Shown piece by piece: positions 1-43,814 of a stretch of DNA of 43,814 nucleotides (position 1 is the stretch's first letter; the number at the start of each line of letters is the position of its first letter). The position numbers and the translations under genes are program-made. Source of the stretch: Acidobacteriota bacterium (GTDB lineage Bacteria > Acidobacteriota > Thermoanaerobaculia > Multivoradales > JAGPDF01); the NCBI GenBank assembly GCA_012521815.1, contig JAAYLR010000229.1:1-43814 (forward strand). The letters run 5' to 3'. Below the pieces are notes generated by a model. It worked only from the letters and a program-made list of their open reading frames with translations. It ran no database searches and was not told the DNA's origin.

Positions 1-1360
1 CCTCCACCATGCCGCCGAGATCGTCGATCCGCCGGAAGTAGTCGTACGCTCCGTCGACCATCCGCTGCGTGAGCTGCTCGACGAACCAGGAGCCGCCGAG
101 CGGATCGATGGTGTTGATCACCCCCGACTCGTGGGCGATCACCTGCTGGGTGCGCAGCGCCGTGCGGGCGTTCTCCTCGGTGGGCAGCGCGAGGGTCTCG
201 TCGAGGGCGTTGGTGTGGAGCGACTGGGTGCCCCCGAGGACCGCGGCGAGCGCCTGGAGCGTGGTCCGCACCACGTTGTTGATCGGCTGCTGCGCGGTGA
301 GCGAACAGCCGGCGGTCTGGGTGTGGAAGCGGAGCATCCAGGAGCGCGGATTCCGCGCACCGAACCGCTCCCGCATCACCTCGGCCCAGAGGCGGCGCGC
401 CGCGCGGAACTTCGCGATCTCCTCGAAGAAGTCGTTGTGGCTGTTGAAGAAGAAGGAGAGCCGCGGCGCGAAGGTATCCACCGGCAGCCCGGCCCGCACC
501 CCGTAGTCGACGTACTCGATCCCGTCGCGCAACGTGAAGGCGAGCTCCTGGAGCGCCGTCGAACCGGCCTCCCGGATGTGATAGCCGGAGATCGAGATCG
601 TGTTCCAGCGCGGCACCTCGGAGGCAGCGAAGGCGAACTGATCGGTGATCAGCCGCATCGAGGGGCGCGGCGGGTAGATGTACTCCTTCTGCGCGATGTA
701 CTCCTTCAGGATGTCGTTCTGCAGCGTTCCGGATACCTGCCGGGCGATGTCGACCCCCTGCTTCTCCGCCACCGCGAGGTACATCGCGAAGAGGATCGGC
801 GCGGTGGAGTTCACGGTCATCGAGGTCGTCACCTCGGCGAGCGGGATGCCGTCGAAGAGCACCTCCATGTCGGCGAGGGTATCGACGGCGACCCCGCACT
901 TGCCCACCTCACCGGTAGCCATCCGGTGATCGGAGTCGTAGCCGTAGAGCGTCGGCAGGTGGAAGGCGACGGAGAGGCCGGTCTGCCCCTGTGCGAGGAG
1001 GTACTTGAACCGCCGGTTGCTGTCCGCCGCCGAGCCGAAGCCGGCGAACTGGCGCATCGTCCAGAGCTTGCCCCGGTAGCCGGTGGGGTGGATGCCGCGG
1101 GTGAACGGGAACTCGCCGGGGACTCCGAGATGCCGCCCGGGGTCGAGGCCGGCCAGCTCCTCCGGGGTCACGAGGGGCGGGATCTCGAGCCCGGAGATGG
1201 TCGTGAAGTCGCGCCGCCACGAGCCGCGCTCGGCCTCCGCCCGGCGGCGAGCCTCCTCCCAGCGGGCACGGGCCGCGGAGAGGCCGGAAGCGGACGTTTC
1301 GCCATCACCCGCCGGCCTCTCGGCGGTGGTCCTCGCTGGGGGTGGATCCGGGCTCTTCAT
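1..1360 (-). CDS. Methylmalonyl-CoA mutase large subunit / acyl-CoA mutase (3' part runs off the window)
   Basis: Reverse-strand translation from ATG at 1360 reads ...[61 protein letters not shown]... and ...[32 protein letters not shown]..., characteristic of MCM large subunits. GAGGAG Shine-Dalgarno upstream. Not in the ORF track because it is truncated by the window edge. Confidence 0.93.
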
Positions 1361-1396
1361 GCGTGGTTCTCCTCGCGGAATCGGGACTCGCCGGGG

Positions 1397-1425
1397 TTTG
1401 CAGGAGTATACAGAACCGTTATCCT
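1397..1425 (+). promoter_or_regulatory. Putative sigma70-like promoter of purE (TTTGCA-17 nt-TATCCT)
   Basis: -35-like TTTGCA at 1397-1402, 17-nt spacer, -10-like TATCCT at 1420-1425, 6 nt before the ATG. Confidence 0.4.
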
Positions 1426-1431
1426 CTGGCT

Positions 1432-1938
1432 ATGCCTGAAACGCCCTCGCCGCTGGTCGCGATCGTCATGGGAAGCCGCTCCGACGAGGAGACGATGCGC
1501 CATGTGGTGGCGACGCTCGCCCGCTTCGACGTGCCCTGCGAGACCCGGGTCCTGAGCGCCCACCGGGCCCCGCAGGCGCTCACCGAGTATGCCGCCGGCT
1601 GCGAGGCCCGCGGGATCGAGGTGGTCATCGCCGGGGCCGGGGGCGCGGCCCATCTCCCGGGGATGATCGCGGCGATGACCGCCCTGCCCGTCCTCGGCAT
1701 CCCGATCCAGAGCGCCGCCCTGCACGGCCTCGACAGCCTCCTTTCGATCGTCCAGATGCCCGCGGGCGTGCCGGTGGGGACGCTGGCGATCGGCCGCGCC
1801 GGCGCCACGAACGCCGCGCTCCTGGCGGTGGCGATCCTCGCCCTCTCCCGGCCCGAGCTGCGCGAGCGGCTGCACGAATTCCGCCGCGAGCAGACGGCAA
1901 AGGTCGTCGCCGCGGCTTCCGATCCGATCGGCAGTTGA
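1432..1938 (+). CDS. purE: N5-carboxyaminoimidazole ribonucleotide mutase
   Basis: [17 protein letters not shown]...[12 protein letters not shown]...[28 protein letters not shown] is a textbook PurE sequence; ATG at 1432 gives 168 aa. Confidence 0.95.
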
Positions 1939-2036
1939 GATCCTGACCTGATTCGATCCGGTGCGACGGTCTCTCCCGCCGTGGCACACGAACGCAACCG
2001 CTCGAACCCACACCCGCCCACCCGTCGCCACACTCC

Positions 2037-4445
2037 ATGACCAAGCTTCCCGGCCTCGACCATCCCGGCGCTCTCGAAGCCCTGCTCGATGCCCTCGACG
2101 AAGCCGTCCTGATCGTCGACCCGAACCAGCGCATCGTGGCGGCCAGCCCGCAGCTCATGCGGCTCTGCGGACACGATCCCCGCTCGCTCGTCGGCAAGAA
2201 CCTCGGCGTGATCCTCTCGGCCGAGTCCCGGGCTCCGGGTCCGGCGGAGGACGGCTATCGCCTCGAGGCATACCGCCAGGACGGCACCTCGTTCCCCGCC
2301 TGGGTCCGGCGGCGGCGACTGGCCGGAGGCCGGCCGGGGACCTCGCTGCTGGTCATTCGCGACCTGTCGCCTCTGGAAGCGGCACGGGATCACCTGCAGC
2401 GGCTCGAGAAGGCGCTCGCCACGATGCAGGTCGGGGTCGCCTTCTCCGACCGCGATCAGCGCCTGCACTACGTGAACCCCGCCTTCGCCGAGATGCATGG
2501 CTATCGCGAGGCGGAGCTGCTCGGGGCGGCCCTCGGTCTGGTGGCGCCGGACGATCCGACGGCCCGGCTCGAGTTCCGCGAGATCAAGCAGCTGCGACGG
2601 CTCCATTACGAGACCCGCCATCGGCGCCGTGACGGCAGCGACCTGGCCGTGGAGGTCATGCGCGACCTCGTCACCGATCTGCGGGGCGATCCGGTGGGAC
2701 TGGTCACGATCTGCCAGGAGATCACCCAGCGCAAGCTGGCCGAAGCGGCGCTGCGGGCGAGCGAGGAGCGGTACGCCCTCGCCGTCGAGGGAGCCAAGGA
2801 CGGCATCTGGGACTGGGATCTCGTCCGCGGCCGGGTCTTCTACTCCGGGCGGTGGAAAGAGCTGCTCGGCTTCGGCGAGCAGGAGATCGGCGACAGCCCC
2901 GAGGAGTGGTTCTCCCGCGTCCATCCCGCCGATCGCGAGCGGCTCCAGGAGCGGCTCGCCGGGCACCGCGAAGGTCTCACCCCCCATTTCGAAGACGAAC
3001 ACCGGCTCGTCCATCGCGATGGCAGCCATCGCTGGGTGCTGGCCCGCGGGCTCGCGGTGCGCAACGCTTCCGGCGAGGCCTACCGGATGGCCGGCTCGCT
3101 CTCCGACATCACCGCCCGGACCGCGCTCGATCCCCTCACCGAGCTGCCGAACCGCCTGCTCTTCCAGGACCGCCTCGACCGTGCTCTCGGCCGGCTGCGC
3201 CGGCGCGACATCGACCATCTCGCGGTGCTCGCGATCGGCATCGACCGCCTCGCCGTCGTCGACGAGAGCCTCGGTCCCGAGACCGTCGACGAGCTGCTCG
3301 TCGCCTGCGCCAAGCGGCTCGAGAAACGCCTGCGCCCGGGCGACACGCTCGCGCGCGACGTGGGCGACACCTTCCTCGCGCTCCTCGAGGACGTCCGGAG
3401 TCCCGAGAACACGGAGCGCGTCGCCGAGCGGATCCTCGCCGACCTGCGCCAGCCGTTCGCCGTCGCCGCGGACCATGCGATCCTGCTGACGGCGAACCTC
3501 GGGCTCGCGGTCAGCGCCACGGGTGAAGAAGAAGCGGCCCACCTGCTGCACGACGCGGACGCGGCGCTGAGACAGGCTCAGAGCCGGGGGCGGGGGACCT
3601 ACCAGCTCTTCGACCGCGAGATGCGGCAGAACGCCCTGCAGCGGCTGCGTCTCGAGGCCGACCTCCTCCACGCTCTCGAACGTCACGAGCTGGTTCTCCG
3701 CTACCAGCCGATCGTCCGCCTGCGCGACGGGGAGGTCTTCCTCTTCGAAGCCCTCCTGCGCTGGCATCATCCGGAGCGGGGCCTCATCGCGCCCGGCGAG
3801 TTCCTGCCGGTGGCGGTCGACTGCGGCGCCCTCGATGCGATCAGCGCCTGGACGCTCGACGAGAGCTGCCGGCAGCTGGCGGCGTGGGCCGCTGCCGATC
3901 CCCCCTTCGGGCTCCCGATCTCGCTGAACCTCACCGCCGCCCAGTTGAGCGATCCGGCACTCGCCGGCAAGATCAGAGAGGCGCTCGCGCGGCACGGAGT
4001 ACCCGCCTCCCACCTCTGCATCGAGATCACGGAGACCGCCCTCGCCCGGGATCCCCGGGTCGCCCGAGCGGTGATCGTCGAGCTCCGGGAGCTCGGGGTC
4101 CGGATCGCGATCGACGACTTCGGCGTCGGCTACTCCTCGCTCTCGCACCTGCACCAGTTCCCGGTCGACGTCCTCAAGATCGACCGCACGTTCGTGAGCG
4201 ACCTCACGCGCAAGGGACAGCCGGCCGAGCTCATCCGGTCGATCGTCGATCTCGGCCGGCGGCTCGGGCTCAGCGTGGTGGCCGAAGGGGTCGAGACCGC
4301 CACCCAGCGGCGGCGCCTCCTTGCGATCGGCTGCCCGGATGCGCAGGGGTTCTTTTACGCTCCGGCGCTGCCCGCCGACGAGGCCCGCGCCTACGCACTG
4401 ACGATCACCGGCCGGCGACGGGGCAAGAGAGCAGCCGCGGATTGA
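2037..4445 (+). CDS. PAS-PAS-PAS-GGDEF(degenerate)-EAL signalling protein, predicted c-di-GMP phosphodiesterase
   Basis: PAS-like segments in the N-terminal half; DPLTELPNRLLFQDRLDRAL GGDEF-family start; GGDEF site replaced by RDVGDTFLALLED; EAL domain with FEALLRW, EITETAL, IDDFGVGYSSL, LKIDRTFV, VAEGVET, QGFFYA. Confidence 0.92.
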   Translation: MTKLPGLDHPGALEALLDALDEAVLIVDPNQRIVAASPQLMRLCGHDPRSLVGKNLGVILSAESRAPGPAEDGYRLEAYRQDGTSFPAWVRRRRLAGGRPGTSLLVIRDLSPLEAARDHLQRLEKALATMQVGVAFSDRDQRLHYVNPAFAEMHGYREAELLGAALGLVAPDDPTARLEFREIKQLRRLHYETRHRRRDGSDLAVEVMRDLVTDLRGDPVGLVTICQEITQRKLAEAALRASEERYALAVEGAKDGIWDWDLVRGRVFYSGRWKELLGFGEQEIGDSPEEWFSRVHPADRERLQERLAGHREGLTPHFEDEHRLVHRDGSHRWVLARGLAVRNASGEAYRMAGSLSDITARTALDPLTELPNRLLFQDRLDRALGRLRRRDIDHLAVLAIGIDRLAVVDESLGPETVDELLVACAKRLEKRLRPGDTLARDVGDTFLALLEDVRSPENTERVAERILADLRQPFAVAADHAILLTANLGLAVSATGEEEAAHLLHDADAALRQAQSRGRGTYQLFDREMRQNALQRLRLEADLLHALERHELVLRYQPIVRLRDGEVFLFEALLRWHHPERGLIAPGEFLPVAVDCGALDAISAWTLDESCRQLAAWAAADPPFGLPISLNLTAAQLSDPALAGKIREALARHGVPASHLCIEITETALARDPRVARAVIVELRELGVRIAIDDFGVGYSSLSHLHQFPVDVLKIDRTFVSDLTRKGQPAELIRSIVDLGRRLGLSVVAEGVETATQRRRLLAIGCPDAQGFFYAPALPADEARAYALTITGRRRGKRAAAD

Positions 4446-4476
4446 GTGAGCAACCGCCTTCAGCGGTCGTCTCCCA

Positions 4477-4506
4477 TTGATTTACGCTGTTTTTTGCGCC
4501 TAAACT
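4477..4506 (+). promoter_or_regulatory. Putative promoter of dnaE2 (TTGATT-18 nt-TAAACT)
   Basis: TTGATT at 4477-4482 and TAAACT at 4501-4506; -10 ends 6 nt before the ATG at 4513. Confidence 0.35.
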
Positions 4507-4512
4507 GCGGCC

Positions 4513-7500
4513 ATGGCCGCAGCGCCTCCGGGAGCCCCTCCCCGTCCGTCGGACGGCGGGAAGCCGTCTCTTTTCCCGGATACCCGGCCGGAGAAAGCGC
4601 AGCGGCGCAGCCGTGCCCGGCCCTCCCCACTCCCCGCGACGCCTCCGTACGTCGAGCTCCACGCCGCCTCGGCCTTCTCCTTCCTCGACGGCGCCTCCCT
4701 GCCCGAGGATCTGGTGGCGCGGGCCGCGGAGCTCGAGCTGCCGGGCCTCGCCCTCCTCGATCGCAACGGAGTGCACGGGCTCCCGCGCCTCCACCAGGCG
4801 GCCCGGCGGGCGGGGCTCCGGGCGCTTGCCGGCAGCGAGGTCGTGCTCGCCGGCGAACCCGGCACCACACCGCCCGGGCCCTTCTCTCCCCGCCTCCCCC
4901 TGCTGGTCGCGAACGCGGCCGGCTACCGGAACCTCTGCCGGCTGCTCACCGTCGCCGCCCGCGGCCGGAAGAAGGGGGAGGCCGCCGCGGACTGGGAGCA
5001 GCTTGCGGCGCACGCCGGCGGCCTCTGGGCGCTGACCGGCGGCAGCGAGGGGCCGCTCTCCCGGGCTCTCGCCACCGGCGGCCTCGACGCCGCCCGCGCG
5101 CTCCTCGAACGGCTCGTGGCCACCTTCCCCGGTCGCGTGGCCGTCGAGCTGCAGCGCCACGGCCGCCGCGAGGAGGAGCATCGCAACCGCGCCCTCGTCG
5201 ACCTCGCCCGCCGCCTCCGGCTCCCGCTCGTCGCCACCAACGGGGTGCGCTACGCGCGCGCCGAGGAGAAGCCGCTCCACGACCTGCTCACCGCCCTGCG
5301 CCACCACACCTCCCTCGACGCCGCCGGCCGCCTCCTCGCCGCGCACCGGGAACGGCACCTGAAGAGCGCGACAGAGATGGCCCGCCGCTTCCACGATCTG
5401 CCCGCGGCGCTCGCCGGCACCGCCGAGCTCGCCGCGCGGCTCGACTTCACCCTCACCGACCTCGGCTACCGCTTCCCGGAGTACCCCGTCCCGCCGGGCG
5501 AGAGCGCGAGCTCCTGGCTGCGGCGGGTGACCTGGGAGGGCGCCCGGAGCCGTTTCCGGCCGCTCACCACCCGGGCGCAGGCGCAGCTGGAGCGGGAGCT
5601 CGCGCTCATCGAGAAGCTCGACCTCGCCGGCTACTTCCTGATCGTCTGGGATCTCGTCACCTTCTGCCGCCGCGAGGGGATCCTCTGCCAGGGGCGCGGC
5701 TCGGCCGCCAACAGCGCGGTCTGCTACGCCCTCGCGATCACCGCCGTCGATCCGGTGAAGATGGGGCTCCTCTTCGAGCGCTTCCTCTCCGAGGAGCGGG
5801 GGGAGTGGCCGGACATCGACCTCGACCTGCCCTCCGGCGCCCCGCGCGAGCGGGTCATCCAGCACGTCTACGCCCGCTACGGGCCGCACGGCGCGGCGAT
5901 GACCGCCAACGTCATCACCTACCGCGACCGCTCGGCGGCGCGCGAGGTGGCCAGGGCGCTCGGCTTCGCCCCCGAGCAGGGCGAGCGGCTCGCCCGCCGC
6001 CTCGGCTCGTTCCGGCGTGACCTCGCCCGCGGCGAGCCGCGGGAGCTCGCCGCGGAGCTCACCGCCGCGGGGCTCGATCCCGCGGCCACGCGGGTGCGCC
6101 ACTTCGCCGCCCTCTGGCAGCAGATCCAGAACCTCCCCCGCCACCTCGGCCAGCACTCCGGGGGCATGGTGATCGCCGCCGGACGGCTCGACGAGATCGT
6201 GCCGCTCGAGCCCGCCGCGATGCCGGGGCGGGTCGTCATCCAGTGGGACAAGGACGACTGCGCCGACCTCGGGATCCTCAAGGTCGACCTGCTCGGCCTC
6301 GGGATGCTCAACGCCCTCGCCGAGGCGATCCCCCTCGTGCGCGAGCACGAGAAGGTCCATCTCGACCTCGCCCACCTCCCGCCCGACGACGCGGAGGTCT
6401 TCGCGATGCTGCGCGCCGCCGACACCGTCGGCGTCTTCCAGGTCGAGAGCCGGGCGCAGATGGCCTCCCTGCCGCGCCACGCCCCCCGCCGTTTCTACGA
6501 CCTCGTGGTGCAGGTGGCGATCATCCGCCCGGGGCCGATCGTTGGCGGCATGGTGCAGCCGTTCTTCGAGCGCCGCCTCGGGCGGGCGCCGGTGGAGTAT
6601 CCCCACCCCTCGCTCGCCCCGATCCTCGCGCGCACGCTCGGGGTGCCGCTCTTCCAGGAGCAGCTCCTGCGGATCGCGATGGTGGCGGCGGGGTTCACCG
6701 GCGGCGAGGCCGAGGAGCTGCGCCGGGCGATGGGGCACAAGCGCTCGGTGGCGCGGATGCGGGCGATCGAAGCGCGGCTGCGTGCCGGCATGGCGGCGCG
6801 CGGGATCGGCGCCGAGGCCCGGGAGCAGATCGTGCAGGCGATCACCTCCTTCGCCCTCTACGGCTTCCCGGAGTCGCACGCCGCCTCGTTCGCCCTGATC
6901 GCCTACGCCAGCGCGTATCTCAAACGCCACCACCCGGTCGCCTTCCTCGTGGCCCTCCTCAACTCCTGGCCGCTGGGCTTCTACCACCCCGCGACCCTGG
7001 TCCAGGACGCCCGGCGGCACGGGGTGCGCGTGCTGCCGATCGACGTGCACGCCTCCGGCTGGCGCTGCCGCTGGGAGGCGCTCCCGGAAGGAGGCGGCGC
7101 CTGCCGCCTCGGTCTGCGCTTCCTCGCCGGGCTGCGCCGGGAGGCCGGAGAGGCGATCGCGCGCGCCCGCCGGGAGGGGCCGTTCCGCAGCCTCGACGAC
7201 CTGCGGCGGCGGGCTCGCCTCCGGGCGGACGAGCTCGACACCCTGGCCACGGCCGGGGCGCTCGCCTCCCTCGGTCTCACGCGGCGCGGGGCGCTCTGGC
7301 AGGCGGCGCTCGCGGTGCGCCCCGCTCCTCCGCTCTTCACCGCGGAGACGGCGGGCGAAGCGGCGGCCGCCGCCCCCTCTCCGCTCCCCGAGATGTCCCC
7401 CCGGGAGCGCACCGCCGCCGACTTCGCCACCGCCGGCCTCACCACGGGGCGCCACCCGCTCGCCCACCTCCGCCCCGGCCTCGCGGCGCGCGGGATCGTT

Positions 7501-7806
7501 CCGGCCGCCGCGCTCGCCCGCCTGCCGCACGGCGAGCGCGTCCGCACCGCCGGCGCGGTGATCGTCCGCCAGCGCCCCGGCACCGCGAAAGGGGTGCTCT
7601 TCCTCGCCCTCGAGGACGAGACCGGCATCGCCCAGGCGATCGTCCAGCCCCGGCTCTTCCGCGCCGCGCGGGAGCGGCTCACCGGCACGCGCGGTCTCGT
7701 GGTCGAGGGGATCGTCGAACGGCGGGACGGCGCGGTCTCGCTCCGGGCCGAGCGGCTCTGGCCCCTGCCCGGCCTCCCTCCGGTGCCGAGTCACGACTTC
7801 CGTTGA
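4513..7806 (+). CDS. dnaE2: Error-prone DNA polymerase III alpha-type (DnaE2/ImuC family)
   Basis: N-terminal PHP domain (YVELHAASAFSFLDGAS), QGRGSAANSAVCYALAIT, WPDIDLDLPSG, LPRHLGQHSGGMVIAAGRL, QWDKDDCADLGILKVDLLGLGML, GFPESHAASFALIAYASAYLK; about 1,097 aa, the DnaE2 size class. Confidence 0.92.
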   Translation: MAAAPPGAPPRPSDGGKPSLFPDTRPEKAQRRSRARPSPLPATPPYVELHAASAFSFLDGASLPEDLVARAAELELPGLALLDRNGVHGLPRLHQAARRAGLRALAGSEVVLAGEPGTTPPGPFSPRLPLLVANAAGYRNLCRLLTVAARGRKKGEAAADWEQLAAHAGGLWALTGGSEGPLSRALATGGLDAARALLERLVATFPGRVAVELQRHGRREEEHRNRALVDLARRLRLPLVATNGVRYARAEEKPLHDLLTALRHHTSLDAAGRLLAAHRERHLKSATEMARRFHDLPAALAGTAELAARLDFTLTDLGYRFPEYPVPPGESASSWLRRVTWEGARSRFRPLTTRAQAQLERELALIEKLDLAGYFLIVWDLVTFCRREGILCQGRGSAANSAVCYALAITAVDPVKMGLLFERFLSEERGEWPDIDLDLPSGAPRERVIQHVYARYGPHGAAMTANVITYRDRSAAREVARALGFAPEQGERLARRLGSFRRDLARGEPRELAAELTAAGLDPAATRVRHFAALWQQIQNLPRHLGQHSGGMVIAAGRLDEIVPLEPAAMPGRVVIQWDKDDCADLGILKVDLLGLGMLNALAEAIPLVREHEKVHLDLAHLPPDDAEVFAMLRAADTVGVFQVESRAQMASLPRHAPRRFYDLVVQVAIIRPGPIVGGMVQPFFERRLGRAPVEYPHPSLAPILARTLGVPLFQEQLLRIAMVAAGFTGGEAEELRRAMGHKRSVARMRAIEARLRAGMAARGIGAEAREQIVQAITSFALYGFPESHAASFALIAYASAYLKRHHPVAFLVALLNSWPLGFYHPATLVQDARRHGVRVLPIDVHASGWRCRWEALPEGGGACRLGLRFLAGLRREAGEAIARARREGPFRSLDDLRRRARLRADELDTLATAGALASLGLTRRGALWQAALAVRPAPPLFTAETAGEAAAAAPSPLPEMSPRERTAADFATAGLTTGRHPLAHLRPGLAARGIVPAAALARLPHGERVRTAGAVIVRQRPGTAKGVLFLALEDETGIAQAIVQPRLFRAARERLTGTRGLVVEGIVERRDGAVSLRAERLWPLPGLPPVPSHDFR

Positions 7807-7902
7807 GCACACCGCCGCGCTGCGTGTGAGAAAATGCCCGCGTCCAACCTGCGCCTGGCCGCAACCCGGCCTCGTCGCCCGTCACCGCGAGGAGCAGCTG
7901 TC

Positions 7903-9120
7903 ATGCGTACGAACGAGTACATCGCGCTCGAAGACCGCTACGGTGCCAACAACTACCGCCCACTCGACGTCGTCATCCAACGCGCCGAGGGGATCTGGGT
8001 CTGGGACGTCGAGGGGCGCAAGTACATGGACTTCCTCGCCGCCTACTCGGCGGTCAACCAGGGGCATTGCCACCCCCGGATCCTCGAGGCCCTCATCGAG
8101 CAGAGCCGGCGGGTGGCGCTCACCTCGCGCGCCTTCCGCAACGATCAGCTCGGCGCCTTCTACCAGGAGATCTGCGAGCTGACCGGCTACGCGCGCTTCC
8201 TGCCGATGAACACCGGCGCCGAAGCGGTGGAGACCGCGATCAAGGCGGCCCGCAAGTGGGCGTACGAGGTCAAGGGGATCCCCGAGCCGGAGGCCGAGAT
8301 CCTCGTCTTCGACGGCAACTTCCACGGGCGCACGACGACGATCGTCGGCTTCTCCTCCGAGGAGCAGTACCGTCAGGGGTTCGGGCCGTTCACACCGGGG
8401 TTCCGGCTGCTCCCCTACGGCGATCTCGAGGCGGTGCGGGCGGCGATGCATCCGAAGGTCGCGGCGATCCTCTTCGAGCCGATCCAGGGCGAGGGCGGCA
8501 TCATCGTGCCTCCGGACGGCTACCTGCGCGGGCTGCGGGAGATCGCCACGACCCAGCGCGCGCTCCTGGTCGCCGACGAGATCCAGTCCGGCCTCGGCCG
8601 CACGGGCAAGCTCTTCGCCTGCGAGCACGAGGGCATCCGTCCCGACGTCGTGATCATCGGCAAGGCGCTCTCCGGCGGGCTCTATCCGGTCTCCGGCATC
8701 CTCGCCGACGACGAGGTGATGGGGGTCTTCCGCCCCGGCGATCATGGCTCGACCTACGGCGGCAATCCGGTCGCCGCCGCCGTCGCCCGCACCGCGCTGC
8801 GCGTGCTCGTCGAGGAGGGGATGGTCGAGAACTCGGCCCGCCTCGGCGCCTACTTCCTCGAGCGGCTGCGCGCCCTCTCCTCGCCGCACGTCAAGGAGCT
8901 GCGCGGCCGGGGCCTCTGGATCGGGATCGAGCTGCACCCGGAGGCCGGCGGCGCCCGCGGTTTCTGCGAGCGGCTCCAGCAGCTCGGCATGCTCTGCAAG
9001 GAGACGCACACGCACACGATCCGCATCGCGCCGCCGCTGACGATCCGCCAGGAAGAGATCGACTGGGCGCTGGAGCGGCTCGCCGAGGTGCTCACCGCTC
9101 CGGCACCGGCCGCGAGCTGA
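7903..9120 (+). CDS. rocD: Ornithine--oxo-acid aminotransferase
   Basis: [47 protein letters not shown]..., [49 protein letters not shown] at 7891 favours ATG 7903 over the longer ORF start. Confidence 0.93.
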
Positions 9121-9135
9121 CCCTCGTGGGCGCGA

Positions 9136-9165
9136 CCGGGCGGCCGCCGGCGGGCGGCCGCCCGG
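9136..9165. terminator. Perfect 13-bp GC hairpin with GGCG loop between convergent genes (possible bidirectional termination element)
   Basis: CCGGGCGGCCGCC-GGCG-GGCGGCCGCCCGG; lies between the rocD stop (9120) and the convergent helicase stop (9200). No U-tract on either strand. Confidence 0.45.
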
Positions 9166-9199
9166 CGGCGTTCCGCGCCTCCGCGCTCGCTACGCCTGC

Positions 9200-12124
9200 T
9201 CACCAGGAGACCGGGAGCCGCAGCCGGTTCCCGGCGCGGTCCCGGTAGCGCAGGTACCCCTCCCGGCGCCCGAACAGGTAGAGGTCGCGGAGGATCTCCA
9301 CGTCCCGCCGGCAGTACTCCGCCACGAGATCGAGCCGCCCTTCGCGCACCCACGCGAGGCTCTGCAGCCCGTCGGCGCTCTTCTCCACCCCGAGCGTCTC
9401 GCGTGCGAGGTGGTCGAGACCGAGGCGGAAGCCGAGCCCCGCGTGGATCTCCTCGAGCAGATCGAGGGTGGGCAGCGTGCGCTCGTACGCCTCCCCCGTG
9501 TAGCCGGCGAGCACCTGATAGTCGAAGCGGCGGCTGTTGAAACCGACCACGAGGTCGGCGCCCTGCAGGGCGGCGGCGAGTCCGGCGATTTCGTCTTCAT
9601 GAAACGTCTCGAACCGGTTCTCCTCGAGGTGGCAGACCACGGCGACCGCGAGCCCCATCCGGTGCGCCAGATGCCAGCCCCCGACCTCGACCGCCGAACG
9701 CTTCGTCTCGACGTCGAAGAGCAGGGTGCGCCGCGCCTCTTCCCGTGCCCGCAGCGGACGCTTCGCAGCCGGCCTCCTGCGCTCGGTCGCCTCCGGTCTC
9801 GTCGTGGGGCCGGGCGGCGGGGATACGGCCTGCGCCGGGCGCTCGGCCGGGCGCAGCGCGAGCGGCGGGGTCGCGGCTGTGGGGTCGAGCCAGTGGCCGA
9901 GGGCGAGGAGCGCGCCCTGCTTGTCGAGGGGGCGGTTTCCGTTCCCGCATTTCGGCGACTGGATGCAGGCCGGGCAGCCCTCGTCGCAGGGGCAGTCGGC
10001 GAGCCGCGCGGCGACCTTCGCGAGCAGCTCCGGAAGCGCCTCGAACCCCTGCCGGACGAGCCCGAGGCCGCCGGGGCGCCCCTCGTGGACGAAGACCGCC
10101 GAAGCTCCGAGCTGCGGATGGAACGGCGTCGAGATCCCGCCGAGGTCGTTCCGGTCGCAGAGGACGGCGAGCGGCAGGAGACCGATCGTCGCGTGTTCGG
10201 CGGCGTGCAGCGACCCGCCGAGGTGACGGCCGGCGTCGCGCAGGCGGGTTTCGAGCCCGGCTCCGCCGAGCCAGAAGAGTCCGTGGGCGGCGAACTCCAC
10301 CGGCGGCAGCGTGAGCGGGTGCGTGTCGAAGACCTGCTGCGAGAAGAGGCGCTTGCGCTCGTATCCCGTGACCCGCTCGGTGATCCGCAGCCGCGCGAGA
10401 CCGGCTCGCAAGCCGCCCTCACCCCGCGTCGCGAGCAGCTCGAGGACCTCGGTCGTCTTCTCGGCGAGCGCCGAGGTGAAGTAGTCGACCTCCGCCCGCC
10501 GCACCACGACCGTGCGCTCCTCCGGACGCAGCTCCTCGACCCGCCACTGCCGGCCGGCGTGGAGATAGATCGCTCCCGGATGGCATTCGTGGAAGACCCG
10601 CACCCCGTCGATCGTGCCGATCGGCCGGCCGCTTCCGAGCTCCACGATCCGGTACCCCTCCCCCGCTCCCCGCAGATCGAGGCCACGCTGCGGCCGTTTC
10701 GCCGCCGCGAGCAGCTCGCCGGTGCCGTCGACCTCCCGCAGCTCGTGCGCGGCCACGAGCTCGCGCAGGACCGCGCCGTGCCGGCCGAGATAGGTCTTCT
10801 CCGGGCTTGGCCGCAGCGGCAGCTCGGCCGCCGCGCAGACGAGCTGCCGGCGCGCCACCTCGGGGTTGCCGGGGTCGAGCACCGCCCGTTCCGCGGCGCC
10901 GGCGAGCAGCGGCTCGGGGTGTTCGAGCAGATACTGGTCGAGGGCGTCGGGCAGCGCGACGAGCGCGGTGAGCGATTCGCGCTCGCCGCGGCCCGCCCTC
11001 CCGCTGCGCTGCTGGAGCCCGAGCACGCTGCCGGGGTAGCCGACGAGCACGCAGGCATCGAGACCGCCGATGTCGATCCCGAGCTCGAGCGCCGAGGTGG
11101 CGATCACCCCCTGCAGCTCGCCCGCGAAGAGACGGGCCTCGATCTCGCGCCGCTCCTCGGCGAGGAACCCCGCCCGGTAGTTCGCCACCCGGGCGGCGAG
11201 CTCCGGCTCCTGCCGCGTGAGGGCGGCGTGGAGGAGCTCGGTGATCCGCCGCGCCTTGGTGAAGACGATCACCCGCTCGCCCCGGGCGAGGAGCTCCACG
11301 AGCAGGTGCAGCGCCGTCGTGTACGGGCTCGCCGCCGGCTGGAGAAGCAGGAGATGCCGGCCCGGACGGGGCGCGCCGGCCGTCTCGACGACGGTGAACG
11401 GCTCGCCGGTCAGAGAGTGGGCGAACGCTCCGGCCTCGCCGATCGTCGCCGAGGCGCCGATCAGGAGCGGCTCGGCTCCGAGGTTGCGGCTCACCCGCAG
11501 GAGGCGCCGCAGCACGTGGTGCATCTGCCCGCCGAAGAGGCCGCGATAGACGTGGATCTCGTCGAGGACGATCCAGCGCAGCTCGCGCAGGAACGCCTCC
11601 CACTGCGGCCAGTGCGGCAGCAGCCCGAGGTGGAGCATCTCGGGGTTGCTGATCAGCACCCGCGGCGGGTGGCGGCGCAGACGGCTCCGTTCGGCGGCCG
11701 GGGTGTCGCCGTCGTAGATCGCGACCGGCAGCTCCCGCTCCCCCAGCCCCGCTGCCTCCGCCAGGCGCCGGAGCTTCGCCCGCTGGTCCTGCCCGAGGGC
11801 CTTGAGCGGGAAGAGGAAGAGCGCCCGCCCGGCCTCGCCGGTGGCGGCCGCCCGGAGGACCGGCAGCTGGAAGACGAGCGACTTGCCCGAGGCCGTCGGG
11901 GTGGCGAGCAGGAGGTTCTCGCCCCGGCCGAGCGCGTCGAGAGCCGCCGCCTGATGGCTCCAGAGCGGGTCGGCTCCGACCGCGACGAGGGCGATCCGGA
12001 GCGCACCGGGGAGCGGCTCCGCGGGAACCCCGAAAGCGGCCGGGCTCCCCGGCGTGAAATGGGCCGCGACGATCTGCGGCCCCAGCCGGGGCTCGGCCCG
12101 CAGCGCCGCCACCAGCGGCGCCAT
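9200..12124 (-). CDS. DEXH helicase with DUF1998 (MrfA/YprA-like) fused to a C-terminal DEDD RNase H-like exonuclease (MrfB/YprB-like)
   Basis: Helicase motifs ATPTASGKSLVFQLP, VLDEIHVYRG, IGASATIGEA, QQRSGRAGRG; zinc-type cluster DCPCDEGCPACIQSPKCGNGN; C-terminus LLFDVETKRS (DxE), VGFNSRRFDYQVL, YCRRDVEIL. Start ATG 12124 (MAPLVAALRA) gives 974 aa; the longer ORF to 12883 runs antisense through the LOG gene. Confidence 0.88.
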   Translation of the reverse strand: MAPLVAALRAEPRLGPQIVAAHFTPGSPAAFGVPAEPLPGALRIALVAVGADPLWSHQAAALDALGRGENLLLATPTASGKSLVFQLPVLRAAATGEAGRALFLFPLKALGQDQRAKLRRLAEAAGLGERELPVAIYDGDTPAAERSRLRRHPPRVLISNPEMLHLGLLPHWPQWEAFLRELRWIVLDEIHVYRGLFGGQMHHVLRRLLRVSRNLGAEPLLIGASATIGEAGAFAHSLTGEPFTVVETAGAPRPGRHLLLLQPAASPYTTALHLLVELLARGERVIVFTKARRITELLHAALTRQEPELAARVANYRAGFLAEERREIEARLFAGELQGVIATSALELGIDIGGLDACVLVGYPGSVLGLQQRSGRAGRGERESLTALVALPDALDQYLLEHPEPLLAGAAERAVLDPGNPEVARRQLVCAAAELPLRPSPEKTYLGRHGAVLRELVAAHELREVDGTGELLAAAKRPQRGLDLRGAGEGYRIVELGSGRPIGTIDGVRVFHECHPGAIYLHAGRQWRVEELRPEERTVVVRRAEVDYFTSALAEKTTEVLELLATRGEGGLRAGLARLRITERVTGYERKRLFSQQVFDTHPLTLPPVEFAAHGLFWLGGAGLETRLRDAGRHLGGSLHAAEHATIGLLPLAVLCDRNDLGGISTPFHPQLGASAVFVHEGRPGGLGLVRQGFEALPELLAKVAARLADCPCDEGCPACIQSPKCGNGNRPLDKQGALLALGHWLDPTAATPPLALRPAERPAQAVSPPPGPTTRPEATERRRPAAKRPLRAREEARRTLLFDVETKRSAVEVGGWHLAHRMGLAVAVVCHLEENRFETFHEDEIAGLAAALQGADLVVGFNSRRFDYQVLAGYTGEAYERTLPTLDLLEEIHAGLGFRLGLDHLARETLGVEKSADGLQSLAWVREGRLDLVAEYCRRDVEILRDLYLFGRREGYLRYRDRAGNRLRLPVSW

Positions 12125-12156
12125 GCTCCCGCTGCCGCCGGTCACCTCGGCTCCGC

Positions 12157-12900
<744 letters not shown>

Positions 12901-13020
12901 GGCGAGCGAGTGTAGCAGAGCGATGCGCAGGGGCCGGTGTAGACTAGACACCTCACCACGGGTGTCCCCAGCCCGCCGCCAAGCCCCGGAGGACACCGGA
13001 CACCGTTCAGGAGGAAATGC

Positions 13021-14343
13021 ATGGCTCGCAGGAAGGTGATCGTCATGGGCGCCGCCGGGCGCGATTTCCACAACTTCAACACCCTCTTCCGCGAAGATCC
13101 CGACGTGGAAGTCGTCGCCTTCACCGCGACCCAGATCCCCGACATCGAGGGACGGACCTATCCGCCGGCGCTCGCCGGCTCCTACTACCCCAAGGGGATC
13201 CCGATCCACTCCGAAGAGGAGCTGCCCGGGCTGATCCGCGACCTCGGCGTCGACGAGGTCTGGTTCTCCTACTCCGACGTCTCGAACGACTACCTGGTCG
13301 GACGCGGCGCGCTGGTGACGGCGAGCGGCGCGCACTTCGGCATCTGCTCCGCGACCCGGACGATGCTCGCGTCGAGCAAGCCGGTGATCGCCATCACCGC
13401 GGTGCGGACCGGGGTCGGCAAGTCGCAGACCACCCGCTACCTCAGCCGGATCCTCAAGGAGCTCGGGATGCGGGTGGTGGCGGTGCGCCACCCGATGCCG
13501 TACGGCGACCTCGAGCGGCAGATCTGCCAGCGCTTCGCCACCTACGAGGACCTCGACAAGCACGAGTGCACGATCGAGGAGCGGGAGGAGTACGAGCCGC
13601 ACATCGACAACGGCTTCATCGTCTACGCCGGCGTCGACTACGAGAAGATCCTGCGCGCCGCCGAGGAGGAGGCCGACGTCATCCTCTGGGACGGCGGCAA
13701 CAACGACACCCCCTTCTACAAGCCCGATCTCCACATCGTGCTCGTCGACCCGCACCGGGCCGGGCACGAGCGCAGCTACTATCCGGGGCAGACGAACGTG
13801 ATCATGTCGGACCTCGTGATCGTGAACAAGGTGAACACCGCCGAGCCGGCGAAGGTCGAGGCCGTCGCGGCGAGCTGCCGCGAGCTCAACCCGCGGGCGC
13901 AGATCATCCGCTGCCGCTCGGAGATCACGATCGACAGGCCCGAGCTGGTCGCCGGCAAGCGGGCGCTCGTGGTCGAGGACGGCCCGACCCTCACCCACGG
14001 CGGGATGAGCGTGGGCGCCGGCTGGTTCGCGGCGAAGGACGCCGGCGCCGCCGAGCTCGTCGACGCGCGGCCGTACGCGGTCGGGAGCCTCGCCGAGACC
14101 TACGCGAAGTACCCGAACGCCGCCGGGATCCTGCCGGCCATGGGGTACGGTGACGAGCAGGTCCGCGATCTCGCGGCGACGATCGCCGCCACTCCCGCCG
14201 ACGTCGTCGTCGCCGGCACCCCGATCGAGCTCTCCCGGATCATGAAGATCGAGAAGCCGGTCGCCAACGTCACCTACGAGCTCGCGGAGGAGGAGCCGGG
14301 ACAGCTCGCCGCCGCCGTACGCCGCGCTCTCGGGCGCGGCTGA
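13021..14343 (+). CDS. Cyclic 2,3-diphosphoglycerate synthetase-like P-loop protein
   Basis: MARRKVIVMGAAGRDFHNFNTLFREDPDVEVVAFTATQIPDIEGRTYPPALAG..., Walker A-like AVRTGVGKSQTTRYL, VRHPMPYGDL, WDGGNNDTPFYKPDLHIVLVDPHRAGHE; recognised as the family usually annotated as cDPG synthetase/GTPase. Confidence 0.85.
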   Translation: MARRKVIVMGAAGRDFHNFNTLFREDPDVEVVAFTATQIPDIEGRTYPPALAGSYYPKGIPIHSEEELPGLIRDLGVDEVWFSYSDVSNDYLVGRGALVTASGAHFGICSATRTMLASSKPVIAITAVRTGVGKSQTTRYLSRILKELGMRVVAVRHPMPYGDLERQICQRFATYEDLDKHECTIEEREEYEPHIDNGFIVYAGVDYEKILRAAEEEADVILWDGGNNDTPFYKPDLHIVLVDPHRAGHERSYYPGQTNVIMSDLVIVNKVNTAEPAKVEAVAASCRELNPRAQIIRCRSEITIDRPELVAGKRALVVEDGPTLTHGGMSVGAGWFAAKDAGAAELVDARPYAVGSLAETYAKYPNAAGILPAMGYGDEQVRDLAATIAATPADVVVAGTPIELSRIMKIEKPVANVTYELAEEEPGQLAAAVRRALGRG

Positions 14344-14368
14344 GAACCGAACGCACAGGAGGCTCCGG

Positions 14369-14776
14369 ATGCGTCAAGCCATCATCCTCGGGACCTGTCT
14401 CGCCGTCGTCGCGCTGGCGCTCGGAGCCTGCGCGCCCGCTCCTCCGCCGCCAACCCCCACCGTCGCCGACCGCAGCTACTCGGTGCGCGGCGAGATCGTC
14501 CGGTTGCCCGATCCGGCGGATCCGCAGTACGAGATCTGGATCCGCCACGAGGCGATCCCCGACTTCACCACCGACAGCGGTGAGGTCGTCGGCATGGATG
14601 CGATGACGATGCCGTTCGGGGTGGCCGACGGCCTCGATCTCTCCACCGTCGCGGTGGGCGACAAGATCCTCTTCACCCTCACGGTGAGCTGGGCCGACCG
14701 GGCTCAGCCCGCGCGGGTGACGGCGATCGAAAAGCTGTCGGAAGAGACCGAGCTCACCTTCGCGCCACCGCACTAG
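14369..14776 (+). CDS. CusF-like copper-binding lipoprotein
   Basis: Lipobox LGAC; IRHEAIPDF...MDAMTMPFGV...VGDKILFTL pattern of the CusF/copper-binding fold. Confidence 0.72.
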   Translation: MRQAIILGTCLAVVALALGACAPAPPPPTPTVADRSYSVRGEIVRLPDPADPQYEIWIRHEAIPDFTTDSGEVVGMDAMTMPFGVADGLDLSTVAVGDKILFTLTVSWADRAQPARVTAIEKLSEETELTFAPPH

Positions 14777-14785
14777 CGGCAGGAC

Positions 14786-15364
14786 CTAGCCTGCGGCGGC
14801 CGGTGCTTCCTGACCGGAGGCGCCGGCCGCCAGCCAGGCCGCGGCGCGCAGCAGGGCGCAGACCGACTTGCCGTCCACGAGGCGGCCGTCGGTGGCCATC
14901 GCGACCGCTTCGGAGAGCGGCAGCCGGACGACGTCGAGATCCTCGTCGCCCTGGAGATCCTGCGGAACCGGCCGCAGGTCGCGCGCCAGATAGAGCCAGA
15001 TCCGCTCGTCGGTGAACCCGGGAGTCGTCCAGATCCAGCCCAGCGGCACGAGCTCCCCCGCGGCGAGCCCCGTCTCCTCGGCGGTCTCCCGCCGGGCGCA
15101 GTGCTCCGGAGACTCCCCGGGATCGAGTTTCCCCGCCGGCACCTCGAGCAGCCAGTCGCCGGTGGCGTGGCGATACTGGCGCACGAGGACCGCCTCCCCG
15201 GCCGCCGTGAGCGGCACCACCGCGGCGGCGCCGGAGTGGCGGATGATCTCGAGCTCGCACTCGCTGCCCTTCGGAAGACGGACCCGCTCCACGTCCACCC
15301 GCACCACGCGGCCGTCGTATACCCGGCGCCGGGAGAGCAACTCGGCGGGGAGGTCGTCGCTCAT
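14786..15364 (-). CDS. NUDIX hydrolase, ADP-ribose pyrophosphatase-like
   Basis: Nudix box GKLDPGESPEHCARRETAEETGL; LVRQYRHATGDWLLEVPAG; ATGA overlap with the upstream small ORF. Confidence 0.9.
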   Translation of the reverse strand: MSDDLPAELLSRRRVYDGRVVRVDVERVRLPKGSECELEIIRHSGAAAVVPLTAAGEAVLVRQYRHATGDWLLEVPAGKLDPGESPEHCARRETAEETGLAAGELVPLGWIWTTPGFTDERIWLYLARDLRPVPQDLQGDEDLDVVRLPLSEAVAMATDGRLVDGKSVCALLRAAAWLAAGASGQEAPAAAG

Positions 15365-15663
15365 CGCTTCACTTCCGGGCCCGCAGCCCCGTCCGGCGCG
15401 GGCAGCCGCCAGTGCGCCGCCGGCAGCGCGAGCAGACGGTACCGGTCGCGCAGCTCCCGCACCCGGGCGCCGTGATCGCTCCGTGGACCCAATGAGCCCG
15501 CCGCCTCGCCTTTGCGCACCGCGAGGCGGACTCGCTGCAACCGGATCCGGTAGAGATCGGCGAGCAGCTGCTGGATCCGGTCCGGGTCGCTCTCCGGCCG
15601 CGGCCGGATGCCGTGGCGCTCGAGCTCGGCGAGCACCGCGGGGAGGAACGGACGCGCGGACAT
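15361..15663 (-). CDS. Hypothetical protein, about 100 aa, translationally coupled to the NUDIX gene
   Basis: MSARPFLPAVLAELERHGIRPRPESDPDRIQQLLADLYRIRLQRVRLAVRKGE...; 4-nt ATGA overlap with the NUDIX start. Confidence 0.65.
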   Translation of the reverse strand: MSARPFLPAVLAELERHGIRPRPESDPDRIQQLLADLYRIRLQRVRLAVRKGEAAGSLGPRSDHGARVRELRDRYRLLALPAAHWRLPAPDGAAGPEVKR

Positions 15664-15738
15664 GACGTCGGCTAGCATCTCCCCTTCCGGCGGTCGGCGC
15701 AAGGTGCGGCGCGCTCCGGATTTCCGGCGGAGAGACAG

Positions 15739-16833
15739 ATGCGTTTCGAGCTGATCACGAGCCCCATCCGGCTCGCCGAGGTCGCCGCGAGCTGGCCGGC
15801 CGAGCCGGTGCTCGCCATCGACACGGAGTTCGTCTTCGAACGCACCTACTACCCGCAACTCGGCCTGATCCAGGTCGCCGGCCGGCGCGGCATCTGGCTC
15901 CTCGACCCGCTCGCGCTCGGCGACCTCGCCCCGCTCGCGGCCGCGCTGCGCGCGGCGCCGCTGCGCACCCTGCATGCCGCGCAGGGCGATCTCCACGCTC
16001 TCGCCTGCGCCGGCGTGGAGCTCACGGAACCCCTGCTCGACACCCAGATCGCCGCGGCGCTCGCCGGACTCGGCGGCGGCTTCTCGTATCAACGTCTGGT
16101 GGCGGCACTCCTCGGTATCGAGCTCGGCAAGCACGCCACCCGCAGCGACTGGCTCGCCCGGCCGCTCTCCGAGCCGCAGCTCGCCTACGCCGCCGAGGAC
16201 GTCGGGCATCTCGTGGCGGTGAGCGCGGAGTTGCAGGCGGGGCTCGAACGTTCCGGGCGCCTCTCCTGGGCGCTCGAGGAGTCGGCCTGCCTGCTCGCCA
16301 CCGTGGAGGATCCCGGTCCCGAGGAGGCCTGGCGGCGGGTCGGCGGCCTCGACCAGCTCCCTCCCGCAGCGCGGGCGGCGGGGCGCGCTCTCGCCGCCTG
16401 GCGGGAACGGGAGGCCGCCCGCCGCGACCTGCCGCGCCGTTGGGTGCTGTCCGACGACGCTCTCCTGCGCGTCGCCCGGCTCGATCCCGAGGCAGCCGGC
16501 GTACCCGCGACGATCGAAGGGGTGCCGCCCCGTCAGCTCGCGCGCGACGGGCCGGTCTGGGTCGAGCTGTTGCGACAGGCGAACGCCGCAGACGAGGTGC
16601 CCCCTCCCGCCCTCCGGCTGGAGCCCCGCGACAAGCAGACGATCGATCGCCTGGCGCGGCTCGTGCGCCAGCGCGCCGCCGAGCTCGCGCTGCCGGCCGA
16701 GCTGCTCGCTCCCCGCCGGCTGCTGACGGCGCTGGTGCGCTTCCGCCGCGAGGGACGAAGCGACCTGCCGGCCGGCCTGCGAGGCTGGCGCGAGGAGGTC
16801 ATCGGGCGCGACCTCGCCGCCCTCCTCGACTGA
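15739..16833 (+). CDS. rnd: Ribonuclease D
   Basis: LAIDTEFVFERTYYPQLGLIQVA, HAAQGDLHAL, LLDTQIAAALAG, ATRSDWLARPLSEPQLAYAAEDVGHL; HRDC-like C-terminus. Confidence 0.92.
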   Translation: MRFELITSPIRLAEVAASWPAEPVLAIDTEFVFERTYYPQLGLIQVAGRRGIWLLDPLALGDLAPLAAALRAAPLRTLHAAQGDLHALACAGVELTEPLLDTQIAAALAGLGGGFSYQRLVAALLGIELGKHATRSDWLARPLSEPQLAYAAEDVGHLVAVSAELQAGLERSGRLSWALEESACLLATVEDPGPEEAWRRVGGLDQLPPAARAAGRALAAWREREAARRDLPRRWVLSDDALLRVARLDPEAAGVPATIEGVPPRQLARDGPVWVELLRQANAADEVPPPALRLEPRDKQTIDRLARLVRQRAAELALPAELLAPRRLLTALVRFRREGRSDLPAGLRGWREEVIGRDLAALLD

Positions 16834-16852
16834 TCCGTTCCATCGACAACGG

Positions 16853-16886
16853 AAAAGGGCCCCGCCCGGGAAACCGGACGGGGCCC
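16853..16886 (-). terminator. Rho-independent terminator of the cold-shock gene
   Basis: On the minus strand GGGCCCCGUCC-GGUUUCCC-GGGCGGGGCCC followed by UUUUCC: 11-bp stem with one G-U wobble and a U run, about 28 nt past the csp stop. Confidence 0.85.
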
Positions 16887-16913
16887 GATCGGCTCGGACT
16901 CGGGGAAGGGGCG

Positions 16914-17117
16914 TCAGATGCGAACCACGTTGCGGGCCTGGAGCCCCTTCTGGCCGCTGACGACCTCGAAGGAGACACGGTCACCCTGGTTCAGCGAACG
17001 GAAGCCCTCCGACGCGATCGCGGTGTAGTGGACGAAGACGTCCGGGCCGTTGTCGCGAGAGATGAATCCGAAGCCCTTCTCGTTGTTGAACCACTTCACG
17101 GTGCCCTGCTCGGTCAT
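16914..17117 (-). CDS. Cold-shock domain protein
   Basis: [34 protein letters not shown]...[32 protein letters not shown]. Confidence 0.96.
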
Positions 17118-17305
17118 GCTTGCTCCTTGCTGCTCAGCTTGAAATGGCCGTGGTCTCGGCACGGCCAGCGCATCCCTCGCGCGAACGGGAGCGCCTTGTC
17201 TCTCTTGAACCGTGCTCGCGCGTGCACGGGTCCTGGAAATGGGGCGAGGATCTCGGGAGGGAAAACAAGAAACAGAGGCTCTGGGTCGCTTGGGTTGGCG
17301 GTTTT
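17118..17305 (-). promoter_or_regulatory. Long potentially structured leader of the cold-shock gene
   Basis: About 190 nt without supported CDS; contains inverted repeats GGCCGTG-N7-CACGGCC (17146-17166) and CCGTGC-N8-GCACGG (17210-17229). Confidence 0.4.
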
Positions 17306-18058
17306 CTACCAGAACTCCGGCGTCATTGCAAGGGTCTCCGCCCAGCCGCAGGCCGCACCCGCCCGGGCGAGATCGGCCGGCGGCGGCGCCACGATCGTGA
17401 GCGGCACGGCGAGCGGCGGGGCGGGCAGGCGCAATCCCCAGGCGTGGAGGAGAGCGCGGCCCGGCGTGAGCACCTCGCGCAGATGGCGATCCCGCACTCC
17501 GTGATGGCGCGGCCCGCCGTAGAGGTCATCCCCCACGAGCGGGTGCCCCGCAGCCGCGAGGTGGACGCGCAGCTGGTGCGTACGCCCGGTCCGCGGCGCG
17601 AGCGCGAGCAGTGCCACATGGGGCGCTGCAGCGAGCAGACGGTAGGCGGTCTGCGCCGGCCGTCCCTCGGGGTCGGGACGCATTCGCCGCCGGTCCCTCC
17701 GGTCGGGTCCGAGCGGGAGGTTCCACTCCCCCTCCCGCGGCCGCGGATGTCCCCAGACCACCGCGAGGTAGACCCTGGCGACCCGCCGCTCCGCGAACGC
17801 CGCGACGAGCGCGCGATGCGTCTCGCGATCCCGCGTCAGCAGCACGACCCCGGAGGTCGTCACGTCGAGACGATGGACGAGATGGAGCGGCTCCTCGCCA
17901 AGGCGGGCGCGATCCGCCGGCGCAAGAGAGGCCAGGAGCCTTTCGACGGCCAGCCCGGGGTCCCGCCGCGGGGTGGCGAGCGAGACGCCCGGCGCCTTGT
18001 CGAGCGCCACCAGCTGCTTGCCGCTCCAGAGCAGGGAGCTCACCATCGCCGGCGCCAT
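17306..18058 (-). CDS. RluA-family pseudouridine synthase
   Basis: [55 protein letters not shown]. Start tentative. Confidence 0.9.
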
Positions 18059-18156
18059 CGCCGTCTCGGACGCGCGGTAGACTGCGGCGGTACCGGCGGG
18101 CCGCGAGCGGGATCTCACCATGCCGCCTCCCGGCAGCCGTGGAGGTGAAGGTCCGG

Positions 18157-18624
18157 ATGGCGGAAACGATCGACTACGGCGGCATGCTGCGCCGCGCGCT
18201 CCGTTCCCTGGTGGCGGAGGCCCTGGAGCTGGTGGCGCGCGAAGGCCTGCCCGGAGAACACCACTTCCTCCTCTCCTTCGCCACCTCGGCACCCGGCGTC
18301 GTCCTGCCGCCCGGATTGCGCGCCCTCCACCCGGACCGGATGACGATCGTCCTCCAGCACCAGTTCTGGGATCTCGAGGTCGAATCCGACCGGTTCGCGG
18401 TCACGCTCAGCTTCGGGGGTCAGCAGCAGCGGATCACCGTGCCGTTCGCCGCGCTGCTCGCCTTCGCCGACCCGGAAGCGGGCCTCGAGCTGAGCTTCGA
18501 GCAGCCCCCGCCGCCATCCCCCGCCGACGAGGGAGAAGCTCCCTCTTCGGAGGAGCCGGGAACCGCTGCGCCGGAGGAGCATCGCGCCGAAGTGCTGCCG
18601 TTCGATCCGAGCCGCCGCCGGTAG
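18157..18624 (+). CDS. SspB-like ClpXP adaptor (alphaproteobacterial type)
   Basis: IDYGGMLRRALRSLVAEALELVAREGLPGEHHFLLSFATSAPGVVLPPGLRALHPDRMTIVLQHQFWDLEVESDRFAVTLSFGGQQQRITVPFAALLAFADP, a close match to remembered alpha-SspB sequences; acidic/Pro linker then VLPFDPSRRR tail. Confidence 0.85.
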   Translation: MAETIDYGGMLRRALRSLVAEALELVAREGLPGEHHFLLSFATSAPGVVLPPGLRALHPDRMTIVLQHQFWDLEVESDRFAVTLSFGGQQQRITVPFAALLAFADPEAGLELSFEQPPPPSPADEGEAPSSEEPGTAAPEEHRAEVLPFDPSRRR

Positions 18625-18633
18625 CCACCCGCC

Positions 18634-20010
18634 TCAGTGCGGGAGACCGAACAGGTAGTAGGCCAGACAGGCGAGGCCGAGCACCAGCGCCCCGGGGCCG
18701 ATCTCGCGCCAGCGGCCGGCGAGGAGCTTGACCGCCGGCCAGGCGACGAGACCGGCGGTCAGTCCGTTGGCGATGTTGTAGGTGAAGACCATCAGCGTGA
18801 TCGTCAGGAACGCCGGCACCGCCTCGGTGAGGTCGTCGAGCTCGACCCGCCGGATCGTGGTGACCATCAGGAGACCGACGATCACCAGCGCCGGCGAGTA
18901 GGCGTAGCGCATCTGCTGGAGCGGCGCCACCAACGGCAGGAAGAAGAGCGAGAGCGCGAAGAGACCGCCGGTGACCACCGCCGCGAGGCCGGTTCGCGCT
19001 CCCTCCCGGATGCCGGTGGCGGACTCGATGAAGGCGCCGCTCGTCGAGGTGCCGAGCAGCCCGCTCGCCACGCAGGCGACGGCGTCGACGACCATCGGCC
19101 GTTCGATTCCCGGGAGGTTTCCCTTCTCGTCGAGGAGGTTCCCCGCCGCCCCGACCGCGAGCAGCGTTCCGAGGGTGTCGAGGAAACCCATCAGGAAGAG
19201 GGTCAGGAGCACCGGGAAGAGCTCGAGCCGCAGGACCCCGGCGATGTCGAGCTGGAAGGCGATCGGCGAGAGGTCGTACTCCCCCCGGAACGGCAGCGCG
19301 AAGACCCCTGCCGGGGCGGTGCCGAGGCCGAACAGATACCCGGCGCCCGCCGTCGCCGCGATGCCGAGGAAGACCGCCCCCCGCACCCGGCGCAGGAGCA
19401 GCGCGACCGTCACCAGCAGCCCGAAGAGGACGAGCAGCACGGTCGGCTCACGAAGGTTGCCGAGCTTCAACGGCACGTCGGGCGAGCGCAGCAGATCGGT
19501 GCCGGGAGCAAGCAGCGCCGCCACCGGCATCCCGCTCGCGGCGCTGTCGACCACGCCCCCCTCGTAGAGGCCGATGAGGGCGAGGAAGAGGCCGATCCCG
19601 GCCGCAAAGCTGTACTTGAGGCTGGGCGAGATCGACTCCGCGAGCCACCGCCGGACCCCGAGCAGCGTGATGAGGAGGAAGAGGAGCCCGCCGAGGAAAA
19701 CCGCGCCGAGCCGCTGCTGCCAGCTGATGCCGAGGGTCGCGAGCCCGAAGGCGATGAAGGCGTTCTCCCCCATGTACGGCGCGACGCCGATCGGCCGCTT
19801 CGCGTAGAGCCCCATGAGGAGCGAACCGCCCGCCGCCACGAGGACCGTCGCCACGGTGCTGGCGCCGACCGGCAGCCCCGCGAAGGCGAGGATCGCCGGG
19901 TTGACGACGATGATGTACGCCATCGTCACGAAGGTCGTCACGCCGCCGAGCACCTCCGTCCTGACGCTCGACCCCGCGGCCGCGATGCCGAACCACCGTT
20001 CCAGGCTCAT
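18634..20010 (-). CDS. NCS2-family (AzgA-like) nucleobase permease
   Basis: EVLGGVTTFVTMAYIIVVNPAIL, GLYAKRPIGVAPYMGENAFIAF, LMGFLDTLGTLLAVG, GLLGTSTSGAFIESATGIREGARTGLAAVV. Confidence 0.92.
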   Translation of the reverse strand: MSLERWFGIAAAGSSVRTEVLGGVTTFVTMAYIIVVNPAILAFAGLPVGASTVATVLVAAGGSLLMGLYAKRPIGVAPYMGENAFIAFGLATLGISWQQRLGAVFLGGLLFLLITLLGVRRWLAESISPSLKYSFAAGIGLFLALIGLYEGGVVDSAASGMPVAALLAPGTDLLRSPDVPLKLGNLREPTVLLVLFGLLVTVALLLRRVRGAVFLGIAATAGAGYLFGLGTAPAGVFALPFRGEYDLSPIAFQLDIAGVLRLELFPVLLTLFLMGFLDTLGTLLAVGAAGNLLDEKGNLPGIERPMVVDAVACVASGLLGTSTSGAFIESATGIREGARTGLAAVVTGGLFALSLFFLPLVAPLQQMRYAYSPALVIVGLLMVTTIRRVELDDLTEAVPAFLTITLMVFTYNIANGLTAGLVAWPAVKLLAGRWREIGPGALVLGLACLAYYLFGLPH

Positions 20011-21422
20011 GGGCGAAACCTCCGCGCGAGCTCCGGCTCCCCGCGGCTCCAGTAGAAGAGGGCGAAATACCGCTCCTGCGCGGCGGGATCGGGGCTCACG
20101 AACCGCCGGGCGGCCCAGCGGGCGGCGGCGCTCTCCGGAGCCCGCAGCGCGAGCAGCGCCGCGAGGTTCCCGCCTACCGGGTTCGTCACCTCCCCCGCCA
20201 CCGGATGCCGGCCGGCGCTCTGCTCGAACGCGGGCGGCCAGGGGTGGAAGGCGCCGAGCATCGCGATCGCCACCGACGGCACGAGCAGCAGGGCGAAGAG
20301 CGAGCGCCGCCAGCCGGCCATCGCCAGCGGCGCGAAGAGGAGGAGGAACGGCACGACCGGGATCAGGTACCGGAAGCCGTACGACCAGCCGCCGTACGAG
20401 CCCGCCACGGCGACATGGAAGAGGATCTGGAACGCGATCGCCGCGGCGAGCCCTCGCGCTTCGCTCGCCTCCACGTCGAGCAGCGGCCTGCCCCCTTCCC
20501 CCCGCCGGCAGGCGGCGGCGAGCCCCGCCACCCCGAAGAGGAGGACCGGCGAGAGGGAGAAGAAACCGTGCCAGCCGAAGAGCGCTGCGAACGGGTAGGT
20601 CCAGCTCTCGGGCAGGAGGACCCCGGCGACGCTCGGGGCGAACGAGGCGCTCAGATCGCGCGCCCCCGGGATCATCTTCGCCGGCCAGATGCTGCCCCAG
20701 AGCACGAAGTTCGATCCGGCCAGGACCACCCCGCAGAGGAGGAGCACCGCGCCGAACCGGAACGCTGCGCAGCGGCCGCCGCGCCGCCACGCCTGCCAGG
20801 CGAGCAGCGGCAGGAAGCCGAGGCCGGGGACCAGATCGACCCCCGTCGCCAGGCCGGCGGCGAGTCCGGCGCGCGCCCCGTGACCGGCCAGGGAGGCCAG
20901 CCAGCCGGCGAAGAGGAGCGCCGCGGCCACCGTGTGGTTGTTGAACGTCGAGGTGAAGCTCGCCGCCACCGTGCCCGCGACGAGCGCCGCGAGCACCAGG
21001 ATTCGGGAGGCGGCAGGCACGACCTTCGTCGCCACGAGCGCGCGCGCCATCGCGACCGTCATCCCGGCCGCGGCGCCGCCGACGAGGAGGAGGGTGACGA
21101 GGTAGACGACGTGGCCGCGCGTGGCCGGATCGGCGAGCCGCCACGGCGTCACGCTCCGGATGCCGGCGTAGAGCGCGGCGCCACCGAGCGCGAGCAGCGG
21201 CGGTTTGTTCGAGTAGCTGCGGCCGCCGGCTTCGACGCGATCGACCGTCCAGGCGTAGCTGGTCCGGTCGATCGCCCCTTCGCCGTGATCGACGAGCGCC
21301 TCGATCTGCGCCCAGCGCGAGGCGTCGTTGCCGGCGGTGAAGACGCGCGGGTGGGTGATCCCGGCGGCGAGGAGGAAGGCGAGGAGGCCGGCCGCCACCA
21401 GCGGCCGGCCGCTCTCAGTCAC
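20007..21422 (-). CDS. Polytopic membrane protein, GT-C glycosyltransferase-like
   Basis: Many hydrophobic segments; N-terminal SRWAQIEALVDHGEGAID...YSNKPPLLALGGAALYAG pattern; ATGA overlap with NCS2 gene. Confidence 0.6.
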   Translation of the reverse strand: MTESGRPLVAAGLLAFLLAAGITHPRVFTAGNDASRWAQIEALVDHGEGAIDRTSYAWTVDRVEAGGRSYSNKPPLLALGGAALYAGIRSVTPWRLADPATRGHVVYLVTLLLVGGAAAGMTVAMARALVATKVVPAASRILVLAALVAGTVAASFTSTFNNHTVAAALLFAGWLASLAGHGARAGLAAGLATGVDLVPGLGFLPLLAWQAWRRGGRCAAFRFGAVLLLCGVVLAGSNFVLWGSIWPAKMIPGARDLSASFAPSVAGVLLPESWTYPFAALFGWHGFFSLSPVLLFGVAGLAAACRRGEGGRPLLDVEASEARGLAAAIAFQILFHVAVAGSYGGWSYGFRYLIPVVPFLLLFAPLAMAGWRRSLFALLLVPSVAIAMLGAFHPWPPAFEQSAGRHPVAGEVTNPVGGNLAALLALRAPESAAARWAARRFVSPDPAAQERYFALFYWSRGEPELARRFRP

Positions 21423-21894
21423 AGATCACGGCGCCGGTGCCCTTCACGCGGGTGTAGCGGAAGGGCCCCTCGCCGACCGTGGCCGGATCGAACGGGCGCT
21501 TCTGCTCCTCGGCCTGGTGCTCGAGCCGGGCGATCCACTCCTCGCGGGTCAGCTCGCCCGTCTCGACCGTCCCCTCGGCCACCGCCTGCCTGCCCTGCGC
21601 CGAGGTCGGGAAGACGATCACGCCATCGTCGACCTTCACCCGCAGGCCGCCATCCTCGTCGCCGGCCGCGATCTCCATCCAGCAGCCCTTGTTCTGGCAG
21701 ACCTCGACGACTTTCCCTTCGATCCGCACGCTCTTGCCGGCCCAGGCCTCCGGCTCCGCGAGGATCGCCGCGACCGGCGTGCTCTCGGCGAGCGTCACGC
21801 CCTCGCCGTAGGTGGTTCCCGCGCAGATCTCCGCGCCAAGCCCGGCTCCCGGCAGCCAGAGCCCGGCCAGGAGACAGATCAGTGCCGTCCTCAT
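21415..21894 (-). CDS. Exported DUF4920-like protein
   Basis: Signal peptide MRTALICLLAGLWLPGAGLG; GKSVRIEGKVVEVCQNKGCWMEI; overlaps the membrane-protein start by 8 nt. Confidence 0.72.
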   Translation of the reverse strand: MRTALICLLAGLWLPGAGLGAEICAGTTYGEGVTLAESTPVAAILAEPEAWAGKSVRIEGKVVEVCQNKGCWMEIAAGDEDGGLRVKVDDGVIVFPTSAQGRQAVAEGTVETGELTREEWIARLEHQAEEQKRPFDPATVGEGPFRYTRVKGTGAVICD

Positions 21895-22200
21895 CGTCGC
21901 TTCCCTCCGCTGTCGTATCCGTGTCGTTTTCCCGTTCTGCGGCCGCGAAACGCTCCCGGCCGGCGCCACCGATCTACCGCTCGGCGGCGGCAAGAGGATA
22001 CCGCGTCGGGAGCCTCCGGGAAGGGCACCTTCCCCGCCGGCCTGACGCTCCCGGCCCGAGGCGGACGGCCTCCCCTGGGCCGTTTCCTCCCGCCAGGCCG
22101 GGCCTCGCGAACCGGTATCTCTTTGCGTTACAATGTTGGTTTACGCCCGCAGGTATTCCGATCCCTCCGGGACCGTCACCCACCGAGGAGAACCGACCCG

Positions 22201-23262
22201 ATGTCGAGAACGTCCGGCACCCGCAACACGCCATTCCCCCGCACCACCATCGCTTTCGCCCTGCTCCTGCTCGCCGGCCTCGCGATGCCGGCCTGCGCGG
22301 GCCAGGAGAAGGCCGCCCCGAAGGCGGCTCCCGCCACCCCCGAGGCCGTCGCCGAGATCGACGGCAAGCCGATCACGATGGCCGAGCTCGAGAAGAGCGT
22401 CGCCGCACAGCTTGCCCAGCTCGACAAGCAGCGCCGCGACCTGCTCGAGCAGAGCCTCGGGAACCTGGTCGAGGAGAAGCTCCTCGAGACCGAAGCGCTC
22501 GCCCGGGGCGTGACGAAAGAGGCGCTCGTGGCCTCCGAGATCACCGCCAAGGTCCAGCCCGTCACCGACGCCGACGTGGACGCCTGGTACGAGGCGAACA
22601 AGGGCCGCCTCGGCGGCCGCGCCAAGGAGACGATCGCGCCGCAGATCCAGCAGTTCCTCACCGCCGAGCGTGGCGGCGAGGCCCGCGCCGACTTCCTTTC
22701 GACGCTGCGCGAGAAGCACAAGGTGCGGATCCTCCTCGAGCCGCATCGCGTGCGGGTCGGCACCGACGGCCCGTCGAAGGGCCCCGCCAACGCCCCGGTG
22801 ACGATCGTCGAGTTCTCCGAGTTCGAGTGCCCGTTCTGCGCCCGGGTGAACCCCACCCTCGACCAGATCCGCTCGACCTACGGCGAGAAGGTCCGGATCG
22901 TCTTCCGTCACCTGCCGCTGCCGATGCACCCCCACGCGCTGAAGGCCGCCGAGGCCGCCCTCTGCGCCGAGGAGGAAGGGAAGTTCTGGGAGATGCACGA
23001 CGCGATGTTCGCCGATCAGCGGAATCTGGGCATCGATGCCCTCAAGGCGAAGGCCGCCACCCTCGGTCTCGACGCCGCCCGCTTCGACGAGTGCCTCGCC
23101 TCCGGCCGGCACGCCGCCCGCGTCCAGGCCGATCTCGCCGAGGGGCAGCAGGTCGGCGCCAACGGGACCCCGACCTTCTTCATCAACGGCCGCTACCTCT
23201 CCGGAGCCCAGCCGTTCGAGGCGTTCAAGGAGCTGATCGACGACGAGCTGGCGCGGCGGTAA
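22201..23262 (+). CDS. Exported SurA_N-like helical domain fused to a DsbA-family thioredoxin domain
   Basis: Signal peptide; AEIDGKPITMAELEKSV...LVEEKLLETEALARGV (SurA/PpiC N-terminal style); EFSEFECPFCARVNPTLDQI with CPFC and GTPTFFING cis-Pro loop; GAGGAG SD. Confidence 0.87.
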   Translation: MSRTSGTRNTPFPRTTIAFALLLLAGLAMPACAGQEKAAPKAAPATPEAVAEIDGKPITMAELEKSVAAQLAQLDKQRRDLLEQSLGNLVEEKLLETEALARGVTKEALVASEITAKVQPVTDADVDAWYEANKGRLGGRAKETIAPQIQQFLTAERGGEARADFLSTLREKHKVRILLEPHRVRVGTDGPSKGPANAPVTIVEFSEFECPFCARVNPTLDQIRSTYGEKVRIVFRHLPLPMHPHALKAAEAALCAEEEGKFWEMHDAMFADQRNLGIDALKAKAATLGLDAARFDECLASGRHAARVQADLAEGQQVGANGTPTFFINGRYLSGAQPFEAFKELIDDELARR

Positions 23263-23288
23263 CGTCCTCCGCGCTTTCGCAGCCTCTG

Positions 23289-23325
23289 ACGGCCGCGCCC
23301 CGGTGGGCGCGGCCGTTTCATTTCG
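23289..23325 (+). terminator. Rho-independent terminator after the DsbA-like gene
   Basis: ACGGCCGCGCCC-CGGT-GGGCGCGGCCGT followed by TTCATTT; 12-bp stem, imperfect U tract. Confidence 0.7.
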
Positions 23326-23527
23326 CGGGGACGTACCAGACCGGACAGGGGGCGCGACACTGCAAGCCGCGCGCGTTGCCGCGCGTGAAGAGACGGCGCA
23401 GCAGACCCGGCGAACGTGTCCCCACGACCATCCAGCGCACCCCGAGCCAGGTCGCCGCCGCCACGATCTCCGGCCCCCCCGCACCCGCCGTGACCTCGCT
23501 CTCCACACGCGGTCGCCAGGGCGACAC
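23318..23527 (-). pseudogene. Half-length UspA-like ORF (remnant or mini-protein)
   Basis: VESEVTAGAGGPEIVAAATWLGVRWMVVGTRSPGLLRRLFTRGNARGLQCRAPCPVWYVPAK aligns with the C-terminal half of universal stress proteins (DLIVMGTHGRSGLxRLLLGSVAERVLRHAPCPVLVV). Confidence 0.55.
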
Positions 23528-23634
23528 GCACCCGGGTGGCGCTCCCCTACCCGCCCGGGCGGCGACTCGGCTACGCTTCCCGGCGCGGCGGTCCCCGCGG
23601 GTGACGCCGGCCGCACGACCACAGGAGATGCCCC

Positions 23635-24522
23635 GTGTCCTTCCTGCCGCCGAACTTCGGCCAGCTTCCGCCCGAGGAGTCCGACTACGCGACCAGCCGG
23701 TTCGTGATCCTCCCCGTCCCGTTCGAGCGCACCACCTCGTACGGCAAAGGGACGGCGAACGGTCCCGCCGCGATCGTCCGTGCCTCGCAGAGCATGGAGC
23801 TCTACGACGAGGAGCTCGGCGCCGAGATCGCCGCGCACGGCATCGCGACCCTTCCCCCGTTCCTGCCGGAGAGCTTCGGGATGGAGGCCGCGATCGCGGA
23901 GATCCGCGCCGAAGCCCGGACCCACATCGCGGCCGGCAAGCGGCTGCTGGTGCTCGGCGGCGAGCACAGCCTCACCCTCGGCCCGGTGCGGGCCGCCGCC
24001 GATCTCCATGGCGAGATCGGCGTCGTCCAGTTCGACGCCCACGCCGACCTCCGCGAGGAGTACGAGGGGACGCCGTACAGCCACGCGAGCGTGATGCGGC
24101 GGGTCGTCGAGGACGGCCATCCGACGCTCGCCATCGGCATCCGGTCGCTCTCCCGGCCCGAAGCCGACTTCGCGCGGGAGCGGCGCCTCGACATCGTCTG
24201 GGGGCACGAGCTCGCCGCCTTCGGCCCCGAGGCGCTCGCGGCGCGTCTGGAACGCCTGCCGGAGCGGATCTATCTCACCTTCGACATCGACTACTTCGAT
24301 CCGGCGCTCGTGCCCGCCACCGGCACCCCGGAGCCGGGGGGCGGCCACTGGTACCCGACGCTCGCGCTCCTGCGCGAGCTCTTCCGCCGCAAGCGGGTGG
24401 TGGCGATGGACCTGGTCGAGCTCGCCCCGTTCGGACCGCTGCCGGCGAGCGACTTCCTCGCCGCCAAGCTCGCCTACAAATGCATGGGCTACTGGGCGGA
24501 AGGAGAGCGCCGGGCCGGCTGA
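23635..24522 (+). CDS. speB: Agmatinase/arginase-family ureohydrolase
   Basis: VLGGEHSLTLGPVRA, VVQFDAHADLREEYEGTPYSHASVMRR, YLTFDIDYFDPALVPATGTPEPGG; GTG start with AGGAG SD. Confidence 0.9.
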   Translation: MSFLPPNFGQLPPEESDYATSRFVILPVPFERTTSYGKGTANGPAAIVRASQSMELYDEELGAEIAAHGIATLPPFLPESFGMEAAIAEIRAEARTHIAAGKRLLVLGGEHSLTLGPVRAAADLHGEIGVVQFDAHADLREEYEGTPYSHASVMRRVVEDGHPTLAIGIRSLSRPEADFARERRLDIVWGHELAAFGPEALAARLERLPERIYLTFDIDYFDPALVPATGTPEPGGGHWYPTLALLRELFRRKRVVAMDLVELAPFGPLPASDFLAAKLAYKCMGYWAEGERRAG

Positions 24523-24545
24523 GAACCGTCAGCCAGCGGGACCGT

Positions 24546-25730
24546 TCACGGCACCTCCAGGACCAGGGCGATCCCCTGACCGCCGCCGATGCAGGCGGCG
24601 GCGACCCCGCGGCCGCCGCCCCGGCGGGCCAGCTCCTTCGCCAGCGTGAGCACCAGGCGGGCGCCGGTGGCGCCGAGCGGATGGCCGAGCGCGATCGCCC
24701 CGCCGTTGACGTTGAGCCGCTCCTCGTCGAGGTCGAGCTCGCGCACCACCGCCAGGATCTGGCCCGCGAACGCCTCGTTGATCTCGAACAGGTCGATCTC
24801 CTCCTGCCGGAGACCGGCGGACGCGAGCGCCTGGCGGATGGCGGGGGCGGGCCCGATCCCCATCCGTGCCGGCTCGACGCCGACCACCGCCCAGGAGAGG
24901 AGACGGGCGAGCGGTGCAAGCTCGCGGCGCCGGGCCCATCCCTCGCTGGTGAGGAGCAGCATCGCGGCGCCATCCACGATCCCGGAGGCGTTGCCCGCGG
25001 TCACGAAACCGTCCGGGTCGAAGACCGTGGGCAGACGCGCGAGCGCCTCGAGGCTCGTCTCCGGCCGGAGATGATCGTCCCGCTCGACCCGCCGCGCGCG
25101 GCGTCCCTCTCCCGTCTCGACCGGCACGACCTCGGCGGCGAGCCGCCCGCTCTCCCAGGCCGCCGCCGCCCGCTGCTGACTGCGCAGCGCGAAGGCATCC
25201 TGCGCCGCGCGCGTCAGGCCGTACTCGCGGGCCAGCCGGTTGCTGGTCTGGGCCATGTAGAGGCCGCAGTAGCTGTCGAAGAGGCTCGCCAGCAGCATGT
25301 CCTCCAGCTTCCCCTGCCCGAGACGCAGGCCCCGCCGCGCCCCGTAGATCGCGTGCGGCGCCTGCGACATGCTCTCGGTGCCGCCCACCAGGCAGCAGGT
25401 GGCTTCGCCGAGCAGAAGCAGCTGAGCGCCCGAGATCAGCGCCTGGATGCCGGAGCCGCAGAGGCGGTTCACGGTGAGAGCGGCGACCGTTTCGGGTACG
25501 CCCGCCCGGAGCGCCACATGGCGGGCGCCGTAGATCGCGTCGGGCGAGGACTGGATGACGTTGCCGACGATCACGTGATCGACCTCGGTCGCCGGCACCC
25601 CGGTCCGCGCGAACAGGGCTCGCGCGGCGTGCGCTCCCAGGTCGAGCGCCGAAACCCCGGCGAGCGCGCCGTTGAACTCCGCCATCGGCGTCCGCACGCC
25701 GTCGACGATCACCAGCTCCCGTCGTTCCAT
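24546..25730 (-). CDS. Acetyl-CoA acetyltransferase (thiolase)
   Basis: VNRLCGSGIQALISGAQ, GGTESMSQAPHA, NINEAFAG-like EINEAFAGQILA, NVNGGAIALGHPLGATGARLVLTL, CIGGGQGIALVLE. Confidence 0.94.
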   Translation of the reverse strand: MERRELVIVDGVRTPMAEFNGALAGVSALDLGAHAARALFARTGVPATEVDHVIVGNVIQSSPDAIYGARHVALRAGVPETVAALTVNRLCGSGIQALISGAQLLLLGEATCCLVGGTESMSQAPHAIYGARRGLRLGQGKLEDMLLASLFDSYCGLYMAQTSNRLAREYGLTRAAQDAFALRSQQRAAAAWESGRLAAEVVPVETGEGRRARRVERDDHLRPETSLEALARLPTVFDPDGFVTAGNASGIVDGAAMLLLTSEGWARRRELAPLARLLSWAVVGVEPARMGIGPAPAIRQALASAGLRQEEIDLFEINEAFAGQILAVVRELDLDEERLNVNGGAIALGHPLGATGARLVLTLAKELARRGGGRGVAAACIGGGQGIALVLEVP

Positions 25731-25767
25731 TGCGCCTCCCCGGCGCCCTCGCGCGGGCGCCTCATCT

Positions 25768-26859
25768 TCATCCGGCGGCCGGCGAGCTCCCGCGCGCCGC
25801 GTCCGCCAGAGCGATGCCGAGCGCGTGGAAACGCCGCCGCCAGGGGTTGAGATCCGGCTCGAGAGCGCGCCGGTGGCCGGCGATCGCGAGCAGCAGACGG
25901 CGCTCCGGATCGAGCCAGAGGCTGCCGCCGGTGAAGCCGGTATGGCCGAACGCCGTGGCCGGAAGGGCGGCTCCCGCGCTTCCCCGCACCCGCCGCCGGG
26001 CCCAGCCGAGCGCGTACGGACCACCACCCGCCAGCGCCCGGCGTACCAGCTCCGGAGTCAGCACCCGTTGCGGTGCGAGCCACTCCTGCCCCAGCACGAG
26101 AAGGCTCTCGAGATCGCCGAAGAGCCCGGCGTGCCCGGCGCAGCCGCCGAGCCAGCGGGCGTTGCCATCCTGCACTTCGCCCCGTCCCGGTGCGGGACGC
26201 CGGCCGAGGCCGATCCCGAGCGCGCGGGCGAGCTCGCGCTCCCGCCGGTTGTCGAGCGGCATCGACACCACGTTGGCGCGAGCCCCGGGGGAAAGGCCAA
26301 CCCGGTCCGCGAGCCCCAGCGGGGCGAGGAGCTCGCGCGCGAGCAGCGCCGCCAGCGGTTCCCCGAGTGCCCGTTCGGCGGTCAGACCCCAGAGGATGTA
26401 GCCGAGGTCGCTGTAGGTTCCGGGAGGCGCACCCTGGAAGCGCGGACCGGCGAGCAGCCGGACGACGGCGTCGCGATGGCGGACGAGGCGCGGCAACGGC
26501 GCCCACGCCCGCAAACCGGCCCGGTGCCGCAACAGCGCCGCGAGCGAGCGGCGCGCGAGCGGGGGGACCGCCTCCGGCAGGAGCGATCCCACCCGCAGGC
26601 CGAGCGGCAGCCTCCCGGTCCGGTCGAGCACGAGGGCGAGGGTCGCCACGAACGGCTTGGTCAGGGAGGCCAGATCGAATCGCCCGCTCCCCTCCGGGCT
26701 CGCCCAGAGGCGCTCCCCGCCGGCGGTCGCCACCGCCGCGGCCACCGCTCCCCACGGCCCCTCGCCCGGCACGCGGAAGAGCCGGTCGAGCGCCATCCGC
26801 GACTCGCTCGCGGCGGGCTCCTCCGGCGTCTGGCGCGCTCGGCGGCTCATCTTCCGCAT
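25768..26859 (-). CDS. Beta-lactamase/serine hydrolase family (S12-like)
   Basis: FDLASLTKPFVATLALVL (SxxK), PPGTYSDLGYILWGL (YxD), GHTGFTGGSLWLDP. Start uncertain (26859 or 26850). Confidence 0.85.
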   Translation of the reverse strand: MRKMSRRARQTPEEPAASESRMALDRLFRVPGEGPWGAVAAAVATAGGERLWASPEGSGRFDLASLTKPFVATLALVLDRTGRLPLGLRVGSLLPEAVPPLARRSLAALLRHRAGLRAWAPLPRLVRHRDAVVRLLAGPRFQGAPPGTYSDLGYILWGLTAERALGEPLAALLARELLAPLGLADRVGLSPGARANVVSMPLDNRRERELARALGIGLGRRPAPGRGEVQDGNARWLGGCAGHAGLFGDLESLLVLGQEWLAPQRVLTPELVRRALAGGGPYALGWARRRVRGSAGAALPATAFGHTGFTGGSLWLDPERRLLLAIAGHRRALEPDLNPWRRRFHALGIALADAARGSSPAAG

Positions 26860-26884
26860 GCTATCCTCGCTCCGGCGCGGGAAG

Positions 26885-28594
26885 ATGCAGAGAATCGGCA
26901 AGTTCGAGATCATCGAACGGATCGGTGCCGGCGGCTTCGGCGCCGTCTTCAAGGGTTACGACCCGCTCATCAAGCGGCACGTCGCGATCAAGACCTGCAC
27001 CGCCTCCGACGAAGAGGCCCGGCAGCGTTTCTCCCGCGAAGCCGAGATCGCCGGCAACCTCCAGCATCGCAACATCGTCACCATCTACGATTACGGCGTC
27101 GAGGACGGCGTGCCGTTCCTCGTGCAGGAGTACCTCTCCGGAGAGGATCTCGACCACAAGATCCGGCGGCGTGATCCGCTCTCGCTCGCGGAGAAGCTCG
27201 GGTTCCTGGTCCAGATCGCCCGTGGCCTCGAGTTCGCCCACGCCCACGGCGTCGTCCATCGGGACATCAAGCCGGCCAACATCCGCATCCTGCCCGACGG
27301 CACCGCCCGGATCATGGATTTCGGCATCGCCAAGGCGGTGCAGGGCCCGAGCGGGCTGACCCAGGCCGGCCTCACGCTCGGCACGGCCGCCTATCTCGCC
27401 CCCGAGCAGATCCGGGGCGAGCCCGTCGACGCGCGCACCGACATCTTCGCCTTCGGCAGCCTGGCCTACGAGCTGATCGCCATGGAGCGCCCGTTCCAGG
27501 GGCCGCAGATCTCGGCGGTCTTCTACCGCATCCTCAACGAGGCACCGCGGCCGCTCGCCGCGATCGCGCCCGACTGCCCCGCCGAGATGCAGCGGATCGT
27601 CGACCGCTGCCTCCAGAAGAAGCCCGACAGCCGGTATCCGGACTGCACCGCCTTGCTGCGGGATCTCGAGCAGATCCGCGCCCGCCTTTCGGGCCGGGAG
27701 ACCACTCTCCGCACGGTTCCCATCCTCGATGGGGCGCACGATCCGACCCTCGAGATCCCGGCGCGACGCCTCGCGGCGGACCGTGGGGAGGGCGTGGCCG
27801 AGATCGAGATGCGCCCGGGCGGCGCGCCGCCGCCGCTCTCCAGAGCCGCCGCCGCGCGGTCGTCGTCGTGGGGCCGCCGCGCCCTCTGGATCGTGGCCGT
27901 CATCGCGCTGGCCACGGCGGGGATCGCGGCCTGGAACTGGATGGAATCGGTCCGGCCCGCATCGCCAGCGAAGGTGCTGGCGACCCCGACCCCCGCACCA
28001 ACCCCGGTGCCCACCCCGACGCCCGCGCCGAACCCGGAGCCGACCCCGGTGCCCACCCCGACTCCCACGCCGACCCCGGAGCCGACGAGCACTCCGGCCC
28101 CGGCGCCGGCGGTGCTCACCCTCCAGTCCGGCTGGACCGATCAGGTACGGGTCGCGGTCGGAAAGCGGGAGCTGCGTCTCGATCGCCCCCAGAGGATCGA
28201 GCTCCCCGAAGGGAGCCATCGTCTCCGCTTCGTCAGCGAGCTGCCGGGATACGAGATCGTCGAGGAGCTGACGGTGCGGCTCCGCGCGGGCGAGACGCGC
28301 CGTCTCGAGATGCCGATCGCCCGTCCCGCGTTCCTGACCCTGCTCCCTTTCCTCAATACCCCGCAGGCCGAGGTTCGGCTCGACGGCAAGGCGATCTCGA
28401 CCACGCCGATCCAGCGGCTCATGGTGCGGCCCGGGGCTCACCTGCTCGAGCTCGTGCGGCCCGGCGGCAACGACTCGGCCGGACGCCTCTCCACGACGCT
28501 CACGCTCGCGGCCGGGTCCGAGACCCTCGTCACCTTCGACCTCACCGGAAACCAGCCGCTCCGGGTGCGGGAACAGCCCGCCGCTGCGCCCTGA
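26885..28594 (+). CDS. Ser/Thr protein kinase with TM segment, Pro/Thr linker and PEGA-like extracytoplasmic region
   Basis: IGKFEIIERIGAGGFGAVFKGYDPLIKRHVAIK, VVHRDIKPANIRI, IMDFGIAKAV, YLAPEQIRGE; TM ALWIVAVIALATAGIAAW; PTPAPTPVPTPTPAPNPEPTP linker; AEVRLDGKAISTTPIQRLMVRPGAHLLEL. Confidence 0.93.
   Translation: MQRIGKFEIIERIGAGGFGAVFKGYDPLIKRHVAIKTCTASDEEARQRFSREAEIAGNLQHRNIVTIYDYGVEDGVPFLVQEYLSGEDLDHKIRRRDPLSLAEKLGFLVQIARGLEFAHAHGVVHRDIKPANIRILPDGTARIMDFGIAKAVQGPSGLTQAGLTLGTAAYLAPEQIRGEPVDARTDIFAFGSLAYELIAMERPFQGPQISAVFYRILNEAPRPLAAIAPDCPAEMQRIVDRCLQKKPDSRYPDCTALLRDLEQIRARLSGRETTLRTVPILDGAHDPTLEIPARRLAADRGEGVAEIEMRPGGAPPPLSRAAAARSSSWGRRALWIVAVIALATAGIAAWNWMESVRPASPAKVLATPTPAPTPVPTPTPAPNPEPTPVPTPTPTPTPEPTSTPAPAPAVLTLQSGWTDQVRVAVGKRELRLDRPQRIELPEGSHRLRFVSELPGYEIVEELTVRLRAGETRRLEMPIARPAFLTLLPFLNTPQAEVRLDGKAISTTPIQRLMVRPGAHLLELVRPGGNDSAGRLSTTLTLAAGSETLVTFDLTGNQPLRVREQPAAAP
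28001..28084 (+). repeat. Imperfect 42-bp tandem duplication encoding the P/T linker
   Basis: 28001-28042 and 28043-28084 differ at 3 of 42 positions by direct comparison. Confidence 0.85.
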
Positions 28595-28628
28595 GCCGCG
28601 CGGGGCTTCTGCTACCATTTTCGGCGCC

Positions 28629-30359
28629 ATGCGCGCTTCCTCCGTCCTGCTCGCCGCCGCGTTGATCGGCCTGCCGCCCTCCGTTCAGGCGTCGCCTCCC
28701 GTCCGGGTGGAGGTCGAGGATCTCGCCCCGGACACCGGCTCCGGAGAGGTGATCCGCCAGCTCGAGGCGCAGGCCGCGACCGCCTTCGCCGACGGCGATC
28801 TGGCGCACGCGGCGGCGCTCTACCGGCAGCTCGCCGCCACCCACGACCAGCCGGCCGCGCGGGCCGCGGCGCTGGTGACGGTCGGCTGGATCGAGCAGCT
28901 CGCCGGCCATCCCGAGCAGGCCGATGCCGCGCTGGAGGAGGCCCTCTTCGTCGATCCGGAGCTGCGGCTGCGCTCCGATCTGTACGACGAGACGTTCGTC
29001 CGCCGTTTCCTCGACGCCCAGCCGCGGGCGCAGGCGGCTCGCACCAGGGAAGCGGCCGAGCTGGCGCGCGCGGGGGTGCAGCTGATCGCGGCAGGGAATC
29101 TCGAAGGCGCGCGGGCGAAGCTCGAGGCCGCGCTGGCGTTGCAGCCCGATCAGCCGCGCACGCTCTACAACCTCGCGGTCGTCGATCTGCGCAGCGAGCG
29201 GAGCGAAGCGGCGCTGGCCGGATTCGAACGGGTGCTCAGTCTCGGTCAGGGACGGCCGGACCTGGTGCCCCCGGAGCTGCGGGCGCTCGCGTCGACCAGC
29301 GCGGGGCTCCTCTATCTGAAACGGGGGGACGCCGCCGCGGCCGAAGCGATGCTCGAGCAGGCCACCACGCTGACCCCCGGCGATGGCAAGACCTGGGGCT
29401 ACCTCGGCATGGCCCGCCAGCGGACCGGCAAGCTGCTCGAAGCGAGCGCGGCCCTCGAGCGGGCGCGGGCATTGCGCCCCGACGATCTCGAGATCCTCGA
29501 CACGCTCGCCCGGGTACAGCTGGAAGCCGGGCGGCCGATCGAAGCCGCGGCCGGCCTGCTGGAGGCCACCCGCCGGCTTCCCGACGCGGCCGTGCTCTGG
29601 CTGCGGCTGGGCATCGCCCAGCAGAAGATCGGCGGCCTCGAGGAGGCGGAAACCTCTTTCCGCCGCGTCCTCGCGCTCGACGCGGAGAACCGCGCGGGCT
29701 TCGCCGAGCAGGCGGCGGCCTTCCTGGCCCTCACCCTGAACGATCTCGGCCGCCCGGCCGAAGGGGCGGAGATGGCCCGGCGCGTCCTCGCCTGGAACGG
29801 CCATTCGGTCGATGCCTGGATCTACCTCGGGCTCGCGCAGCGCGCGACGGGTGATCTCGCCGGCGCCCGCCAGAGCCTCGAACGCGCCGCCGCGCTCGAC
29901 CCGTCGCGGGCCGAGACCGCCTACAACCTCGGCAGCGTCGCGCTCGCGGCCGGCGATTCGCTCGCCGCCCGCGAGTACTTCCTCCGGGCCCTCGAGCTGC
30001 AGCCCGCCTTCCCGGCCGCCCGGGAGATCCTCGACCGTCTCGACCGCGGCGGCGCGGCACCCGCGGCCGGCACCGGGCGAGGCACGGCCGCCCGCCCCGG
30101 TTTCGGCGCCACGCTCACCGAGGCGAGCTACGAGGAGATCGGCCTGAAAGGTCTCGCCGTCGGCGCGGTGGACGCGAGCGGCGCCGCCGCACGGGCCGGC
30201 ATCCAGACCGGAGACCTCCTGCTGCGGGCCGACGGACGGCCGCTCGCGAAGAGCCAGGATCTCCTCGATCTCGTCCGGAGCGCCAAGCGCGGGCAGGTCG
30301 TGGCGATCGACCTCCTGCGGGCCGGGCGCCCGCTGCGGGTCTCCGTCAGGCTCGACTGA
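28629..30359 (+). CDS. Exported TPR-repeat protein with C-terminal PDZ domain
   Basis: Signal peptide MRASSVLLAAALIGLPPSVQA; repeated TPR-like units (RTLYNLAVVDLRSERSEAALAGFERVL, ETAYNLGSVALAAGDSLAAREYFLRALEL); PDZ-like LAVGAVDASGAAARAGIQTGDLLLRADGRPL. Confidence 0.88.
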   Translation: MRASSVLLAAALIGLPPSVQASPPVRVEVEDLAPDTGSGEVIRQLEAQAATAFADGDLAHAAALYRQLAATHDQPAARAAALVTVGWIEQLAGHPEQADAALEEALFVDPELRLRSDLYDETFVRRFLDAQPRAQAARTREAAELARAGVQLIAAGNLEGARAKLEAALALQPDQPRTLYNLAVVDLRSERSEAALAGFERVLSLGQGRPDLVPPELRALASTSAGLLYLKRGDAAAAEAMLEQATTLTPGDGKTWGYLGMARQRTGKLLEASAALERARALRPDDLEILDTLARVQLEAGRPIEAAAGLLEATRRLPDAAVLWLRLGIAQQKIGGLEEAETSFRRVLALDAENRAGFAEQAAAFLALTLNDLGRPAEGAEMARRVLAWNGHSVDAWIYLGLAQRATGDLAGARQSLERAAALDPSRAETAYNLGSVALAAGDSLAAREYFLRALELQPAFPAAREILDRLDRGGAAPAAGTGRGTAARPGFGATLTEASYEEIGLKGLAVGAVDASGAAARAGIQTGDLLLRADGRPLAKSQDLLDLVRSAKRGQVVAIDLLRAGRPLRVSVRLD

Positions 30360-31581
30360 CGCCGCCGGCGAGGCCTTCCAGATAGGCCGCGCGGTAGCGG
30401 GCCGCCACCTGATCCCAGGTCAGCTCGCGTTCGGTGAGGCTCCGTCCCCCGGTGCCGAGCCGCTGGCGCAGCTCGGGAGCCGCCAGCAGCCGGTCGAGCG
30501 CCGCGGCGAGGCCAGGACCGTCCCCCTCGGCGACCAGCAGCCCGGTCTCCTCCGGCCGCACGGCCTGCGGGATGCCGGAGACCGCGGTGGCGACCACCGG
30601 CAGCGCCGAGGCCATCGCCTCGAGGATCACGTTCGGCAGCCCGTCCACGTTCCGCCGTGAATCGTGGACCGCCGGCAGCGTGAAGAGATCGGCGGCGCGG
30701 AAGAGATCCGGGAGGTCGTCGTGACCGACCGCGCCGGGGAAATGGACCCGCGGCTCGCCCGCCAGCGCCGACCGGAACGCCGGCAGCCGATCGCCCGCCC
30801 CGGCGAGGACCACGTGCAGACCGGGATGCCGGGCGAGCAGCCCGGGCAGCTCCGGCACCAGCACCTGATACCCCTTCTTCGTCGCCATCCGCCCGACCGA
30901 GAGCAGCACGGTCGCCGTCGCCGGGATCCCCAGCCGCTCGCGCCAGTCGCACCGCTGCGGCGCGCCGGGCGCGAACTTCCGGCTGTCGACTCCGTACGGG
31001 ATCACGTGCGCCCGCGCCGATGGGAAGCCGAGCGCGCAGACCCGCTCCACGAGCTCCGGCGAACAGCCGGTGAGGACCGCCGTGCGGGCGAGCGCCGCGG
31101 CCGTCAGCCGGCGGACGCCTCGCCGCTCGGCCACGAAGACGTCGCTCCCGTGCAACCCCACCGCAAGAGGGGCCGCTCCCGTCGCCCCGGCCGCGGCGAG
31201 AGCGTTGGGCACCACCCAGTGCGCCTGCACGAGGTCGCAGTCGCCGCGCCGGCAGACTCGGGCCACCGCCCGGCGCGCCGCCAGCAGGTAGAGGGGCGTC
31301 ACGAGCCCGGCGAGCGGGCGGATCGTCTCGTCGGCGTCGAGGCTCCGGGAGTAGCCGATCACCTCCAGGGCCGCCGGCGCGTAGCGGAAAGTGCGCACCG
31401 TCACGCCGTCGTCGTCCCAGCCGGCCGCGACCCCGCGGGCGTGGGGGGCGAGCACGGTCACCCCGTCGCCGCCCCGGACGAGCGCCCGGGCGAGGTCGCG
31501 GATGAACGGCCCGGAGGTATCCCCGGCGTGACGGGGATAGGTCTGGGTCAGGAAGACGATCCGCAGCCGCGACTCAGCCAT
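30346..31581 (-). CDS. Glycosyltransferase family 4
   Basis: IVFLTQTYPRHAGDTSGPFIRDLARALVRGGDGVTVLAPH, HVIPYGVDSRKFAPG, VLLSVGRMATKKGYQVLVPEL, GLPNVILEAMASALPVVATAVSGIPQAV. Confidence 0.93.
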   Translation of the reverse strand: MAESRLRIVFLTQTYPRHAGDTSGPFIRDLARALVRGGDGVTVLAPHARGVAAGWDDDGVTVRTFRYAPAALEVIGYSRSLDADETIRPLAGLVTPLYLLAARRAVARVCRRGDCDLVQAHWVVPNALAAAGATGAAPLAVGLHGSDVFVAERRGVRRLTAAALARTAVLTGCSPELVERVCALGFPSARAHVIPYGVDSRKFAPGAPQRCDWRERLGIPATATVLLSVGRMATKKGYQVLVPELPGLLARHPGLHVVLAGAGDRLPAFRSALAGEPRVHFPGAVGHDDLPDLFRAADLFTLPAVHDSRRNVDGLPNVILEAMASALPVVATAVSGIPQAVRPEETGLLVAEGDGPGLAAALDRLLAAPELRQRLGTGGRSLTERELTWDQVAARYRAAYLEGLAGGVSRA

Positions 31582-32566
31582 CGACCTCGCGCACCGAGTA
31601 GCTGTCGGTGCGCCGGAACTGCTTGTGGGTGAGCATCTCGCCGAGCAGGCCGGTGGTGAGCACCTGGATCCCCACCAGCATCAGCAGGACCCCGAGCAGC
31701 AGCAGCGGCCGGTTCGAGAGCGCCTCTCCCCGCAGCCAGAGGAAGGCGAGGTAGAGGTTGATCAGGCAGCCGCCGGCGAAGCTGGCCAGCCCGATCAGCC
31801 CGAAGAGGTGGAGCGGCCGGCGGGTGTACTTGGTGATGAAGAGCACGGTGATCAGGTCGAGCAGCCCCTTGTAGAGGCGATCCCAGCCGTACTTGCTCAC
31901 CCCGTGGCGGCGCGGGTGGTGCCGGACCTCGATCTCCCCCACCCGGAAACCGCGGCGGCTGGCGAGCACCGGGATGTAGCGATGCAGCTCGCCGTAAACC
32001 GCCACCTCGGCCAGGACCTCCCGGCGATACGCCTTGAAACCGCAGTTGAAGTCGTGGATCGGGACCTGCGCGAGGTGGCGGGTCACCCAGTTGAAGAGCA
32101 GGGACGGATACCGCTTGCCCGCCGGATCGAGCCGCCGCCGCTTCCAGCCGGAGACGAGATCGAGATCCTGTTCCTCGAGCGTCTGGAGAAAGCGGGGGAT
32201 CTCGTCGGGGTCGTCCTGGAGATCGCCGTCCATCGTCACCAGCAGCCGCCCGCGGCAGTGATCGAAGCCGGCGGAGAGCGCCGCGGCCTTGCCGAAGTTC
32301 CGCCGCAACCGCACCAGCCGGACCTGGGGGTCGCGGCGACGGGCCGCTTTCACCTCTTCGGCGGTACCGTCGCGGGAGCCGTCGTCGACGAAGACGATCT
32401 CGAAGGAGCGGCCGGCGGCGCCGAGCACCGCGGCGACCCGTTCGGCCAGGATTCCGACCGTGGCGGCTTCGTCGAGGACCGGCACCAGGACCGAGATCTC
32501 GGGCGCCGGGTCAGCCGCCGTCGCGCCGCCCGGTCCGCGCTCGCCCACCCCGTCGGCCGCCGTCAT
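31574..32566 (-). CDS. Glycosyltransferase family 2 (DPM1/ArnC-like) with C-terminal TM segments
   Basis: ISVLVPVLDEAATVGILAERV, FVDDGSRDGTAEEV, TMDGDLQDDPDEIPRFL, HDFNCGFKAYRREVL. Start ATG 32566 preferred because TAGAAT -10-like hexamer overlaps the upstream ATG at 32575. Confidence 0.92.
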   Translation of the reverse strand: MTAADGVGERGPGGATAADPAPEISVLVPVLDEAATVGILAERVAAVLGAAGRSFEIVFVDDGSRDGTAEEVKAARRRDPQVRLVRLRRNFGKAAALSAGFDHCRGRLLVTMDGDLQDDPDEIPRFLQTLEEQDLDLVSGWKRRRLDPAGKRYPSLLFNWVTRHLAQVPIHDFNCGFKAYRREVLAEVAVYGELHRYIPVLASRRGFRVGEIEVRHHPRRHGVSKYGWDRLYKGLLDLITVLFITKYTRRPLHLFGLIGLASFAGGCLINLYLAFLWLRGEALSNRPLLLLGVLLMLVGIQVLTTGLLGEMLTHKQFRRTDSYSVREVDG

Positions 32567-32573
32567 GGCACGC

Positions 32574-32579
32574 ATTCTA
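32574..32579 (-). promoter_or_regulatory. Putative -10 element (TAGAAT) of the GT2 gene
   Basis: TAGAAT on the minus strand, 7 nt upstream of ATG 32566; no convincing -35. Confidence 0.35.
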
Positions 32580-32660
32580 GCTTGGAATCGGAGGCCGGCC
32601 GGCGCCGCTGACGACCGCGTGGTGTAACCTTCGCACGGCGGTACCAGACAGCGCTGGCGC

Positions 32661-34673
32661 GTGAGCACGACGACCCTCTTCTCCCACCTCAAGGGACCGT
32701 TCAGCTTCCTGGCCCGGGATCCGGCGGAGATCCTCCGGCTCGTTCCCGACGCCGAGCGCTCCCTGCCGCTGCCCCAGCGGATCTACCTGGAGGACGAGGC
32801 GGCGACGCCGCTGATGGGCTTCCCCGTCCTGCTCTCCCCGCAGCTCCGGGCGCTCGAGGAGGCGCTCGAGGCGTACCTGCGCTTCGAAGAGGTCGTCCAG
32901 CTCGCGGTCTTCACCCGCCGGCCGTTCGATCCGAACGCCTACGCCACGGCGTGGGAGCGTTACCGGGCGCTGCTCGCCCGGGCCACCGAGAACACCACGA
33001 CTTCGAGCTACGGGCGGCGCTTCCTCGCCATCTTCTGGCTCCACCATTCGCTCGCGGTGGCCCGGGTGCTGCGCGAGACGCCGCGCCGGGTCCGGCGCCA
33101 GGATGCCGGCGTCGGACGGGAGCACGGGGAGAGCATCCGCTACCAGGTGCTCGACAAGTTCCTGGATCGCGCCGTCAAGGTCACCTACGACATCGTCGAC
33201 CGGCTCGCGGCGGAGACCGAGGAGGTCGAGGAGGAGCTCTTCCCCGCGCTCTTCACCCGCCTGCGCGACAACGTCCTCATCTTCACCGAGGATCACATCG
33301 GGCCGCAGCTCGGTGAGCTAACCGGCTATTTCTCGGGCCAGCTCTGCATCGACGGCCGTCTGTTTCGGGAGCGGCTCACCGCCACCGAACAGTGGCTCGG
33401 ACGGGAGCTGCGGGCCGATCCCATCCTGCCGAGCACCGCGCGGCTGCTCGGCGGCAATCCGGAGGGCGAGCCGCGCGAGCTGTTGCTCATCCGCGGCTTT
33501 CTCTCCCTCCTCGCGCTGCGCCCCCGCTACGACCCTCAGCAGCTCCTCCCGCTCGAACAGGTGCGGATCTGGGAACGGCTGCTCGTCAAGCTCAAGGAGT
33601 TCGAGCTCTTCCACGCCCTGCGACGGCTCGTCATCGGGCTGGAGCCGGACGGCGGCGGGCTGATCGCGCGCGACCGCAGCCTCGGCCGGTTCGGCATCGG
33701 CCCGCAGACGATCCGGGTCTCCCAGTCCACCCGGCCGCTCGACTTCCTCGCGCCCTGGGTCGTGGACCCCCTGGTCTCCCGCTTCGGGATGATCTACGAC
33801 ATCAGCGATTTCACGGAGACGATCTCGACGCTGCGCCGCTCCGAGGCCTCGGTCCAGGATCGCTCCTTCCGGCAGCTCTTCCTCTTCCAGCGCCGGATCC
33901 ACCGCATCGCGCAGCAGCACCGGGCCAAGATGGAGAAGTATCTCGGCGACGGCGCTTTCTTCTCCGCCCGCGATGCCGCACCGATGCTCGCCTTCGCCAT
34001 CCAGGTGCAGCGGCTCTACGCCCGGGCCCGCCGCGAGGGGTTCTCCTTCGCCCGCGGCCTGCGGATCGCCCTCAACTACGGGCAGTACCGGCTGCTGCCG
34101 GTGCAGGTCGGCCGGGACGGCGACCAGGAACGGTACGAGTTCTTCGGCCAGGGCGTCGTCGAGCTCTCCCGGCTGACCACCGGCAAGGCGGCCAAGGAGG
34201 TCGACGAGCTCAAGACGTTCCTCATCACCCACGGCTACCCGGAAGGCACCGTGAACCGCTTCTTCGCTCCCCTCGCCTCCCACGGCCTCGACCTCGTGGA
34301 CCGCCAGGAGGAGACGCGGGAGTTCTACGCCTACCTCAATCGCACCGGTTCGCTGGTCAACGAAGGGATCGTCGCCACCGGCGGTTTCGTCGAGCACCTC
34401 GACCGTGAAGGCGCCGCCCACCGGCTCTTTGCGGCCCACGAGAGCGGCCGGGCCTATATCGCCCTCTATCTCCCCGGCCCCGCCGGCAGCCTGCTCGTGG
34501 GGCTGCGCAAGCTCGGCAACGCCAACCTCAAGGGCCTCGACCGCCTCTCGGTCTACGAGGTCGTCGACGGCGCGGCGTGGGCCGACGACACGCTCGTGAG
34601 CCTGAGCGGGGGAAAGCTCGTCGAACGCCTGGAGCGGGATTTCATCCACCGCCGCACGGGAACCGCCTCCTAG
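32661..34673 (+). CDS. Uncharacterised protein with a divergent class III nucleotidyl cyclase-like C-terminal domain
   Basis: MIYDISDFTETISTL (cf. F-D-I-x-G-F-T), HRAKMEKYLGDGAFFSA (cf. K-x-x-G-D-G), GLRIALNYGQYRLLPV (cf. I-G-I-x-x-G), YEFFGQGVVELSRLTTG (cf. G-x-x-V-N-x-A-x-R-L). First ~370 aa not recognised. GTG start. Confidence 0.75.
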   Translation: MSTTTLFSHLKGPFSFLARDPAEILRLVPDAERSLPLPQRIYLEDEAATPLMGFPVLLSPQLRALEEALEAYLRFEEVVQLAVFTRRPFDPNAYATAWERYRALLARATENTTTSSYGRRFLAIFWLHHSLAVARVLRETPRRVRRQDAGVGREHGESIRYQVLDKFLDRAVKVTYDIVDRLAAETEEVEEELFPALFTRLRDNVLIFTEDHIGPQLGELTGYFSGQLCIDGRLFRERLTATEQWLGRELRADPILPSTARLLGGNPEGEPRELLLIRGFLSLLALRPRYDPQQLLPLEQVRIWERLLVKLKEFELFHALRRLVIGLEPDGGGLIARDRSLGRFGIGPQTIRVSQSTRPLDFLAPWVVDPLVSRFGMIYDISDFTETISTLRRSEASVQDRSFRQLFLFQRRIHRIAQQHRAKMEKYLGDGAFFSARDAAPMLAFAIQVQRLYARARREGFSFARGLRIALNYGQYRLLPVQVGRDGDQERYEFFGQGVVELSRLTTGKAAKEVDELKTFLITHGYPEGTVNRFFAPLASHGLDLVDRQEETREFYAYLNRTGSLVNEGIVATGGFVEHLDREGAAHRLFAAHESGRAYIALYLPGPAGSLLVGLRKLGNANLKGLDRLSVYEVVDGAAWADDTLVSLSGGKLVERLERDFIHRRTGTAS

Positions 34674-34689
34674 GTCCGCCTCTCCCCCC

Positions 34690-36045
34690 TCAGGAGAAAA
34701 GGCGCGCGAGCAGCTCGGCCACGTCGTCGACCGCCACCGGCTGCACGCCCCGGGGCGCCCGTGGCGTCTCGGTGCCGCGAGGCAGGAAGGCGCGCCGGAA
34801 ATCGAGCGCGGCCGCTTCGCGCAGCCGCACTTCCGCCTGCGATACCGGCCGGACCTCCCCGAGCAGACCGATCTCGCCGAAGAAGACGGCATCGGCGGGC
34901 AGCGTCCGGCCGCTCACCGCCGAGGCGAGCGCGGCGGCGACCGCGAGATCGGTCGCCGGCTCGCGCAGGCTGAGCCCGCCGACCACGTTGAGGAAGACGT
35001 CCCGGTCGGCGAGCGCGAGATCCGCGTACTTCTCCAGCACCGCGACCAGCAGCACGACGCGGCCGCCCTCGAGACCGACCGCCATCCGCCGGGGTGCGGG
35101 GAAGCTCGTCGGGGTCACGAGCGCCTGCACCTCGACGAGCAGCGGCCGCGACCCCTGGAGGCAGGCGGCGACCGCCGAGCCGGGCGCGCCGCTGCGGCGC
35201 CGGGCGAGCAGGACCCGGGAGGGGTCGGTGAGCGCCGCGAGGCCGTTGTCGTGCATCTCGAAGAGCGCCACCTCGCCGGTCGGGCCGAACCGGTTCTTCG
35301 TCGCCCGCAGGAGGCGGTACTCGCCGCCGTGATCCCCTTCGAAGGAGAGCACGGTGTCGACGAGATGCTCGAGCGACTTCGGACCGGCGATCGCCCCCTC
35401 CTTGGTGATGTGGCCGACGAGGAAGAGCGCCAGCCCGGAGCGCTTCGCGAGCTCGGTGAGCCGGTTGGCGCAATGGCGGACCTGGCTCACCGTTCCAGGC
35501 GGGCTTTCGAGCTCGGCGCTGCGCAGCGCCTGGATCGAGTCGACGAGGAGGATCCGGGGAGCGCGCTCTTCCACCGCTCCGAGGACCTCTTCGAGACCGG
35601 TCTCGCCGGCGACCAGCACGCCCCCTTCCGCGCAGCCGAGCCGCTCGGCCCGCAGCCGCAGCTGCCGTGGCGACTCCTCGGCGCTCACGTAGAGGGTCGT
35701 CAGGCCCTCGCGGCCGAGGGCATCGGCGACCTGGAGCAGCAGGGTCGACTTGCCGATCCCGGGCTCGCCGGCGAGCAGCACGACCCCGCCGGCGACGACG
35801 CCGCCGCCGAGCACCCGGTCGAGCAGCGGGAGACCGCTCGAGAAGCGGGCCACCGCCTCCCTCGCCACCTCGGCGAGCGGCTGCACCCGCGCCCGCGCCC
35901 CTTTCTGTCCGCTGCGCCGCCCCCGCGGAGCGGGCTCCGCCGTTTCGGAGAGCGAGCCCCAGGCGCCGCACTCCGGGCAGCGGCCGAGCCATTTGCTCGT
36001 GACATGGCCGCACGCCTGACAGAGATAGCCGCCGCTCCGGGTCAT
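34690..36045 (-). CDS. radA: DNA repair protein RadA
   Basis: Zinc finger YLCQACGHVTSKWLGRCPECGAWGS; AGEPGIGKSTLLLQVA; KNRFGPTGEVALFEM; Lon-like C-terminal domain. Confidence 0.97.
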   Translation of the reverse strand: MTRSGGYLCQACGHVTSKWLGRCPECGAWGSLSETAEPAPRGRRSGQKGARARVQPLAEVAREAVARFSSGLPLLDRVLGGGVVAGGVVLLAGEPGIGKSTLLLQVADALGREGLTTLYVSAEESPRQLRLRAERLGCAEGGVLVAGETGLEEVLGAVEERAPRILLVDSIQALRSAELESPPGTVSQVRHCANRLTELAKRSGLALFLVGHITKEGAIAGPKSLEHLVDTVLSFEGDHGGEYRLLRATKNRFGPTGEVALFEMHDNGLAALTDPSRVLLARRRSGAPGSAVAACLQGSRPLLVEVQALVTPTSFPAPRRMAVGLEGGRVVLLVAVLEKYADLALADRDVFLNVVGGLSLREPATDLAVAAALASAVSGRTLPADAVFFGEIGLLGEVRPVSQAEVRLREAAALDFRRAFLPRGTETPRAPRGVQPVAVDDVAELLARLFS

Positions 36046-37523
36046 CAGAACTTCGGCACCGAACCGAGCAGGTACTTCAGGTCGCGATCGGTCCAGCGCA
36101 CGCCGGCGCCCACGAAGAACGACTCGTAGTCGCGCACGAGGAAGTCGTCATAGCCGCCCCGCAGATAGACGTTCGGTGTCACGTCCCAGCGCAGGCTGGC
36201 GCGCAGGTGCGGATCGCGATCGAGCTCCCGGTTGAAATCGAACGCTTCGAGCGAGAGCCAGAGCCTTTGCTCGACCAGCCCGTAATCGACCTGCGCCCCG
36301 GCCCGCGACTCGATCAGCCCGGCCCAGAGCCGGCCCCGCTGGTTGGCGAAGGGGAGGCCGAGGAGCGCCGAGAAGAGCCGCTTGCTCCGGTCGATCGACA
36401 CCCGGTTCAACGTGACCGTCTCGAGACTGCCGTCGGGGCGCTCGATCGTGTAGTACGTCTCCTTCTCCACCACCCGGCCGCGCGGATCGCTCACCAGCTC
36501 GACCCGGTAGAAGCGGTCGCTCTCGCGGCCGTGCGGCAGCAGATCGAGACGGAAGGCGGCGCGGCTGTCGTCGAGGTCGGTATAGGCGAGCCCTTCGAGG
36601 CCGAGCTCGAGCTCGAGCTTCTGGATCCTGCCGAGTGTGTCGGTGAGGGTGTCGACCCCCTTCTCCACGCTCTGGAGCGCCGTCACCAGCTCGGTGTGCG
36701 CCTCCTCGCTGTTGACGAGCTTGCCGATCGTCCCCTCGCCGCGGGCGATCCGGCCGGAGATCTCGTTGAGGTTCTCCACCGAGGTGTGCATCTTCTCGGT
36801 GAGGGAGCGGATGTTCGTCATGCTCCCCCGCAGGTCGTCGCGGTTCTCCGCCATGAGCGTCTCGACCTGGGAGAGGGTGCGTTCGATCTGTGCGGTCAGC
36901 CGTGGCAGCTCGTCGGCGAGGGTGGCGCTGAACCGCTCGAAGTTGCGCACGGTCCCGTCGAGGCTGGCACGGTTGGCGACGACCAGCGCCCGGATCTCGT
37001 CGGCGGTCTGCCGGAACGAGGCGATGAGCCCGCCGATCCCGCCCTCTCCCTCGCCGCCACCCCCCGCGAGCGAGCTGGTGACGTTCTGGATCGAGTCGCC
37101 GATCGATTCGAGCTTCGCCATCGCCTGATCGAAGGAGATCGGCGTCTCGCCGGCGATCGTCTCTCCGGCGGCAAGGGGCCGGCCGCCGTCGGGGCCGGGG
37201 ATCAGCTCGACGTACTTGTCGCCGAGCAGCCCCATGTTCGAGACGAGCGCCCGCGTCCCTTCGACGAGCGTCATCGGCGTCTCCAGCAGCAGCGTCACCC
37301 GCGCCCGGCGGCCTTCGAGGCGGATCCCGTCCACCCGCCCGACGCGTACCCCCGCCACCCGCACCGCGGACTTGTCGTCGAGTCCGGCCACCGAATCGAA
37401 GAGCGCGTCCACCCGCTGGCCGGCGCTGCCCCAGAGGTTCAGGTCCTCGATCCGCAGCACGAGCCAGCCGAGGACCAGCAGGCAGATGGTCATGAAGATC
37501 CCGACTTTCAGCGCCTGATTCAT
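36045..37523 (-). CDS. mlaD: MCE/MlaD-family protein with beta-rich C-terminal extension
   Basis: KVGIFMTICLLVLGWLVLRIEDL; AVRVAGVRVGRVDGIRLEGRRARVTLLLE; GLLGDKYVELIPG; coiled region; beta-alternating C-terminus ending ...LKYLLGSVPKF. Confidence 0.9.
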   Translation of the reverse strand: MNQALKVGIFMTICLLVLGWLVLRIEDLNLWGSAGQRVDALFDSVAGLDDKSAVRVAGVRVGRVDGIRLEGRRARVTLLLETPMTLVEGTRALVSNMGLLGDKYVELIPGPDGGRPLAAGETIAGETPISFDQAMAKLESIGDSIQNVTSSLAGGGGEGEGGIGGLIASFRQTADEIRALVVANRASLDGTVRNFERFSATLADELPRLTAQIERTLSQVETLMAENRDDLRGSMTNIRSLTEKMHTSVENLNEISGRIARGEGTIGKLVNSEEAHTELVTALQSVEKGVDTLTDTLGRIQKLELELGLEGLAYTDLDDSRAAFRLDLLPHGRESDRFYRVELVSDPRGRVVEKETYYTIERPDGSLETVTLNRVSIDRSKRLFSALLGLPFANQRGRLWAGLIESRAGAQVDYGLVEQRLWLSLEAFDFNRELDRDPHLRASLRWDVTPNVYLRGGYDDFLVRDYESFFVGAGVRWTDRDLKYLLGSVPKF

Positions 37524-37542
37524 CGCGTGGCTCCCGCTCGCC

Positions 37543-38301
37543 TCAGTCCGAGAGCGGACCGTCGGCCCGGCCCTCGATGAACTGCTGTACCCGCCCGTCC
37601 GGGCACGCCCGGATCTCCTCCGGCGTGCCGATGGCGATGATCCTTCCTTCGTGCAGCATGCCGATCCGGTCGGCGATCCGGAAGGTGCTCTTCATGTCGT
37701 GGGAGATCGTCACCGTGGTCGAACCGAGCGACCGGCGCAGGTCGACGATCACCCCGTCGATCACCGCCTTGATCACCGGATCGAGGCCCGTGGTCGGCTC
37801 GTCGAAGAGGAGGATCTTCGGGGTGAGGGCGATCGCCCGCGCGAAGCCCGCCCGGCGCCGCATCCCTCCCGAGAGCTGCGCCGGCAGCTTCTTCTCGGCC
37901 CCTTCGAGATGGACGAGCTCGAGGCACTCTGCGACCCGCGCCGCGATCCGCTCGCGCGGCCAGCCGGCGCGCCGCAGCGGGAACGCCACGTTCTCCCAGA
38001 CCGTCATCGAGTCGAAGAGCGCGCCCTCCTGGAACGCCATGCCGAAGCGGCGCCGGAAGATGGTGATCTCCCGGTAGTCGAGATCGGCGAGGCGGACGCC
38101 GTCGACCTCGACGGTGCCGGCGTCGGGCGCGAGGAGACCGATCATGTGCTTGAGCAGGACGCTCTTGCCCGTGCCCGAGCCGCCGATCACCACGAGCGAC
38201 TCCCCTTCGTGGACGTCGAGGTCGAGCCCCGCGAGGACCCGCTTCCCCCCGAAGCTCTTCGCGACCCCCCGCAGCCGGATCTGGACCGGTTTCGCCGTCA
38301 T
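37543..38301 (-). CDS. mlaF: ABC transporter ATP-binding protein (MlaF-like)
   Basis: VIGGSGTGKSVLLKHMIGLLAPDAG, LPAQLSGGMRRRAGFARAIALTPKILLFDEPTTGLDPV. Confidence 0.94.
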   Translation of the reverse strand: MTAKPVQIRLRGVAKSFGGKRVLAGLDLDVHEGESLVVIGGSGTGKSVLLKHMIGLLAPDAGTVEVDGVRLADLDYREITIFRRRFGMAFQEGALFDSMTVWENVAFPLRRAGWPRERIAARVAECLELVHLEGAEKKLPAQLSGGMRRRAGFARAIALTPKILLFDEPTTGLDPVIKAVIDGVIVDLRRSLGSTTVTISHDMKSTFRIADRIGMLHEGRIIAIGTPEEIRACPDGRVQQFIEGRADGPLSD

Positions 38302-38302
38302 C

Positions 38303-39064
38303 TCAGTAGAGGAGCTTGGTCAGGAAGAAGTCGGAGACGAGGATCGTGATCGAGGCGAGCACGACCGCCCGTGTCGTCGAACGCCCGACCCCCTCCGCCC
38401 CGCCGGTGGTGTAGAACCCCTTCTGACAACCGACGATCGCGATCAGGAGGCCGAAGACGGCCGACTTCACGAGGCCGGAGGACACGTCGTTCCAGTCCAT
38501 GAACTGGAAGGTGTTGGCCATGTAGGTGACCGGGTTGGCGCCGAAGAGGCCGACCGAGACGACGTACCCCCCCGCGATCCCGATGCCGTTGGCGAGGATC
38601 ACGAGCGCCGGCAGCATGAGCGTCGCCGCCCACGCCCGGGGGACCATGAGGTAGTGGACCGGATCGGTCGCGAGGACCTCGAGGGCGTCGATCTGCTCGG
38701 TCACCCGCATCGTCCCGAGCTCCGCCCCCATCGCCGAGCCGCAGCGCCCCGCCAGGATCAGCGCCGAGAGCACGGGGGCGAGCTCGCGCACCATCGAGAT
38801 CGCGACCAGCGACCCCACGTACCCCTCGGCGTTGAATCGCTTCAGCGTCGCGAAGGTCTGGAGCGCCATCACCCCGCCGGTGAAGAGCGCGGTGAGGAGC
38901 ACCACCGGCACCGAGTCGACGCCGATGCGCACCATCTGGGTGCCGAGCTGCCGGAAGTCGTACGGCGGCCGCGGTGTCCAGGCGAAGACCCGCCAGAGGA
39001 GGACGAAGAACCGCCCGACCTCGACGAAGAAGGCTTCGATCCGCGGTCGCAGCCAGCCGCTCAT
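38303..39064 (-). CDS. mlaE: ABC transporter permease (MlaE family)
   Basis: TALFTGGVMALQTFATLKRFNAEGYVGSLVAISMVRELAPVLSALILAGRCGSAMGAELGTMRVTEQIDALEVL. Confidence 0.95.
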   Translation of the reverse strand: MSGWLRPRIEAFFVEVGRFFVLLWRVFAWTPRPPYDFRQLGTQMVRIGVDSVPVVLLTALFTGGVMALQTFATLKRFNAEGYVGSLVAISMVRELAPVLSALILAGRCGSAMGAELGTMRVTEQIDALEVLATDPVHYLMVPRAWAATLMLPALVILANGIGIAGGYVVSVGLFGANPVTYMANTFQFMDWNDVSSGLVKSAVFGLLIAIVGCQKGFYTTGGAEGVGRSTTRAVVLASITILVSDFFLTKLLY

Positions 39065-40260
39065 CGCACCCTCTCCACGAGCCGCGAGCGGAGCGCCGTG
39101 CAGTTGCCGGCGGCGAGGTAGCGTCGCGGCAGACGCTGGCCGAGGAGGCAGAGCAGCTCGTAGGGCACCGTCCCCGCCCGGTCGGCCAGCTCGTGGAGGG
39201 TGATCTCCTCCTCCCCCTGCCGGCCGAGGAGGACCGCCACGTCCCCCTCCACCGCGTCGGTGTCGGTGACGTCGAGCAGCACCATGTCCATCGAGACGGC
39301 GCCGGCCAGCGGCACCCGCCGGCCGCCCACGAGCGCGTCGGCGCCATGGCTCAGGTGCCAGGAGTAGCCGTCGGCGTAGCCGACCGGGAGCACCGCCAGC
39401 CGGCTCGTCCGCGCCGCCCGCCAGCGCCCGCCGTAGCCGGCGCGGGTTCCGGGCGGCACCTCCCGCAGCTGGACGATCCGCGCCGAGGCCGAGAGCACCG
39501 GGCGCAGACCGGTCATCCGGCGGGCGGGATCGGCGCCGTAGAGCGAGAGCCCGAGGCGGACGAGGTCGCAGCCGCCGAGCGGACGATGGAGAGCCGCGGC
39601 GCTGTTGGCGATGTGCGTGAGAACGGACTCGCGCTCCGCCGGCGTGAGCAGCTCGCGCAGCGCGGCGAACCGGGCCTCCTGGACCGGGGTGTGCGGGCTC
39701 TCGAGATCGTCGGCCTCGGCCAGATGGGACATCAGCCCGGCGAGGTGCAGATGGGGCGTACGCCGTACGGTCTCGAGCGCCGCCGCCAGCTCCTCCGGCG
39801 GGATCCCGAGGCGGCTCATGCCGGTGTCGACCTTCAGATGGATGGCGAGCGGCTTCGCGCTGCCGGCGGCGGCCTCGACCCAGATCGCGAGCTGGCTCGC
39901 GCTGGCGACCGCCGGCACGAGACCGAACTTCCGCACCAGCGGCACCTGCGGCGGCTGCACCGTGCCGAGCACAAGGATCGGCGTCGTCACCCCGGCGCGC
40001 CGCACCTCGGCCCCCTCCTCGACGAGCGCCACCGCGAGCCACTCCACCCCGCCCGCGGCGAGCGCCCGCGAGATCTCGGCGGCGCCGTGCCCGTAGGCGT
40101 TCGCCTTCACCACCGCCATCCGGCGGGCGGGGCTCACATGCCGGCCGAGGAGCTCCAGGTTCGCGCGCAGCGCGTCGAGATCGACGGTGAGCCACGCGGG
40201 CCGGAGCGCGGCGAGATCGCGCACGTCGCCGTCAGCCACCGGCGTGCTCGTCACGCGCAT
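39061..40260 (-). CDS. alr: Alanine racemase
   Basis: MAVVKANAYGHGAAEISRAL (PLP Lys motif), HLKVDTGMSRLGI, AGYGGRW, VSMDMVLLDVTD. Confidence 0.96.
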   Translation of the reverse strand: MRVTSTPVADGDVRDLAALRPAWLTVDLDALRANLELLGRHVSPARRMAVVKANAYGHGAAEISRALAAGGVEWLAVALVEEGAEVRRAGVTTPILVLGTVQPPQVPLVRKFGLVPAVASASQLAIWVEAAAGSAKPLAIHLKVDTGMSRLGIPPEELAAALETVRRTPHLHLAGLMSHLAEADDLESPHTPVQEARFAALRELLTPAERESVLTHIANSAAALHRPLGGCDLVRLGLSLYGADPARRMTGLRPVLSASARIVQLREVPPGTRAGYGGRWRAARTSRLAVLPVGYADGYSWHLSHGADALVGGRRVPLAGAVSMDMVLLDVTDTDAVEGDVAVLLGRQGEEEITLHELADRAGTVPYELLCLLGQRLPRRYLAAGNCTALRSRLVERVR

Positions 40261-41584
40261 CGCGGTTCACGAAGCGGGAGGTCTGGCCGAGGAAGACGAG
40301 CGGCACCGTGCCGATCGGCCCGTTGCGGTGCTTGGCGATGATCAGGTCGGCGAGGCCCGCGTCGGCGGCATCCTTCGAGTAGTACTCCTTGCGAAAGATG
40401 AACGCCACGAGGTCGGCGTCCTGCTCGATCGATCCCGACTCCCGCAGGTCGGAGAGCTGCGGCAGGCGGTCGTCGCCGGTGCGCCGTTCGGGCTGGCGGG
40501 AGAGCTGGGAGAGCACCAGCACCGGCACGTCGACCTCCTTGGCGAGCTGCTTGAGACCGCGGGTAATCGCCGAGACCTCGAGCACCCGGCTCTCGTAACG
40601 CCCCCCCGCCTGCATGAGCTGCAGGTAGTCGATGACGAGCAGGTCGAGACCCTTCTCCGCCTTCAGCCGGCGCGCCTTCGAGGCGATCTCGAGCAGCGTC
40701 TGACTGGCCGAGTCGTCGATGTAGAGCGGCCCCTGCCGCAGGTCGTTGAGGACCTTGATCGCCTTGCTCCACTGCTGACGCGAGAGATGCCCGCTCCGCA
40801 GCCGGCTGAACGGCACCTCCGCCTCCGCGCAGAGGATGCGCAGCGCGAGCTCGTGCTGCCCCATCTCGAGCGAGAAGATCCCGACCGGCTTGCCGAGCCG
40901 GAACGCCACGTGCTGCGCGATGTTCAGCGCGAGGCTGGTCTTGCCCATCCCCGGCCGGCCGGCGAGGATGATGAGGTTGCCCCGGTGGAGGCCATGGGTC
41001 ATCTGGTCGAAGTCGATGAAACCGGTCTCCAGGCCGATCAGCGCCTTGTCGGGGCGTTCCTCGATGATCTCGAGCGTCTCGTCGGCGATGCGGGCGAACG
41101 GCACGAACCCCCGCTTGAGCGCCTTCTCGCCCAGGGCGAAGACCGCCTGCTCGGCCCGTCCGAGCGCCCCCTGCGCGTCGAGCCCGCCGTCGAGGCAGTC
41201 CCGGGTGATGTCGCGACAGACCTCGATCAGGCTCCGCCGCACCGCCCGCTCCTTGACGATCTCGATGTAGGTCTCGATCCGTCCGAGATCGGGCAGATCG
41301 ACGTCGAGGGTCGCGAGGTAGGCGAGCCCGCCGGCCTCCTCCAGCTTCGCCGCCTGCTCCAGCGCCGCCTGCAGGGTGCGGACGTCGGGCGCGACCTGCT
41401 CCTCCTGCAGGTCGAGCATCGCCTGATAGATGAGCCGGTGGCGCTGGTGGTAGAAGTCGTCGACCGTCAGGCGGGCGGAAACCGCCGGCAGCAGCCGCGG
41501 GTCGAGCAGCGCCGCGGCGAGCACGGCGCGCTCGGACTCTTCGCTCTGCGGCAGCGTCGGTTGGGCGGGGAGGCTCTCGATCAT
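40232..41584 (-). CDS. dnaB: Replicative DNA helicase DnaB
   Basis: ILAGRPGMGKTSLALNIAQ, GIFSLEMGQHELALRIL, LLVIDYLQLMQAGGRYESR, VLVLSQLSRQPERR, DLRESGSIEQDADLVAFIFR. Confidence 0.97.
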   Translation of the reverse strand: MIESLPAQPTLPQSEESERAVLAAALLDPRLLPAVSARLTVDDFYHQRHRLIYQAMLDLQEEQVAPDVRTLQAALEQAAKLEEAGGLAYLATLDVDLPDLGRIETYIEIVKERAVRRSLIEVCRDITRDCLDGGLDAQGALGRAEQAVFALGEKALKRGFVPFARIADETLEIIEERPDKALIGLETGFIDFDQMTHGLHRGNLIILAGRPGMGKTSLALNIAQHVAFRLGKPVGIFSLEMGQHELALRILCAEAEVPFSRLRSGHLSRQQWSKAIKVLNDLRQGPLYIDDSASQTLLEIASKARRLKAEKGLDLLVIDYLQLMQAGGRYESRVLEVSAITRGLKQLAKEVDVPVLVLSQLSRQPERRTGDDRLPQLSDLRESGSIEQDADLVAFIFRKEYYSKDAADAGLADLIIAKHRNGPIGTVPLVFLGQTSRFVNRDARDEHAGG

Positions 41585-41636
41585 CGGCGCAGGGGGAAGG
41601 TGATTCTGTCCGACGCTTCCGGATCGATCAAGCCGA

Positions 41637-41720
41637 TGGTGCCGGAGGCGGGATTCGAACCCGCACGCCCGAAGGCGGAGGATTTTAAGTCCCCTGCGTC
41701 TGCCGTTCCGCCACTCCGGC
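41637..41720 (-). tRNA. tRNA-Leu (anticodon TAA), CCA encoded
   Basis: GCCGGAGTGGCGGAACGGCAGACGCAGGGGACTTAAAATCCTCCGCCTTCGGGCGTGCGGGTTCGAATCCCGCCTCCGGCACCA folds as class II tRNA; loop CTTAAAA. Confidence 0.96.
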
Positions 41721-41809
41721 TCCCGGTGGGATCGTAGACGAAAGCGGCACCCGGCAGGCACCCCGACGCCGGTCGGCAGCGCGTTCCATGCTGGCGGCGG
41801 AGAGGAGGT

Positions 41810-41884
41810 TGGAGGCGACGGCCGGAATCGAACCGGCGAATGAGGGTTTTGCAGACCCTTGCCTTACCACTTGGCTACGTCGCC
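41810..41884 (-). tRNA. tRNA-Cys (anticodon GCA), CCA encoded
   Basis: GGCGACGTAGCCAAGTGGTAAGGCAAGGGTCTGCAAAACCCTCATTCGCCGGTTCGATTCCGGCCGTCGCCTCCA; loop CTGCAAA; U73 discriminator. Confidence 0.96.
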
Positions 41885-41894
41885 CCGAGGCGCT

Positions 41895-41917
41895 GAGGGC
41901 CGCCCGCGGCGGCCCTC
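41895..41917. other. Perfect 10-bp hairpin in the tRNA-Gly/tRNA-Cys spacer
   Basis: GAGGGCCGCC-CGC-GGCGGCCCTC; a second inverted repeat GCCGGCCG-N9-CGGCCGGC at 41935-41959. Confidence 0.5.
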
Positions 41918-41974
41918 TCGTATCGAGACTCGGTGCCGGCCGATGCGGCGGCGGCCGGCGCCGTGGAAGCTATC

Positions 41975-42049
41975 TGGAGCGGGAAACGGGACTTGAACCC
42001 GCGACCCCAACCTTGGCAAGGTTGTGCTCTACCACTGAGCTATTCCCGC
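41975..42049 (-). tRNA. tRNA-Gly (anticodon GCC), CCA encoded
   Basis: GCGGGAATAGCTCAGTGGTAGAGCACAACCTTGCCAAGGTTGGGGTCGCGGGTTCAAGTCCCGTTTCCCGCTCCA; loop TTGCCAA. Confidence 0.97.
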
Positions 42050-42088
42050 CCACCCGAGGCGGAAGGATATGAACAGCGCCGGAGCCTG

Positions 42089-42487
42089 TCAAGCCGACGT
42101 GGGCACCGGGAAGGCGTCGCGCACGAGCGTGACCTCCCAGCCGCCATCGGCGCGGCGATCGAGACCGAGGACATCGAAACGGCACGGCCCCGGCCACGGA
42201 TGGGCGACGAGATAGAGCGCGGCGGCGCGGGCTAGCCGCCGCTGCTTGGCGATCCCCACCGCCGCGATCGCCGGTCCGAACCGGTCCGAGAGCCGCGCCT
42301 TCACCTCGACGAAACAGAGGGTGTCGCCCTCGCGCGCGACGAGGTCGATCTCGCCGCCGTGGTTGCGAACGTTGCGCTCGACGATCCGGAACCCGCGCGC
42401 GGTGAGCCACTCCTCGGCCACCTGCTCGCCCGCCCCTCCCCGCGCCCGGGTGTGCGGCGCCCGGCCGAGGTCGTCGAGCCGGCTCAT
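42089..42487 (-). CDS. UPF0102/YraN-family endonuclease-like protein
   Basis: GAGEQVAEEWLTARGFRIVERNVRNHGGEIDLVAREGDTLCFVEVKAR, classic YraN N-terminal half; ATGA overlap with the cysS stop. Confidence 0.92.
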   Translation of the reverse strand: MSRLDDLGRAPHTRARGGAGEQVAEEWLTARGFRIVERNVRNHGGEIDLVAREGDTLCFVEVKARLSDRFGPAIAAVGIAKQRRLARAAALYLVAHPWPGPCRFDVLGLDRRADGGWEVTLVRDAFPVPTSA

Positions 42488-43814
42488 CGCCGTTTCCAGC
42501 GTGGTCCGTTCGGGGTGTCCTCGACCACCACGCCGAGCGCCGCGAGCTGATCCCGGAGCCGGTCGGCCTCCGCCCAGTCGCGGCCGCGGCGCGCCGCCTC
42601 CCGCGCGGCGACCAGCTCCTCGACTTCTGCTTCTGCCGGTCCCGCCTCCGCGCGCTCCGGCCAGCGGCTCGCGTCGAAGACGCCGAAGACCTCGTCGGCC
42701 CGCGCCAGCGCGGCGAGCAGGCGTTCGCGGTCACCGGCGCCGAGGGCCTCCCGGTCGATCGCGCCGTTGACCTCGCGGATCCACTCGAAGAGCGCCCCCA
42801 GCGCGCCGGAGACGTTCAGATCGTCGGCCAGCGCGGCGTCGAACCGCTCTTCGAACGCCGTGGTGAGCGCCGCGAGCGCGGGGCCGCCGGCGGCCGCCTC
42901 CCGGGCGTGTTCCAGGCGGAACCGGAAGTCGTCGATCCGGCGCAGCGCCGCCCCGGCCGCCTCCAGCGACGGGAAGGTGAAGTTCAGCTTCTGGCGGTAA
43001 TGCACCGACTGCATCAGATAGCGCACCCCCCGCAGCCGGGCGCCGCGCGCCAGGAGATCGTCGAGGGTGTACTGGTTGCCGAGCGACTTCGACATCTTCT
43101 CGCCGTCGACGAGGAGATGCTCGCTATGCACCCAGTAGCGGACATATTTCACCCCCGTCGCGCCTTCGCTCTGGGCGATCTCGTTCTCGTGGTGGGGAAA
43201 GATGTTGTCGACGCCGCCGCAGTGGAGGTCGAACGTCTCGCCGAGGTACTTCATCGCCATCGCCGAACACTCGATGTGCCAGCCCGGACGCCCCGGTCCC
43301 CAGGGCGAATCCCAGGCGGGCTCTCCCTCCTTGGCCCCCTTCCAGAGCACGAAGTCGCGCACGTCCTCCTTCTCGTACTCGTCGCTCGCGACCCGTTCCC
43401 CGCGGCGTACCGCCTCCGGGTCGATCCCGGAGAGCCGGCCGTAGTCGGGATCGCTCGCGATCCGGAACCAGACCGAGCCGTCGCTCACGTACGCGGCACC
43501 CCGCTCGACGAGACGGGCGACGAGGGCGATCATCTCCGGCACGTGCTCGGTCGCCTTCGGATACCGCTCCGCCCGCCGCACCTGCAGCCGGTCGAGATCG
43601 GAGAAGAACGAGGCGATGTACGGCTCGGTATAGGCGGCGAGCGTCACCCCCTGCTCCGCCGCCGCCCGGATCGTCTTGTCGTCGACATCGGTGAGATTCA
43701 TCACCTGCCGCACGCGGTATCCCAGATGGGTGAAGGTGCGACAGAGGAGGTCTTCGAAGAGGAAGGTGCGGAGGTTGCCGATGTGGGCGTGGTTGTAGAC
43801 CGTGGGGCCGCAGG
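42484..43814 (-). CDS. cysS: Cysteinyl-tRNA synthetase (5' end outside the window)
   Basis: CGPTVYNHAHIGNLRTF at the window edge (HxGH-like), VRQVMNLTDVDDKTI, GWHIECSAMAMKYLGETFDLHCGGVDNIFPHHENEIAQSE, KMSKSLGN. Reads through the listed internal Met to the window end. Confidence 0.96.
   Translation of the reverse strand, partial: CGPTVYNHAHIGNLRTFLFEDLLCRTFTHLGYRVRQVMNLTDVDDKTIRAAAEQGVTLAAYTEPYIASFFSDLDRLQVRRAERYPKATEHVPEMIALVARLVERGAAYVSDGSVWFRIASDPDYGRLSGIDPEAVRRGERVASDEYEKEDVRDFVLWKGAKEGEPAWDSPWGPGRPGWHIECSAMAMKYLGETFDLHCGGVDNIFPHHENEIAQSEGATGVKYVRYWVHSEHLLVDGEKMSKSLGNQYTLDDLLARGARLRGVRYLMQSVHYRQKLNFTFPSLEAAGAALRRIDDFRFRLEHAREAAAGGPALAALTTAFEERFDAALADDLNVSGALGALFEWIREVNGAIDREALGAGDRERLLAALARADEVFGVFDASRWPERAEAGPAEAEVEELVAAREAARRGRDWAEADRLRDQLAALGVVVEDTPNGPRWKRR

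Follow-up and report, generated by a model that had tools for sequence, protein, structure and literature searches.

The window analysed here, a stretch of 43,814 nucleotides from an Acidobacteriota genome (contig JAAYLR010000229.1), carries a gene in whose product a flexible linker connects an intact SF2 helicase of the MrfA class, zinc domain included, to a complete 3'-5' exonuclease domain of the DEDDy type, all in one chain; this arrangement is conserved in several phyla (Table 1). Translation of the minus strand gives 974 amino acids and a stop, with no internal stop, as the first-pass annotation had it, and all the motifs quoted there are found (ASGKS, DEIH, QRSGRAGR, CPCDEGCPACIQSPKC, FDVET, NSRRFD and YCRRD). 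The same frame remains open upstream as far as a GTG at 12883; this extension runs over the upstream gene of the TIGR00730 family, and the homologues begin near residue 1. An assembly error, or a stop or frameshift missed between the two halves, is ruled out, because the single stop-free fusion frame recurs in dozens of independent genomes.

Table 1. Positions, in the window, of the fused gene, its domains and motifs, and nearby genes.
Feature	Position	Strand	Evidence or remark
Fused helicase-exonuclease gene	9200..12124	minus	974 aa, ATG start, stop at 9200-9202
RecA1-like DEAD/DEAH domain, residues 56-229, with ASGKS and DEIH	11438..11959	minus	Pfam PF00270, E 7.4e-27
RecA2-like Helicase_C domain, residues 273-379, with QRSGRAGR	10988..11308	minus	Pfam PF00271, E 9.8e-15
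HRQ1-type winged-helix domain (WHD_HRQ1), residues 416-486	10667..10879	minus	Pfam PF22982, E 3.2e-6
MZB / DUF1998 MrfA zinc-binding domain, residues 642-721	9962..10201	minus	Pfam PF09369, E 2e-18
Cys cluster C711, C713, C717, C720, C726	9947..9994	minus	invariant in 11 fused homologues
Pro/Arg-rich disordered linker, residues 761-797	9734..9844	minus	pLDDT <50 in full-length model
Compact DEDDy 3'-5' exonuclease domain, residues 797-974	9203..9736	minus	AlphaFold, Foldseek, RNase_H_2
Exo I motif D804-x-E806	9707..9715	minus	invariant in alignments A1 and A2
SAxEVGGW signature, residues 807-817	9674-9706		alignment A1
Exo II aspartate D868 (NSRRFD)	9521..9523	minus	invariant in alignments A1 and A2
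Exo III motif Y937-C-R-R-D941, DEDDy signature	9302..9316	minus	Y and D invariant in A1 and A2; H in MrfB
Error-prone DnaE-type DNA polymerase gene	4513-7806		NF004225, 1273 bits (cut-off 939)
440-aa ORF with GVGKSQTTR	13021-14343		nucleotide-binding-type motif
Ribonuclease D gene	15739-16833		TIGR01388, 308 bits

The neighbours are housekeeping genes (for the TIGR00730 protein, an ornithine aminotransferase and a DnaE-type polymerase), and no conserved operon partner or repair operon was seen in the loci flanking the fused genes. The polymerase gene lies two genes from the fused gene and is convergent with it; beside this polymerase gene no ImuB-like gene could be recognised. The ribonuclease D gene, which also encodes an exonuclease of the DEDDy class, lies less than 4 kb from the fused gene, probably by coincidence. 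The 440-aa ORF matched none of the NCBIfam models at 1e-10.

The helicase half

Two features of the MrfA/YprA family are found: a RecA1/RecA2 core of the SF2 type, in which the Walker A and DExH motifs are present, and a C-terminal MZB/DUF1998 zinc domain with a Cys cluster. The five cysteines and the Walker and DExH residues are invariant in an alignment of 11 fused members. MrfA (6ZNP) is the best PDB match of the helicase both by sequence (E 4.9e-118) and by fold (Foldseek E 6.8e-65, 31% identity), which bears out the earlier assignment of this half to the MrfA(YprA) type. The best curated helicase model is TIGR03817, which we take to be SftH, at 683 bits, below its cut-off of 874 bits. The actinobacterial SftH / TIGR03817 helicases share about 41% identity with the fused protein over the helicase part, but the two such proteins examined have no nuclease domain and branch apart on the helicase tree.

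On this tree the fused helicases form one clade (SH-aLRT 88, rising to 100 when one unfused sister is included) that is distinct from the actinobacterial helicases, from B. subtilis YprA and from the helicases of MrfAB operons, with a support of 100 for the split. A grouping with B. subtilis YprA and the MrfAB-operon helicases was not found on the tree; the fused type stands apart in the wider family, as a clade of its own with full support. The unfused helicase that is sister to the entire fused clade (L082) comes from genome G149, which in addition encodes an MrfB-type nuclease and a helicase of the classic MrfA type. Because of this combination, the unfused state of the helicase may be ancestral, and G149 possibly represents the pre-fusion condition.

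A DEDDy nuclease and its relation to MrfB

In the full-length model, a low-confidence linker joins the helicase to the nuclease. The AlphaFold model of the nuclease domain itself, built from 18 relatives, has a mean pLDDT of 96.7 and a pTM of 0.91, and Foldseek places it nearest, in the PDB, to the exonuclease domains with which DNA polymerases of the B family, of herpesvirus and of T7 proofread (E 3.5e-6 for the B-family and T7 domains). The fold is that of the DEDDy exonucleases (DnaQ-like / RNase_H_2 superfamily). Searched by sequence alone against the PDB, the domain gave nothing useful, and a PF13482 search of the source genome returned no match, a result that we treated as insensitive since hmmscan of the protein puts the domain just above the cut-off (Pfam RNase_H_2, residues 825-949, 24.1 bits with the cut-off at 22).

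The acidic residues of the MrfB-type nucleases are all present (D804, E806, D868 and D941) and, together with Y937, they are invariant in the 11-member fused alignment; the predicted active site is a complete DEDDy set. A histidine four residues before the last aspartate, the mark of the DEDDh class, is absent from the domain, and nearly all its kin with intact motifs have a tyrosine there, while the MrfAB-operon nucleases have a histidine at the corresponding position. In most members of alignment A1 the DxET is followed by the signature SAxEVGGW, which falls near the place of the MrfB leucine wedge and is a candidate 3'-end-handling loop.

In B. subtilis MrfB, which is a DEDDh enzyme (H258, D262), the nuclease is accompanied by a C-terminal TPR domain and has a long N-terminal insertion (PMC11194089). 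Neither the insertion nor the TPR domain is present in the fused protein, whose nuclease domain of 178 aa ends at the protein C-terminus. Acidobacteriota do have split mrfA-mrfB operons, with nucleases that are mostly 400-560 aa long and carry HN-x2-D, and these provided a positive control: their nuclease profile (A3) finds the MrfB structure 8UN9 in the PDB at E 9e-48. The profile of the fused-nuclease family does not retrieve 8UN9 at E<=10, and in the PDB it comes closest to NrnC-like proteins (E 0.004 or weaker). A sample from the phylum of genome G346 served solely to supply MrfAB operons; it probably consists of Acidobacteriota again, since genomes G453 and G163 agree in the score and length of their helicases.

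These comparisons bear on the origin implied by the first-pass annotation, a simple fusion of orthologous mrfA and mrfB genes. Such an event would yield the same overall pair of activities, both nucleases belong to Pfam RNase_H_2 and hhalign aligns MrfB with the fused-type domain (probability 96.6, E 7e-10); a preprint also speaks, in one sentence, of YprA helicases "fused to MrfB/YprB homologs" (Bell et al. 2025, PMC12458937). However, besides the differences in active site, architecture and profile given above, MrfB is closer in profile-profile comparison to a third group that consists of solo DEDDy proteins (E 4.5e-20) than to the fused-type domain, and on the nuclease tree a long starred branch divides MrfB and this third group from the fused-type family. 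In addition, genomes G345 and G346 have both a true mrfAB operon and a compact solo relative of the fused domain, and the helicase falls outside the MrfAB-operon clade. We therefore regard the fusion of orthologs as highly improbable. The covalent union of an MrfA/YprA-type helicase with a DEDD exonuclease stands as first annotated, but the identification of the nuclease as MrfB(YprB)-type does not; it is a compact DEDDy domain, non-orthologous to MrfB as judged from motifs, profiles and tree.

Relatives of the nuclease domain are also encoded on their own, as proteins of some 180-220 aa. On the nuclease tree the fused domains are not strictly monophyletic, as the solo members L042 and L088 nest inside them with weak support; these two are probably later separations from the fusion. 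Another solo member (L093, 3728-5480, genome G251) overlaps the beginning of a gene for an SbcD-like phosphoesterase, after which comes a gene for an SbcC-like ATPase. Both were recognised by eye, and this neighbourhood suggests a DNA-repair setting.

The domain could also act on RNA, like NrnC or RNase D, and make the fused protein an R-loop or RNA-processing enzyme. Both of these nucleases are likewise of the DEDDy class, and among PDB sequences only nanoRNases of the NrnC type and a related ancestral construct come near significance (E 0.004 to 0.1). A role on RNA is nevertheless unlikely, given that DNA-polymerase proofreading domains head the fold matches, that the fusion partner is of a DNA-helicase class and that a solo relative adjoins the SbcD-like gene in one lineage.

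In three fused proteins (L025, L026 and L027, from genomes G056, G009 and G024) the DxE and Tyr-x3-Asp motifs are lost and the fused frame is still open. These would be natural inactivated versions. Because they lost the catalytic residues and kept the fusion, nuclease activity would not always be required, and in some lineages the nuclease domain may serve only to bind DNA.

Distribution of fused and split systems

Of 59 relatives of the source genome, 27 have the nuclease domain, many genomes of the same order being without it. Of the 297 Acidobacteriota genomes sampled, 58 have it, and in 40 of the 297 helicase and nuclease matches share one frame. Outside this phylum the fusion is present in Myxococcota and Desulfobacterota, in an isolate (Dethiosulfatarculus sandiegensis) and in records that bear the labels Deltaproteobacteria, Desulfovibrio and Desulfobulbus.

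An MrfB-type nuclease is encoded in 88 of the 297 genomes and a fused-type helicase in 40 (47 with contig-end cases). No genome combines the two, where 12-14 would be expected to do so (Fisher p 3e-7 and 1e-8, values that ignore ancestry). The two sets span 31 and 18 families, respectively, with no family in common. This pattern suggests that the fused form replaces the two-gene MrfAB system in its lineages. Shared ancestry confounds the mutual exclusion, which is consistent with replacement and is not proof of it, because the p-values take no account of ancestry.

The distribution bears as well on a possible function in phage defence, for which C-terminal nucleases on YprA-family helicases are described as typical in passages of the preprint by Bell et al. 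(PMC12458937). Against this, the fused gene recurs through whole families and is not patchy, its neighbours are the housekeeping genes mentioned above, no methyltransferase or BrxHII-like partner was recognised by eye in the flanking loci, and the best matches of the helicase are repair-branch MrfA and not the defence helicases. We consider such a function quite improbable.

Proposed function and its setting

By analogy with MrfA and MrfB, we propose, at a probability of about 0.7, that the protein is a chromosomal DNA-repair helicase-exonuclease in one chain, which would do an MrfAB-like job with a non-orthologous DEDDy nuclease and would replace MrfAB in its lineages. The helicase would load on single-stranded DNA at a gap or damaged site and would then move 3' to 5', like MrfA and SftH, while the tethered exonuclease would work along this same strand in that direction, trimming away its freed 3' end. 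A strand bearing a lesion, such as a bulky adduct or a crosslink, could in this way be peeled and digested in one step, a task matching that of the separate MrfA and MrfB elsewhere. For MrfA, MrfB and SftH, the polarity and the part played in repair are those given in PMC11194089 and PMC12458937; a role of the fused protein in mitomycin C repair is an analogy. In published work, complementation between species depends on alleles that are closely related.

The likeness to the B. subtilis pair MrfA/YprA (6ZNP) and MrfB/YprB (8UN9) lies in the helicase architecture with its MZB domain and in a DEDD 3'-5' exonuclease activity as partner. The pair is encoded by two genes, with a DEDDh nuclease bearing an insertion and a TPR domain, whereas the acidobacterial protein is a single chain with a compact DEDDy domain of another lineage. 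The human RecQ helicase WRN likewise combines a DEDDy 3'-5' exonuclease and a 3'-5' SF2 helicase in one chain, but it is of the RecQ family, has its exonuclease at the N-terminus and lacks an MZB domain; the two architectures are not homologous. Staphylococcus aureus DinG is another helicase-exonuclease fusion, which has itself been likened to MrfA plus MrfB (PMC12345164), and differs as a 5'-3' helicase of the DinG family with an N-terminal DEDDh exonuclease.

The fused group noted by Bell et al. is probably the same as the DEDDy-fusion group, or overlaps it. The helicase-nuclease fusion is in this sense already catalogued in outline, and the architecture itself is not new. The term DEDD is absent from the main text of that preprint, and its passages on the subject mention neither a separate origin of the nuclease nor a replacement of MrfAB; in the literature covered here, we found no description of the separate DEDDy lineage or of the exclusion between fused and split systems.

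One might speculate further that a widespread helicase clade sister to the MrfA/YprA repair helicases acquired its non-orthologous DEDDy exonuclease in a single capture, independently re-creating MrfAB as one protein and displacing MrfAB in whole families. We hold this single-capture reading tentatively, at slightly less than even odds; if true, it would be a convergent assembly of the same repair reaction. A further consequence is one of caution, as the fused nuclease should not be annotated as MrfB. In B. subtilis, MrfA and MrfB are epistatic. A natural single-chain version, with a nuclease of other descent, fixes the stoichiometry of the two activities and would make their coupling directly testable.
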